51,288 nucleotides of DNA, from contig JAFQFS010000045.1 of NCBI GenBank assembly GCA_017398585.1, positions 1 through 51,288 of the forward strand. The letters are read 5' to 3'. This document shows, piece by piece, positions 1 through 51,288 of the stretch. Source of the DNA: Clostridia bacterium (GTDB lineage: Bacteria; Bacillota; Clostridia; Oscillospirales; CAG-272). The number at the start of each line of letters is the position of its first letter. Position 1 is the stretch's first letter. The position numbers and the translations under genes are program-made. The notes beneath the pieces are model-generated. The model did no database searches and was not told the DNA's origin. It saw nothing but the letters and a program-made list of their open reading frames with translations.

Positions 1-48
1 CTGAGCATCGAGAACATCACGGTAAAGAACATCAGAGCCGGAAAATAA
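1..48 (+). CDS. 3' end of an upstream gene (partial)
   Basis: The first 48 bases read in frame 1 as a C-terminal tail containing ENITVKNIRAGK, followed by TAA. The NITVKN pattern resembles a coil of a right-handed beta-helix, as in GH28 or pectate-lyase-like proteins. With only 15 residues visible this family guess is weak. The MFS gene starts 34 nt downstream on the same strand, so the two may be cotranscribed. Confidence 0.4.
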   Translation: MSIENITVKNIRAGK

Positions 49-82
49 GCCGGACAGCAATCTTTCTGAAAAGAAACAGACC

Positions 83-1273
83 ATGACCAAACCAAAGAAT
101 TACAAAAAAACGCAGATCGCCTGCTATCTCGGATTCATCACGCAGGCGATTTCCGCGAACTTTACCCCACTTTTGTTTCTGACATTCAAAAGCACCTACG
201 GAATCTCCCTTGAAAAAATCGCGCTGATTCCGTTTGTCTTCTACCTGACCCAGCTTCTGGTGGATTTTGCCGCCACGAAATTCGCCGACAAAATCGGTTA
301 TCGCATCTGCGTTGCCGCTTCGCAGGTAGTGTCCGCACTGGGACTGGTGCTGATGGCATTCCTGCCGGAGATCATGCCGCATCCGTTTACGGGAATCCTG
401 ATTGCCGTTGTGCTGTACGCCATCGGCAGCGGACTGATCGAGGTTCTGGTCAGCCCCATTATCGAAGCCTGCCCGTTTGAGAACAAGGACGGCATGATGA
501 GCCTGCTCCACTCCTTCTACTGCTGGGGTGCGGTCGGCGTGATTCTCGGTTCCACCGTTTTCTTCGCGGTATTCGGTGTGGAGAACTGGAAAATCCTTAC
601 GCTGATCTGGGCGCTGATCCCGTTTTTGAACACCTTCAATTTCCTCACCTGTCCCATCGAACGGCTTCTTGAGGACGGCGAAAGTCTCCCGATCCGCAAA
701 CTGCTGGCTCTGCCGCTGTTCTGGCTGCTGATCCTTGCGATGATCTGCGCCGGTGCATCCGAGGCTTCCATGGCACAGTGGGCATCCGCCTTTACGGAAT
801 CCGCGCTCGGCGTGTCCAAGACGATCGGTGACTTGGCGGGTCCCTGTCTCTTTGCAGTATTCATGGGTATTGCCCGTGTGATCTACGGCAAGATGAGCGA
901 AAAGCTGGATCTGACGAAGACCATGCTGATGTGCGGCGTGATGTGCGCCTGCTGTTATCTTGCGGCATCCCTGTCGCCCGTGCCGATTCTGGGTCTGGCA
1001 GGATGTGCGCTCTGCGGTCTGGCGGTCGGCATCATGTGGCCGGGAACCATCAGTCTTTCGTCGCAGAAATGCCCGAGAGGCGGCACGGCCATGTTCGCAT
1101 TTCTGGCTCTGGCAGGGGATCTCGGTGCTACGGTAAGTCCCGCCCTGGTCGGAAGCCTTGCGGAAATGTCCGGCGGAAATCTGAAAAACGGTCTGCTTGT
1201 TGCCGCGGTTTTCCCAGTGGTGTTAGTGATCGGACTGATCCTGCTCGGAAGAAATGTGAAGAAGAAGGCGTGA
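83..1273 (+). CDS. MFS transporter
   Basis: A 396-residue polytopic membrane protein with roughly twelve hydrophobic segments and the size usual for the major facilitator superfamily. A charged loop after the second helix (ATKFADKIGYR) matches the MFS cytoplasmic loop 2-3 signature position. The overall pattern recalls sugar permeases of the FucP type, but the substrate cannot be read from sequence. The upstream partial gene may be a polysaccharide-degrading enzyme, which would fit sugar uptake. The ribosome binding site is weak (AAAAG about 9 nt before ATG), consistent with coupling to the upstream gene. It ends before a bidirectional hairpin shared with the convergent MATE gene. Confidence 0.85.
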   Translation: MTKPKNYKKTQIACYLGFITQAISANFTPLLFLTFKSTYGISLEKIALIPFVFYLTQLLVDFAATKFADKIGYRICVAASQVVSALGLVLMAFLPEIMPHPFTGILIAVVLYAIGSGLIEVLVSPIIEACPFENKDGMMSLLHSFYCWGAVGVILGSTVFFAVFGVENWKILTLIWALIPFLNTFNFLTCPIERLLEDGESLPIRKLLALPLFWLLILAMICAGASEASMAQWASAFTESALGVSKTIGDLAGPCLFAVFMGIARVIYGKMSEKLDLTKTMLMCGVMCACCYLAASLSPVPILGLAGCALCGLAVGIMWPGTISLSSQKCPRGGTAMFAFLALAGDLGATVSPALVGSLAEMSGGNLKNGLLVAAVFPVVLVIGLILLGRNVKKKA

Positions 1274-1310
1274 TGCGAAATCCCGCTCTGTTTTAGCATG
1301 AATAACAACA

Positions 1311-1356
1311 GAACCCTGTTCCACGACGATGCCGAAACATCGATTGGGACAGGGTT
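1311..1356. terminator. Bidirectional terminator-like hairpin between MFS and MATE genes
   Basis: AACCCTGTTCC pairs with GGGACAGGGTT with one G-U pair across a loop of about 23 nt. A T-rich run follows on the plus strand. It lies between the convergent ends of the MFS and MATE genes. Confidence 0.6.
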
Positions 1357-1378
1357 TCTATATATCCATTCGTACAGT

Positions 1379-2743
1379 TTATTCTGCACTGCCTCGCAGA
1401 CATCCCGCAGTTTTTCCGAAGTAAACCAAAACAATTACGCAAAGAACGATCTGCACGATCGTTGACAGCGGGGTTGCCAGTCCGATACGGAACAGAGACA
1501 CCGGTTCGATTTTGCTGAAAATCCATGAGAGAGGCAGACGGACACAGATACCGCCGACAATTCCCTGGATCATCACGAACGTGGTGTTTCCGCAGCCATT
1601 GAAATAGCCGATAAAGCAGAACAGGAACGCCGTCAGCAGGCAGTCGATGGCATACGCTTTCAGATATTCTGCCGCGGGAGCGATGATCGCCGCTTCCTTT
1701 GCAAAGATACCCGCCAGCAGGTCTCCGTGGAAGAAGGTGATATATCCCATCACCACGCCGGCGGCAAAGGAGGAAACAATCCCGCAGAACAGTGCCTTTT
1801 TCGCACGGTCCGGTTTTTTTGCACCGATATTCTGTGCCACAAACGCGGACATGGACTGCATATACGCGGACGGCAGCAGCATGATGAAGGCACATACCTT
1901 TTCCGCAATGCCGATTCCAGCGGATTCGTTCAGTCCGAGACCGTTGACGATGGCGAGAATGGCGAGAAAGGAGATGCTGACCAGCAGATCCTGCAGAGCA
2001 ATGGGCGTACCCAGTTTCAGAATCCATTTGATGTAGGTACCGTTCGGGTGCAGGGATTTCCGTGAAAACCGGAACGGCAGCGTGTGACGGCGGATGATGC
2101 AGAGAGAGATCACAACGCTCATCGCCTGGGCAAACACGGTGGCAATGGCTGCACCAGCCGCACCCATATGGAAGACAGCGACCAGAAGAAGGTCACCGAA
2201 AATATTGAGTACACAGGCGATCGCAACCGTCAGAAGAGGGATTTTTGAGTCCCCGATGCCGCGGAAAATACTGCCCACAAGGTTGTACGCCACGATGAAA
2301 ATTGTTCCCGCCGAACAGATGACGATATACAGTACCGTATCTTTGAATGCGGCTTCCGGTGCGTGCATGATGCCTGCAAGCAGAGAGGAGGCGGCGATCA
2401 TGACAGCGGACAGAATAACGGATGCAATCGCAAACAGCGTGATGCCGCTTCCGATGATCCCGCCGGCTTCTTCCTGTCTGCCCGCACCGATCCGGTCGCC
2501 CACATAGATCGTCAGACCCATGGCAAGACCTGTGATCACGATGGTAAGTGTGTGCATGATCTGGCTTCCGGTGGAAACGGCAGAGACGTATACATCCGCC
2601 ATCTCACCGCCGAATTGCCCGACGATCAGCAGATCGACAGCACCGTACATCGCCTGCAGAAACAGGGCGAGAAGTACGGGAAGCGCAAAGCGGATCAGCG
2701 GCGAGAAGATTTTTCCTTCGGTAAAATTCTGCGGCTGCTTCAT
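1379..2743 (-). CDS. MATE family multidrug/Na+ efflux transporter
   Basis: A 454-residue protein with twelve hydrophobic segments and MatE-type N-terminal sequence (FALPVLLALFLQAMYGAVD, then LLIVGQFGG). It probably exports drugs or metabolites using an ion gradient. The start is fixed by AAGGAGT 7 nt upstream of ATG. The mRNA leader is about 160 nt long. It holds an intrinsic-terminator hairpin and a 39-codon ORF whose TGA overlaps this ATG, which suggests induction by transcription attenuation. A consensus promoter lies upstream. The substrate is unknown. Confidence 0.93.
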   Translation of the reverse strand: MKQPQNFTEGKIFSPLIRFALPVLLALFLQAMYGAVDLLIVGQFGGEMADVYVSAVSTGSQIMHTLTIVITGLAMGLTIYVGDRIGAGRQEEAGGIIGSGITLFAIASVILSAVMIAASSLLAGIMHAPEAAFKDTVLYIVICSAGTIFIVAYNLVGSIFRGIGDSKIPLLTVAIACVLNIFGDLLLVAVFHMGAAGAAIATVFAQAMSVVISLCIIRRHTLPFRFSRKSLHPNGTYIKWILKLGTPIALQDLLVSISFLAILAIVNGLGLNESAGIGIAEKVCAFIMLLPSAYMQSMSAFVAQNIGAKKPDRAKKALFCGIVSSFAAGVVMGYITFFHGDLLAGIFAKEAAIIAPAAEYLKAYAIDCLLTAFLFCFIGYFNGCGNTTFVMIQGIVGGICVRLPLSWIFSKIEPVSLFRIGLATPLSTIVQIVLCVIVLVYFGKTAGCLRGSAE

Positions 2744-2859
2744 AAAATTGACTCCTTACACAAAAAATGCCGGACAAGAAACCGCATAACAGCAAGTGTC
2801 TTCATCCGGCAGTACCATATACGCTGTGCCTGCCCTCCGGCAAATGAATTATGCGACAT
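2740..2859 (-). CDS. Possible leader ORF of the MATE gene (39 aa)
   Basis: A 39-codon frame within the MATE leader begins ATG TCG CAT. Its TGA overlaps the MATE ATG as ATGA. The C-terminal half contains MKTLAVMRFLVRHFL, followed by CKESIL. The 5' arm of the leader terminator lies over the codons for CRMKT, so a ribosome paused there would block terminator folding. The first ATG has only a weak upstream GGATAAG. Internal starts at Met19 or Met25 are possible and would give peptides of 21 or 15 residues. Translation is not demonstrated. The overlapping stop and the position relative to the hairpin are the main support. Confidence 0.45.
   Translation of the reverse strand: MSHNSFAGGQAQRIWYCRMKTLAVMRFLVRHFLCKESIL
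2762..2811 (-). terminator. Attenuator hairpin in the MATE leader
   Basis: On the minus strand, TGCCGGATGAAGA pairs with TCTTGTCCGGCA with a one-base bulge, and six T residues follow. This is an intrinsic terminator located between the promoter and the MATE start codon, about 20 nt before the ATG. Such a position normally means regulated readthrough. Confidence 0.7.
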
Positions 2860-2910
2860 CTTATCCGGCGCTGTACATACGAATTACAACATCCTCCGAT
2901 GAGCGTGTAC

Positions 2911-2939
2911 AGTATAGCACATTTTTTGCGGATTGTCAA
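2911..2939 (-). promoter_or_regulatory. Promoter of the MATE gene
   Basis: TTGACA, 17-nt spacer, TATACT on the minus strand. It implies a leader of about 160 nt before the MATE start. Confidence 0.85.
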
Positions 2940-2963
2940 TTGCTGTACGGGGAAGATAATTCC

Positions 2964-2992
2964 TTGACGGATGCCTGACGATGTTATATAAT
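2964..2992 (+). promoter_or_regulatory. Promoter of the P-loop kinase / GNAT pair
   Basis: TTGACG, 17-nt spacer, TATAAT on the plus strand. It is divergent from the MATE promoter, with the two -35 boxes about 25 nt apart. Confidence 0.85.
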
Positions 2993-3038
2993 AAGGTGAA
3001 AGAAATTTGATAAATAAGAATCGGACGGAGGATCCATA

Positions 3039-3554
3039 ATGATACTTTTAATTGCCGGAGCATCCCATACGGGCAAGACAGCCCTTGCTCAAACGCTGCT
3101 CGAAACATATAACTATCCGTATCTGTCCATTGACCACCTGAAAATGGGACTGATCCGCAGCGGAAACACCCGGCTTACTCCGGAGAGTGATGACCGGGAG
3201 CTGACCGCATACCTGTGGCCCATTGTCCGTGAAATGGTGAAAACCGCCATCGAAAACAGGCAGAACCTGATCGTGGAAGGCTGCTATATCCCGTTTGACT
3301 GGCAGAAGGACTTTGATCCCGAATATCTGGAAAACATCCGGTATTACTGCCTTGTCATGAGCGAGGAATATATCCGGAGTCATTTTGATGACATAAAAGG
3401 ATATGCGAGTACCATCGAACACCGGATGGAGGATGAATGGTACACCATGGAACGTGCATTGGAAGACAATGCGGAAATGCTGGCTCTTGCACAGGAGTAT
3501 GATGTGAACTATATCCTCATTGAGGATAAATACGAAATCAGCATTGATCTGTGA
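3039..3554 (+). CDS. P-loop kinase-like ATP-binding protein
   Basis: A 171-residue protein with a Walker A motif GASHTGKT at residues 7-14. It has the layout of small AAA/zeta-toxin or 2-phosphoglycerate kinase-like phosphotransferases. The phosphorylated substrate is not evident. GGAGG sits 7 nt before ATG. A GNAT gene follows after about 46 nt on the same strand, so the two are probably cotranscribed from the promoter at 2964-2992. A small-molecule or resistance-type modification pair is possible but is inference. Confidence 0.8.
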   Translation: MILLIAGASHTGKTALAQTLLETYNYPYLSIDHLKMGLIRSGNTRLTPESDDRELTAYLWPIVREMVKTAIENRQNLIVEGCYIPFDWQKDFDPEYLENIRYYCLVMSEEYIRSHFDDIKGYASTIEHRMEDEWYTMERALEDNAEMLALAQEYDVNYILIEDKYEISIDL

Positions 3555-3600
3555 GAGGAAAGTTCAATTTTTCGCTCAGTGAAAGAATGTGAGAATCCAT

Positions 3601-4140
3601 ATGATAGAAATCAAAGAACTGACCGTCCATGATATTTCCGACGATCTATTATCGAATTTCAATCATCATCAGGTAATAACAAAAAAATGGGTAAACAGAA
3701 ACAACAGCTGGGAGTTATCGGATACTTCCGATTTGCGCGAATGGAACGATGAAAAACGGATATGGATATCGGGATATCTTCGTCAGCAGATGGAACGGGG
3801 CGGCGCGCTCGCAGCTGCATTTGATAGCAATATTATCGTCGGATTCTGTTGTGTGGATGGTTGTTTGGCTGGTAATACGGCAGCGTATGCAAATATGACA
3901 ATGCTTTTTGTGGATGACAAATGGAAAAGACGCGGGGTGGGCAGACAGCTGTTTGAAAGAATTTGTATGTGCGCAGCAAAAATGAAAGCGGAGAAACTTT
4001 TTATTTCTGCAATACCTTCTTCTGAAACAATTGCGTTTTATTTTAAAATGGGATGCGAAGATGCAAAAGAAATCATACCGGAGTATATTGATACCGATCA
4101 GGACAGATATCTTGAGTATACATTGACAACTTTGATATGA
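3601..4140 (+). CDS. GNAT family N-acetyltransferase
   Basis: A 179-residue protein whose C-terminal half has the acetyl-CoA binding pattern KWKRRGVGRQLFERI (R/Q-x-x-G-x-G/A) and a following beta strand with LFISAIPSSE. A GTG start at 3589 would add four residues. ATG at 3601 is preferred because the protein then begins MIEIKEL, as many GNATs do, though neither start has a strong ribosome binding site. The acceptor substrate is unknown. Local base composition is more AT-rich than its neighbours, which could indicate separate ancestry. Confidence 0.85.
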   Translation: MIEIKELTVHDISDDLLSNFNHHQVITKKWVNRNNSWELSDTSDLREWNDEKRIWISGYLRQQMERGGALAAAFDSNIIVGFCCVDGCLAGNTAAYANMTMLFVDDKWKRRGVGRQLFERICMCAAKMKAEKLFISAIPSSETIAFYFKMGCEDAKEIIPEYIDTDQDRYLEYTLTTLI

Positions 4141-4150
4141 CAGTAAATAA

Positions 4151-4212
4151 CGTGAGTTCTTCCCGTCGAACTCACGTTGAAAAAGGATTCGCGGTTTTGC
4201 GAATCCTTTTTA
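4151..4212. terminator. Two hairpins between the convergent GNAT and GH20 genes
   Basis: The first hairpin pairs CGTGAGTTC with GAACTCACG. The second pairs AAAAGGATTCGC with GCGAATCCTTTT, with T and A tracts on either side, so it can end transcription from both directions. Confidence 0.85.
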
Positions 4213-4220
4213 TGTGTGCT

Positions 4221-6038
4221 TTATTCGTAAACAATCTCGTATTCAACCGTGAATTCTTCCAGCAGGGGGATGTAGCGGATGCTTTCGATTTCAACGCCGG
4301 GATGCGGGTTTTCATAGCGGCATTCGTAGGTGAGATCGCCGTTTTCTCCGAGAGGGAGAGCCGTGCCTGCCAGCTGGAACAGTTCATTGTCAAGCGGATA
4401 GCCGTGAATGGTCTTCGCGCCGATGTTGGTGCCGTACTTCACGGGAAGAAGAACCGTGGTTCCGTCGGCGTACCGGACTTCATAATTGCCGATGCGGTAT
4501 TTCCGGTCGTCGATGAACACGCCGCACCAGAAGAATTCGTGGCGGATGTTTTCGAACGTACGATGGCGGACGGTGATGGTGTGAGGCGTATTCTCCCATT
4601 TGCGGCGGTACGCTTCCGCGAAGGTACGTTCGAGGATGGACGGTTTGTCGGAACTGTCAAAATCGGAATTCCAGAAGGCGTCCGCAGCTCCAATCAGATT
4701 GAAATACTGGATGTTGCGCTGCATGTATTCTTCCTCAAACGAACCCCAGTTGGAGACCCAGCCGCCGAGGGCGCCCCAGCCGATGCGTTCCGTCCAGTCT
4801 TCGAAATCGACGGCTGTGAAATTGCCGAAGAACATCGGATAGTCGCGATCGTGATAGACCAGGTCGTGATGTTTTCCGAATGACCAGTACCAGTGGGAAT
4901 ACATCAACCCTTCGGGGAGTTTGTCGCGGCATTCCCAAAGTGCGGGAATCGGCCACGGATTGCCATCCTGCAGTTCAACGGTACCCGTTCCGCCGATGGG
5001 TTCTCCTTCTTTCGTGTAGGCACGCAGGAGTTTTTCCGCCCACAGGCTCACGCGGATGTGCTTTGTGTCAAGGTATTCCTTGATTTTCCGGATATCGCCG
5101 ACGTAGAGGTCGACGGGATCGGTGCCGCGGCATCGTTCACAGATACCGAACGTATATGCTTCGTCGTGGCCGATGTGGATCTGACGCGGTTCGAAGACCT
5201 CGATGACTTCGTCGAGAATATCAAACACATAACGGTAGGTATCGGGATGGTTCGGGCAGTAGGTATCGGGGTACGCGTCTTCTGCGATTTCTGCGATTTC
5301 GGGATGAGCGAGGCAGATGTAGTCGCTGTGGCTGAGCGTGGGAACTTCGGGAATGACTTCGAGTCCGCGGGAACGGCAGTAAGCGGCGAGATCCCGGCAT
5401 TCGTCCTGTGTCAGGACACCGCCGTCTCCGTTTTCGCAGTGAATGGAGTTTTTTGTCCATGGATAGGTATAAAATTCGATTTGCGCGGCACGGTGCGGGT
5501 CGGCGTACATTTCGCTGCAGAATTCTACCCATTTTTCATTGATTTCCGGATGTCGTTTGTACTCCATGGCACCACCGATCTCAAGGATCACGGAATTGTA
5601 TTTGTATTCCGCAAGAAAGTCAACCATGGCTTTAAATACGGGAATGTTCCCCCGTCCGGGGAGATAGACGCGGTAACCTCGGACAGAGCAGACGGGGCGA
5701 TCGCGGAGGATGCCCGCAAAAGTTCTGCCTTTCATGGAAGCGAGCGTGACCATACCGTAGACGAAGCCGCGGGCGCTGTTCGCGTATATGCGGGAGATTT
5801 CGCCGATCTCCAGAACATACTCCTCCTCACCGTTTTCGGAATCGTCGGGGAGACCGCGTTCGAAGATGAGTTTTGTACAGAGGGTTCCGGTTCCGGCAGA
5901 ATCACCGCAGAACGTTTCGGAATAGAGTTTTTTCAGAAAACCGGCAGTCACGGCATCGGGCAGTTCGAGTACGGTTTCCGGTGTGAAGCGGACAGGAGAG
6001 GCGGGATCGGTTTCGTGAAATTTCGGCTTGAAGAACAT
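4221..6038 (-). CDS. GH20 family beta-N-acetylhexosaminidase-like glycosidase
   Basis: A 605-residue protein without a signal peptide. Residues 1-120 resemble the GH20 N-terminal accessory domain. A TIM barrel follows, opening with VRGYRVYLPGRG. The GH20 signature HIGHDEA lies near residues 286-292, with the Asp-Glu pair as the catalytic acid and its neighbour. The likely reaction is removal of terminal GlcNAc or GalNAc from glycans, acting in the cytoplasm because no export signal is seen. GGAGG lies 6 nt before ATG. The promoter contains an inverted repeat between its -35 and -10 boxes. The exact linkage specificity is not predictable. Confidence 0.85.
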   Translation of the reverse strand: MFFKPKFHETDPASPVRFTPETVLELPDAVTAGFLKKLYSETFCGDSAGTGTLCTKLIFERGLPDDSENGEEEYVLEIGEISRIYANSARGFVYGMVTLASMKGRTFAGILRDRPVCSVRGYRVYLPGRGNIPVFKAMVDFLAEYKYNSVILEIGGAMEYKRHPEINEKWVEFCSEMYADPHRAAQIEFYTYPWTKNSIHCENGDGGVLTQDECRDLAAYCRSRGLEVIPEVPTLSHSDYICLAHPEIAEIAEDAYPDTYCPNHPDTYRYVFDILDEVIEVFEPRQIHIGHDEAYTFGICERCRGTDPVDLYVGDIRKIKEYLDTKHIRVSLWAEKLLRAYTKEGEPIGGTGTVELQDGNPWPIPALWECRDKLPEGLMYSHWYWSFGKHHDLVYHDRDYPMFFGNFTAVDFEDWTERIGWGALGGWVSNWGSFEEEYMQRNIQYFNLIGAADAFWNSDFDSSDKPSILERTFAEAYRRKWENTPHTITVRHRTFENIRHEFFWCGVFIDDRKYRIGNYEVRYADGTTVLLPVKYGTNIGAKTIHGYPLDNELFQLAGTALPLGENGDLTYECRYENPHPGVEIESIRYIPLLEEFTVEYEIVYE

Positions 6039-6096
6039 GGCTGCTCCTCCATCGTCAGAATGTTTTTTATATCATTTAGGGATTCCTTACGGTATT

Positions 6097-6125
6097 AGTA
6101 TATCACAGGAGATATTACCTGTCAA
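6097..6125 (-). promoter_or_regulatory. Promoter of the GH20 gene
   Basis: TTGACA, 17-nt spacer, TATACT on the minus strand. The spacer contains most of an inverted repeat, ACAGG then 8 nt then CCTGT (6105-6122), positioned as a repressor operator. Confidence 0.85.
6105..6122. promoter_or_regulatory. Operator-like inverted repeat in the GH20 promoter
   Basis: ACAGGTAATATCTCCTGT read on the minus strand is an ACAGG/CCTGT inverted repeat overlapping the -35 box and spacer. A similar repeat with a shorter gap occurs at the GH127 operon promoter (25143-25159). Confidence 0.45.
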
Positions 6126-6203
6126 TCAATGAATTCTGAAGGGAGAATTTTTCTTCCGAAGATGAGATAAATAAAAATTTTTTGTTAAATTGAATGATTC
6201 TAC

Positions 6204-6232
6204 TTGATAAATGAAGATGTTTGAGGTAGAAT
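6204..6232 (+). promoter_or_regulatory. Promoter of the DRE-TIM aldolase gene
   Basis: TTGATA, 17-nt spacer, TAGAAT. It gives a leader of about 35-40 nt before the ATG at 6277. Confidence 0.8.
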
Positions 6233-6276
6233 GGAAAAGTGAATTTTTAGTTACCCAATGAAGGAGAATATCACAA

Positions 6277-7254
6277 ATGGCAGTAAGAAAAGGTAATCTG
6301 ATGAGTGTCCGCGACGACGTCAAAGTCCTCGACGCGACCCTCCGTGACGGCGGTTTGTGCAATAACTTCCGTTTTACTGATGATTTTGTACGTACGCTCT
6401 ACAAGACCAACATCAAGAGCGGCGTTGACTATATGGAATTCGGCTACAAGGCGGACCCCGATCTCTTCAACGTCGAAGAATACGGTCCCTGGAAGTTCTG
6501 CCGCGAAGAAGACCTCCGCGCGATTGTCGGCGAGAACATCTCCGACATGAAGATTGCCGTGATGGCAGACGTCGGACGCTGTAATTTCCGCCGCGATTTT
6601 CTTCCCAAGTCCGAATCCGTGATCGACATGGTGCGTGTGGCATGCTACATCCACCAGATCCCTGCGGCACTGGAAATGATCGAATATTTCCACGAACTCG
6701 GCTACGAAACCACCTGCAACATCATGGCGGTCTCCCAGGCGGGCGGCTATCAGATCGAAGAAGCGCTCGCGATGCTGGCGGAATCCTCTGTGGACGTCAT
6801 CTATCTTGTGGACAGCTACGGTGCGTTCTATCCCGAAAATGCGTCCGATATGGCACTGATGTATATCAAGGCAGTCGAAGAAGCGGGCAAAAAGATCGGT
6901 TTCCACGCACACAACAACCAGAACCTCGCGTTTGCCAACACCATCGATACGCTGTCCCGCGGCGTCAGCTACCTTGACGCAACGGTGCAGGGCATGGGAC
7001 GCGGTGCGGGCAACTGTGCGCTCGAACTTCTCCTCGGCTTCCTCAAGAACCCGAAGTACAACCTGTACAGCGTGCTGACGTTTATCGAAAAGTACATGAT
7101 CCCGCTGCGTGAATCCGGCGTGGTCTGGGGCTTTGACCTGCAGTATATGTTCACGGGTCAGCTCAACCGTCACCCGCGCGAAGCAATGGCGTTCACTTCC
7201 CAGAAGCGCGGCGACTACTGCGAATTCTACAAGGAATTGCTCGATCATGAATAA
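6277..7254 (+). CDS. DRE-TIM metallolyase, aldolase-like (HMGL family)
   Basis: A 325-residue TIM-barrel protein. LDATLRDGG at residues 18-26 is the DRE-TIM catalytic signature, with its Arg and metal-binding Asp. HAHNNQN near residue 210 supplies the HxH metal ligands. The family includes HMG-CoA lyase, isopropylmalate synthase and 4-hydroxy-2-oxovalerate aldolase. This subgroup lacks the usual partner dehydrogenase, and none is encoded nearby, so the substrate is unknown. AAGGAG lies 10 nt before ATG. The gene is flanked by its own promoter and a strong terminator, so it is probably monocistronic. Confidence 0.85.
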   Translation: MAVRKGNLMSVRDDVKVLDATLRDGGLCNNFRFTDDFVRTLYKTNIKSGVDYMEFGYKADPDLFNVEEYGPWKFCREEDLRAIVGENISDMKIAVMADVGRCNFRRDFLPKSESVIDMVRVACYIHQIPAALEMIEYFHELGYETTCNIMAVSQAGGYQIEEALAMLAESSVDVIYLVDSYGAFYPENASDMALMYIKAVEEAGKKIGFHAHNNQNLAFANTIDTLSRGVSYLDATVQGMGRGAGNCALELLLGFLKNPKYNLYSVLTFIEKYMIPLRESGVVWGFDLQYMFTGQLNRHPREAMAFTSQKRGDYCEFYKELLDHE

Positions 7255-7256
7255 GA

Positions 7257-7292
7257 AAAATGCCGGACAGCGGAAAATCTGTCCGGCATTTT
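7257..7292. terminator. Bidirectional terminator after the DRE-TIM gene
   Basis: AAAATGCCGGACAG pairs perfectly with CTGTCCGGCATTTT across an 8-nt loop. It sits between the convergent aldolase and sigma/anti-sigma genes. Confidence 0.92.
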
Positions 7293-7304
7293 ACGTTACG
7301 GAGG

Positions 7305-8027
7305 TCAGTCGAGGGTATAGGTGAAGTCGAGGGCGAGCTGTTCGTCTTCGGCGACGTAGCGGTCAACGTAGGCAAACTTGAACGCACCGCAGTCGATCAC
7401 GCCGTTGCCGCGGTTGATTCGGATGTTCTTTGCGTTCGCGGGAATTGCGACGTACATCGCGGATTTCACATGACCGCCGAAGTAATTGAAGGTACTGCCA
7501 TGGTATACATGATCTTCCTTCGTGATTCCCCACCAAACATCTGGGGAGTCGGTGGAGAGAGCACAGTCATGAAGCCACATATCAGGGTAAACTTTCTTCA
7601 TAGATACGGCTTTATGACGACAATTTTTTTCCACCGTTTTGTATACGGGATAGTCGATTTCATTTCCTTCGTTATCAAAGGTGCCGATCGTTGTTACGAG
7701 ATCGTTATGGCCGCATTCAAACCAACACTGGTCATCCGGAATCCTACCGTTCCATTCTTCCAGCAGACGATTCCGTTCCTCATAATCGGGAACAGGCGTT
7801 CTTACACCGACATAGCTCAGATTTAGGTCGAAGAAGTCGATACCATAGTGGCTCATGACTCCCTCTTCCGCAAACACCATCGTCGGGATCAGCTTTTCCA
7901 GTGCCGCCGCGATGTCATCGCAGACCTTGCATTCCTTCAGATGTTCTGCGACTGCTGCACGGATTTCGTCCGGCAGCTTGCCCATCGCGTACATGAACAG
8001 ATATTTATACATTTCCTTGCATTCCAT
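7305..8027 (-). CDS. Probable separate anti-sigma product from an internal start
   Basis: Inside the sigma/anti-sigma frame, AAGGAG lies exactly 8 nt before an ATG that encodes MECKEMYKYLF. This is the usual first segment of a zf-HC2 anti-sigma factor. Initiation here would give a 240-residue soluble anti-sigma protein: a zinc motif formed by Cys3, His and the CxxC of ECKVC, then about 180 residues of beta-rich sequence of unknown fold. The ideal spacing suggests that this product is made in addition to the full-length fusion. No membrane segment is seen, so sensing may be cytoplasmic. Confidence 0.55.
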   Translation of the reverse strand: MECKEMYKYLFMYAMGKLPDEIRAAVAEHLKECKVCDDIAAALEKLIPTMVFAEEGVMSHYGIDFFDLNLSYVGVRTPVPDYEERNRLLEEWNGRIPDDQCWFECGHNDLVTTIGTFDNEGNEIDYPVYKTVEKNCRHKAVSMKKVYPDMWLHDCALSTDSPDVWWGITKEDHVYHGSTFNYFGGHVKSAMYVAIPANAKNIRINRGNGVIDCGAFKFAYVDRYVAEDEQLALDFTYTLD

Positions 8028-8585
8028 AATCGAAACTCCTTTTCGTTTTTTCTTTTCCGGTCTGACCGCGTCTTCCAGACCGAGCTGTTTCCGGATTTCG
8101 TCGATCGCATAATGCGTTTTGCTCTTGACCGTCCCTTTTGGAATCTGCATGACTTTCGCTGTTTCCTCGACCGACAGCCCGTCGAGATACCGGAATGTGA
8201 CAACCTGCCGCTGGGCTTCCGGCAGCTTGGCGACCGCCGCGAGGACTTCGGCGGTCAGTTCACTGCGGAGGTAGTCCTCCTCCGGAGACGCACCGGCGGA
8301 GAGAAAGGTGGAGAGCGGATCGTTTTCGCCGTCTGCGGGAACGTCAAGGGAAACCGGGCAGGGAGCGGCGCGGGACACGGTATTCCGGATGTGGTTCAGC
8401 GCAATGCGGGAGAGCCAGTGCCGGAGGCGGCCGTCTTCGCAGTAGCTGTCATATACGCGGAACGCGCGGATCCAGATTTCCTGCACCAGATCCTCTGCCG
8501 TTTCGCGTCTGTCCGTGTGCTTCCGGACAAGTGCGAACAGCCACGCGGTGTTTTCCTCCACCACGGTTTCAAACGGGGCTTTCAT
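7305..8585 (-). CDS. ECF sigma factor fused in frame to a zinc-finger anti-sigma domain
   Basis: One uninterrupted 426-codon frame. Residues 1-180 are an ECF sigma factor: region 2 contains AEDLVQEIWIRAFR, and region 4 contains LPEAQRQVVTFRYLDGLS followed by IPKGTVKSKTHYAI. Residues from Met187 begin MECKEMYKYLFMY and contain HLKECKVC, the HxxxCxxC of a zf-HC2/ZAS anti-sigma domain. A beta-rich tail with no clear transmembrane helix follows. Sigma and anti-sigma are normally separate adjacent genes. Here no stop codon divides them, although an AAGGAG and ATG remain at the junction. The start at Met (GAGGTAAG upstream) is preferred over an upstream in-frame codon. The promoter may be autoregulated. 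Confidence 0.85.
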   Translation of the reverse strand: MKAPFETVVEENTAWLFALVRKHTDRRETAEDLVQEIWIRAFRVYDSYCEDGRLRHWLSRIALNHIRNTVSRAAPCPVSLDVPADGENDPLSTFLSAGASPEEDYLRSELTAEVLAAVAKLPEAQRQVVTFRYLDGLSVEETAKVMQIPKGTVKSKTHYAIDEIRKQLGLEDAVRPEKKKRKGVSIMECKEMYKYLFMYAMGKLPDEIRAAVAEHLKECKVCDDIAAALEKLIPTMVFAEEGVMSHYGIDFFDLNLSYVGVRTPVPDYEERNRLLEEWNGRIPDDQCWFECGHNDLVTTIGTFDNEGNEIDYPVYKTVEKNCRHKAVSMKKVYPDMWLHDCALSTDSPDVWWGITKEDHVYHGSTFNYFGGHVKSAMYVAIPANAKNIRINRGNGVIDCGAFKFAYVDRYVAEDEQLALDFTYTLD

Positions 8586-8629
8586 GCGTCTTACCTCGCT
8601 GTTTTCGTTCGTTTTTTGTGTACACACTT

Positions 8630-8658
8630 ACTATAACACGATTTCGAAGAAAAGGTTC
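8630..8658 (-). promoter_or_regulatory. Possible ECF-type promoter of the sigma/anti-sigma gene
   Basis: GAACCT, 17-nt spacer, TATAGT on the minus strand. GAACC resembles the -35 element (GGAAC) of many ECF-dependent promoters, so autoregulation is plausible. The -10 also fits sigma-A. Confidence 0.4.
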
Positions 8659-8757
8659 GGGAAAAGGAGAAAATTTTTTTGATTTTCGGATATTTGTGCA
8701 GACTGCAAATATTAAAGAGTGCGAATTTATCGTTTCACCTGAATTTACAGGCTGTTC

Positions 8758-8786
8758 TTTACTATTCCGGACAATCATGTTATAAT
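8758..8786 (+). promoter_or_regulatory. Promoter of the solute-binding lipoprotein gene
   Basis: TTTACT, 17-nt spacer, TATAAT. The start codon follows about 60 nt downstream of the -10 box. Confidence 0.75.
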
Positions 8787-8845
8787 TTATCCAACCCAAA
8801 CTTCATATCTCCGCCGGACCGTACGGCGGACGGAAAGGAATATTT

Positions 8846-10312
8846 ATGAAACGTAATCTCATTCTTGCTCTCGTGGCAGCGATGCTCCTGCCGACGTTTG
8901 CAGGCTGTTCGGACGCGCCGGCAGCTGAAAACGGCGGAAGCAATGCTGTATCCGCTTCGGACGGAACCGCCGAAACCGTCGCGGAAGAACCGGAGGCCGA
9001 CAAATACGACCTCGCGAAAGAAAAATTTGAAGCCATTGCCGCAGCCGACTTTGCCGGTGCGGACTTTGGTATCGCTTCACAGGCGGCGACCGGCAACTCC
9101 GAAAAGGAGATCTGGGTCGAAGAACTCACAGGGGATGCGGTCAACGACGCGGTATACAACCGTAACCTTACAGTCAACGATCGTTTCAACTGCAATATCA
9201 CGCTGACGCCCGGTGATGTTAACTCCATCGTCCGTCAGGCGGTACAGGCCGGCGACGGCACGTACAAGCTGGCATTCCCGAATATGGCGACCGCTGCTTC
9301 GATGGCGCAGGTCGGTCTCCTGATGGACTACAACAAGCTCGAAAATCTGAACCTTACCGAATCGTGGTGGGACCAGGGAACGCTCGCGATGGAGATTGCG
9401 GACAAGGTTTTCTTCATGAACGGCGACATTAACTACCTTGACAACGACGTTACGTACATCCAGCTGTTCAACAAGCAGCTCATCACCGACGTCGGTCTTG
9501 ACGTGCCGTACGAACTCGTGCGTGAAGGCAAGTGGACGATCGATCAGTTCCGCGAAATGTGCATGAACGTGACGACCGACCTCGACGGCGACGGCGCATA
9601 CACCGACAAGGACCGTTACGGCTACGTTACCACGGGCGAAGGTCCCTGCACGTTCTTCTATGGTTCCGGTCTGTCTCTCATCAGTTACGACGATGCCGGC
9701 GTTCCGGTTCTGAATGTGGACATGGAAAAGACCGTTTCCGCGCTTGAAAAGGTCGTCAAGATCATCTCCGAAGACAACATCACCCGCATTCCGTCCGACG
9801 TCGCGGTCGGCAAGACTATGTTCATGGAAGACCGCGTCCTGTTCTACGGTGAAGTTCTCAGCTATGTTGTGAACATCCGCGAAATGGAAACCGCGTTCGG
9901 TGTACTTCCGATTCCGAAGTACGATGAACTGCAGGAAGATTATTACACCTACTGCAACGCGATCTCCTCTACCGCCACCGTTCCGAAGACATCCGAAGAT
10001 CTCGGTATGATCACCTCCGTTCTCGAAGGCATGGCAATCCAGTCCTTCATTCAGGTAACTCCCGCTTACTACGACATCGCGCTGTCCCGTAAGTATACCC
10101 GTGACGACGAATCCGCGGAAATGCTCGACATCGCTCTCGCAAACCGTGTATATGACATCGGACGCATTTATTCTCTCGGCGGCATCGGCAGCATCTTCCA
10201 GACGCTTGCCGCATCCGGTTCCACCGATTTCGCATCCTCTCTTGCATCCAAGGAAAAAGCCGCAAAGAAGACCCTTGAACGTGTGGTCAAGGACTTCACG
10301 GAACTTGAATAA
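8846..10312 (+). CDS. Extracellular solute-binding lipoprotein (family 1-like)
   Basis: A 488-residue secreted lipoprotein. The signal peptide is followed by lipobox FAGC with Cys21 as the lipidation site, then a low-complexity Ala/Glu linker. The body carries features of sugar ABC-transporter binding proteins, such as WWDQGTLAMEI, FNKQLITDVGLDVPYEL and WTIDQFREM, and a DLDGDGAYTDKDRYG segment that looks like a calcium-binding loop. No permease genes lie next to it, so either the partners are elsewhere or it acts as an orphan sensor or binder. AAAGGA precedes ATG. A strong terminator follows. Confidence 0.82.
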   Translation: MKRNLILALVAAMLLPTFAGCSDAPAAENGGSNAVSASDGTAETVAEEPEADKYDLAKEKFEAIAAADFAGADFGIASQAATGNSEKEIWVEELTGDAVNDAVYNRNLTVNDRFNCNITLTPGDVNSIVRQAVQAGDGTYKLAFPNMATAASMAQVGLLMDYNKLENLNLTESWWDQGTLAMEIADKVFFMNGDINYLDNDVTYIQLFNKQLITDVGLDVPYELVREGKWTIDQFREMCMNVTTDLDGDGAYTDKDRYGYVTTGEGPCTFFYGSGLSLISYDDAGVPVLNVDMEKTVSALEKVVKIISEDNITRIPSDVAVGKTMFMEDRVLFYGEVLSYVVNIREMETAFGVLPIPKYDELQEDYYTYCNAISSTATVPKTSEDLGMITSVLEGMAIQSFIQVTPAYYDIALSRKYTRDDESAEMLDIALANRVYDIGRIYSLGGIGSIFQTLAASGSTDFASSLASKEKAAKKTLERVVKDFTELE

Positions 10313-10318
10313 AATTCA

Positions 10319-10350
10319 AAAAGCTGTACGTTTTCCGTACAGCTTTTTTT
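10319..10350. terminator. Bidirectional terminator after the lipoprotein gene
   Basis: AAAAGCTGTACG pairs with CGTACAGCTTTT, followed by more T residues. It is shared by the convergent CNNM gene. Confidence 0.92.
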
Positions 10351-10351
10351 A

Positions 10352-11635
10352 TTATCCGATTGCGGCGGTTTCTTTTTCGTCTTCCGCAGACTTTTTGAAA
10401 TCTTCCGTCAGACGGACTTCGACTTCGGATACGCGGTGCGAATCCGTGGAAAGGACACGGATTGCCATGCCTTCGTATTCGAAATGGTCGCCGGTGGTCG
10501 GGATCTTTTCGAGCTGATCCGTGATCCATCCGCTGAACGAAACCATTTCGGATTCGATGTCGATTTCGAAGTATTCACAGAATTCGACGAGGTCGATCGA
10601 CGCATTGATGTGGTAGAGGTCGTCGGAGAGTTTCTTGAAATGCTCGTTTTCTTCGGATGTTTCATCCCAGAGTTCGCCGACCAGTTCGTCCAGAATGTCT
10701 TCCATCGTGATAACACCGTAAGTTCCGCCGTATTCGTCCAGAACTACTGCAAGGTGTGACTTCTTCTTCTGCAGTTCGCGGAGTACGAGATCGATCTTGA
10801 CTTCCTTGATGACGAAAATCGGGGGTGTCATGATGTCGCGGATATCCGCGTCGGTCACACCGGTACTGGTGTAGAAATCCTTGTGGTTCAGCACGCCGAT
10901 GATATTGTCGATGCTGTCGTCATACACCGGAATGCGCGAGAATTTCGATTCCGCAAAAACGTTTGCGATCGCTTCCTTCGAGTCTGTGACGGCAACTGCC
11001 GCGAGATCGAGACGGTGTGTCAGGATGTCCTTTGCTTCGAGATCGCTGAATTCGATCGCGTTTTTCAGAAGTTCGCCTTCCGCCTTGGCGATGGTACCGT
11101 CCTGCTGTACTTCTTCCACGAGCATGAGCAGTTCTTCCGGGGACATTTTTGTGTCGCCGTCCAGGGAGAACAGCTTTGCGAGCAGCTTTTTCCACTGCGC
11201 AAACAGGAAGTTGAAGGGAGTCAGAACGATCAGCAGGAAATTGATGATCGGTGCGGAGAACATCGCGAATTTTTCGGGACATTCCTTGGCAATGCTTTTC
11301 GGAGAAATTTCACCGAAAATCAGGACGACCACCGTGATGACTGCCGTCGAAACGCTTGCACCCATGTCTCCGAGCAGGTCGAGGAAGAGGATGGTGCTGA
11401 TCGAGGACATCGCGATGTTCACGATGTTGTTGCCGATCAGAATGGTCGAGAGAAGATTGTCGTACTTTTCGGAAAGTTCGAGGGTCAGAGCCGCACGCTT
11501 GTTTCCTTTTTCAATGAGAGTTTTGAGCCGGGTTTTGTTCAGGGATAAAAATGCGGTTTCGGTCGCTGAGAAATAGGCCGACATAGCAACCAAAGCCACG
11601 ATAACGATAATCTGAGTAATCTGTCCGCTTGTCAT
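10352..11635 (-). CDS. CNNM/CorC (HlyC/TlyC) family divalent cation transporter
   Basis: A 427-residue protein. Residues 1-190 form the DUF21/CNNM membrane domain with FSATETAFLSLNK. A CBS-domain pair lies around residues 200-330 (TPPIFVIKEVKIDLVLREL; DEYGGTYGVITMEDILDELV). The CorC_HlyC domain occupies the C-terminus. Family members such as CorC and MpfA export Mg2+ or confer resistance to it. GGAGG lies 10 nt before ATG. A 15-codon acidic ORF with its own strong ribosome binding site ends on this ATG as ATGA, so translation is probably coupled and may be Mg2+-responsive. Confidence 0.92.
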   Translation of the reverse strand: MTSGQITQIIVIVALVAMSAYFSATETAFLSLNKTRLKTLIEKGNKRAALTLELSEKYDNLLSTILIGNNIVNIAMSSISTILFLDLLGDMGASVSTAVITVVVLIFGEISPKSIAKECPEKFAMFSAPIINFLLIVLTPFNFLFAQWKKLLAKLFSLDGDTKMSPEELLMLVEEVQQDGTIAKAEGELLKNAIEFSDLEAKDILTHRLDLAAVAVTDSKEAIANVFAESKFSRIPVYDDSIDNIIGVLNHKDFYTSTGVTDADIRDIMTPPIFVIKEVKIDLVLRELQKKKSHLAVVLDEYGGTYGVITMEDILDELVGELWDETSEENEHFKKLSDDLYHINASIDLVEFCEYFEIDIESEMVSFSGWITDQLEKIPTTGDHFEYEGMAIRVLSTDSHRVSEVEVRLTEDFKKSAEDEKETAAIG

Positions 11636-11679
11636 CTGCGCTTTTCCTCCATATCGTTATCACTGTCGCCGCTGTCCAT
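11632..11679 (-). CDS. Acidic leader ORF of the CNNM gene (15 aa)
   Basis: GGAGG, 6 nt, then ATG encodes MDSGDSDNDMEEKRR, and its TGA overlaps the CNNM start as ATGA. Six of 15 residues are Asp or Glu. The ribosome binding site and spacing are as good as any in the window, so translation is likely. Runs of acidic residues are known to destabilise translating ribosomes at low Mg2+ (the mgtL type of sensing in E. coli). A link to Mg2+ regulation is inference. Confidence 0.6.
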   Translation of the reverse strand: MDSGDSDNDMEEKRR

Positions 11680-11730
11680 ATAGTTCCTCCGTTGTGATTT
11701 TGCACGGCAGAAAGCCCGCGCATTTATATT

Positions 11731-11759
11731 ATTATATTTTAGACAGGACGCAAAGTCAA
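11731..11759 (-). promoter_or_regulatory. Promoter of the CNNM gene
   Basis: TTGACT, 17-nt spacer, TATAAT on the minus strand. Transcription would include the 15-codon leader ORF. Confidence 0.85.
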
Positions 11760-11837
11760 GGGATTGGCAAGATTGTTTATGATATATTCATGACGAATTC
11801 ACAAAAAGCAAGTACAGACTGTGCAGGAAAAACAAAA

Positions 11838-11865
11838 CAGGGAGACGCTGGAAAGTGTCTCCCTG
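11838..11865 (-). terminator. Terminator of ftsH
   Basis: On the minus strand, CAGGGAGAC pairs with GTCTCCCTG, and TTTTGTTTTT follows. Confidence 0.9.
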
Positions 11866-11874
11866 TGAATTTGT

Positions 11875-13983
11875 TTATTCGTCGTCCTTGTCGTTCTTAT
11901 CGTCCTCGCTGTCTTCGCCGTCACGGTCGTCTTTCGGCGCCATGGGGAAGGGGAACTGGAACGGATCCGTGTCACGGTTCTGTGCGTTACGGCGGTCGGC
12001 GGCTTCCTTTTCCTTTGCGCGTTCCGCTTCACGCTGCTTTTCGAGTTCCGCGATACGGCGGGCATGTGCTTCGTTTTCCTCGCGGCTGCGGCGGCGCTTT
12101 TCGGCAACCATTTCCTCGAGGGCTTCGATCGTGATGTCCGGTTCGCTCATTGCGCGGACGAACTGCTCTTCTTCCATGATCTCGTTCTTGATGAGATAGG
12201 AAGCAACGAAATGGAGCTTTTCCATATTCGCTTCGAGGATCGTCTTCGCGTCTTCGTATGCCTTCAGAACGATGCTCTTGACTTCCGTGTCGATGACGGC
12301 GGCGGTCTCTTCGGAGTAGTTCTTTGTCTGATTGAAGTCGCGTCCGAGGAAGACTTCATCGCTGGACGATTCGCTGCCGTAGAGGATCGGACCGAGTTTG
12401 TCGGACATACCGTACTTGGTGACCATCTGACGGGCGATCGTGGACGCGCGCTGGATATCGTTCGAAGCGCCGGTGGAGATGTCGCCGAGGATGAGCTGTT
12501 CGGCAACGCGTCCGCCGAGGAGGGTGACGATCTCGCTTTCCATCATGCCGCGGGACATGTAGGACTTATCCTCCTTCGGGAACGAGAGCGTGTAGCCGCC
12601 CGCGCGTCCGCTGGGGATGATGGAGATCTGATGCACCGGTTCATCGGGCTGACGTACCCATGTAGTGATCGCGTGACCCGCTTCGTGGTATGCGGTGAGC
12701 TTCTTTTCGGCTTCGCTGATGACACGGGACTTCTTCGCAGGTCCGACGATAACCTTGATCATCGCTTCCTCGAGGTCGGTCATGCCGATCAGGTGCTTAC
12801 CCTTGCGTGCCGCAAGGAGTGCCGCTTCGTTGAGGAGGTTTGCGAGTTCCGCACCGGTGAAGCCGACAGTGGTCTTCGCGATAACGGAGAGATCCACATC
12901 CGCTTCGAACGGCTTGTTTTTTGAGTGTACCTTGAGAATGTCTTCACGACCCTTAACATCGGGTGCGTTCATCGTGATCTGACGGTCGAAACGGCCCGGG
13001 CGGAGAAGCGCGGGGTCGAGGATATCGGGACGGTTGGTTGCCGCCATAACGATGATGCCTTCGCTGGAGCCGAAACCGTCCATTTCAACGAGAATCTGGT
13101 TCAGCGTCTGCTCGCGTTCGTCGTGACCGCCGCCGAGACCAGCGCCTCTGTGACGGCCGACCGCGTCGATTTCGTCGATGAAGATGATCGCTGCGGGGTT
13201 CTTCTTCGCGGTGTCGAACAGGTCGCGCACACGGGATGCACCGACGCCGACGTACATTTCCACGAAGTCCGAACCGGAAATGGAGTAGAAGGGAACGCCC
13301 GCTTCACCGGCAACCGCTTTGGCAATGAGGGTCTTACCGGTTCCGGGAGGACCTACGAGGAGAACACCGTGCGGGATCTTTGCACCCAGCTTGGTGAAAT
13401 ATTCGGGATTGCGGAGGAATTCGACGATTTCTTCGAGTTCCGCCTTTTCTTCATCCGCACCGGCAACGTCCTTGAAGTAGACCTTTGCCTTGTCTGCGGT
13501 GACGAGTTTTGCCTTTGCGCGTCCGACGGAGTTGATTTTTGAACCCTTTCCGCCGGTCGCCTGATTCATGACGAACATCCACATCGCGATCAGGAGCACG
13601 ATGACGATGACATAGGGGATGAGCGATACCCACCACGGGATGTTGTACGGCGGCGGATAGTCGTATGCGGAGATGATTCCTTCCTCGTGCTGGACTTCGA
13701 TGAGTTCACCGAGGTCATTGATGAACAGATTGATGTCGCGCAGTTTGTACGTGACGTATCCCTCGCCCTCCGTACCGTCGGGCAGGGTCGCGCGGACGAT
13801 CATGCTCAGATTGTTTTCTTCATCGACTTCAAACTGCTTCACCTGCTCGTTCTTGAACAGGTCGACGACTTCGCTGTAGATGAGTTTTTCTTCCGGGATG
13901 GTACCCCAGAGCGATGCCGTTGCGATCAGAATGATACCGATGAGAACGATGTAAAAAATAGCTATTTTAAAGCCGTTCTTCAT
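11875..13983 (-). CDS. ftsH: ATP-dependent zinc metalloprotease FtsH
   Basis: A 702-residue membrane-anchored AAA+ protease that degrades damaged or short-lived membrane and cytosolic proteins. Two N-terminal helices flank an extracytoplasmic domain. Walker A GPPGTGKT lies near residue 212 and Walker B IIFIDEID near 266. The second region of homology includes [17 protein letters not shown]. The zinc site HEAGH lies near 431. It is longer than usual (about 600-650) because of a charged tail rich in Asp, Glu, Lys and Arg. ATG at 13983 has AAAGGA upstream. A longer frame would add 57 non-conserved residues and is rejected. It lies downstream of tilS, as in many Firmicutes, but without the usual hpt between them. 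Confidence 0.96.
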
Positions 13984-14008
13984 TAGCCAGTCCTTTCTTT
14001 GCGGGTGA

Positions 14009-14037
14009 TGTATATAATAGGAAGCCCGGTTTGTCAG
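14009..14037 (-). promoter_or_regulatory. ftsH: Possible ftsH promoter
   Basis: CTGACA, 17-nt spacer, TATACA on the minus strand, within the 142-nt gap between tilS and ftsH. It may supplement readthrough from the tilS promoter. Confidence 0.5.
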
Positions 14038-14125
14038 TCGTTCTGATAAACTTCGGGTTTCAGAATACCAACGAAGGGAAGTACGCGGTACAGTGGAAAC
14101 CGGACGTCCCTGATAATGTATGAGG

Positions 14126-15544
14126 TCAGAAGGTCTTTTTTTCGTAAAACGCAATGGTTAGACCGGGTTCGTTCCCATTTGCGAGAACGCCGTCGCGCGG
14201 CGGAAAAAGCGGGATCCAGAGAATGTCGCCGCCGGAGAGGATGAGCGGGAGGGTGGATTTTTCCTCCGCAGTCAGTTTCCGGTCGATGAACAGCTTTTTC
14301 ACCTTCCGCGTCATGCCGCCGAAGACACAGGTGTCCCCGGGCCGGCGGTACCGGATGTACAGTACGTCTTTTATTTTATCAAAACAGAACGTCCTGCATA
14401 TAAATAATTTGTAAATATTTTCTTCTTCCTGTACGTTATTTGTGTGATTTTCGTGTGAAAACTTTATGACGTAACGTTCATTTTCAAAAACATCGCCGTC
14501 GTCCGGATAGGTGAAGACGATGCCGTCCTCTGTTTTCTGGGCGGTTTCGCCGTTCGGAAGAAAGCGGACGGTATGCCGGTCAGCGGTGAAACGGATGTTT
14601 CCGGGAAGAGAGAGGGAAGTTTCGGCTGCATCGGAGTCTGTCAGACGGAGGATCTCACGGATGTGGATTTCCTCAAGGGAAGAAGAGCCGGAGGCCGTAC
14701 GTACGGCATTGCCGTACAGATGCAGGATCACACGGGATGCGACGGCAGGATGAAGACCGGCGAGGATACTGCGCGGAACGGAGACGGAATCTCCGGAGAC
14801 ATACTGCGCAGCGGTCTGTTCGAGAAAATCGTCGTCCTGACGGAGCAGGGAGGACATCCGGAGAGCCGCACGCTGCGGATTCCCGCAGATTTTCTCCATC
14901 TGCGGGACGATATTGTGCCGAATGAAGTTGCGGGTGTAGTCGGTATCGGCGTTGGTCGCGTCGGTCATATAGGGGATATGATGATCTGCACACCATTGTC
15001 GGATTTCCTCACCGGTATCGCAGATGAGCGGGCGGACGAAACGTCCGTCACGGAGCGGATCGATGCCGGAAAGACCGCGTGTGCCGCTTCCGCGGAGGAG
15101 GTTGAACACGACGGTTTCGAGGTGGTCATCGGCGTTGTGCGCCGTTGCGACGACGGCGGCATCGGGAGAGCCGGTGAGTTCTTCGGATACGCGGTCGAAG
15201 AAGGTGTAGCGTACATTGCGCGCGGTTTCCTCCAGACCGCGTCCGGATTGTGCGGCGAGTGCGGGAACGTCTTCCCGGAGGACGTACAGCGGGATCTGCA
15301 TTTTTCCGCAGGTTTCGCGGCAGAACTGTTCATCGCGGTCGGCGTCTTCGCCGCGGATCTGATGATTGACGTGGGCCGCTGCCAGCGTGACGCCGTTGTC
15401 CCTGCACCAGTGCAGGAGATGATGCAGCAGGCAGGAAGAATCCGCGCCTCCGGAGTAGGCGGTGATTACCGTGCCGGCCCTGCGCATCGCGTCGGCGAGC
15501 CCGAACCGTTTAAGGGTATCGTCGAATTTCAGGGAAGGATACAA
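14126..15544 (-). CDS. tilS: tRNA(Ile)-lysidine synthetase
   Basis: A protein of about 472 residues that makes lysidine at position 34 of tRNA-Ile(CAU), using ATP and lysine, and so changes both decoding and charging. The N-terminal PP-loop is SGGADSS near residue 32. [18 protein letters not shown] and [26 protein letters not shown] are typical TilS segments, and a C-terminal TilS domain is present. No ATG fits. TTG at 15544 lies 10 nt after GGGAG, and an in-frame TTG at 15553 is too close to it. The start is therefore uncertain by three codons. It is cotranscribed with the small membrane protein gene upstream. Confidence 0.92.
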
Positions 15545-15592
15545 AGAAATCAAACTCCCGTTGCTCCATAGTTTTTGCAGAATCGGGACACA

Positions 15593-15838
15593 TCATACAG
15601 GATTTTCATCCGAAGAAATCAGCTTTGTGAGAAGATATCCGAAGATTACGTAAAAGAGCACGCCTGCGATGATATGTTCGGCAAGTTTCGGAAAACTGTG
15701 GTACAGCTGCAGCGCGGCGGCGGGATGTTCGATCATCCGCACGATCGTCCGCAGAAGATACACACCTCCGCAGGTTGCCATGGTCATCAGCGCTTTTGTC
15801 AATACTGAAAAGATATGCCCGATTTGTTTCTTTTTCAT
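15593..15838 (-). CDS. Small membrane protein, unknown function (81 aa)
   Basis: An 81-residue protein, not recognised. It has a hydrophobic segment near residues 12-30 and another near 55-72, with a basic start (MKKKQIGH) and an acidic end. Two transmembrane helices with both ends inside are likely. AGGCGG lies 5 nt before ATG. It is the first gene after the promoter at 15873-15901, about 40-50 nt ahead of tilS, so it probably shares a transcript with tilS and possibly ftsH. The context suggests a housekeeping or membrane-stress role, but nothing specific can be said. Confidence 0.65.
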   Translation of the reverse strand: MKKKQIGHIFSVLTKALMTMATCGGVYLLRTIVRMIEHPAAALQLYHSFPKLAEHIIAGVLFYVIFGYLLTKLISSDENPV

Positions 15839-15872
15839 AGGTTCCGCCTTTATATTTTATTTCTGTAATAAA

Positions 15873-15901
15873 ATTATACTATACCGGACACGTGTGGTCA
15901 A
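15873..15901 (-). promoter_or_regulatory. Promoter of the small membrane protein / tilS transcript
   Basis: TTGACC, 17-nt spacer, TATAAT on the minus strand, 35 nt before the ATG at 15838. Confidence 0.8.
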
Positions 15902-15990
15902 CCGGTAATGTCAGGCAGGAACACTTCTTTATATTATACTATATTCTCCCTGTCTTTTGCAAGTATTTTACGGAAAATCCGTACAAAAAG

Positions 15991-16018
15991 AAAGGCCCAC
16001 CGGAGGTAGTGAGCCTTT
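15991..16018 (-). terminator. Terminator of the CofE-like gene
   Basis: AAAGGCTCAC pairs with GTGGGCCTTT with one G-U pair, and CTTTTT follows on the minus strand. Confidence 0.88.
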
Positions 16019-16030
16019 GGAGAGGGATTC

Positions 16031-17221
16031 TTAAACCGTGTAGTTGTCGAAGTAGCCCTGAATCCAGACGATCGGGGTGCCCTTGTCGCCGGAGCCGGAG
16101 GTGAGGTCGCAGAGGGAGCCGATGAGGTCGGTGAGGCGGCGCGGGGTGGTACCCTGAGAAGCCATCTGACCGGTGAGGTCGGAACCCTTGTTGCGGATGG
16201 ATTCGGAGATCGCTGCCTTGAGTTCTTCACCCTTGAGGTCTGCGAAATCGTTGTCTGCGAGGTACTTCAGCTTGATTTCGTTCGGCTGGCCTTCAAGACC
16301 GGAGGTGTAGCCGGGAGCGACAACCGGGTCCGCGAGTTCCCAGATCTTGCCGACGGGATCCTTGAATGCGCCGTCACCGTAGATCATGACTTCGACTTTC
16401 TTGCCGGTAGCGTCACCGACGAGCTTCTGGATGCGTTCGACGATGGGCTGGCAGTCACGCGGGAAAAGCTTGACGGATTCTTCGGTTGCCTTGTTGGAGC
16501 CGAGGAGACCGTAATTTTCGTTGTAGCCGCTGCCGTCAACGGGGGCGGTCAGGATATCGTCGAGACCGAGAACGGTTTCGGCGCCGGAAGCCTTCAGAAG
16601 TCTCTTGGTGCGTGCACGGGAATGGATATCGCAGCAGAGAACATGCTTCGTGTAGTTCAGAATGGTGTGGCAGTCGTTCGCGAAAATTACTTCCGCTTCG
16701 CAGCCGCAGCTTTCGATGAGTTCCTTGTAGTAAGTGATATAGTCTACGCCGGTGAAGGTGTGCAGACGGTAGCCGAAGAGTTCGCGGTACTTGGCTTCGT
16801 CGAGCACATCGCTGTACGGGTTCACACCGGCAGCGTCGATGGCGTCGAGATCGATGAGATGGTTGCCAACTTCGTCGGACGGATAGCTGAGCATGAGATA
16901 AATCTTCTTGAGACCGCCTGCAATGCCCTTGAGGCACATAGCAAAACGGTTCCGGCTGAGAATCGGGAAAATAACGCCGGCAGTGCCTTCGGGGAACTTG
17001 GCACGGATGTCAGCGGAAATCTGTTCAACGGTTGCGTAGTTACCGCAGGCGCGGGCAACGACAGCTTCCGTTACTGCGATAACGTCACGGTCACGGATTT
17101 CAATGTTTTCACTTGCGGCGGCAGCAAGAACGCTGTCAGCAACAATCTGAGCGATATCATCACCGCTGCGGATGATGGGAGCGCGTACGCCGCGGGAAAC
17201 GGTACCGATAAGTCTTTCCAT
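16031..17221 (-). CDS. CofE-like protein (coenzyme F420-0:L-glutamate ligase family)
   Basis: A 396-residue protein with CofE-type sequence. The N-terminus has a strand-turn (GVRAPIIRSGDDIAQIVADSV), an AVTEAVVARACGNYATV segment near residue 50, and YGDGAFKDPVGKIWELADP in the C-terminal half. True CofE adds glutamates to F420-0 and is about 250 residues. Longer relatives occur in Clostridia that do not make F420, so a different amide ligation is likely. ATG at 17221 has AAAGGACG upstream. An upstream in-frame extension of 39 residues crosses the promoter and is rejected. The gene is monocistronic with its own promoter and terminator. Confidence 0.78.
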   Translation of the reverse strand: MERLIGTVSRGVRAPIIRSGDDIAQIVADSVLAAAASENIEIRDRDVIAVTEAVVARACGNYATVEQISADIRAKFPEGTAGVIFPILSRNRFAMCLKGIAGGLKKIYLMLSYPSDEVGNHLIDLDAIDAAGVNPYSDVLDEAKYRELFGYRLHTFTGVDYITYYKELIESCGCEAEVIFANDCHTILNYTKHVLCCDIHSRARTKRLLKASGAETVLGLDDILTAPVDGSGYNENYGLLGSNKATEESVKLFPRDCQPIVERIQKLVGDATGKKVEVMIYGDGAFKDPVGKIWELADPVVAPGYTSGLEGQPNEIKLKYLADNDFADLKGEELKAAISESIRNKGSDLTGQMASQGTTPRRLTDLIGSLCDLTSGSGDKGTPIVWIQGYFDNYTV

Positions 17222-17263
17222 AATAGATCGTCCTTTGTGATAGAATGAAGTTTTCCACACGTT

Positions 17264-17292
17264 ATTATAGCACAGTTTCTGAGAGATATCAA
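17264..17292 (-). promoter_or_regulatory. Promoter of the CofE-like gene
   Basis: TTGATA, 17-nt spacer, TATAAT on the minus strand. Confidence 0.85.
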
Positions 17293-17481
17293 TATGTTTT
17301 TTGCATATTTCAAACGGTGGAATTGGATAAAATTTCATTTATTTACCACCCGGATTTTTGACACCCGCTGCACAGACATACAATACGCTGCGGAGAAGGG
17401 GCACGAGCGATTTTTCTTCCCATTCAAACCAAACGGACGGTTTGAAATCCAAAATTTTTTATGAATAACGCCAAACAACCC
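17293..17481. other. Divergent intergenic region with an inverted repeat
   Basis: This lies between the CofE-like and Hyi-like promoters, within the 363-nt gene-free stretch 17222-17584. TTCAAACC and GGTTTGAA form a perfect 8-bp inverted repeat with an 8-nt gap at 17423-17446, about 35 nt upstream of the Hyi -35 box. It could be a regulator site or a short hairpin. Nothing else is recognised here. Confidence 0.45.
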
Positions 17482-17510
17482 TTGACAAGAACGGACGATT
17501 AGGGTAAAAT
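17482..17510 (+). promoter_or_regulatory. Promoter of the Hyi-like gene
   Basis: TTGACA, 17-nt spacer, TAAAAT. The leader is about 65 nt. Confidence 0.85.
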
Positions 17511-17584
17511 GAAACTGACAACTACGTAAATTTTTCCGTCGTCCGCAGTACGGCGGATTCCTATAGGAAAGGCAGGTATATTCT

Positions 17585-18385
17585 ATGAAATTTTCTGCAG
17601 CAGGCGGCTGGTTCGGCGGCGACTGGTACGAAAGAGTAAAGCAGGGCGGACGTTACGGCTTCAAGGGCGTTGAACAGCTCGGATGGCTCGGTCTCGATTT
17701 CGAACGCGCAAAGAACACTCTCGACGAAAACGGCGTTGTTTCCACCGCGATCGTTATTCAGTCCGAAACCGAAAGCAACATGAAGCTCACCGCATGGGGC
17801 CACGGCATGACCTGGGCGGATTCCCGTCAGGCATTCATCGACTCTTTCCGCGAAAGCGTCAAGGCTGCTCACGCGATGAACGTTCCGAACATCATCGCCA
17901 CCACCGGCAACGAACGTTTCGACGTTTCCCGTGAAGAACAGTTCGATATCTGCGTGGAAACCCTCAAGGAACTCTCCAAGATCGCGGAAGCCGAAGGTAT
18001 CATGATCGTTCTCGAACCCCTGAACGTTCTCGTAAACCATATGGGTTACTACCTCGTAACCACCGAAGAAGCGGTCAAGATGATCAAGGCTGTCGACAGC
18101 CCGAACTGCAAGATTCTGTTTGATATCTATCATCAGCAGATTTCCGAAGGCAACGTTATCCGCAACATCAAGAACAACATCGACCTCATCGGTCACTTCC
18201 ACATCGCGGACAACCCCGGCAGACAGCAGCCCGGTACCGGCGAACTCAACTACACCAAGATCTTCGAAGCAATCCAGGAAACCGGCTACGACCGCTGGCT
18301 CGCATTCGAATGCGGACGCACCGTTGATGTTCCGGATCTCGTTCGTGACATGCACGTTCTTATCGATCCCTTCTCCGACAAGTAA
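17585..18385 (+). CDS. Hydroxypyruvate isomerase-like TIM-barrel protein
   Basis: A 266-residue xylose isomerase-like TIM barrel. The segments VLEPLNVLVNHMGY, LFDIYHQQISEG, GHFHIADNPGRQQPGTGELN and AFECG match the metal-binding and substrate loops of hydroxypyruvate isomerase (Hyi), which interconverts hydroxypyruvate and tartronate semialdehyde. Related members epimerise other small sugars, so the substrate is only suggested. AAAGGCAGG precedes ATG. Codon use is highly regular and the promoter is strong, which suggests high expression. It is monocistronic and followed by a terminator. Confidence 0.85.
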   Translation: MKFSAAGGWFGGDWYERVKQGGRYGFKGVEQLGWLGLDFERAKNTLDENGVVSTAIVIQSETESNMKLTAWGHGMTWADSRQAFIDSFRESVKAAHAMNVPNIIATTGNERFDVSREEQFDICVETLKELSKIAEAEGIMIVLEPLNVLVNHMGYYLVTTEEAVKMIKAVDSPNCKILFDIYHQQISEGNVIRNIKNNIDLIGHFHIADNPGRQQPGTGELNYTKIFEAIQETGYDRWLAFECGRTVDVPDLVRDMHVLIDPFSDK

Positions 18386-18415
18386 TTTCGGAAAAACATC
18401 TTTTGTTCTCTCTTT

Positions 18416-18444
18416 CATAACCGGACGATCTCTGTCCGGTTATG
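18416..18444 (+). terminator. Terminator of the Hyi-like gene
   Basis: CATAACCGGAC pairs perfectly with GTCCGGTTATG, followed by TTGTTTT. Confidence 0.9.
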
Positions 18445-18524
18445 TTGTTTTCGTAAGACTTTGTTTATATTTTATAAATATAAAAATCTATATTGATTCA
18501 TTTGTTTTTGAAGTTTTGTTGTAA

Positions 18525-20312
18525 ATGAAAAAATTTTTTATCGTCTTTTCGGGATTTCTCACAGCACTCCTTCTGACTGTGGCGGTTTCCGCAATCGAGA
18601 CGCATACAGTTTCTCCCTACCGGGACACGATCCGGAATTACGACGGTGTGTTTGTGACTCTCTATGAGGCTATGGTGTCCGGTGCCGAATCCGCCGATCT
18701 TTCTCCCTATAAAATTGATACCAAAGACATCGGACAGGTCTACAGCGACGTCATTCTCGCCAGCCCGGAGCTGTTCTATATGGACAACACCGTCACGTAT
18801 TTCTATAATTCGCGGGAACAGGTGACCAGTGTGGAGTTCAACTACCGAATGGAACCGGAGGAGCGTGGGGCGGCCCTGCAGATGTATGAACGGGAAGTGG
18901 ATTATATCGTTTCGCTTGTGGATCCGGCGATGTCGGAGGCGGAAAAAGCCTTGTTTGTGCACGATTATCTGCTTGCGTCGTATTCCTATGATACGGACGT
19001 CGCCAATTTTGATGCGCTGTCCCTTTTCAGGGAACGTAGCGGCGTCTGTCAGGCGTATTCGCTTGCCTATATGGCGGTGCTGCGCGAACTGGGGATGGAT
19101 GCCGTGATGGTTACGAGCGATGAAATGAATCACGCGTGGAACCTTGTCGAGGTGGACGGAACGTGGTATCACGTGGATCTGTCATTTGACGATCCGTCGC
19201 CCGACCGGATGGGACGCGTTCTGCATGAGAATTTTCTGCTTGACGACGAAGGGATCCGAAATACCCCGACGCCGCATTACGGATGGAAAAGCTCGGTGCG
19301 GTGTCTGTCCGCTTCGTTCAAGAAAGCGATCTGGCACGGTGTGACGTCAAGGATGATCCGCCTGAACGGACAGTGGTACTATATCGATCCCGGAACGATG
19401 TCTCTCGCCGTGTCGGCATTTGACGGCTCCGGACGGGCGGATGTCTACCGGTTCCGGAACCGGTGGATGACGTCTTTCGCGGATTCTTCGTATTACGTCG
19501 GTGTGTTCTCGGGACTCTCCGAATGTCTCGGGTATCTTTTCATCAATACGCCGTACGATATCATTATCTACAGTCCAGGAACGGGGCATGCGAATGTATA
19601 TCTGGAATATACGGACGAGCAGAAAATTTTCGGTTCGACGATTTACAAGTATACGCTGGAATATTTTATCGCGGATTCTCCGGAAGGGGAACGGGGATAT
19701 ACGAAAACGTTTGAAATCACGGGATTTGAAGAGGAAGACTTCGGAAAAGAACTTCCGTTTGACGACGTTCTCCGCCTGGATACGTATTATGCCTCGGTAA
19801 AGTTTGTTTATGACCGCGGACTGTTCCGCGGGGTATCGGAAACGAAGTTCGCGCCGGATGCGTATCTGACCCGTGCAATGTTCGTGACGGTTCTCGGACG
19901 TCTCTGCGGTGTGGACGAGTCGCTGTATGCCGACCGTTCCTTTGTAGATGTGGAAAGAGGGCAGTGGTACAGTCCGTATGTCGAATGGGCGGCGGATACG
20001 GGGATCGTGAACGGCGTGGGCGACAACCGGTTCGATCCGCTCGGCGAGCTGACGCACGAGCAGATGTACAAAATTGTCGCGATGTGCGGCGACTATCTGG
20101 ATGCCGGGACGCCGGATATTTCCGGTGCGCTGATTCTGTATGAGGACCGTGCGAAAATCTCCGACTGGGCGTTTGAAAGCGTTGCGTACTGCAAAGTCAA
20201 CGACCTGATCGGGGAGAACTTTGCACATAAGATTTATCCGGCTTCCAAGGCCACCCGTGCGGAAGCGGCGGATATCATCAGCCGATTCGCGATCCTGTGC
20301 GGAAAGGTATAA
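18525..20312 (+). CDS. Secreted transglutaminase-like protein with SLH domains
   Basis: A 595-residue exported protein. A signal peptide ends near VSA (about residue 22). A transglutaminase/protease-like domain follows, with the Cys-His-Asp triad in GVCQAYS (Cys near 175), NHAWN (His near 202) and VDLSFDD (Asp near 218). After a beta-rich middle, two or three S-layer homology repeats occupy residues about 425-590 (FAPDAYLTRAMFVTVLGRL; WYSPYVEWAADTGIVNGVG), which would bind cell-wall polymer. It has no Shine-Dalgarno; the 70 nt upstream are AT-rich. The lipoprotein gene starts 6 nt after its stop, so the pair is likely one surface-associated unit. Confidence 0.85.
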   Translation: MKKFFIVFSGFLTALLLTVAVSAIETHTVSPYRDTIRNYDGVFVTLYEAMVSGAESADLSPYKIDTKDIGQVYSDVILASPELFYMDNTVTYFYNSREQVTSVEFNYRMEPEERGAALQMYEREVDYIVSLVDPAMSEAEKALFVHDYLLASYSYDTDVANFDALSLFRERSGVCQAYSLAYMAVLRELGMDAVMVTSDEMNHAWNLVEVDGTWYHVDLSFDDPSPDRMGRVLHENFLLDDEGIRNTPTPHYGWKSSVRCLSASFKKAIWHGVTSRMIRLNGQWYYIDPGTMSLAVSAFDGSGRADVYRFRNRWMTSFADSSYYVGVFSGLSECLGYLFINTPYDIIIYSPGTGHANVYLEYTDEQKIFGSTIYKYTLEYFIADSPEGERGYTKTFEITGFEEEDFGKELPFDDVLRLDTYYASVKFVYDRGLFRGVSETKFAPDAYLTRAMFVTVLGRLCGVDESLYADRSFVDVERGQWYSPYVEWAADTGIVNGVGDNRFDPLGELTHEQMYKIVAMCGDYLDAGTPDISGALILYEDRAKISDWAFESVAYCKVNDLIGENFAHKIYPASKATRAEAADIISRFAILCGKV

Positions 20313-20318
20313 AAATCT

Positions 20319-21599
20319 GTGAATACGAGGTTCTATCATTTGAATATCAAGAAAAAATTGCTGATGCTGCTGGCGGCGGGAATGGTGCTGACCTCTCTGA
20401 CCGCATGCACCGGAGAAGTAATTCCCGAAGAAACATCGTTTGCGGGAACGCCGGAAACGACCGTGAATCCGTACCGCACCGACCGGGAGATCCGGAAGGA
20501 TTACGAATCCATCGAGATTGCGGGGGAACACGACGTACGGATCCTGTTCGTCAACGCAGGACGTGCGGACTCCATTCTGATCGAAGCGGATGGCGTGCAT
20601 TATATGATCGACACCGGTGAGGAAACATCCGTGCCGAAGATTCTGGCGGCGCTTGATTATTTTGAAGTTGAACGGCTCGAAGGGGTTTTTATGACCCATT
20701 CGAACAACGACCACATCAGCGGTCTGCCGATGATTGCGGACTACTGTGAGGTCGGCGCGTGCTACACGGCCGCGATCGCCACGGAGATGACGAAAATGCA
20801 GAATGTCATCGAAAAGGCGTCGCTGGAGCAGACCCTGCTCGAGCCGGGGCAGGTGATCGAGATTTCCGAAGGGCTTTATTTTGAAGTCCTCGGACCGATC
20901 CGCTACAACCCGCTCGATGACAACGACAATTCGCTCGTCCTCCGCATGACGGTGAACGGAAAAACGGTCCTGTTCGCGGGCGACATGCAGCACGATGAAG
21001 AAAAAACGCTCATGCGTGCCGGATTCGACCTGCGCTGTGATCTTCTGAAGGTCGGCAACCACGGTCATAAGGACGCGACTTCCGTTTCGTTCATGGAGGA
21101 GACGTCGCCGGACTACGCCATCATCACGACCGACCGCACGGTGGACGAAAATACCGCGCACAAGAGCATCCGGAAGGGGCTTGAGGACGTGGGGGCGGAA
21201 GTTCTCATCACGGACGAATACGACCTCGGCATCCTCTGCGAGATCGCGCACGACGGCACGATCACGCTGGAAAACGCCGTCTGGGGTCATGTATCCGACG
21301 ACGTTGAATTTGTTTCGATTTCCAAGGCGGATCAGACCGTCGTTCTCCGCAACAACGGCAGCGAAGACCTTGACCTGTCCCGCTGGTTCATCGTGTCCGA
21401 GCGCGGCGGTGAACTGTTCATGTTCCCGGAAGGCTCCGTGATCGCCGCAGATGACGAAGTGACCGTCGCCTGCAACGACTACAAGGGTGACGCCGACTTC
21501 AAATGGGGCGACGCCAAAGTCTGGAACAAAAACAAGGACGACAACGGCGTCCTCATCGACCGCCACGGCAACGTGATCGACGAGATGTTAAGTGAATAA
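20319..21599 (+). CDS. MBL-fold hydrolase lipoprotein with a lamin-tail domain
   Basis: A 426-residue lipoprotein with lipobox LTAC (Cys30). Residues about 70-300 are a metallo-beta-lactamase fold of the ComEC-associated type, with THSNNDHISG as the metal motif (Asn replaces the second His of HxHxDH) and FAGDMQHDEE and GNHGHKD further on. Residues about 330-426 form a lamin-tail domain (VVLRNNGSEDLDLSRWFIVS). This combination is known in extracellular nuclease-like proteins. A GTG start follows GGAAAGG by 11 nt. It lies 6 nt after the transglutaminase-SLH gene. A role in extracellular DNA or phosphoester hydrolysis is inference. Confidence 0.83.
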   Translation: MNTRFYHLNIKKKLLMLLAAGMVLTSLTACTGEVIPEETSFAGTPETTVNPYRTDREIRKDYESIEIAGEHDVRILFVNAGRADSILIEADGVHYMIDTGEETSVPKILAALDYFEVERLEGVFMTHSNNDHISGLPMIADYCEVGACYTAAIATEMTKMQNVIEKASLEQTLLEPGQVIEISEGLYFEVLGPIRYNPLDDNDNSLVLRMTVNGKTVLFAGDMQHDEEKTLMRAGFDLRCDLLKVGNHGHKDATSVSFMEETSPDYAIITTDRTVDENTAHKSIRKGLEDVGAEVLITDEYDLGILCEIAHDGTITLENAVWGHVSDDVEFVSISKADQTVVLRNNGSEDLDLSRWFIVSERGGELFMFPEGSVIAADDEVTVACNDYKGDADFKWGDAKVWNKNKDDNGVLIDRHGNVIDEMLSE

Positions 21600-21603
21600 C
21601 ATG

Positions 21604-21845
21604 GAGTTTTTCGGGGAAAACCTTTTCCTTAAAAAGGTTTTCCCCGAACCCCTTTCCAAAACCTTTTCGGACAAGAGGACATACAAAGAAAGTGCGGATT
21701 TGGCGCAACGGAATTGCTGTAAAGTTTACAGCCGTTCTGTTTCTACAAATCTGCACTTTCTTTATCTATATTTATAGTCGGAAAGTTTTTGAGGATGGGG
21801 TCCGGGGAAGGAACTTTTTTTAAAAAGTTCCTTCCCCGGAAAACT
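21604..21845. repeat. Composite hairpin repeat 1 (two opposed units and a central hairpin)
   Basis: A left unit pairs CGGGGAAAACCTTTT (21612-21626) with 21632-21646. A right unit pairs a perfect 19-bp stem, 21801-21819 with 21822-21840 (GGGGAAGGAAC/GTTCCTTCCCC). The centre has an 18-bp stem at 21685-21702 and 21746-21763 (AAAGAAAGTGCGGATTTG), enclosing a palindrome, CTGTAAAGTTTACAG. The outer arms, AACCCCTTTCC and GGATGGGGT, are partly complementary. It sits between convergent genes, where the central hairpin could act as a terminator. Confidence 0.88.
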
Positions 21846-22777
21846 CAATTCCCCATAATCTCCACCAGCACGTCCGCGATGACGGCGTGACCGGTTTTGT
21901 TCGGGTGCGGGTCGACGGCGTTCGGGTCGAACGTGTCGCCGGATTCGACGGGAGTAGCACAGACGAGGCGGGCGGCTTTGCCTTCGAAGGCGGTGTAGAC
22001 GTCCGCGACGGTGTAGTCGTGATCGTCCGCGAGGTCACGGATGACATCGTTCATCTGCGTGACGGAGGAGTCGGACAGTGCGGCGAAGTTGACGGGCATT
22101 GCGCCGCCCCAGTCGAGGGTGACGTTCACGGCACCGTAGGGATTGTAGCAGGTGAGAAAGAGGATCTCGCAGTCTTCGTTCGACGCGCGGATGTTCGCAA
22201 TGATCTGCGGGATGTCCTTACGGAGCTGTTCCACTCCTTCGGCAACGTCCGCGTTGAACTTCCGGAACGCCTCGGAGACATCGTCGGAGGTCAGTTCGGT
22301 CGAGGGGTTCCGCTTGAAGTCGGTGCAGGTGTTCAGAAACGTGAAGGCGTCGCCGAGAAAATTGTTCGCGCCGATGCTGATTGAGACATAGTCGGCATCC
22401 GCGAGGGCTTCGGGAATCGCGGGGTTTTTTGTGATGTACGAGACAAGTTCGGTGCTGTCCTGCCCGTCCACTCCGAAGTTGTATGCGAGACCGGACGCGA
22501 TTCCGTCTGCGGTGATCCGGTCGGCGGCGAGGGTACTGTATGCTTCTTTTTTCGGATTGGCAAGACCGTAGCCGCGCGCGATGGAATCCCCCAGGGAGAC
22601 AAGCACACATTCGGTTTCGGGGTCCGGTGCGGATGCGGGTTCCGACGGTTCGGGGACGGTTTCTTCTATTGCGGGATGATTCGGTTCAGAGGTTTCCGGT
22701 TCGGTGGGGAGTTCTTCCGTTCTGCCGCAGGCGGTGAACAGAAGGAGAAACAGGAGGGGGAAAAGCAATTTTTTCAT
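21845..22777 (-). CDS. SGNH/GDSL hydrolase lipoprotein
   Basis: A 310-residue lipoprotein with lipobox FTAC (Cys17) and a Pro/Glu/Thr-rich linker. The SGNH core shows SLGDSIARGYG (nucleophile Ser), a Gly residue in FGVDGQDS, IGANNF (Asn), and DPHPNKTGH (catalytic Asp and His). It is probably an esterase or acetylesterase at the cell surface. It begins 3 nt after the GH127 gene and lacks its own Shine-Dalgarno, so translation is likely coupled. Pairing with an arabinofuranosidase suggests deacylation of plant or microbial glycans. Confidence 0.88.
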   Translation of the reverse strand: MKKLLFPLLFLLLFTACGRTEELPTEPETSEPNHPAIEETVPEPSEPASAPDPETECVLVSLGDSIARGYGLANPKKEAYSTLAADRITADGIASGLAYNFGVDGQDSTELVSYITKNPAIPEALADADYVSISIGANNFLGDAFTFLNTCTDFKRNPSTELTSDDVSEAFRKFNADVAEGVEQLRKDIPQIIANIRASNEDCEILFLTCYNPYGAVNVTLDWGGAMPVNFAALSDSSVTQMNDVIRDLADDHDYTVADVYTAFEGKAARLVCATPVESGDTFDPNAVDPHPNKTGHAVIADVLVEIMGN

Positions 22778-22780
22778 AGG

Positions 22781-24667
22781 TTAATCCAGAATAAAATAAG
22801 TGTGATATTTTCTGCCGTGGACGGCGTAAATCGGCCGGAACGTGTATCCCGCGCCGGTGACGGTGAGACTGCTGTTTTCGATGGATGCCGTGAATACGGC
22901 CTCTGCCGGAAGATGCAGGTAGCCGTCCGTGTCGTCGCAGGTGACAAGGACGAACGGGCCGTACATCAGCGCGCCGACCGTCATCTTCGGGGTTTTATCG
23001 AGGGTTTCGGCGGTATCGTCCGGCTTTTTGTCGCCGTGGTAGTGGGTGTTTTTGTTTACCATGTATGCGTCGTAATCGCTCAGCCGGTCGGGAAGGAGTT
23101 CGAACCGTGCGGCAAAATCGAAGCATACGTCAATGGTAACCGTTTCGCCGCAGCCGCATTCAACGACGGCGTACCGCCCGTGGATTTCCGCGGGTTTTCC
23201 ATTCACGTGGAACGGAGTGTTCCCGCACCATGCGGGGATACGGAACTTTACGACGGTGTCACGGTGTGCGGAAACGGTGATTTTCCCACAGGATCCGGGG
23301 AACGGAACGTCGATCTTAACGAACACGTCATCCGCATCGAGGGCAGAAGGGATGTACTGGTTCACGTAGACGGTCTCGTCCTTGATGAAATAGATGCAGT
23401 CACCGTATTTGACGTGGTTTTCCATGCCGGTGCCGTGGCAGCAGGTGAAGCTGTGATAGTTGTCGGTGTAGTATTTTTCAACACCGGGACCGATCGGGAG
23501 CATATAGGTCACGCCGTTGGTCATATGCTTTGTGATTTCCGGATTGCGGGACGCGAGAATGTGGTTGACCAGCCCGCGTTCGATGTAATCCATGTAATCC
23601 GCACGTTCGGGAGCGAGGGAGTACAGTTCGCGTGCGATCTTGATGAGGTTGTACGTTGCGCAGGTTTCGCAGTTTGTGTCGCTCTTGATGAAGTGCGCGA
23701 GGAGATCCGGTTCGCGGAAGCATTCGCCCTGTCCGACGCCGCCGATGGCGTACATGTGGTGCTTTGTCACGATGTCGAAGAAGTTCTGTGCGATCTGTAG
23801 GTAGGTTTCATCGCCGGATGCACGGTATTCCATAAGCGCGCCCATGATCTGCGGGATGTGCTGGTTCGCGTGCAGATGCTTGATGGTGTCGGTACCTTCC
23901 GCGAGTCCGGGGAAGATGTTCACATTGTCGAACATTTTCGCGCCGGCGAGGAAGGTTTTATCCCCTGTCAGCAGGGCGAGACGGGCGAGGGATTCGTTCA
24001 TGCCGCCGAATTCGCCGGCAATGTACATTTTCCACATCTTCGCACGGTGTTCCGCCGTGAGAGGGGAGAGGCGGTCGATGACCCAGCGTCCGATGCCGGA
24101 GGCGGTGTCGAGCGCGGTCCCGTTTCCGGTACGTTCGTAGGCTTCGAGGAGTCCGGCGAGGATTTTGTGGAGGGTATAGTACGGCGCCCAGATTTTCGCG
24201 TACGGCGTGAACTGTTCGAGAAGGGCGAACTGGTCGGGAGAGTACGCGGACAGGAACCCTTCACCCCAGACGGAGGGATCGCGGCTCCACTTTTCCTGCG
24301 CGCAGTCGTCGGGCGTGCAGGCGGTCACGAATTCGTGCGGGACGCCCTTCGACTTGAGCTGGAGACGGCGCAGTTCGCCGACCATATAGTCGAGTTTGGT
24401 TTTATAGAGGTCGTCACCGGTCGAGGTGTAGGCAAGCGCGAGGGCGGAGAGAAAATGTCCGGTGGAGTGACCGCGGAGGAGACCGTCGGGAGCGTCCCAG
24501 CCGTAGACTGGTTCGCAGGACGGCTCTTCGCCGAATGCGGCACGGAAGTTGTACAGCATACGGTCGCAGTCGAGTTCCGCGAGGTAGCGGAGGTCGCCCG
24601 CGAAGTTGACGGAGAAGGCGTTTCCACCGTCGATGGTGATGCAGGAGAGGGAAGGATAGGTGTTCAT
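22781..24667 (-). CDS. GH127 beta-L-arabinofuranosidase-like protein (DUF1680)
   Basis: A 628-residue protein with an (alpha/alpha)6 barrel and C-terminal beta domains. The GH127 zinc/cysteine active site is visible: NCETC near residues 333-337 (metal Glu and Cys) and TCCHGTGMENH near 408-418, containing the nucleophile Cys and its neighbour. These correspond to Glu338, Cys340, Cys417 and Cys418 of HypBA1. GHSTGHFLSALALAY is also typical. The expected reaction is release of beta-L-arabinofuranose. No signal peptide is present, so it acts on imported oligosaccharides. AAAGGA lies 12 nt before ATG. It is the second gene of a three-gene operon. Confidence 0.92.
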   Translation of the reverse strand: MNTYPSLSCITIDGGNAFSVNFAGDLRYLAELDCDRMLYNFRAAFGEEPSCEPVYGWDAPDGLLRGHSTGHFLSALALAYTSTGDDLYKTKLDYMVGELRRLQLKSKGVPHEFVTACTPDDCAQEKWSRDPSVWGEGFLSAYSPDQFALLEQFTPYAKIWAPYYTLHKILAGLLEAYERTGNGTALDTASGIGRWVIDRLSPLTAEHRAKMWKMYIAGEFGGMNESLARLALLTGDKTFLAGAKMFDNVNIFPGLAEGTDTIKHLHANQHIPQIMGALMEYRASGDETYLQIAQNFFDIVTKHHMYAIGGVGQGECFREPDLLAHFIKSDTNCETCATYNLIKIARELYSLAPERADYMDYIERGLVNHILASRNPEITKHMTNGVTYMLPIGPGVEKYYTDNYHSFTCCHGTGMENHVKYGDCIYFIKDETVYVNQYIPSALDADDVFVKIDVPFPGSCGKITVSAHRDTVVKFRIPAWCGNTPFHVNGKPAEIHGRYAVVECGCGETVTIDVCFDFAARFELLPDRLSDYDAYMVNKNTHYHGDKKPDDTAETLDKTPKMTVGALMYGPFVLVTCDDTDGYLHLPAEAVFTASIENSSLTVTGAGYTFRPIYAVHGRKYHTYFILD

Positions 24668-24714
24668 TCTATAGGAATCCTTTCGGTGATTATATGAAGA
24701 ACGGTTGGCTTTTT

Positions 24715-25128
24715 TCAGAGAACAGCAACAACCAGAACAAACAGAAATGCCAGCCCCGTGACAACCGAAGCCGTTACGGCAATGCGCAGATCGTGCGGAA
24801 GCATGGCGTGTGCGGGATTTTTTTCGCTGACACGAACCGGGATTTCGATGCCGGTTTTGTAGTACGGTATGCTGTGACTGTAAAAAGAACGGACATAGTA
24901 GGTACTTCCGTCGATGCTGTATGCTGCAGTAATGAGGTTCCGGCGTCTGTTTTCACGATCTTCCGTCAATTCCGCAATCGTGCCGGTCACGGTCTGACGA
25001 TAACGGAAATACCGGAAAACGGGCAGGAGATTGTAAATCAGACTGCCGAGCAGAAGTGCGAGTGTTACCGGCAGAGGAAGGTTACGGGAACGGTTTCTGC
25101 TGTAGACACGAAGAAACAGGGAGAGCAT
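24715..25128 (-). CDS. DUF3592-like membrane protein
   Basis: A 137-residue protein with a hydrophobic segment near residues 20-38 and another at the C-terminus (about 113-135). A beta-rich domain lies between them: TGTIAELTEDRENRRRN, ITAAYSIDGSTYYVRS, IEIPVRVSEKNPAHAML. This layout fits DUF3592. AAGGAGG lies 4 nt before ATG at 25128. It is the first gene of the operon with GH127 and SGNH, and its function is unknown. Confidence 0.75.
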   Translation of the reverse strand: MLSLFLRVYSRNRSRNLPLPVTLALLLGSLIYNLLPVFRYFRYRQTVTGTIAELTEDRENRRRNLITAAYSIDGSTYYVRSFYSHSIPYYKTGIEIPVRVSEKNPAHAMLPHDLRIAVTASVVTGLAFLFVLVVAVL

Positions 25129-25142
25129 ATGTCCTCCTTGGG

Positions 25143-25159
25143 GACAGGATATTCCTGTC
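25143..25159. promoter_or_regulatory. Operator-like palindrome at the GH127 operon start
   Basis: GACAGGAATATCCTGTC is a palindrome with 6-bp arms. It covers the expected transcription start (about 25156) of the minus-strand promoter, so a bound repressor would block initiation. It resembles the ACAGG/CCTGT repeat at the GH20 promoter. Confidence 0.5.
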
Positions 25160-25162
25160 TCC

Positions 25163-25191
25163 ATTATAGCATAACTCGCGCCGTTTGTAAA
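25163..25191 (-). promoter_or_regulatory. Promoter of the DUF3592-GH127-SGNH operon
   Basis: TTTACA, 17-nt spacer, TATAAT on the minus strand. Confidence 0.82.
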
Positions 25192-25262
25192 ACGGAAACG
25201 GGAAAGATTTGCGGAAAATCCCACGTTTCCGAAGACTTTTTTTCCTTCTCTCTGCCCTTATA

Positions 25263-25291
25263 TTGACTTTCGTCCACGGCTGTGATAAAAT
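25263..25291 (+). promoter_or_regulatory. Promoter of the flippase gene
   Basis: TTGACT, 17-nt spacer, TAAAAT. The leader is about 32 nt to the proposed CTG start. Confidence 0.82.
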
Positions 25292-25329
25292 TGCATATAT
25301 AAATTTATTAGGTAAAGAAGGTATCAGCT

Positions 25330-26898
25330 CTGAAAACTTCCGATAGAAAAGGAACCTTTCTGCAGGGCGCGTTCATCCTCACGATCTCCACGGCGTTCGT
25401 GAAGCTGGCCGGTCTGCTCTTCACCATCCCGATTGCCAATATGCTCGGCGGCGACGGCATGGGTTATTTTTATGCCGCCTACGATATCTACAACATGCTC
25501 GCCGTACTCGCGTCCGCCGGTCTTCCGGTCGCCGTGTCCCGTATGGTCAGTGAAACTCTCGTTTCCGGCAACACTGCCGAAGCAGACCGGATTTATACGA
25601 TTTCCGTCCGGATCTTCACGATTCTCGGTGCCGTCATCGCAGCCGTTATGTTCTTCGGAGCGGACGGTCTTGCCGCTATCATCAAGAATCCCAACGCAGG
25701 CATGTCCATCCGTGCACTGTCGATCACATCATTCTGTGCGTTCGTGATGTCCGCGCTCCGCGGGTACTTCCAGGGACACTCTATTATGAAGTACACCGCC
25801 GTTTCGCAGGTCATCGAAGCGTTTGCGAAACTGTTCTTCGGATGCCTGCTCGCGTACGTCCTGCTGAAGACCGAATATTCGTATGTCGGCGGTTCCGCTG
25901 GTGCGATCCTCGGCGTTTCTCTGGGCGCGGTTCTCGCGGTCGTTTACCTCCTGTTCAACAAGAAGCGTATGGACAGGGACAAGGAAGTCTGCGACCTCCC
26001 CGTGCGCGACACACGTACCATTATCCGTGAACTTTTCCGGATCGCCATTCCCGTTTCCCTCGGTGCGTCCGTCATGAGCCTTGTCAACCTCATCGACACG
26101 ACCGTCATCATGCGCATCCTGCAGGACGGTCTCGGCTATACATACGAACGTGCGAACTGGCTCTACGGTGTGTTCGGCAATGCAAAGAAGATTTTCAACT
26201 TCCCGTCCGCCTTTATCGTACCGTTCTCGGTCAGCATTCTCCCCGTTCTTACCGCTGCATTCACGGCGAAGGATAAGGACGGCGTGCGCACCAATATGGT
26301 GACCTGCTTCAAGTATGCGCTCCTGCTGGCTCTCCCGGCAGGCGTCGGTATTACCGTGCTGGCGGAACCCATTATGCACATCATTTACTTCAACACCCCC
26401 GAAGAAGCAGCGGCCGGTACGCCTCTGCTTGCAATCTTCGGTATTGCGGTCATCCTGTATGCGGTCGTTTCCATCAGCGGTGCCATCCTGCAGGCGTTCG
26501 GACATGTTAACCGTCCGCTTATCAGCCTGACGGTTGGCGGCATCATCAAGTGCGTGCTGAACGCGGTGCTCGTCGGAGTTGAAGCGGTCAATATCGCGGG
26601 TGCGCCTATCGCGACCTGTGTCTGCTACGTTGTGATGATTGGTATGAACGTCTTCTTCCTCCGGAAGTATCTCGCCGGCTGCGGTGCGATCCTCTGGAAC
26701 ACCGTCAAGACGGCGGTGGCCTCCCTTCTCATGGGCGGCTTTGCCTACGGCGCGTACGCGGTGCTTTCCGGTGCGCTCGGCGTGAAAATGGGCGGTCTGG
26801 TCTCCATCATGGGAGCGGTCGTGGTTTACGCGGTACTGGTGATTGTTCTCAAGGTCGTAACGATCAAGGAACTCAAGTCCATGGTAAGACGCGGTTAA
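25330..26898 (+). CDS. Polysaccharide/lipid II flippase, SpoVB/MurJ type (MOP superfamily)
   Basis: A protein of about 522 residues with 14 predicted membrane segments, similar to SpoVB/YtgP-type flippases that move lipid-linked cell-wall or polysaccharide precursors. The conserved family N-terminus (KGTFLQGAFILTISTAFVK) lies upstream of the first GTG. No ATG, GTG or TTG is available between the upstream in-frame TAG and that segment. CTG at 25330 lies 8 nt after GAAGG and is the best start. A second CTG at 25360 also has AAAAGGA 7 nt upstream but would cut the N-terminus. A composite repeat follows the stop. Confidence 0.88.
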   Translation: MKTSDRKGTFLQGAFILTISTAFVKLAGLLFTIPIANMLGGDGMGYFYAAYDIYNMLAVLASAGLPVAVSRMVSETLVSGNTAEADRIYTISVRIFTILGAVIAAVMFFGADGLAAIIKNPNAGMSIRALSITSFCAFVMSALRGYFQGHSIMKYTAVSQVIEAFAKLFFGCLLAYVLLKTEYSYVGGSAGAILGVSLGAVLAVVYLLFNKKRMDRDKEVCDLPVRDTRTIIRELFRIAIPVSLGASVMSLVNLIDTTVIMRILQDGLGYTYERANWLYGVFGNAKKIFNFPSAFIVPFSVSILPVLTAAFTAKDKDGVRTNMVTCFKYALLLALPAGVGITVLAEPIMHIIYFNTPEEAAAGTPLLAIFGIAVILYAVVSISGAILQAFGHVNRPLISLTVGGIIKCVLNAVLVGVEAVNIAGAPIATCVCYVVMIGMNVFFLRKYLAGCGAILWNTVKTAVASLLMGGFAYGAYAVLSGALGVKMGGLVSIMGAVVVYAVLVIVLKVVTIKELKSMVRRG

Positions 26899-26900
26899 AC

Positions 26901-27070
26901 GGAGTTTCGCGGGGAAAACTTTTTTGAAAAAAAGATTTTCCCCGCACCCCTTTCAAAAAACTTTAAACGGATAAACAAAAAATCTGCACCAATCAAAAAA
27001 CAATTCCACAGATTAAAGCTTTTTGAAAAGGGTTCGGGAAAAACTTTTTCTCGAAAAAGTTTTTCCCGAG
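26901..27070. repeat. Composite hairpin repeat 2
   Basis: The left unit pairs GCGGGGAAAACTTTTTT with a slightly diverged AAAGATTTTCCCCGC, ending at 26945. The right unit is a perfect 17-bp stem, 27034-27050 with 27053-27069 (TCGGGAAAAACTTTTTC). The arms ACCCCTTTCAAAAAACTTT and AAGCTTTTTGAAAAGGGT are complementary over most of their length. The central hairpin is degenerate (AAATCTGCACC remains on one side). It lies between the flippase and GDPD genes. Confidence 0.85.
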
Positions 27071-27100
27071 AAATTATATTTCTATAGAAGGAGAAAACCT

Positions 27101-27934
27101 ATGAAATTTGATATTCGCGAAGCGGCTTCCGAACGCGTGATTCTCTGTGCGCACCGCGGGGTATGGGGCGGCAACATCCCCTGCAACAACCTTCTCGCGT
27201 ACGACATCGCACTGGCTCAGGGCGCGGACATGGTCGAGATCGACGTGACCATGGCGGGCGACGGCGAATTGTTCATCTTCCATCCGCACATGGAACGCCG
27301 CCACATCGGCAAGGACGTTCACCTCGAAGACATGACCACCGAGGAGATCAAAAAGCTCCGCTACTGCAACTACGACGGTTCCGAAACCGAGATCGGGCTG
27401 AACACGCTTGACGAATTGCTCGAACACCTCAAGGGACGCTGCTTCATCAACGTTGACAAGTTTGGCGACCATCCTGCGGAGATCATCGAAAAGATCAAGC
27501 GCCACGACATGAAGGATCAGATCATCCTCAAGTGCAGCCCGAATCCCGCGCAGCTTGACATCATAGAAACCTACGCGCCGGATATTCAGTTCCTGCCCGT
27601 CATTTCGAAGGACGGAGGTGTTCACGAAATGATGAAGACCAGAAATATCAACTACATCGGTTCCGAACTGCTTTTCAAGACCATGGACGACGAACTCGCG
27701 TCCGCAGAGTACCGCGAAAAACTTCATAAGGACGGCAAGCTCTGTTGGGTCAACACCATCGTGTACAGCTATAAGGCGGTCCTCGCGGCGTTCCATTCCG
27801 ACGACACCGCTCTCGCAGGGGATCCCGAATACGGCTGGGGCTGGTGTGCCGACAACTTCGACATTATCCAGACCGACTGGATTGGTCCGCTGTCCGCATA
27901 CCTCGAAAAGACCGGACGGAGATTCAGAAAATAA
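27101..27934 (+). CDS. Glycerophosphodiester phosphodiesterase family protein
   Basis: A 277-residue TIM-barrel protein with the GDPD signature: AHRG near residues 17-20 and VEIDVTMAGDGELFIFHP with the metal-binding Glu and Asp. It probably hydrolyses glycerophosphodiesters to glycerol-3-phosphate and an alcohol. No signal peptide is seen. ATG at 27101 follows AGAAGGAG by 8 nt, so it uses a normal ribosome binding site despite the repeat just upstream. A longer frame that reads through the repeat is rejected. Confidence 0.9.
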   Translation: MKFDIREAASERVILCAHRGVWGGNIPCNNLLAYDIALAQGADMVEIDVTMAGDGELFIFHPHMERRHIGKDVHLEDMTTEEIKKLRYCNYDGSETEIGLNTLDELLEHLKGRCFINVDKFGDHPAEIIEKIKRHDMKDQIILKCSPNPAQLDIIETYAPDIQFLPVISKDGGVHEMMKTRNINYIGSELLFKTMDDELASAEYREKLHKDGKLCWVNTIVYSYKAVLAAFHSDDTALAGDPEYGWGWCADNFDIIQTDWIGPLSAYLEKTGRRFRK

Positions 27935-27937
27935 AAT

Positions 27938-27995
27938 AATTGGGGAAACCTTTTTTGCAAAAAAGGTTTCCCCAAACCCCTTCCCAAAAATCCTT
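27938..27995 (-). repeat. Single hairpin repeat unit, reverse orientation
   Basis: A perfect 36-nt palindrome at 27940-27975, with half-site TTGGGGAAACCTTTTTTG, followed by the arm ACCCCTTCCCAAAAA. The stem has AAACC/GGTTT in place of AAAAC/GTTTT in other units, so both strands changed together. It lies between the GDPD and pepF genes. Confidence 0.9.
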
Positions 27996-28028
27996 ATACT
28001 AAATAAAAAAATAGTCAGGTTTAGATTT

Positions 28029-29804
28029 ATGAGAAACAGAAATGAAATTCCCGCGGAACTGAAGTGGGATTTTACGCATATATTTGTGACTCACGAAGAC
28101 TGGGAAAAGGCGTTTGCGGAATGTGAAGCGGCGATTCCGTCCGTTGCGGCGGTCAAAGGAACTCTCGGTCAGTCTGCGGAAGCGCTGTACAATGCCTACG
28201 AGACGATGTACGGGTTCTCCGAAAAGTTCTCGCGTGTTTCCTGTTATGCATTCCTTGCGAAGTCTGCAGACGGTTCCGACACCGCCGCGCAGGTCATGAG
28301 TGACCGCGTACGCATGCTCGGTGTCAAGTATGGTACGGCAATGGCGTTCTTTACGCCGGAACTGCTGGAAATTCCCGAGGAGACCCTCGCGGAATTCCTG
28401 AAGTACGAACCGCTGCAGAAATATGCGCACATCATTGAAAACGAAACCCGTCTGCGGGCGTACATCCTCGACGAAAAGAGCGAACAGCTCCTTGCGAAGG
28501 TTTCGAAGATCACCGGTATTCCGAAGTCAACGTACGATATGTTCACAAACGTTGAAATGTCGTTCCCGAAGACCCTTGCGGAAAACGGCGAAGAAGTGGA
28601 ACTGACCCGCGGCATGTTCGGCATGTTCCGCGAATCCGGCGACCGCAGGGTACGTGAATCGGCATTTGAGGCCATGTTCGGTACGTACGGCAAGTACATC
28701 AACACGTTCGCGTCTCTCTACGGCGGCAGCGTCAAGAAGGACAATATGGGCGCGGACATCCGCGGCTATTCCTCCGCACGTGCGGCGTCCCTCGCGGGAA
28801 GCAACGTTCCCGAAGCGGTTTACGACGCTCTCGTGGAAGCCGTGCACGATGCGATCCCGTCGATGGTGAAGTACCTTGACCTGCGCAAGAAGGCGCTCGG
28901 TCTGGAAACACTCGACGTATTCGACCTCTATACCCCGATGGTTGCCGACGTGGATTATCCGATGCCGTACGAAAACGCGTGCGAACTCGTCAAGAAGGCA
29001 GTCGCACCGCTCGGTCAGGCGTACGTTGATGTGATCGACCGCGCGTACCACGAAAACTGGATCGACGTTTACGAAACGCCCGGCAAGGATTCCGGTGCGT
29101 TCTCGATGGGCGTTCATGGCGTTCACCCGTACGTCATGATGAACTTCAACGGTACTCTCGACCACGCGTTCACCCTCGCGCACGAGCTTGGTCACGCGAT
29201 GCACTCCTATCTGTCTTCCGAAGCACGTGATTATGCAAACCACGGATATCACCTTGTGGTTGCCGAAGTGGCATCTACCTGCAATGAGGTTCTGCTGACC
29301 AAGTATCTTCTCGCGAACGAAACGGACCGCAAGCGCCGTGCCTACATTCTCAATCACTTCCTCGAAGGCTTCCGTACGACCGTATTCCGTCAGACCCTGT
29401 TTGCGGAATTCGAACAGAAGACCCATGAACTCGAAGCATCCGGCACGCCGCTGACCGCCGAATGTATGTGTGATCTGTATGCGTCCCTCGTGAAGCAGTA
29501 CTATCCGAACGCGGAATTCCGTGACGTTGTGAAGTACGAATGGGCGTTCATCCCGCATTTCTATCGTGCGTTCTATGTTTATCAGTACGCGACCGGCTTC
29601 TCTTCCGCCGTTGCGATCGCATCGAATATCCTCGAAACCGGTGATCCGTCGAAGTATCTTGAATTCCTCGCGACCGGCGGTTCCGACTATCCGATCAACG
29701 AGCTGAAGATCGCCGGCATCGACCTCACCTCTCCCGAAGTCGTCAAGAATGCAATGAAAGTCTTCGACGAAACCATCGACGAACTCGCCGAATTGTTGGG
29801 GTGA
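28029..29804 (+). CDS. pepF: Oligoendopeptidase F (M3B metallopeptidase)
   Basis: A 591-residue cytoplasmic peptidase. The M3 zinc motif HELGHAMHSYLS lies near residues 386-397, with the third ligand Glu in VVAEVASTCNEVLL about 27 residues later. The length is typical of PepF (about 600). It degrades medium-length peptides, so it serves protein turnover and nutrition. Upstream ribosome binding is weak (CAGG about 9 nt before ATG). An upstream in-frame extension reads through the repeat and is rejected. Confidence 0.95.
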   Translation: MRNRNEIPAELKWDFTHIFVTHEDWEKAFAECEAAIPSVAAVKGTLGQSAEALYNAYETMYGFSEKFSRVSCYAFLAKSADGSDTAAQVMSDRVRMLGVKYGTAMAFFTPELLEIPEETLAEFLKYEPLQKYAHIIENETRLRAYILDEKSEQLLAKVSKITGIPKSTYDMFTNVEMSFPKTLAENGEEVELTRGMFGMFRESGDRRVRESAFEAMFGTYGKYINTFASLYGGSVKKDNMGADIRGYSSARAASLAGSNVPEAVYDALVEAVHDAIPSMVKYLDLRKKALGLETLDVFDLYTPMVADVDYPMPYENACELVKKAVAPLGQAYVDVIDRAYHENWIDVYETPGKDSGAFSMGVHGVHPYVMMNFNGTLDHAFTLAHELGHAMHSYLSSEARDYANHGYHLVVAEVASTCNEVLLTKYLLANETDRKRRAYILNHFLEGFRTTVFRQTLFAEFEQKTHELEASGTPLTAECMCDLYASLVKQYYPNAEFRDVVKYEWAFIPHFYRAFYVYQYATGFSSAVAIASNILETGDPSKYLEFLATGGSDYPINELKIAGIDLTSPEVVKNAMKVFDETIDELAELLG

Positions 29805-29807
29805 GCT

Positions 29808-30011
29808 TCCGGGGAAAAACTTTTTTTCAAAAAGTTTTTCCCCGAACCCCTTTTCAAAAACTTTCAAACAAATGTGTTGACAAAGTTCCGGTGCAGACCG
29901 TAAGAAAAGGGGAAACGAACAATCCGCACTCACTCAATCAAGTCATATAGATTGAAGTTTTTTGAAAGGAGTGCGGGAGGAACTTTTTTTCAAAAAGTTT
30001 CCCCCGCGAAA
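29808..30011. repeat. Composite hairpin repeat 4, with an apparent split Shine-Dalgarno
   Basis: The left unit pairs CGGGGAAAAACTTTTT (29810-29825) with 29829-29844. The right unit pairs GCGGGAGGAACTTTTT with AAAAAGTTTCCCCCGC (ending 30007) with two imperfect positions. The arms ACCCCTTTTCAAAAACTTTC and GAAGTTTTTTGAAAGGAGT are complementary. The right arm contains AAAGGAG. The MBL gene ATG lies 10 nt after the hairpin and has no other Shine-Dalgarno. Confidence 0.85.
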
Positions 30012-30017
30012 TCCATT

Positions 30018-30734
30018 ATGCGTATTACCTTTATCGGCACCAGCCATGGCGTACCGGAACCGGAACGCAGATGCTCCTGTACCATGATCGAAACCGCAGG
30101 CCGGTACTATTTCATTGACATGGGTACACAGGCGATCGAAGACCTCATCCACCGCGGCATTTCCATCAACGCGGTCAAGGGTATCTTCATCACCCATCCT
30201 CACGGTGACCATACGAACGGTCTGATTTCCTTCGTCGATCTTGCGAACTGGTACTTCAAGACGTCGGAACCGCAGGTATACCTGCCCGACGAAAGCCTTG
30301 TCACCGGTATGAAAGCATGGATCTCCGGCGGAAAGGATCTTCGGGAAGGTATCGGTCTGCACGTTTACGAAGCGGGTGTGATTTACGACGACGGCTTTGC
30401 AAAGGTCACGGCGATTGCGACCCAGCACTGTCATCATTCCCACGCGTTCCTTTTTGAAGCGGAAGGGAAGAAGATCCTCTTCACCGGCGACCTCGGACAT
30501 CCCACGAAGGACTTCCCGCAGGTGGCATTTGAGGAAGAACTCGACCTCATCATCGTGGAATCCGCACACTTCTCCTCCGACGCGACCGAGGCTGTCCTTG
30601 CGAACGCGAAGGTGAAGCGGGTTCTTCACAACCACATCAGCCCCCGCTGGGCAGAAGACCTCGCGAGAATGGCGAGCCGTGAACATCACTACCAGTACGG
30701 CAAGGCGTTCGACGGCATGGAAGTCGTGATGTAA
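30018..30734 (+). CDS. MBL-fold metal-dependent hydrolase (RNase Z-like)
   Basis: A 238-residue metallo-beta-lactamase-fold protein. The metal motif is THPHGDHTNG near residues 57-66. Further ligands lie in QHCHHSHAFLF, FTGDLGHP and the C-terminal HNHISPR. The layout resembles RNase Z/ElaC-like hydrolases, but substrate recognition elements are not identifiable. ATG at 30018 has no adjacent Shine-Dalgarno. AAAGGAG lies beyond a repeat hairpin. The metallophosphoesterase gene begins 12 nt after the stop, so the two form an operon. Confidence 0.85.
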   Translation: MRITFIGTSHGVPEPERRCSCTMIETAGRYYFIDMGTQAIEDLIHRGISINAVKGIFITHPHGDHTNGLISFVDLANWYFKTSEPQVYLPDESLVTGMKAWISGGKDLREGIGLHVYEAGVIYDDGFAKVTAIATQHCHHSHAFLFEAEGKKILFTGDLGHPTKDFPQVAFEEELDLIIVESAHFSSDATEAVLANAKVKRVLHNHISPRWAEDLARMASREHHYQYGKAFDGMEVVM

Positions 30735-30746
30735 GGGGGAAACGAA

Positions 30747-31850
30747 ATGGAAGAAAACAGTGTACTCCGCTTTGACCCCTCCGTTTTCGTGGTAGGCAGG
30801 GACTACCAGATCATTTTTCTGACGACGACCATGGGGATTGGCTGGATCGAAATTGACGGCGAACGCTTCACTGACGAAGAATGCGGTCTGCTCATGTACG
30901 ATACCGTTCATAAGATTCCCGTCCCCGGCGACAAGCTGAACGCGGCGGGACATTACACCGTTGTGTTCGTCGAATATCTCGATAAAAAACCTTATTATCC
31001 GGAAGGTGTGGAAAAAGTCCGCAAGACGTACAATTTCTATCCGCTGACCGGTGACGACTTCCGTCTGTTCCAGTTTGCCGATACGCACGCGCAGACCGCA
31101 CTGCCGATCGAAACCTTCAACATGGTCGGCGGTACCTGCGACATCCTCCTGCTCAACGGCGACATCAATGAATGGAGCGACAAGATCGAGCATTTCTATA
31201 CCTCGTACGAGCTGGCTGCGAACGCCGTTCACGGCGAACGTCCGGTTATCGGATCCCGCGGCAACCACGACACGAGAGGGCACAAGGCACAGCTTCTGCC
31301 GAACTACATCCCGACCGCATTCCGTGACGGACGGCGCGAGACCTTCTATTCCTTCCGTCAGGGCGCCCTCTGGGGTCTCATTCTCGACTGCGGCGAAGAC
31401 AAGTACGACCACAACATCGAGTACGGCGGAACGATCTTCTTCGATGCGTTCCGTAAACGTGAGACGGAATACCTCGAATCCCTGATCGCGAACAAGGAAA
31501 ACGAATACGCGGCGGACGGCGTCAAGTACAAGATCGCGTTCTGTCACGTGCCGATCACGGAAAAGTTCGGCCATCCGTTTGATGTTGCGTCCGATATCTA
31601 CGAATACTGGACGAAGCTGCTGAACGAAATGGGCATCGACCTGCTCGTCTGCGGTCATATGCACCGTGCGTACTGTATTCCGCCGCACACCGCAGGCAAG
31701 TGCGATGCCGATTTCCCGACGATGGTGATGAGCATCCCGAACGTCAAGCGCGAAGACGGCAGCAAGTACTACGTCGGCGGCATCGTTGACGCGAAGGACG
31801 GCAAGCTGATCGCAGCTCCCGCGCCGTACGGCGAACCCTTTACGTTCTGA
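30747..31850 (+). CDS. Calcineurin-like metallophosphoesterase
   Basis: A 367-residue protein. A beta-rich N-terminal domain of about 100 residues is followed by the metallophosphoesterase core: FADTHAQ (variant of DxH), LNGDINEWSD, GSRGNHDTRG and CGHMHRAY. The H-rich motifs bind two metals. No signal peptide is visible. GGGGG lies 7 nt before ATG. Cotranscription with the MBL hydrolase suggests joint processing of a phosphorylated compound, but the substrate is unknown. Confidence 0.88.
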   Translation: MEENSVLRFDPSVFVVGRDYQIIFLTTTMGIGWIEIDGERFTDEECGLLMYDTVHKIPVPGDKLNAAGHYTVVFVEYLDKKPYYPEGVEKVRKTYNFYPLTGDDFRLFQFADTHAQTALPIETFNMVGGTCDILLLNGDINEWSDKIEHFYTSYELAANAVHGERPVIGSRGNHDTRGHKAQLLPNYIPTAFRDGRRETFYSFRQGALWGLILDCGEDKYDHNIEYGGTIFFDAFRKRETEYLESLIANKENEYAADGVKYKIAFCHVPITEKFGHPFDVASDIYEYWTKLLNEMGIDLLVCGHMHRAYCIPPHTAGKCDADFPTMVMSIPNVKREDGSKYYVGGIVDAKDGKLIAAPAPYGEPFTF

Positions 31851-31860
31851 TCCTGTAACT

Positions 31861-31897
31861 AAAAAATGCGGTGACTTTTGAAAGTCATCGCATTTTT
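31861..31897. terminator. Bidirectional terminator after the metallophosphoesterase
   Basis: AAAAATGCGGTGACTT pairs with AAGTCATCGCATTTTT with one G-U pair, between convergent genes. Confidence 0.92.
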
Positions 31898-31915
31898 GCG
31901 GGTTTATGGGGATTT

Positions 31916-32440
31916 TCAAAGGTGCGACAGGATCCAGTTTTCCAGGGCTTCCGCCGCTTCCGCAGGTGTTTTTCCGGTGATATCGAGCAGGGTGATGGGC
32001 GGATTGGTCTCGGAGGCGTGTTCTTTCAGCCAGCGGTTGAAGTTGTACGACACGCGCAGCCAGTCTTCTTCATCGATGCCGCGGCCGTTTTTCATCCGGT
32101 CTTCGAGGGCTTCGTCACTGCATACAACCGCGAGATAATGGATCTCCGTGAACAGATCCCGTTCCGGGAGATTTTCGAACTGATCGGGTGTCGCGCATCC
32201 GCATAAAACGACCGGCTTGCCGCACTGGGAAATGTTCGCGCAGAGGTACATCCAGATCGTGCGCAGCCCGCGGTAATTGTCCTCGGGTGTGTCGTAGTAA
32301 TCGTCCCAGAGAATGTCGCTTTCCATCACGAGATACGGTTTTCCGGCCTCGTTCCGGAACAGCTCCTCGCAGGTGGTCGATTTCCCGACGCCGGACGCGC
32401 CGGTGACGACAAACAGCGGCAGTTTTTTGGTAGGAGTCAT
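31916..32440 (-). CDS. P-loop nucleotide kinase-like protein
   Basis: A 174-residue AAA/adenylate-kinase-like protein with Walker A GASGVGKST (residues 14-22) and a C-terminal helical region. It may be a small-molecule kinase, but the acceptor is unknown. It resembles the protein at 3039-3554 in size and layout without close sequence identity. GGAGG lies 6 nt before ATG. It has its own promoter divergent from the his operon, and it need not be functionally related to it. Confidence 0.78.
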   Translation of the reverse strand: MTPTKKLPLFVVTGASGVGKSTTCEELFRNEAGKPYLVMESDILWDDYYDTPEDNYRGLRTIWMYLCANISQCGKPVVLCGCATPDQFENLPERDLFTEIHYLAVVCSDEALEDRMKNGRGIDEEDWLRVSYNFNRWLKEHASETNPPITLLDITGKTPAEAAEALENWILSHL

Positions 32441-32472
32441 AAATAACCTCCAAAGTGCAGATTCTTTCTGAA

Positions 32473-32501
32473 ATTATACCATATTACCGGACGGATTACA
32501 A
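32473..32501 (-). promoter_or_regulatory. Promoter of the P-loop kinase-like gene
   Basis: TTGTAA, 17-nt spacer, TATAAT on the minus strand. Confidence 0.75.
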
Positions 32502-32556
32502 GAATTTCACGTACTTTTATACAATCCTACAAACTCAAAAGAATTCAGCAATTTAC

Positions 32557-32585
32557 TTGACTAAAGCGCTAAAGCGTGCTATAAT
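32557..32585 (+). promoter_or_regulatory. Promoter of the histidine operon
   Basis: TTGACT, 17-nt spacer, TATAAT. The spacer region contains a direct repeat of CTAAAGCG (32561-32576), which could be an operator. The leader of about 100 nt contains one hairpin repeat unit and no T-box or His-rich leader peptide. Confidence 0.88.
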
Positions 32586-32623
32586 AGGAACCATCAATTT
32601 TAACCAAACAATATTCTTTTTCC

Positions 32624-32692
32624 AGATTAAAGCTTTTTGAAAGGGGTTCGGGGAAAACTTTTTCTCGAAAAAGTTTTCCCCGAGAAACACCA
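32624..32692 (+). repeat. Hairpin repeat unit in the hisZ leader (split-RBS candidate)
   Basis: A perfect 17-bp stem, 32648-32664 with 32667-32683 (TCGGGGAAAACTTTTTC). The arm carries AAAGGGG at 32640-32646, one base before the stem. The hisZ ATG is 9 nt after the stem, with no Shine-Dalgarno in those 9 nt. Confidence 0.9.
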
Positions 32693-33796
32693 ATGACCCA
32701 GAACATCCTCCGCAAAGAAGAGAAAGCCATCTTCGACCTGCGCGAACTGTACGAAACGCACGGGTATAAAAAGTACAAAATGTCCAAATTTGAGGAGTAC
32801 GACCTCTATGCCGACAACCGCAGTTTTCTTGCGGAAGGCAACATCATCACCTTCAACGACACTCACGGCAAGCTCCTCGCTCTCAAGCCGGACGTTACGC
32901 TTTCCATCGTGAAGAACGCGGCCTCCGGCGAACGCATCAAGGAATACTATAACGAAAACGTCTACCGCGCCATCGACGGCGAGTACCGCGAGATCATGCA
33001 GGTCGGACTTGAGTGCATCGGGGAAGCCGATCTTTACTCCACCTGCGAAGTTATCATGCTCGCGAAGAAGAGTCTTGAATGCATCTCGAAGGATTACATT
33101 CTCGACCTCTCCAACGCGGCGTTTGTCGGCGGGCTGTTCGAGAACCGCAGCATCCCTTACGATGTCCGCGAAGACCTGCTCACCTGTGTGGCGGGCAAGA
33201 ATCCGCACGACCTCGCACGCATCTGCCGGGAAAACGGCATCGACGACGCGATCTGTACAAAGCTGACGACCATTTCCGAAACCTACGGCAAGGTAGAAGA
33301 CGTGATTGCCGCCCTCCGTCCTCTCGCGGAAAACGATACCATGACCTCCGCACTCGACGAACTCGAAGCCATCTACAACTTTATGACCGCCGTCGGCGAA
33401 GGAGAAAACCTCCGTCTCGACTTCTCGCTCATCAACGACATCAGCTACTATGACGGCATTATTTTCCGCGGCTACATCGACGGTGTGGCACGAGGTGTGC
33501 TTTCCGGCGGACGGTACGACAAGCTGCTCGACAAAATGGGCAAGCATACCGGCGCGATCGGCTTCGCGATCTACATGAATACGCTTGACCTTTACTTTGA
33601 AGATAAAAACGACTACGATGTCGATATCCTCATCACCTACGATGATACGGCAGACCTTGCCGCTCTCACGAGAACCGTGAAGATGCTCACAGGCGGCGGA
33701 CGCAGTGTCCGGGTACAGAAGTCCGGCGACGGATCGCTCAAATGCCGCGAATACTTCCGTTTCGGGGAAAGGGGACTTGAAATTGAAACGACTTAA
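32693..33796 (+). CDS. hisZ: ATP phosphoribosyltransferase regulatory subunit
   Basis: A 367-residue HisRS-like protein that activates short-form HisG and mediates histidine feedback. It keeps class II synthetase-like motifs (LKPDVTLSIVKNAASGERIKEY; MQVGLECIGEADL; GGRYDKLLDKMG) but lacks tRNA-binding parts. It is first in the his operon and overlaps hisG by 14 nt. The ATG is preceded by a hairpin repeat rather than a normal ribosome binding site. Confidence 0.95.
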   Translation: MTQNILRKEEKAIFDLRELYETHGYKKYKMSKFEEYDLYADNRSFLAEGNIITFNDTHGKLLALKPDVTLSIVKNAASGERIKEYYNENVYRAIDGEYREIMQVGLECIGEADLYSTCEVIMLAKKSLECISKDYILDLSNAAFVGGLFENRSIPYDVREDLLTCVAGKNPHDLARICRENGIDDAICTKLTTISETYGKVEDVIAALRPLAENDTMTSALDELEAIYNFMTAVGEGENLRLDFSLINDISYYDGIIFRGYIDGVARGVLSGGRYDKLLDKMGKHTGAIGFAIYMNTLDLYFEDKNDYDVDILITYDDTADLAALTRTVKMLTGGGRSVRVQKSGDGSLKCREYFRFGERGLEIETT

Positions 33797-34421
33797 CATC
33801 GCTCTGCCGAAGGGAAGACTCGGCGAAAAGGTCTACGAAATGCTCGAGAACCTCGGCTATGGCTGTCCCGGTCTGACCGACGGTTCGCGCAAACTCATTT
33901 TTGAAGACGACGGAGGCATCACCCGTTACTTCTGGGTCAAGCCTTCCGATGTAGATATTTACGTGGAACGCGGGGCAGCGGACATCGGCGTCGTCGGACG
34001 CGACATCCTGCTTGAACACAACCCCGATGTGTACGAACTCCTTGACCTCGGCTTCGGCAAGTGCCGCATGTGTGTTGCCGGAATGGCCGGTTACGAACCG
34101 AACCCCAACCGTACGCTCCGCGTGGCGACGAAGTTCGCGAACATTGCGCGGTCGTATTACGCATCCAAGGGACGCGAGATTGAGATTATCAAGCTGAGCG
34201 GTTCCATCGAGCTTGCTCCGATCCTCGGCATGTCCGATGTTATCGTGGACATTGTAGAGACCGGTTCGACTCTCAAGGAAAACAATCTGGAAGTCAAGGA
34301 GACTGTGTGCGACATCAGCGCGCGTCTTATCGTGAACAAGGCAGCATACCGGTTCAAGAACGAAGAGGTGCGCGGACTTGTCGAAAAAATCAATGCGATA
34401 TACAGCAATAAGGTGAACTGA
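33783..34421 (+). CDS. hisG: ATP phosphoribosyltransferase, short form
   Basis: A 212-residue catalytic subunit for the first step of histidine synthesis (ATP + PRPP to phosphoribosyl-ATP). The short form lacks the C-terminal regulatory domain, consistent with dependence on HisZ. Visible motifs are ALPKGRLGEKVYEML, DIGVVGRDILLE and the PRPP loop DIVETGSTLKEN. TTG at 33783 lies 8 nt after AAAGGGG and is chosen over TTG 33777, which is too close to it. It overlaps the end of hisZ by 14 nt. Confidence 0.95.
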   Translation: MKRLNIALPKGRLGEKVYEMLENLGYGCPGLTDGSRKLIFEDDGGITRYFWVKPSDVDIYVERGAADIGVVGRDILLEHNPDVYELLDLGFGKCRMCVAGMAGYEPNPNRTLRVATKFANIARSYYASKGREIEIIKLSGSIELAPILGMSDVIVDIVETGSTLKENNLEVKETVCDISARLIVNKAAYRFKNEEVRGLVEKINAIYSNKVN

Positions 34422-35705
34422 ATGATCAAGACATACAACATCAGAGACCTCTCCGTGGACGAGATCCTCGCGAGAGAAGAAAACGCCGTTGACGTGTCCG
34501 GCATCGTCGCGGCTGTTATCGAAAATATCCGGAAAAACGGTGACGCGGCTCTCGCGGAATATACCGAAAAGTTCGATAAGGTAAAGCTCGACTCCATTGT
34601 CGTTACCCGTGAGGAGATCGACGAAGCGGCGGCTTCCCTTGATGAGGATTTCCTGAACATCCTCCGCGATGCGGCGGCGAACATCGAACACTACCACAAG
34701 TGCCAGATCCGTCAGGGATACGCCGTTACCGACAAGGAAGGCGTCATCCTCGGGCAGCGTGTTACCCCGATCGAAAAGGTCGGCGTGTACGTTCCGGGCG
34801 GTTCCGCTCCGCTTCCGTCGTCCGTGCTGATGAATATCATTCCCGCGAAGATTGCGGGGGTTCCGTTCATCGCCATGGCGACCCCTCCGGGACCGGACGG
34901 TAAGGTCAATCCCGCCATTCTCGCGGCGGCTGACATCGCCGGTGCGGATGTGATCTACAAGATGGGCGGCTCCCAGGCGATCGCTGCTCTCGCATACGGC
35001 ACAGAAACCGTTACCGCGGTACACAAGATTGTCGGTCCCGGCAACGCGTTCGTTGCGGAAGCAAAGCGTCAGGTATTCGGCAAGGTCGGCATTGACATGA
35101 TCGCCGGTCCGAGCGAGATCATCGTTCTCGCGGACGGTACCTGTGACCCCACCGTCGTTGCGGCGGATATGCTCTCGCAGGCGGAACACGACCGTCTCGC
35201 ATCCGCGATCCTCGTCACGGATTCCGAAGAGCTTGCCGCAAAGGTTGCGGACGAACTGGAAATCCAGATCCCGCAGCTCTCCCGCGCCGATATCGCCCGC
35301 GCGTCCATTGACGTGTACGGCAAGATCATCATTACCGACACGTTCAAGCGTGCCATCGATATGGTAAACGAACTGGCACCCGAACACCTTGAAGTTATGG
35401 TGGACGACCCGTTTGCGGTTCTTTCCGAAATCAAGAACGCCGGTTCCATCTTTCTTGGTAAGAACTGTCCCGAACCGCTCGGTGACTATTTTGCCGGCAC
35501 GAACCATGTTCTTCCGACCTCCGGCACAGCGAAGTTTTCCAGTCCCCTGTCGGTCGACGACTATGTAAAGAAGTCTTCCTATATTTATTATACCCGCGAA
35601 GCTCTCGCAAAGGAAGCATGGCGTGTCAACGAATTCGCGAAGCGCGAACAGCTCACTGCGCACGCAAAGAGCGCCGTTGTGCGTTTCGATAAGGACGGTA
35701 ACTGA
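34422..35705 (+). CDS. hisD: Histidinol dehydrogenase
   Basis: A 427-residue enzyme that oxidises L-histidinol to L-histidine in two NAD-dependent steps. Typical segments are VPGGSAPLPSSVLMN, AGPSEIIVLAD, SQAEHDRLASAILVT and ELAPEHLEVM, the last two containing conserved active-site and zinc-binding His and Glu residues. It starts directly after the hisG stop, with AAGGTG upstream. Confidence 0.97.
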   Translation: MIKTYNIRDLSVDEILAREENAVDVSGIVAAVIENIRKNGDAALAEYTEKFDKVKLDSIVVTREEIDEAAASLDEDFLNILRDAAANIEHYHKCQIRQGYAVTDKEGVILGQRVTPIEKVGVYVPGGSAPLPSSVLMNIIPAKIAGVPFIAMATPPGPDGKVNPAILAAADIAGADVIYKMGGSQAIAALAYGTETVTAVHKIVGPGNAFVAEAKRQVFGKVGIDMIAGPSEIIVLADGTCDPTVVAADMLSQAEHDRLASAILVTDSEELAAKVADELEIQIPQLSRADIARASIDVYGKIIITDTFKRAIDMVNELAPEHLEVMVDDPFAVLSEIKNAGSIFLGKNCPEPLGDYFAGTNHVLPTSGTAKFSSPLSVDDYVKKSSYIYYTREALAKEAWRVNEFAKREQLTAHAKSAVVRFDKDGN

Positions 35706-35706
35706 C

Positions 35707-36720
35707 ATGATTCCGTTTGTCAGAAAAACAGATGCCCTTGTCACCTGCGAGGAAATGCAGTTGATTTACGAAAAAATCCGTACTCCGAAAAAACTCGGTG
35801 CGGTTATTAAGTGGGAAAACGATTTTGTCGACTGTCCGAGCATTTTTCGCCACGGCGACCGGTTTTATATGTACTTCATCGCGATCTCCAAAGACACCCG
35901 TGTCTCCGGTTACGAAACCCACCTCGCGAAGTCCGCAGACCTCGTGAACTGGGAATACGTCGGACCGGTCTTCCGCCGCAATGACCTCAATCACTGGGAC
36001 AGCAAGCAGGTCGCCGGTTATGCCGCATTCTTTGATACGGAGTTCGGCGGCAGCAACGGACTGGTGAAGGTGAACGACAGCTATTACATCACTTACCTCG
36101 CGGGCAACAGCGACGGCTACGAACCCGATCCGCTTCTTATGGGCATGGCGAAAACATCCGATCCCACAGCGGCGGACAGCTTCATCCGGTTCGAAGACCC
36201 GATTCTCACCCCGCAGGACGCGGACAGCCGTCCGAAGGAAACGAAGACCCTGTACAAGAGCTACGTTTTCACGGATCCGAAAAATTCCACCGGACATCCT
36301 TATGTCAATTGCTTCAACGCGAAGGGCGAGGACAACCGCGAACGTCTTTTCCTCGCTGTATCGGATGACGGCGAACACTGGGAACGCTGGGGCGAACACG
36401 CGATCATCGACCTCGCGAGCGACGGTCCGTGCGATTTCATCAGCGGTGACCCGCAGATCGTGCTGATTGACGACATTTACGTTATGTTCTTCTTCCGTTT
36501 CGGATCCGGCGCGGGTGCATACGACAGCTTCGCATGTTCGAAGAACCTCGTCGACTGGACGGTCTGGGACGGCGAACCGCTTATCAAGCCCGAATTCGCC
36601 TGGGAAAACGTCCATGCGCACAAGCCGTGGGTGATCAAACACGACGGCAGGGTCTACCACTTCTACTGCGCGGTCAACAACAAAAACGAACGGTATATTG
36701 CACTCGCCGTCTCGGAATAA
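35707..36720 (+). CDS. GH43/GH130-like five-bladed beta-propeller glycosidase
   Basis: A 337-residue protein with repeated beta-propeller blades, each containing patterns such as DRFYMYFIAISKD, DSYYITYLAG and DDIYVMFFFRF, as in GH43, GH117 or GH130 enzymes. Acidic residues such as DCPSIF early in the chain fit a catalytic Asp. No signal peptide is seen. It begins 1 nt after the hisD stop, with AAGGACGG upstream, so it sits inside the his operon although no role in histidine synthesis is known. hisC follows after a hairpin repeat. The exact family is uncertain. Confidence 0.72.
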   Translation: MIPFVRKTDALVTCEEMQLIYEKIRTPKKLGAVIKWENDFVDCPSIFRHGDRFYMYFIAISKDTRVSGYETHLAKSADLVNWEYVGPVFRRNDLNHWDSKQVAGYAAFFDTEFGGSNGLVKVNDSYYITYLAGNSDGYEPDPLLMGMAKTSDPTAADSFIRFEDPILTPQDADSRPKETKTLYKSYVFTDPKNSTGHPYVNCFNAKGEDNRERLFLAVSDDGEHWERWGEHAIIDLASDGPCDFISGDPQIVLIDDIYVMFFFRFGSGAGAYDSFACSKNLVDWTVWDGEPLIKPEFAWENVHAHKPWVIKHDGRVYHFYCAVNNKNERYIALAVSE

Positions 36721-36741
36721 ACAAATTTGATTTCTGTAACA

Positions 36742-36802
36742 GATTAAAAGTTTTTGAAAGGGGTGCGGGGAAAACTTTTTTCAAAAAGTTTTCCCCGCAG
36801 AA
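36742..36802 (+). repeat. Hairpin repeat unit before hisC (split-RBS candidate)
   Basis: A stem pairs GCGGGGAAAACTTTTT (36765-36780) with AAAAAGTTTTCCCCGC (36783-36798). The arm has AAAGGGG one base before the stem. The hisC ATG is 17 nt after the stem and lacks a local Shine-Dalgarno. Confidence 0.9.
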
Positions 36803-36815
36803 CCACATTTCATCT

Positions 36816-37880
36816 ATGAGCAGATTTTTAGATACAAAATTCGCGGCACTTGAGGCCTATGTGCCGGGTGAGCAGCCGCGTGACAAGAAATACATCAAAC
36901 TCAACACCAACGAATCCCCGTTCCCGCCCTGTGCCGCTGTCATCGAAGCGATGAACGGCGCGGCGGCCGCAGATCTCCGTCTGTATTCCGATCCGACGTC
37001 CGTCGGTGTCAAGCGTGCGATTGCGGATTTCTACGGTGTCGCTCCGGAATATGTGTTCGTTTCGAACGGTTCCGACGAATCGCTGAACTTCCTCTTCATG
37101 GCGTTCTGCGAAAACGGTGCGGCGTATGCGGATATTACCTACGGTTTCTATCAGGTCTTTGCCGATCTTTATCAGAAGAAGACCACCGTCGTTCCGCTGG
37201 AGGACGATTTCACCCTCGATCCCGCCAAGCTCAAAGCGACGACGGAAACTCTCTTCATCGCCAATCCGAACGCGCCGACCGGCATCTGCTTCACGCCCGA
37301 CGTGATCGAGTCGCTCGTGACCGCCAATCCCGAACGTCTGATCGTCGTAGACGAAGCGTACATCGACTTCGGAGGCGAATCCGTCGTTCCGCTGACGCAG
37401 AAGTACGACAACCTCGCCGTTGTGCAGACGTTCTCGAAGTCCCGCCAGCTCGCAGGTGCGCGTCTCGGTTTCACCATCGCGAATCCTGCGATCATCGAGG
37501 GACTTGAGAAGATCAAATATTCCACGAACCCCTACAACGTCAACCGCCTGACTCAGCTCTGCGGTGCGCTGTCCATGCAGGACCGTGCGTATTTCGATAA
37601 GACACGTACGGCGATTATCGAAAACCGTGCGTACACCGTCACTGAGCTGAAAAAGCGCGGCTTCACGATGACCGATTCCATGACCAACTTCATTTTTGCA
37701 AAGTCCGACAAAATTTCCGGCAAGGCGTATTACGACGGACTGCGCGAACGCGGCGTTCTCGTGCGCTACTTCGGCAAGGCGCGCATTTCGGATTATGTCC
37801 GCATCACGATCGGTTCGCGCGAAGAAATGGAAGCGCTCGTTGCGGCAACGGACGATATTCTTGCGAAAGCGGGGGAATGA
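36816..37880 (+). CDS. hisC: Histidinol-phosphate aminotransferase
   Basis: A 354-residue class I/II PLP enzyme that transaminates imidazole acetol phosphate. LNTNESPFPP is at the N-terminus, ANPNAPTG follows, and the PLP lysine lies in TFSKSRQLAGARLG near residue 208. The closing RITIGSREEME segment binds substrate phosphate. The ATG at 36816 follows a hairpin repeat. The gene overlaps or abuts hisB. Confidence 0.96.
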   Translation: MSRFLDTKFAALEAYVPGEQPRDKKYIKLNTNESPFPPCAAVIEAMNGAAAADLRLYSDPTSVGVKRAIADFYGVAPEYVFVSNGSDESLNFLFMAFCENGAAYADITYGFYQVFADLYQKKTTVVPLEDDFTLDPAKLKATTETLFIANPNAPTGICFTPDVIESLVTANPERLIVVDEAYIDFGGESVVPLTQKYDNLAVVQTFSKSRQLAGARLGFTIANPAIIEGLEKIKYSTNPYNVNRLTQLCGALSMQDRAYFDKTRTAIIENRAYTVTELKKRGFTMTDSMTNFIFAKSDKISGKAYYDGLRERGVLVRYFGKARISDYVRITIGSREEMEALVAATDDILAKAGE

Positions 37881-37882
37881 CG

Positions 37883-38473
37883 ATGGCACGTACGGCTGAA
37901 ATTGTAAGAAATACATTCGAAACGCAGATCTCACTCAAGCTCAACCTCGACGGTACGGGCAAGTCGGAGATCGATACCGGCTGCGGCTTTCTCAACCATA
38001 TGCTGATCCTGTTTGCAAAGCACGGACGGTTCGACCTGAACGTCAAGTGTACTGGCGATACGGACGTTGACTACCACCACACGACTGAGGACATCGGCAT
38101 CGCACTCGGCGACGCGTTCAAGAAAGCGCTTGGTGACAAGCGCGGCATTACCCGTTATGCCGACATCATCCTCCCGATGGACGAATCGCTGATCCTTGCC
38201 GCTGTGGATGTGTCCGGACGTGCGCATCTGACATACGACGTGATCATGCCGACCGAAAAGGTCGGGGATTTTGATACCGAACTGGCGAAGGAATTCTGGC
38301 TCGGCTTCATCCGTGCGGCGGATATCACCCTCCACGTCCGGATGCTGTCCGGCGAAAATTCGCACCATATTATCGAGGGCATCTTCAAGGCGGTTTCCCG
38401 CGTATTCTCGAAGGCAGCCGCAATCGATCCTCGTTACGCGAACGAGATCCCCTCCACCAAGGGTGTGCTTTAA
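37883..38473 (+). CDS. hisB: Imidazoleglycerol-phosphate dehydratase
   Basis: A 196-residue monofunctional dehydratase (sixth step). The two metal-binding repeats are visible as HHTTED near residue 55 and NSHHIIEG near 155. No phosphatase domain is fused, unlike enterobacterial HisB. GGGGG lies 7 nt before ATG at 37883. An in-frame ATG at 37877 overlaps the hisC stop but is too close to the GGGGG. Confidence 0.96.
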   Translation: MARTAEIVRNTFETQISLKLNLDGTGKSEIDTGCGFLNHMLILFAKHGRFDLNVKCTGDTDVDYHHTTEDIGIALGDAFKKALGDKRGITRYADIILPMDESLILAAVDVSGRAHLTYDVIMPTEKVGDFDTELAKEFWLGFIRAADITLHVRMLSGENSHHIIEGIFKAVSRVFSKAAAIDPRYANEIPSTKGVL

Positions 38474-38509
38474 TCGAATGTTTGAGAAAATCAATTTTGG
38501 AGAAAACCT

Positions 38510-39127
38510 ATGATAGCGATTGTTGACTACGGTGTCGGGAATATTTTTTCCCTTTGCTGTTCCTTTAAATACATCGGCGCGGATGCCGTCCTGACTTCCG
38601 ACGCAGACGTGATCCGGAAAGCCGACCGTGTTTTGCTCCCCGGCGTCGGTGCATTCGGTGACGCGGCGTTCAAGCTGCGGGAATCCGGTCTTTGGGATGT
38701 TGTTGTGGAGGAAAGCGTACGCAAGCCCCTCCTCGGCATCTGCCTCGGTATGCAGCTCCTGCTCGAGCGCAGCTTCGAGTACGGCGAACATCAGGGGCTC
38801 GGACTGGTGAAAGGCTCCGTTGTGCCGATCTCCGGCGTGATCCCCGCGGACTATAAGGTTCCGCACATCGGCTGGAATGCGCTGCATTTCCCGAAGGACA
38901 AACCGAAATCCCCGATTTTTGAATCCATCAGCGAAGGCGACCACGTTTACTTCGTTCACTCCTACTATGCGGCGGACTGTGACGCGAACGTCATTGCCAG
39001 CGCGGAATACGGCGCGGAACTCACGGCAGCCGTGGGTGACGGCAAGTACGTCTACGGTGTGCAGTTCCATCCCGAAAAGAGCGGCGAAGTCGGTCTGAAC
39101 ATCCTCCGCGCATTCGCGAAACTTTAA
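38510..39127 (+). CDS. hisH: Imidazole glycerol phosphate synthase, glutaminase subunit
   Basis: A 205-residue class I glutamine amidotransferase. The nucleophile Cys lies in GICLGMQLL near residue 78, and the His/Glu pair in VQFHPEKSG near 186. It supplies ammonia to HisF. GGAG lies 8 nt before ATG, so this gene uses a normal ribosome binding site. Confidence 0.97.
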   Translation: MIAIVDYGVGNIFSLCCSFKYIGADAVLTSDADVIRKADRVLLPGVGAFGDAAFKLRESGLWDVVVEESVRKPLLGICLGMQLLLERSFEYGEHQGLGLVKGSVVPISGVIPADYKVPHIGWNALHFPKDKPKSPIFESISEGDHVYFVHSYYAADCDANVIASAEYGAELTAAVGDGKYVYGVQFHPEKSGEVGLNILRAFAKL

Positions 39128-39138
39128 TTTTCACCCAG

Positions 39139-39199
39139 TATAAAGGTTTTTGAAAGGGGTTTGGGGAAAACTTTTTCCTTAAAAAAGTTTTCCCCAAGA
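39139..39199 (+). repeat. Hairpin repeat unit before hisA (split-RBS candidate)
   Basis: A 16-bp stem pairs TTGGGGAAAACTTTTT (39161-39176) with AAAAAGTTTTCCCCAA (39182-39197). The outer pairs are TT/AA where other units have TC/GA or GC/GC. The arm has AAAGGGG. The hisA ATG is 14 nt downstream, with no local Shine-Dalgarno. Confidence 0.9.
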
Positions 39200-39211
39200 A
39201 ATATCAATGCA

Positions 39212-39925
39212 ATGAAAATTTTTCCTGCCATTGACTTATCCGAAGGCTGTGCCGTCCGTCTGCTGAAGGGCGATTACGCACAGAAAACCGTATATTCCGA
39301 TGATCCGGTGTCCGTTGCGAAGGGATTCCGCGAAGCGGGCGGCGAGATTCTCCATCTCGTTGACCTTGACGGCGCGAAGGCCGGTTATGCGGCGGCAGCG
39401 GAGATCGTTGCGAAGATCGCGGCGGAATCCGGCATGTTTGTTGAAATCGGCGGCGGCATCCGCAATGCAGAGACTGTGAAGCAGTACCTCGATGCGGGCG
39501 TCGGACGCGTGATTCTCGGGACGGCGGCGCTCCGTGACCGTGTGTTCCTCGAAGAAATGATCCGCCGGTACGGTGACAGGATCGCGGTCGGCGTGGACAT
39601 CAAGAACAGCAATGTAGCCGTCCAGGGATGGACCGAAGACGACGGCGTGAAGTACACGGACTTCCTCGACTACCTTGAAAGAATCGGGGTCGCGACCGTG
39701 ATCTGTACCGACGTGTCGAAGGACGGCGCGATGCAGGGGACGAATCGCGAACTCTACCGTGAACTTGCCGCAAAGTATTCCTTCCGCGTGGTCGCATCGG
39801 GCGGTGTGTCCACTCTCGACGACATCAAGGCACTCGCGAAGATGGACATCTATGGTGCCATCGTCGGACGTGCGCTTTACAACGGCGCGATTGACCTCAA
39901 GGAAGCCATTGCTGCAACGAAATAA
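39212..39925 (+). CDS. hisA: ProFAR isomerase
   Basis: A 237-residue TIM barrel that isomerises ProFAR to PRFAR. Catalytic Asp8 lies in FPAIDLSEG and the second Asp in CTDVSKDGAM near residue 169. Phosphate-binding segments IGGGIRNAETV and ASGGVSTLDDI are present. ATG at 39212 is chosen; an upstream ATG at 39207 is out of frame. The preceding sequence is a hairpin repeat unit. Confidence 0.96.
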   Translation: MKIFPAIDLSEGCAVRLLKGDYAQKTVYSDDPVSVAKGFREAGGEILHLVDLDGAKAGYAAAAEIVAKIAAESGMFVEIGGGIRNAETVKQYLDAGVGRVILGTAALRDRVFLEEMIRRYGDRIAVGVDIKNSNVAVQGWTEDDGVKYTDFLDYLERIGVATVICTDVSKDGAMQGTNRELYRELAAKYSFRVVASGGVSTLDDIKALAKMDIYGAIVGRALYNGAIDLKEAIAATK

Positions 39926-39940
39926 CAGACCTGTTTTTAT

Positions 39941-40022
39941 AGATTAAAAAGGTTTTGGAAAGGGTGCGGGAAACCGGGAGGTTCACGGAGTGAAACTCCA
40001 TTCCTCAAAAAGGTTTTCCCGC
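39941..40022 (+). repeat. Hairpin repeat unit before hisF with an enlarged loop
   Basis: The base of the stem pairs GCGGGAAACC with GGTTTTCCCGC, one A longer on the 3' side. The loop is replaced by about 30 nt that include TTCAC and GTGAA and can fold by itself. The arm has GGAAAGGG. The hisF ATG is 11 nt after the stem and has no local Shine-Dalgarno. Confidence 0.8.
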
Positions 40023-40033
40023 TAAAAAAACAT

Positions 40034-40795
40034 ATGATTACAAAGAGAATTATCCCCTGTCTGGACGTCAAGAACGGACGGGTCGTAAAGGGCGTGAACT
40101 TCCAGGGAGTGTCCGATGTGTCCTCTCCGGTTGAGCTTGCCGAGTATTACAGCCGCGCCGGTGCGGATGAACTGGTGTTTTACGACATCACCGCGTCGGT
40201 CGAGGGACGTTCGCTGTTCTGCGACATCCTCCGTGAGACCGCATCGAAGGTATACATTCCCCTGACGGTCGGCGGCGGGATCAATACCATTGAAGACTTT
40301 GACCGCGTGCTGAAGTGCGGCGCGGACAAGGTCAGCGTCAACTCCGGCGCGATCCGGAATCCAAACCTCATTGAGGAAGCAGCGAAGGTTTACGGCGACC
40401 AGTGCGTCGTTCTCTCCTGCGATATCAAGCGTGTGGACGGAGAATTCCGTCTGTTCGCAAAGGGTGGACGTGTGGACACCGGCATCGAAGCGATCCAGTG
40501 GATCAAAGACGGCGTGGCGCGCGGTGCGGGTGAAATCGTCGTCAACAGCATCGATACGGACGGCGTAAAGAAGGGATTTGACCTCGAAATGCTCCGTCAG
40601 GTCATTGACGCGGTCAACGTGCCGGTCATCGCATCCGGCGGCGCGGGTTCTGCTGAAGACTTTGTGACGCTGTTCAATGAAATTCCCGAAATGGACGCGG
40701 GTCTTGCCGCATCAATTTTCCACTTCGGCGAAGTAAAAATCAACGAACTCAAGAAAATTATGGCGGATAACGGCATCAACGTCCGTCTGAACTGA
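40034..40795 (+). CDS. hisF: Imidazole glycerol phosphate synthase, cyclase subunit
   Basis: A 253-residue TIM barrel that joins HisH-derived ammonia to PRFAR, giving IGP and AICAR. Catalytic Asp11 lies in IPCLDVKNGRVVKG and the second Asp in NSIDTDGVKKG near residue 176. PLTVGGGIN and ASGGAGSAEDF bind phosphate. The ATG follows a hairpin repeat unit. Confidence 0.97.
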   Translation: MITKRIIPCLDVKNGRVVKGVNFQGVSDVSSPVELAEYYSRAGADELVFYDITASVEGRSLFCDILRETASKVYIPLTVGGGINTIEDFDRVLKCGADKVSVNSGAIRNPNLIEEAAKVYGDQCVVLSCDIKRVDGEFRLFAKGGRVDTGIEAIQWIKDGVARGAGEIVVNSIDTDGVKKGFDLEMLRQVIDAVNVPVIASGGAGSAEDFVTLFNEIPEMDAGLAASIFHFGEVKINELKKIMADNGINVRLN

Positions 40796-40810
40796 AGAAG
40801 GTATAGAAAC

Positions 40811-41458
40811 ATGCTGAATATCAACGATCTCAAATTCGACGACCGCGGACTGATCCCCGCCATCGTTGTTGATTATCTTACCCGCGACGTTCTTACGCTC
40901 GCGTACATGAACCGCGAATCCCTTGAAATTTCCATGAAGGAACGCCGCACCTGCTTCTGGTCCCGTTCCAGAAACGAACTCTGGCGCAAGGGCGAAACCA
41001 GCGGCAACGTCCAGCACATTGTCAAGATCACGGCGGACTGTGACCGTGACGCGCTGACCGTTCTCGTGAAGAAGGAAGGTCCCGCCTGCCATACCGGCGC
41101 GGAATCCTGCTTCAACGACGAACTGTTCATCAGTGACGAAATTTCCGAATTCTCCGTACGCGGTCTGATGAAGCTGATCGAAGGCAGAAAGACCGACCCG
41201 ACCGAAGGCTCCTACACGACTTACCTGTTCCAGAAGGGTCTTGACAAGATCCTCAAGAAGGTCGGCGAGGAATCCACCGAAGTCATCATTGCGGGCAAGG
41301 CGGAAGACAAGGCGGAAACCGTCTACGAAATCTGCGACCTCATCTACCACGTCCTCGTTCTGATGGTCGAAATGGGCATTTCCTACGAAGACATCATGAA
41401 GGAGCTTTCCTCCCGTCACGTTGTCGACCACAAGGTCAAGCAGGAAAAGATGCAGTAA
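40811..41458 (+). CDS. hisIE: Bifunctional PR-AMP cyclohydrolase / PR-ATP pyrophosphatase
   Basis: A 215-residue fusion for steps 2 and 3. Residues 1-110 are HisI, with zinc and substrate segments [16 protein letters not shown] and CHTGAESC. Residues 115-215 are HisE, an all-alpha NTP-PPase-like domain with [15 protein letters not shown] and the acidic [18 protein letters not shown] precedes ATG. It is last in the operon. No gene for histidinol-phosphatase (hisN or hisK) is present in the window. Confidence 0.96.
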
Positions 41459-41465
41459 TTGGAAA

Positions 41466-41525
41466 GTGATTGGGGAGGAACTTTTTGCAAAAAGTTCCTC
41501 CCCAAACCCCTCTTCAAAAAACTTT
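41466..41525 (-). repeat. Single hairpin repeat unit after hisIE, reverse orientation
   Basis: A perfect 36-nt palindrome at 41470-41505, half-site TTGGGGAGGAACTTTTTG, followed by the arm ACCCCTCTTCAAAAAAC. The GGGGAGGAAC/GTTCCTCCCC pair differs from other units on both strands. It separates the his operon from the hydrolase gene. Confidence 0.9.
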
Positions 41526-41579
41526 ATACGGAATGAATGGACATAGTATGTGCAAATTTTGGGGAAGGAGGCGTTTTTT

Positions 41580-42647
41580 GTGCTGAAAGTGGTAAAAATT
41601 ATCCTGATCGTTCTTTTGTCGCTGCTGGTTCTTGTGTTCGGCGTGATTCTGCCGATCGTTTCGGTTGCGGTTTACAAATCGGTGTTCGACGTCCGGTTTG
41701 AGACGGATATTGACGAGTATTTCACCGCGGATGATTACGAAGGTCTGACCGTGGAACACGTTTCGTTCAAGACCAAGCAGGGGCACAACCTCGCCGGATA
41801 CAAATACCGGATGGAAGACGTGACGGAGCCGAAGGGCGTTGTCGTCTGGGCACACGGGTTCGGCGGAGGCGGTCACTGCATCTATATGCCGGAGATCCAG
41901 TATTTTGCGGATCACGGGTACGCGGTGTTTTCCTATGATGCGACCGGGAACAACGAGAGCGAGGGCGATGTGATCGGCGGATTCCCGCAGGGAATCATCG
42001 ACCTCGATTACGCCATCCGCTATGTGAAGGCCGACGCGGCGTACAGCGGACTGCCGGTTTTTCTGGCGGGACACAGCTGGGGCGGCTATTCCGTCGGGAA
42101 TGTAATGAATTTCCATTCGGATGTTCGCGGTGCGGTACTGTTCGCGGGCGTGGACAGCTCGACGGCGATCATTCATCAGGAAGGGCGCGGTTATGCCGGT
42201 GAAGCCGCAGGCCTGCTTATCCCGTATGTACGTGCGTATGAGTGGATCAAGTACGGCAAATATGCTATGACGACCGCGACGGAAGGGATCGGTGCTGCCG
42301 AAAATGCGGAGATCTTCATCGTTCACAGCCGGGATGACCGGACGGTTCTGCAGGAAAACGGCTACGACCTGTTCCATGCGGCACACGGGGACAGTGACCG
42401 TGTTCACTTTGTTCTCTACGACAATCGCGGACACAGCGAACTGTTCTATACCGAGGACACGATGATCGAACGTCAGCTCATTGACATCGACTACGATTTC
42501 TATCTGATGGATTACAATCTGGAGCGGAACGACGAAACACATGCCGCGTTCCGGAAAGAATTCATGGATTATTCGGTTTATTACAAGATGGACGACGACC
42601 TCATGGGCCAGATCGTCGATATGTTCGACCGGCAGCTTGACAAATAA
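41580..42647 (+). CDS. Membrane-anchored alpha/beta hydrolase
   Basis: A 355-residue protein with an N-terminal membrane anchor (residues 4-28) and an alpha/beta hydrolase domain outside the membrane. Visible motifs are AHGFGGGGH (oxyanion region), GHSWGGYS (nucleophile Ser), HSRDDRTV and NRGHSE (catalytic Asp and His). It may be an esterase or peptidase; the substrate is unknown. GGAAGGAGG lies 8 nt before GTG at 41580, which is preferred over an ATG at 41550 that lies upstream of this site. Confidence 0.85.
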   Translation: MLKVVKIILIVLLSLLVLVFGVILPIVSVAVYKSVFDVRFETDIDEYFTADDYEGLTVEHVSFKTKQGHNLAGYKYRMEDVTEPKGVVVWAHGFGGGGHCIYMPEIQYFADHGYAVFSYDATGNNESEGDVIGGFPQGIIDLDYAIRYVKADAAYSGLPVFLAGHSWGGYSVGNVMNFHSDVRGAVLFAGVDSSTAIIHQEGRGYAGEAAGLLIPYVRAYEWIKYGKYAMTTATEGIGAAENAEIFIVHSRDDRTVLQENGYDLFHAAHGDSDRVHFVLYDNRGHSELFYTEDTMIERQLIDIDYDFYLMDYNLERNDETHAAFRKEFMDYSVYYKMDDDLMGQIVDMFDRQLDK

Positions 42648-42653
42648 AAAATG

Positions 42654-42770
42654 AAGAAAGTACAGTGTGAATTTACCGTAAAATCCGCACTGTACTTTCT
42701 TTTTTTCACAGTATGAAGTTTTTTGAAAGGGGTTCGGGGAAAACTTTTTTTCAAAAAAAGTTTTCCCCGA
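42654..42770. repeat. Terminator hairpin plus one repeat unit (site 10)
   Basis: A 14-bp stem pairs AAGAAAGTACAGTG (42654-42667) with CACTGTACTTTCTT (42688-42701), followed by TTTTT, a good terminator for the hydrolase gene. It resembles the central hairpin of composites 1 and 11. A right unit follows, with a perfect 18-bp stem at 42734-42751 and 42753-42770 and arm GAAAGGGGT. No left unit is present. Confidence 0.88.
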
Positions 42771-42780
42771 GAAAAATATA

Positions 42781-44358
42781 TTAAATTTCCAGAATGTTTT
42801 CGCTCTTCATGAGCACTTCGCGGACGTCTTCCGCGAGATCGCCGGTGGTGATGTATTCACCGTCGCCGAGGGTAATGACAATCATACCCGCGCCGGTGAG
42901 CGCCTGGATCTGTTCGTCGGACAGGTGCGCCGCAAAGTAGGGCAGGCGATTTTCGTCAAACAGTGCGCGTTCAAGGGACTTGCCGTAGTCCGCGTCGGTG
43001 ACGCCGACGGTCAGCGGCTTCTGTCCGAGGTACTTCGCGCGTTCTGCGGGAGTGACGGCCGCGCCGCGTCTGATGTCCGCAGTATCCGCGAGAGCTTCGG
43101 TGATGATACCGCCGCCGGAGATTTCGTAGTTGTCAACGATGACGAAACGTCCGGTTTCCGGAACAGCCGCGCCGATGTCAAACGCGATGTCGCGTTCGCA
43201 TTCGATTTCACAGTCGGCGATGTCGTTCTTGTTCGCGTGGTCGGGACCGATGATCTTGTCGAGCGAAGATGCGTCGAGGGAGCTGTAGATTTTCGTCACA
43301 CGGCATGCGATCTTTGCGGTGCAGGACTTGATGATATATTCATGACCGACGGTCAGCGGAGTACGTCCGAGCCAGAACATACTTGCGCGGAAACGTCTGC
43401 CGACGACCGGCGGAATTTCGTCTTCACGGCACGCGATTTCACCGCGGTGGACGTAGATCTGCGTTTCGGTCGTGAAACCGCAGGACTTTCCTTTGTAGAA
43501 CGCTTCCGGAGCCTCGTGAGCGGAGGGGTCCATGAACCATTCTTCGAGGTTCTTGACGGTCGTGGTCTTCTTCGAGGGATAGAAAATCACACGGTCGCCG
43601 CGGCGGATCGAACCGGATTCGCACATGCCGGCGATGATACGGCGGTCGTCGCCGCCTTCGGTGAACTTGTAAACGTCCTCAACGGGCATACGGAACGGCT
43701 TGTCGTCCGCACTGCCGCCGCCGTTGAAACGGTCGAGCTGTTCCAGAACATTGCAGCCGTCATACCACGGGGTATTTTCGGAATGGTTTGCGATGTTGTC
43801 ACCGTCCATGGCGGAAACGGGAATGAACGCTGCCGGCGTGATGCCGATGGAATGCAGGAATTCTGTATATTTTTCGCAGATTTCGTCGTAAACCACCTTA
43901 TCGTATTTCACAAGGTCGATCTTGTTGACGAGAACGGCGATCTGGGTGATGCCGAGCATCTCGAGCATGTAGCCATGACGGCGGGAGTTTTCGCAGATGC
44001 CTTCCGCAGCGTCGATAACGAGCAGGGCGGCGTCCGCGCGGGATGCGCCGGTGATCATATTTTTGAGAAATTCGATGTGACCGGGCGCGTCGATGATGAT
44101 GTACTTGCGCAGATCGGTTTCAAAGAAGCAGCGCGCGGTGTCGATGGTGATACCCTGAGAACGTTCGTCTTTGAGTGCGTCGAGGAGGAAGGCGTATTCG
44201 AACGGCTTGCTGTTTTTACGGCAAAGCTCGCGGATGCTTTCGATTTTTCCGTCGGGAAGGGTGTGAGTGTCCGCCAGCAGACGACCGATCACGGTGCTTT
44301 TCCCGTGGTCAACGTGCCCCGCCACGACGATATTCATATGCTGTTTATCTTTTATCAT
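42781..44358 (-). CDS. cysN: Sulfate adenylyltransferase subunit 1 (GTPase)
   Basis: A 525-residue EF-Tu-like GTPase that drives sulfate activation by CysD. G1 is GHVDHGKS, G3 is DAPGH and G4 is NKID. Two beta-barrel domains follow, and no APS kinase domain is fused at the C-terminus. GGAG lies 10 nt before ATG. It is third in the cysCQ-cysD-cysN operon, 49 nt after cysD. Confidence 0.95.
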
Positions 44359-44407
44359 GATAGATTAACTCCAAGTTCAATAGTAGTACGGCTGCGGAAC
44401 CGGAAAA

Positions 44408-45292
44408 TCACATATATCCGTCACGGCGCAGTTCTTCAAGACCGCCGCCGTCTTCCTTGTCCTGTTCGCGGCCGCTTCTTTCTGCGATTCTTGCGAACTT
44501 GCCGGACTTCAGTTCTTCGATAATGTCGTCGAGGTTCTTTGCGGTGGATTCGACCGGTTTGGTGCAGGGCCAGCAGCCGAGGGAACGGTAACGCTTGCCG
44601 TTGCCCTGATCAAAGTACAGGGAAACGACCGGTACACCTTCGCGGCGGATGTATTCCCAGATGTCAACTTCGGTCCAGTCGAGGAGCGGGTGGATGCGGA
44701 CGTGGGTACCGGGAGCAAAGTCGGTCTTGTACTGACCCCAGAATTCCGGCGGCTGGTCGTCTGCGTCCCAGTCATTGTGCTTGTCGCGGGGGCTGAAATA
44801 ACGTTCCTTGGAACGGCTGCCTTCTTCGTCCGCGCGTACACCGACGATTACACCCGTGAAGGGTTCGCGGTTTTCGTCCTTTTCGTAGAGACCGGTCGCA
44901 TGGTTCAGGCGATATCTCGGCCATTCGCCGGAGAGCGTGTTCGCCAGAGCGGTGGTCTTGAGCTTGCGGCAGCATTCGATACGGGTCGCGTTGCCGTCCG
45001 GGAAGGTTTCCTTCGCATCGAGGGCTTCGCGGTTTTCGCCGTAGATCATGTCGAGGTTCCATTCCATCGCGAGACGGTCGCGGTACTCGATCATTTCGGG
45101 GATTTTGTAGTGTGTATCAACGTGGACGAGCGGAAAGGGGACGTGACCGTAGAACGCCTTGCGTGCAAGGCAGAGCAGAACGGTACTGTCCTTGCCGATG
45201 GACCACAGCATACACAGATTTTTAAATGCCGAATAGGATTCACGCAGAATATGAATACTGCGCGATTCGAGCATATCAAGATGACTGTACAT
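44408..45292 (-). CDS. cysD: Sulfate adenylyltransferase subunit 2
   Basis: A 294-residue PP-loop enzyme that forms APS from ATP and sulfate. The PP-loop is [11 protein letters not shown] near residue 30. [20 protein letters not shown] and [11 protein letters not shown] are also typical. AAAGGA lies 7 nt before ATG. It begins 29 nt after cysCQ on the same strand. Confidence 0.96.
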
Positions 45293-45321
45293 AATTTATT
45301 CCTTTATGTTAAAACTGATTT

Positions 45322-46776
45322 TTACATGATGGGTTCCGGGAGCGTCAGCGCGGATTCGGGACGGTTCAGAATGATGAATCCGCCGTGGTTGACCGGATCG
45401 GCGCGGTTGGCGGGAACTTTGTTTCCGGTACCGTCGGTGTAAATGCCTCCGGCCTCCTCGCAGATGATCTGCATGGCAGCGGTGTCCCATTCTTTCATGA
45501 ACGAGCCGAAACGGTAGTGGATGTCTGCCGCACCTTCCGCGATGAGGCAGCCCTTGAGGCAGCTTCCCGCCGTGATGGTATCGGCGATGCGGTCCGCATT
45601 GAGGTCGAGCAGGGCTTCGGTCTGACGGTCGCCGTGGGAACGGCTTGCCGTGATGATGAGCTTGTCCGCTTCCTCGCCGGTCGTACCGGTGCGGTCGGAG
45701 ACGCGGATACGGTTTGCGGGATCAAAGACGTCGGACGGGATACCGTCAAACTGGATTTTATAGGAACCGTGACCTTCCGAAGCGTAATAAAGCAGACGCT
45801 TTGCGGGAACGGCGATCACGCCCGCGTACACACGGTTGTGGGTTGCGAATCCGATGGAGACGCAGAATTCGCCGTTGCGGTGGATGAACTCCTTGGTGCC
45901 GTCGAGCGGGTCGATGATGAAGACGCCCGCGTTGTTCGAAAGACGTTCGGGCATGCCGTGCAGGTCGGCCGCAGAGGATTCCTCTTCGGTCAGGATGCTG
46001 TATTCGGGGTATGTTTCGCGGAAATAAGAAGTCAGCACTTCGTTGGACGCGGTGTCCGCTGTGGTCAGCGGGGAGGCATCCTCCTTGAAGGAAACGTCGT
46101 ACTTGCCGTCGTAGATTTCCATGATTTTTGCCGACGCAAGCATGGCGGCATCGAGCATGGAGCGCACCAGTTTGGCGGGCTTGTAAATGTTGTCAAGCGC
46201 GGCGGAAACGAGGAGTTCCGCACATTCTTCCGCGGTATTTGCGGTGGTGTCGAGAACGATGTCTGCATTTTCGGGGACTTCATACGGCGCGGAGACGCCG
46301 GTGAAGTTCGCGATCTCTCCCGCGAAGGCACGTTTGTACAGCCCCTTCGGGTCGCGCGCGGCGCAGACGTCCACGGACGCTTTGACGTAAACTTCGTAAA
46401 AATCTGCGGATTCCGAAACGATCTCCCGCGCGGTGTCGCGGGACTGTTTGTCCGGCGAAATGGTGCAGACAACCACGGTCAGACCGGCGGAAGCCATTGT
46501 CTTCGCGAGATGGGCGATCCGGCGGAGATTTTCGTGACGGTCTTCCGTCGAAAATCCGAGTCCCTTGCAGAGACCGGTGCGGACGGTGTCGCCGTCGATC
46601 ATGAACGCGGCGTGACCCTCTTCGGTCATACGCTGTTCAAACTGCACGGCGATCGTGGATTTTCCCGAGCCGGACAGACCGCTCATCCAGAAAACGGCGG
46701 GCACGGAACCGGTGATTTTCCGCCGTGCTTCCGATGCCACACCGGAGCGGTGCGGCGTAATATTGTTAGCGAGCAT
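45322..46776 (-). CDS. APS kinase fused to 3'(2'),5'-bisphosphate nucleotidase (CysC-CysQ)
   Basis: A 484-residue two-domain protein. Residues about 1-200 are an APS kinase (Walker A GLSGSGKS at 33-40; DGDTVRTGLCKGLGFS) that makes PAPS. Residues about 210-484 are an inositol-monophosphatase-type CysQ, with metal sites EEESS near 263 and DPLDGTKEF near 287, and EWDTAAMQIICEEAGG. CysQ removes the 3' phosphate from PAP, the by-product of PAPS use. ATG at 46776 has GGAG 5 nt upstream. A GTG two codons earlier overlaps the Shine-Dalgarno and is less likely. It is first in the operon. Confidence 0.93.
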   Translation of the reverse strand: MLANNITPHRSGVASEARRKITGSVPAVFWMSGLSGSGKSTIAVQFEQRMTEEGHAAFMIDGDTVRTGLCKGLGFSTEDRHENLRRIAHLAKTMASAGLTVVVCTISPDKQSRDTAREIVSESADFYEVYVKASVDVCAARDPKGLYKRAFAGEIANFTGVSAPYEVPENADIVLDTTANTAEECAELLVSAALDNIYKPAKLVRSMLDAAMLASAKIMEIYDGKYDVSFKEDASPLTTADTASNEVLTSYFRETYPEYSILTEEESSAADLHGMPERLSNNAGVFIIDPLDGTKEFIHRNGEFCVSIGFATHNRVYAGVIAVPAKRLLYYASEGHGSYKIQFDGIPSDVFDPANRIRVSDRTGTTGEEADKLIITASRSHGDRQTEALLDLNADRIADTITAGSCLKGCLIAEGAADIHYRFGSFMKEWDTAAMQIICEEAGGIYTDGTGNKVPANRADPVNHGGFIILNRPESALTLPEPIM

Positions 46777-46809
46777 ATTCACTCCGATTTCATAATAATC
46801 TATAATATA

Positions 46810-46839
46810 ATTATATTATAGAACGGTGGGGCATGTCAA
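46810..46839 (-). promoter_or_regulatory. Promoter of the cysCQ-cysD-cysN operon
   Basis: TTGACA, 18-nt spacer, TATAAT on the minus strand, within a TATAAT-rich stretch. Confidence 0.75.
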
Positions 46840-46930
46840 CGGAAGATTCAAAAAAGCACGGAAAAAATCAAATTTAGTTCTTTTTTTGAAGCATGACTCT
46901 GTCGGAAAACAATCCAATCGGAGGGATTCT

Positions 46931-47278
46931 ATGAGCAAATTTACCATGGGAAGAACGCGGAAAAAATCAAAAACGGAAGAGATTGGAAGTCTGTACATCC
47001 CGCGCGCACGGACGAAGGCGGCGGACGCGGTGTTTGTCTTCGGTGCGGCAGCGGTGTGCGTGATGCTGGTGCTTCCGATGCTTCCGGAAGAACACACGTC
47101 ACCGCGTGCGGAAGCCGCCGTGATGGTCATGAGCGGTGCGGTACGGGAAGTCGGTACGGAAGACACGGCGGAACGAGAAGAACTGGTCACGCCGTCGAAT
47201 ACGGAGTTTGATGAGGAGTGGAATTTTTACGACTATATCGGCGAACTGTTTGCCGGTCTGCTCTCCGGACAGGGCTGA
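46931..47278 (+). CDS. Single-pass membrane protein, unknown (115 aa)
   Basis: A 115-residue protein, not recognised by family. The basic N-terminus (about 30 residues) is followed by one membrane segment (about residues 35-55) and an acidic external part. GGAGG lies 6 nt before ATG at 46931. The M50 protease gene starts 3 nt after its stop. In sporulation, SpoIVFA is a membrane partner encoded just before the M50 protease SpoIVFB, and this gene could play a similar regulatory role. Sequence similarity to SpoIVFA is not apparent. Confidence 0.7.
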   Translation: MSKFTMGRTRKKSKTEEIGSLYIPRARTKAADAVFVFGAAAVCVMLVLPMLPEEHTSPRAEAAVMVMSGAVREVGTEDTAEREELVTPSNTEFDEEWNFYDYIGELFAGLLSGQG

Positions 47279-47281
47279 CGG

Positions 47282-47788
47282 ATGGAGAAGCTGTTTCTTC
47301 TCCTCACGGCAGTCCTTCTGCATGAGACGGGGCATATCCTGTGCGCCGTCCTGCTGAACATTCCGTTTTCCGGACTGGCGGTGCGTCCGTGCGGTGCGGT
47401 GATGACGTTTGATTTCTCCGGTACGGCATACACGCGTGAGATATGCGTCCATCTTGCCGGTCCGGGGACGGGGATTCTGTCCGCCGTCTGCGCTTTACTT
47501 GTGTTTGGAAATAAGGCGGCGTATTTTGCGGGGCTGTCGGTCTGGCTTGCCATACTGAATCTCCTGCCTGTACAGGGTTTTGACGGCGGCGGCGTGCTGT
47601 CCTGCCTGCTTTCGCTGTTTCTGACAGCGGAGACGGTATACCGCGTCTGCCGCGCCGTTTCGGGCGTGACACTTTTTTTTCTGTGGACGGCGGTTCTGTG
47701 GATCGAACTGCGTGTCCGTGCGGTACTGACCCTGCTGCTGTTTATCCTGTACATTGTTATTTTATCTTCGAATAATCGTAAATTTTAG
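47282..47788 (+). CDS. M50 family intramembrane metalloprotease
   Basis: A 168-residue membrane protein with HETGH (residues 14-18) in the first helix and NLLPVQGFDGG (near 97-107), the two zinc-site motifs of site-2 proteases. It is short, lacks PDZ or CBS domains and resembles the SpoIVFB core. It would cleave a membrane-embedded substrate, such as a pro-sigma factor or anti-sigma factor. GGACAGGG precedes ATG by about 8 nt. It is coupled to the upstream 115-residue gene. Confidence 0.85.
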   Translation: MEKLFLLLTAVLLHETGHILCAVLLNIPFSGLAVRPCGAVMTFDFSGTAYTREICVHLAGPGTGILSAVCALLVFGNKAAYFAGLSVWLAILNLLPVQGFDGGGVLSCLLSLFLTAETVYRVCRAVSGVTLFFLWTAVLWIELRVRAVLTLLLFILYIVILSSNNRKF

Positions 47789-47798
47789 ATAAGATATC

Positions 47799-47827
47799 TT
47801 GACATTTATGTGATCGTGTGATATAGT
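47799..47827 (+). promoter_or_regulatory. Promoter of trkA-trkH
   Basis: TTGACA, 17-nt spacer, TATAGT. The leader is about 70 nt. Confidence 0.85.
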
Positions 47828-47902
47828 TTGGGCAAACAATTTGAAAGAATAGATAAATGTAAAATAAAACCGATTCCGTTTCGGAATCACGGGGTTCAGA
47901 CT

Positions 47903-49267
47903 ATGAAAATTGTAATCGTTGGCTGCGGTAAAGTTGGATACGCGCTTGCCGCACAACTTTCCGCGGAAAATCACGACATTACCGTTGTGGACAACAATTC
48001 ACGTGTCATCGAAAAGGCGCAGGAGACTCTTGACGTCATGAGCATGTCCGGCAACGGTGCGGCTCTTGCCATCCAGCAGGAAGCACGTGTCGGGGAAGCG
48101 GATCTGCTGATCGCCACGACCAGCTCGGATGAACTGAATCTGCTGTGCTGCATCGTCGCAAAGCGGCTCGGATGCCGCCACACTATTTCCCGCGTACGCA
48201 ATACGGACTATATGAACCAGCTGACGTTCATGCGCGATGACTTCGGTCTGTCGATGACGGTCAATCCGGAATATGCGACGGCACGGACGATCTGGCGTTT
48301 CCTGCAGTTTCCGTCGTTCCTGAAGATCGATTCGTTCGCGAAGGGACGCGTGGAACTGGTCGAACTGAAGATCACGGAAAACAGCGTTCTGAACGGCAAG
48401 AGCCTCGACAAGCTGTCGACGGAACTGCATCTGAAGGTTCTCGTCTGCGTTGTGGAACGCGACAACCGGATCTTTATCCCGAAGGGGGACTTTGTGCTGC
48501 GTGAAGGAGACAAGATCAACGTCACCGCGCCCCGTTCGGAGCTTACGAAGATGATCAAGACGCTGGGCATCAGCACGCAGAAGATCCGGAACGTCATGGT
48601 GGTCGGCGGCGGACGGATCGCAGAATATCTTGCGGAGGAGCTGATCCGCTCCGGTGTGGACGTGAAGATCATCGAACGCGACAGGGAGCGCAGCATAGAG
48701 CTTGCTTCCCGTTATCCGGAAGCGCTCATCATCAACGACGACGGCTCGATTCACGACGTCCTGATGGCAGAAGGAATCCGCGAGACGGATGCGGTCGTTA
48801 CGCTGACCGGGATCGACGAGCAGAATCTCGTCATCTCCTTGTATGCGGGACATATCGGGGTGCCGAAAACAATCACGAAGCTGAACCGGAGTGAGTACAG
48901 CGAACTGTTCTCGGACAGAGAACTGGGAAGCACGGTCTGCCCGAAGGAGGTCATCGCGTCGGAGATCATCCGGTACGTACGTTCCATTGATAACAGCGAC
49001 GCGTCGATCATCACACTGCACCGGATCGTCGACGGCAAGGCGGAGGCGATCGAGTTTATCGCGAATGCTCAGACGACCGGACTGGATATCCCGCTCAAAG
49101 ATCTGAAACTCAAGAAAAACATCCTCATCGCGTGCATCAACCATGACGGGAAGATCATTATTCCGCGCGGTATGGACCGGATCTCGTACGGCGACACGGT
49201 CATCATCGTGACGGCGGCGGACGAACCGATCTCCGAGCTGAACGACATTTTCGAAGACAACAACTGA
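47903..49267 (+). CDS. trkA: Trk potassium uptake regulatory subunit TrkA
   Basis: A 454-residue cytoplasmic protein with two RCK modules. The first Rossmann motif is VGCGKVGYALA (residues 6-16). The second is VGGGRIAEYLAEEL near 233. Each is followed by an RCK_C domain. It binds NAD(H) or ATP/ADP and gates TrkH. ATG at 47903 has only a weak GGGG upstream, but an upstream extension would overlap the promoter. trkH follows after 16 nt. Confidence 0.95.
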   Translation: MKIVIVGCGKVGYALAAQLSAENHDITVVDNNSRVIEKAQETLDVMSMSGNGAALAIQQEARVGEADLLIATTSSDELNLLCCIVAKRLGCRHTISRVRNTDYMNQLTFMRDDFGLSMTVNPEYATARTIWRFLQFPSFLKIDSFAKGRVELVELKITENSVLNGKSLDKLSTELHLKVLVCVVERDNRIFIPKGDFVLREGDKINVTAPRSELTKMIKTLGISTQKIRNVMVVGGGRIAEYLAEELIRSGVDVKIIERDRERSIELASRYPEALIINDDGSIHDVLMAEGIRETDAVVTLTGIDEQNLVISLYAGHIGVPKTITKLNRSEYSELFSDRELGSTVCPKEVIASEIIRYVRSIDNSDASIITLHRIVDGKAEAIEFIANAQTTGLDIPLKDLKLKKNILIACINHDGKIIIPRGMDRISYGDTVIIVTAADEPISELNDIFEDNN

Positions 49268-49283
49268 GGACGGAGACGGGACG

Positions 49284-50750
49284 ATGAACATAAAAATTAC
49301 GTTGAAATACCTCGGGTATCTCCTTGCGATCGAAGGAGCGTTCATGTTTCCGGCGATGATGATCGCGCTGTTCTGCGGCGAACGGACGGCGTTGACCGGA
49401 TTTGCGGTCACGGCGGTGATCCTGCTGGCGATCGGTGTTCCACTGTCCTTTCTGAAGGAGGAGAACCCGACGCTGTACGCGAAGGACGGCTTTTTCATCG
49501 TCGCGCTGTCATGGATCGTAGTATCCCTGTTCGGTGCGATGCCGTTCACGATCAGCGGCGCGATTCCGAGCTACGTGGACGCGTTTTTCGAAACGGTGTC
49601 CGGCTTTACTACCACGGGCGCGAGCATCCTGACGGAAATCGAGAGTCTGCCGAAGGCGATCCTGTACTGGCGCAGCTTCACACACTGGCTCGGCGGGATG
49701 GGCGTTCTGGTCTTTATTCTGGCAATCATTCCGAAATCGGCGGGCAGCGGAGTTTCCCTGCACATTCTTCGTGCGGAAAGCCCGGGGCCGGTCGTCGGGA
49801 AACTGGTGCCGAAAATGCGGAGTACGGCGCGTATTCTGTATGCGATTTATATCGTTCTGACGCTGCTTGAACTGTTCTTCCTGCTGATTGGCGGAATGCC
49901 GCTGTTTGATGCGGTAACGGTTTCCTTCGGTACAGCGGGAACGGGCGGTTTTGCCATTACGAACAACAGCATTGCGGCGTACGACAGCTATTATCTGCAG
50001 GGTGTGATTACCGTATTCATGCTGCTGTTCTCGGTCAACTTCAACATTTACTATCTCCTGCTCTCCAGGGAATTCCGTGCGGCGTACAAGGATACGGAAC
50101 TGCGCGTTTTCCTCGGGATCGTGTGTGTGTCCGTTCTGGCAATTGCTGTCAACATCTGGCATACCGGTCAGGCATTGTGTGAGACTTTCTTCGGTGCGCT
50201 GCATCACAGTGCATTCCAGGTAGCGACAATTGTTTCGACGACGGGATTTGCGACCACGGACTTCAATCAGTGGCCGGCATTCTCGAAGATGATTCTGCTT
50301 CTGCTGATGTTCATCGGCGCGTCGGCGGGTTCCACCGGCGGCGGTATGAAGGTATCGCGTGTGATTATCCTCGCAAAGTCGATTCTGTCGGAAATCAAGA
50401 AGCTGATCCACCCGAACAGCATCAAGCTCGTCCGCGTGAGCGGCAAGGTAGTCAGCCCGGACGTTGTTCACAGCGTCAACGGTTATTTCGCGGTCTATAT
50501 CGCGCTCATTGCGCTCTCCACACTGTGCCTTTCCATTGACAATTTCAACTTTGAAACGACCTTCTCTGCCGTCGTAGCCTGTTTCAACAACATCGGCCCC
50601 GGCTTTGACATGGTCGGTGCGGCCGGAAACTACAGCGCATTCTCCAACTTCGGCAAGCTGGTATTATGTGCGGATATGCTCCTCGGCCGTCTCGAAATTT
50701 TCCCGATTCTCCTTCTCTTCAGCCCGTCGCTGTGGAGACGGACGAAGTGA
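49284..50750 (+). CDS. trkH: Trk potassium uptake channel subunit TrkH
   Basis: A 488-residue SKT-family membrane protein with four pseudo-repeats. Selectivity-filter segments include VSGFTTTGASILT, FGTAGTGGFAIT, VSTTGFATTDFN and NNIGPGFDMVGAAG. The intramembrane loop GASAGSTGGGMKVSR is conserved. It forms a K+ uptake channel with TrkA. The start lies after GGAGACGGGACG. It ends before composite repeat 11. Confidence 0.96.
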   Translation: MNIKITLKYLGYLLAIEGAFMFPAMMIALFCGERTALTGFAVTAVILLAIGVPLSFLKEENPTLYAKDGFFIVALSWIVVSLFGAMPFTISGAIPSYVDAFFETVSGFTTTGASILTEIESLPKAILYWRSFTHWLGGMGVLVFILAIIPKSAGSGVSLHILRAESPGPVVGKLVPKMRSTARILYAIYIVLTLLELFFLLIGGMPLFDAVTVSFGTAGTGGFAITNNSIAAYDSYYLQGVITVFMLLFSVNFNIYYLLLSREFRAAYKDTELRVFLGIVCVSVLAIAVNIWHTGQALCETFFGALHHSAFQVATIVSTTGFATTDFNQWPAFSKMILLLLMFIGASAGSTGGGMKVSRVIILAKSILSEIKKLIHPNSIKLVRVSGKVVSPDVVHSVNGYFAVYIALIALSTLCLSIDNFNFETTFSAVVACFNNIGPGFDMVGAAGNYSAFSNFGKLVLCADMLLGRLEIFPILLLFSPSLWRRTK

Positions 50751-50756
50751 GAGTTT

Positions 50757-50970
50757 TTTCTCGGGGAAACCTTTTTTCAGGAAAAAGGTTTCCCCGAACC
50801 CCTTCCCAAAACCTTTTCAAACGAATAAAAAGACAAGGTGCAGTGCAAATTTTTCGTCAGATTTGCACTGCACTTTGTGGTTATATTTGTCTGAAAGTTT
50901 TTGAAGAGGGGTTCGGACGAGATTTGCTTCGCAAACTCGGAAACTTTTTTCAAAAAGTTTCTCCCCGCAA
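50757..50970. repeat. Composite hairpin repeat 11, with a nested hairpin insertion
   Basis: The left unit pairs TCGGGGAAACCTTTTT (50761-50776) with 50782-50797. The central 18-bp stem pairs ACAAGGTGCAGTGCAAAT (50833-50850) with ATTTGCACTGCACTTTGT (50861-50878), with one G-U pair. The right unit is interrupted after GGTTCGG by a self-complementary insert, CGAGATTTGC-TTC-GCAAACTCG, then resumes with AAACTTTTTT and AAAAAGTTTCTCCCCGC. It sits between convergent trkH and the YbjQ-family gene. Confidence 0.85.
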
Positions 50971-50977
50971 ACTTAAT

Positions 50978-51288
50978 TTATTTAAACTTTACAGCGGTGC
51001 CGTAGACGATGACTTCAGCCGCTCCCTGCATGACAGCGGAGGAAGCGTAGCGGATATTGACAACGGCATCCGCGCCGAGTGCTTCTGCTTCTTCGACCAT
51101 CCGTTTGGTAGCGAGTGCGCGGGCTTCGTTCATCATGTCGTTGTAAGCCTTCAGTTCACCGCCGACCAGAGTTTTGAAGCTCTGTGCGATATCGTTTCCG
51201 ATGTGCTTGGACTGGATCGTGCTTCCCTTGACGAGACTCAGGGTTTCCAGTTCCTTGCCGCTGATGTAATCAGTATTTACTAAGATCA
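50978..51288 (-). CDS. YbjQ/UPF0145 family protein (partial, first base missing)
   Basis: The minus-strand frame starts TG ATC TTA GTA, so only the A of the ATG is beyond the window end. The product is 103 residues: (M)ILVNTDYISGKELETL, then VKGSTIQSKHIGNDI, MNEARALATKRMVEEAEALGADAVV and QGAAEVIVYGTAV. This matches the small YbjQ/DUF74 'heavy-metal-binding' family throughout. Family members form pentamers and their role is unknown. The reading frame is complete apart from that base. Confidence 0.92.
   Translation of the reverse strand, partial: ILVNTDYISGKELETLSLVKGSTIQSKHIGNDIAQSFKTLVGGELKAYNDMMNEARALATKRMVEEAEALGADAVVNIRYASSAVMQGAAEVIVYGTAVKFK

Follow-up and report, generated by a model that had tools for sequence, protein, structure and literature searches.

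A genome-dispersed hairpin repeat of an uncultured gut bacterium appears to carry its own ribosome-binding signal and to substitute for the ordinary one at many start codons. The repeat is ~60 nt long and consists of TTAAAGTTTTTGAAAGGGG, about one further base, and a hairpin of 16-17 bp. It was identified in the genome containing the window analyzed here (the whole stretch of 51,288 nucleotides; genome G000) and in two sister species, G004 and G033, and these three genomes (2.15 Mb together) served as the sample. Where a copy is found a short distance before a start codon, it probably (with a likelihood of roughly 80%) acts as a portable, hairpin-bridged Shine-Dalgarno (SD) site resembling those of phage T4 genes 25 and 38, and spread by the dispersed repeat. 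A preliminary description of the window had pointed out five such sites, at hisZ, hisC, hisA, hisF, and an MBL-fold gene. All five were found in place on the plus strand, and in none of them (5/5) does an SD occur between the hairpin and the ATG. Upstream of hisZ, the SD motif GAAAGGGG (32639..32646; flank duplex -11.5 kcal/mol) precedes a hairpin at 32648..32683, from which a linker of 9 nt leads to the ATG at 32693. The same motif is located at 36756..36763 before hisC (hairpin 36764..36799, linker 16 nt, ATG 36816) and at 39152..39159 before hisA (hairpin 39161..39197, linker 14 nt, ATG 39212). At hisF the motif is GGAAAGGG (39957..39964), followed by a branched hairpin with a long branched loop (39966..40022) and a linker of 11 nt before the ATG at 40034, and the MBL-fold gene has GAAAGGAG (29964..29971), a hairpin at 29973..30007, and a linker of 10 nt before the ATG at 30018. 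The repeat-less genes hisH, hisB, hisD, and hisIE, to which ordinary ribosome-binding sites had been ascribed, indeed possess local SDs. In a contrasting copy with the weakened flank GAAAAGGG (27012..27073, plus strand), 31 nt separate the end of the hairpin (27034-27069) from the gene at 27101, which has the local SD GAAGGAG at 27087-27093.

These sites are no chance occurrences. With the hisZ copy and its surroundings (301 bases) as the query, blastn yielded 87 matches in the same genome, including stem-only matches on the opposite strand, the stem covaries, and the distance rule described below was reproduced in the three-genome survey. A covariance search for the repeat gave at least 150 matches. 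In 130 copies of both positions, before starts and at 3' ends, both-side changes occur in 13 of the 16 stem pairs, and the covariation score is 0.391, compared to a mean of 0.138 after shuffling, with 0 of 500 shuffles reaching it. This covariation, together with the divergence of the stem sequences before hisZ and the MBL gene, indicates that the stem is kept by pairing and not by sequence. The repeat does not correspond to a known Rfam family, as a search of the window returned only eight sub-threshold matches up to E 1, all to microRNA or snoRNA models and none reaching the gathering score. It was also rejected as an intrinsic terminator, because on neither strand of the window copies does a U run follow the stem; a GAAA-like sequence comes next on one strand and an ACCCC-like sequence on the other. 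A plasmid or phage origin was likewise discarded, since the hisC copy had no match in plasmid and phage collections. REP-type Y1 transposase (PF01797) had no match in G000, whose assembly is 74% complete, so that absence of the enzyme is not proven by this result; the control matched in 5 of 14 genomes. The repeat was not classed as a RAYT/Y1-mobilized REP element; it is presumably mobile.

The presence of a local SD is closely related to the distance between hairpin and start codon. In the pooled genomes, with starts assigned by a home-made, SD-blind caller and those with less than 150 nt of upstream sequence dropped, a local SD (duplex ≤ -4.5 kcal/mol) was present at 4 of 41 near starts (end of a family hairpin at most 19 nt away), at 46 of 53 distant starts (20-60 nt), and at 1311 of 1624 starts without the repeat. 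The limits of -4.5 kcal/mol and 19 nt were chosen by us. The corresponding p-values of Fisher's test (1e-14 for near vs. distant, 8e-22 for near vs. none) are descriptive only, because paralogous copies and the three sister species are not independent. The 19-nt limit was set on G000 and a part of G004; in G033, which was fetched later, local SDs occur at 1 of 4 near and 10 of 12 distant starts. According to the preliminary description, its reading would fail if starts behind the repeat had normal SDs as often as others, and the counts in this sample (4/41 vs. 1311/1624) point the opposite way. Of 8200 windows of matched linker length drawn before genes without the repeat, 57% contained an SD. 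The stem rule that defines the 41 near starts omits hisF and the MBL gene, as well as further variants whose loops are long or which contain mismatches; recovery of seven such variants, one of them with a local SD, changes the near total to 5/48. An SD-like flank precedes the hairpin at each of the 37 near starts that have no local SD, and two of the four near starts with a local SD also retain a good flank (-11.5 and -8.7). A local SD is missing from 7 of the 53 distant starts, including two that lie at 21 and 22 nt. G000 contains 26 near starts in 787 kb, which extrapolates to ~100 in the whole genome. Ten near genes that were scanned include probable ileS, fabD, mreC, leuA, and an EngB-like GTPase gene; several of these are usually essential.

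The flank is conserved in a manner that fits this distribution. Its SD reaches -10.5 kcal/mol or lower at 27 of 37 near starts without a local SD, in 79 of 252 3'-end placements, and in 14 of 53 distant ones. If only copies with an AAAC end of the arm are considered, AAAGGGG or an equivalent is intact in 26/26 near vs. 44/64 3'-end copies. The weaker flank GAAGATGGGG was found at 2 of 37 near starts. Copies before near starts have thus preserved the flank SD better than 3'-end and distant copies have, which supports the split-site reading; we infer that ribosomes make use of this SD with the folded hairpin in between. In such a mechanism the 5' flank (GAAAGGGG and variants) would pair with the anti-SD of the 16S rRNA, while the hairpin would stay folded and be accommodated on the 30S subunit. 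With the hairpin folded, the median path from SD to AUG at near starts, counted in the register used below for ordinary genes, would shrink from 46 to 10 nt, and a gene equipped with a bridged flank SD would no longer need a local one. The anti-SD was assumed from the native SDs, because the assemblies yielded no 16S 3' end: an exact pattern search for it in 25 genomes of the genus had no hit, the rRNA probably being missing from them. In silico, the flank SD is unpaired with a median of 0.44, compared to 0.51 for ordinary local SDs; sequestration of the flank SD was rejected as a counter-argument. Reading of the sequences suggested that any switch between the flank and the hairpin would be much weaker than the main stem. 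With respect to the preliminary description, the proposed split ribosome-binding sites are supported by the sequence evidence, with two qualifications: supplying such sites is a minority role of the repeat family, and the excised register, at a median of 10 nt compared to 3 nt in ordinary genes, lies ~7 nt further from the start.

In T4 genes 25 and 38, an intervening RNA structure brings an over-distant SD to a working distance from the AUG, from 22 to 5 nt in gene 38 and from 27 to 11 nt in gene 25, and destabilizing the structure lowers initiation; the arrangement at gene 25 arose in close T-even phages (excerpt of PMC3014915). The effective spacings of 10-18 nt given in the preliminary description compare with the 11 nt of gene 25. 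The same layout is seen here in the sequence, with an SD-like motif upstream of a stable hairpin and the start codon a short way downstream. However, the T4 sites described in that excerpt belong to single phage genes, whereas a dispersed chromosomal repeat would provide SD and hairpin to many unrelated genes, with stems of 16-17 bp and, at two near starts, one additional inserted hairpin. The split ribosomal binding site of Escherichia coli thrS comprises an upstream part, a 24-nt single-stranded region that is essential for binding, and a hairpin that serves autoregulation according to the title of a paper cited there (excerpt of PMC3936740); as described in this source it concerns one gene and not a repeat, unlike the G000 family. 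Split SD sites have hitherto come from a few single genes. If our reading is true, a dispersed repeat has made this arrangement routine, with the native SD lost at some near starts and with some near starts belonging to usually essential genes. The family would then be an example of a repeat that rewires translation starts and would offer a natural test set for the accommodation of folded hairpins on the 30S subunit and for the permitted SD-to-start geometry, and start-site predictors that consider no more than the final 20 nt would interpret such genes wrongly. REP, BOX/RUP, and MITEs are short, dispersed, hairpin-forming intergenic repeats. The G000 repeat shares these properties; no SD-supplying role such as that proposed for the G000 repeat is described for these elements in the excerpts of PMC3049150, PMC3733652, and PMC10969869.

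A search of related genomes, which had been proposed in the preliminary description, shows that near starts mostly lack a local SD and that orthologues without the repeat mostly have one at the same aligned start. Both sister species have plain local SDs at hisA and hisF, which are gone in the window genome, where the repeat is in place. The hisA repeat is absent from G004, G033, and a further genome (G015), all with a local SD, and G004 and G033 have AAGGAG at the hisA/hisF junction and no hisF hairpin. In the G000 lineage, hisA and hisF probably lost their local SDs where the repeat arrived. All three species retain SD and hairpin at hisZ and the MBL gene, the stems having diverged: the hisZ hairpin is kept in G004 and diverged in G033, and the MBL orthologues of both sisters have GAAAGGGG at the same place and stems that differ and yet pair, as judged by eye. 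The hisC hairpin does not occur as such in G004 and G033, whose hisC shows a weak local signal only. Neither repeat nor local SD was found in 3 of 28 orthologue pairs, with classes assigned partly by eye; three rows in which the aligned position held no start codon or too little upstream sequence was available had been dropped. In a wider set of 80 his loci, usable starts without a hairpin within 19 nt have a local SD in 72/72 cases for hisA, 79/79 for hisF, 52/53 for hisZ, and 58/62 for hisC.

Initiation at near starts might instead be SD-independent, with a short A-rich linker sufficing, the hairpin merely keeping the start region open, and the flank being retained for other reasons such as repeat ancestry or head-to-head pairing. 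Many linkers between hairpin and start are indeed A-rich, the start region is mostly unpaired in silico (median 0.65), and the motif is intact in 73 of 185 3'-end copies with a GGG flank; being common there, the flank was not shaped only as an SD. We nevertheless regard this explanation as quite unlikely, since SDs are present at 1311 of the 1624 starts without the repeat and conservation of the flank SD is higher before near starts than elsewhere, even when copies of a single stem class are compared. Furthermore, two near starts of G000 (C119:6850 and C176:55626) are preceded by tandem hairpins, the second one inserted, and GAAAGGGG lies 5' of both. Several copies accompanied by a local SD (27101, C154:10965, C79:38966) have a weakened flank.

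Mis-assigned start codons, with the true starts located elsewhere and having ordinary SDs, would also explain missing local SDs. The caller was home-made, and an in-frame upstream candidate exists within 150 nt at 16 of 37 near starts (14 TTG, 1 GTG, 1 ATG). The other 21 have no such alternative. Moreover, alignments of orthologues agree on the start, and a local SD is present there in most of those without the repeat. Together, this makes the explanation highly improbable. Finally, near-start copies could be bystanders of a 3'-end or intergenic palindrome that is terminator-like, RNA-stabilizing, or REP-like selfish DNA. This would agree with the placements within 60 nt of gene borders, 252 of 346 of which (a single copy may score at two borders) are at 3' ends, i.e. 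after stop codons, and with five more distant genomes, where 15 of the 19 repeat loci that could be placed lie at a 3' end. Bystanders should retain or lose SDs at random, however, and no local SD is present behind 37 of 41 near copies; unrelated hairpins that lie 8-19 nt before a start leave it in place in 9 of 10 cases (sorted by eye), and some near copies precede usually essential genes. A bystander role is therefore very unlikely.

The predominance of 3'-end copies at gene borders, like the normal SDs that usually accompany copies beyond the 19-nt limit, had not been part of the preliminary description. Start-codon placements are a minority, and ribosome-binding-site supply is a minority role of the family. 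It is conceivable, if rather doubtful, that the whole family constitutes a spreading regulatory system. Inserting 5' copies would capture genes as split ribosome-binding sites, 3'-end copies would expose the complement CCCCUUUC in mRNA for a hypothetical pairing in cis or trans with GAAAGGGG sites, and the hairpin state or pairing between copies would co-tune ~100 genes. In the window, minus-strand 3'-end copies follow the genes ending at 26898 (26905..26967, head-to-head with the copy at 27012-27073) and 29804 (29805..29867, head-to-head with the MBL copy) as well as hisIE (41466..41528, flank GAAGAGGGG), and others are located at 21607..21669, 27936..27998 (flank GGGAAGGGG), and 50757..50819. 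Two plus-strand copies, at 21779..21843 (flank GAGGATGGGG) and 42712..42774, lie at the 3' ends of minus-strand genes. The five more distant genomes contain 30 repeat loci, 11 of which were not placed in our reading. Four loci there occur only at starts: the repeat at hisH of G034 (L242) is 15 nt from the start and has a good flank and no local SD, L243 (34 nt) and L264 (31 nt) have a local SD, and L269 (39 nt) has none. One locus counted as 3'-end, L266, also lies 16 nt from a called start whose position is doubtful.

An SD motif followed by a hairpin, which the preliminary description placed before the starts of hisZ, hisC, hisA, hisF, and a gene for an MBL-fold protein (MBL; ATG at 30018), is found at all five sites in the window. 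The Shine-Dalgarno (SD) sequence is followed by one base, a hairpin of 35–57 nt, and 9–16 nt leading to the ATG; at hisC, no base separates SD and hairpin if the outer U-A pair is assigned to the stem. NCBIfam matches above cut-off support the names hisC, hisA, hisF, hisG, hisD, hisH, and hisIE, while the hisZ match falls short of the curated cut-off for its model, and ribonuclease Z, the best model for the MBL gene, scores far below cut-off. The named HisF relatives nearest to the window protein lie at 82% and below, mostly from uncultured Clostridia and Oscillospiraceae living in herbivore guts. The gene between hisD and hisC (35707–36720), common to both sister species (G004 and G033), is presumably of a glycoside-hydrolase type.

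A survey of gene starts just after the repeat, a check proposed in the preliminary description, agreed with its expectation that a local SD (duplex ≤ −4.5 kcal/mol) is seldom kept there. Pooled over the window genome (G000), G004, and G033, with gene calling done without SD information, a local SD occurs in 4/41 starts with a family hairpin 8–19 nt upstream (near starts), in 46/53 with the hairpin 20–60 nt upstream (distant starts), and in 1311/1624 with no family hairpin within 60 nt. The near and distant counts are 3/26 and 23/27 in G000, 0/11 and 13/14 in G004, and 1/4 and 10/12 in G033, the 19-nt cut having been chosen on G000 and about half of the final G004 sample and G033 having been obtained after the cut was set. 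Lack of room alone is not the cause of the SD rarity: of 8200 length-matched windows drawn from genes without the repeat, 57% contain an SD. Nor is a hairpin as such: 17 further hairpins located 8–19 nt from starts, outside the stem rule, were sorted by eye into 7 family variants and 10 unrelated hairpins, and a local SD accompanies 9 of the 10 unrelated hairpins vs 1 of the 7 variants. A different long-arm repeat (GACTAAGGACTAAGGGTGAATGACTA...) lies upstream of several G004 genes (loci L041–L046 and L049–L051, contigs C99 and C47); a local SD was present in 4/4 cases seen at 13–18 nt and absent from the single 8-nt case.

The flank of the hairpin is also better preserved near starts. For the 37 near starts that lack a local SD, the flank duplex is ≤ −5 kcal/mol in 37, ≤ −8 in 34, and ≤ −10.5 in 27; the corresponding numbers are 209, 156, and 79 for 252 placements at 3' ends, and 39, 24, and 14 for the 53 distant starts. 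Among copies with a flank ending in GGG, AAAGGGG or an equivalent is intact in 32/37 near, 13/31 distant, and 73/185 3'-end placements, and among copies with an arm ending in AAAC in 26/26 near vs 44/64 3'-end placements. In a gap-free alignment, the five variable G/A positions are on average about 0.2 more conserved near starts than at 3' ends and the six T positions about 0.1 more, one T position reaching +0.28. Flank duplexes of the four near starts that do have a local SD measure −11.5, −8.7, −4.8, and −0.5 kcal/mol. The flank motif probably predates its proposed use as an SD and was then retained near starts.

Wherever a near start lacks a local SD (37 cases), the predicted pairing probability of the stem is ≥0.88. 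Measured through the hairpin, the SD register lies a median of 46 nt from the start, which would be beyond the reach of the usual rule; folding would cut this distance to the 10 nt obtained as the median with the hairpin excised (5th–95th percentile, 5–14 nt). Ordinary genes with a strong SD (n = 1067) have a median register of 3 nt (0–7), and the extra spacing after excision (10 vs 3 nt) may be needed to pass the helix foot on the 30S subunit. According to PMC3014915, the SD-start distance is shortened from 27 to 11 nt in T4 gene 25 and from 22 to 5 nt in T4 gene 38, and PMC3936740 describes a long hairpin in E. coli thrS that is accommodated without unfolding. The literature covered on SD-bearing repeats and on binding sites described as split, bridged, or accommodated, mostly outside subscription journals, yielded single-gene cases and no report of a repeat family acting in this way.

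The arrangement differs between species. A local SD precedes hisA in G004 (TAAGGAGGACGACACG-ATG), G033 (TAAGAAGGGGGAAGAACC-ATG), and also the further genome G015, and hisF in G004 (AAAGGAGTAAATCT-ATG) and G033 (CAAGGAGTAAATT-ATG); G000 lacks a local SD at both genes and has the repeat there instead. Because the sisters, and G015 at hisA, share the local-SD state, the repeat at hisA and hisF of G000 would most simply be a newcomer. At hisC, the local signal is weak in both sisters (−5.1 kcal/mol). SD plus hairpin are present at hisZ and MBL in all three species, the stems in G033 being strongly diverged by eye with pairing retained. Among 28 orthologue pairs, in which some genes are counted twice, SD plus hairpin are retained in 15, including 3 that the script had labelled otherwise and that were assigned by eye. 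A further 7 have a local SD without the repeat, 1 combines a more distant repeat with a local SD, the weak hisC signal accounts for 2, and neither feature is present in 3. In 80 wider his loci, no hairpin lies ≤19 nt from any usable start of hisA (0/72), hisF (0/79), or hisC (0/62), and a local SD is found in 72/72, 79/79, and 58/62, respectively; an unrelated hairpin precedes 1 of 54 hisZ starts, together with a local SD, which is also present in 52 of the remaining 53. Outside the three species, hisH of genome G034 shows the same SD-hairpin-start order.

No Rfam match to the repeat reached threshold in the window. A covariance model built on five window copies detected 13 full copies there, plus the variant at hisF and, at 50891, a weak incomplete copy. 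It gave at least 150 matches in G000 (74% complete, 178 contigs; 150 of 2290 candidates scored), and a 787-kb sample of G000 contains 130 matches at E 1e-9 or better; a wider search gave at least 90 each in G000, G004, and G033 and 0 to 66 in each remaining genome of the genus. In the alignment of the 130 matches, which was fitted to the model and leans towards its structure, 98.9% of stem cells are paired and both partners have changed in 13/16 stem pairs; covariation scores 0.391 vs 0.138 for shuffled and ≤0.133 for slid alignments. Near-identical copies and the differences between species suggest that the repeat moves; the one transposase family looked for (Y1, PF01797) was not identified in the 74% complete G000. 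By eye, most copies have a flank that, when reversed, looks like the 5' stem arm (TTTTTGAAAGGGG vs GGGGAAAACTTTTT, for example at 32632–32664 in the window), and flank variants seem to accompany stem variants.

Copies of this palindrome are found mainly at 3' ends or between genes, and fewer of them lie close to starts. Of the placements in the three-species sample that fall within 60 nt of a gene border, 252 are at 3' ends, compared with 94 at starts; a copy between two close genes may be counted at both. GGG lies ≤4 nt from the hairpin, on the side away from the gene, in 185/252 3'-end, 40/41 near-start, and 31/53 distant-start placements. Two-copy intergenic regions of readable direction, to which the count is confined, comprise 39 head-to-head pairs with hairpins outward ('<>'), none of the opposite kind ('><'), and 3 in the same direction; head-to-head pairs in the window lie at 26905–27073 and 29805–30011. 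Their inner flanks appear mutually complementary. Another long palindrome (ACAAAGAAAGTGCAGATTTGAAG...) sits between some paired copies (locus L026, 15733–15815; L029, 8508–8590; L035, 19528–19606) and is perhaps the actual two-way terminator; a shorter related palindrome occurs at 50833–50878 in the window.

Pfam scans of 10 of the 26 near genes in G000 identified MreC, a Cons_hypoth95 methyltransferase, a small GTPase of the 50S-binding type (EngB-like), an NFACT protein, a LeuA-type synthase, a diaminopimelate dehydrogenase, a xylose-isomerase-like TIM barrel, a class I tRNA synthetase, a glycosyl/pyruvyl transferase, and a FabD-like acyl transferase; gene-level names past these Pfam names are ones we infer. 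In some copies an additional small hairpin, either AAGTTGCaaaGCAACTT or similar to GACTTCCTGCGGAAGTC, adjoins the main stem on its flank side (contig:position: locus L027, C168:35858 region; L031, C176:52424 and 55644; L038, C87:27992; L067, C119:6850). At the G000 starts C119:6850 and C176:55626, the near hairpin at first reading seemed to have no flank SD; a small second hairpin is present, and GAAAGGGG lies further upstream, 5' of both hairpins. The gene at C176:55626 encodes a class I tRNA synthetase of 1053 aa with DUF5915 (Pfam), probably IleRS; the orthologue in G004 shares this SD and has a single hairpin, 14 nt from the start.
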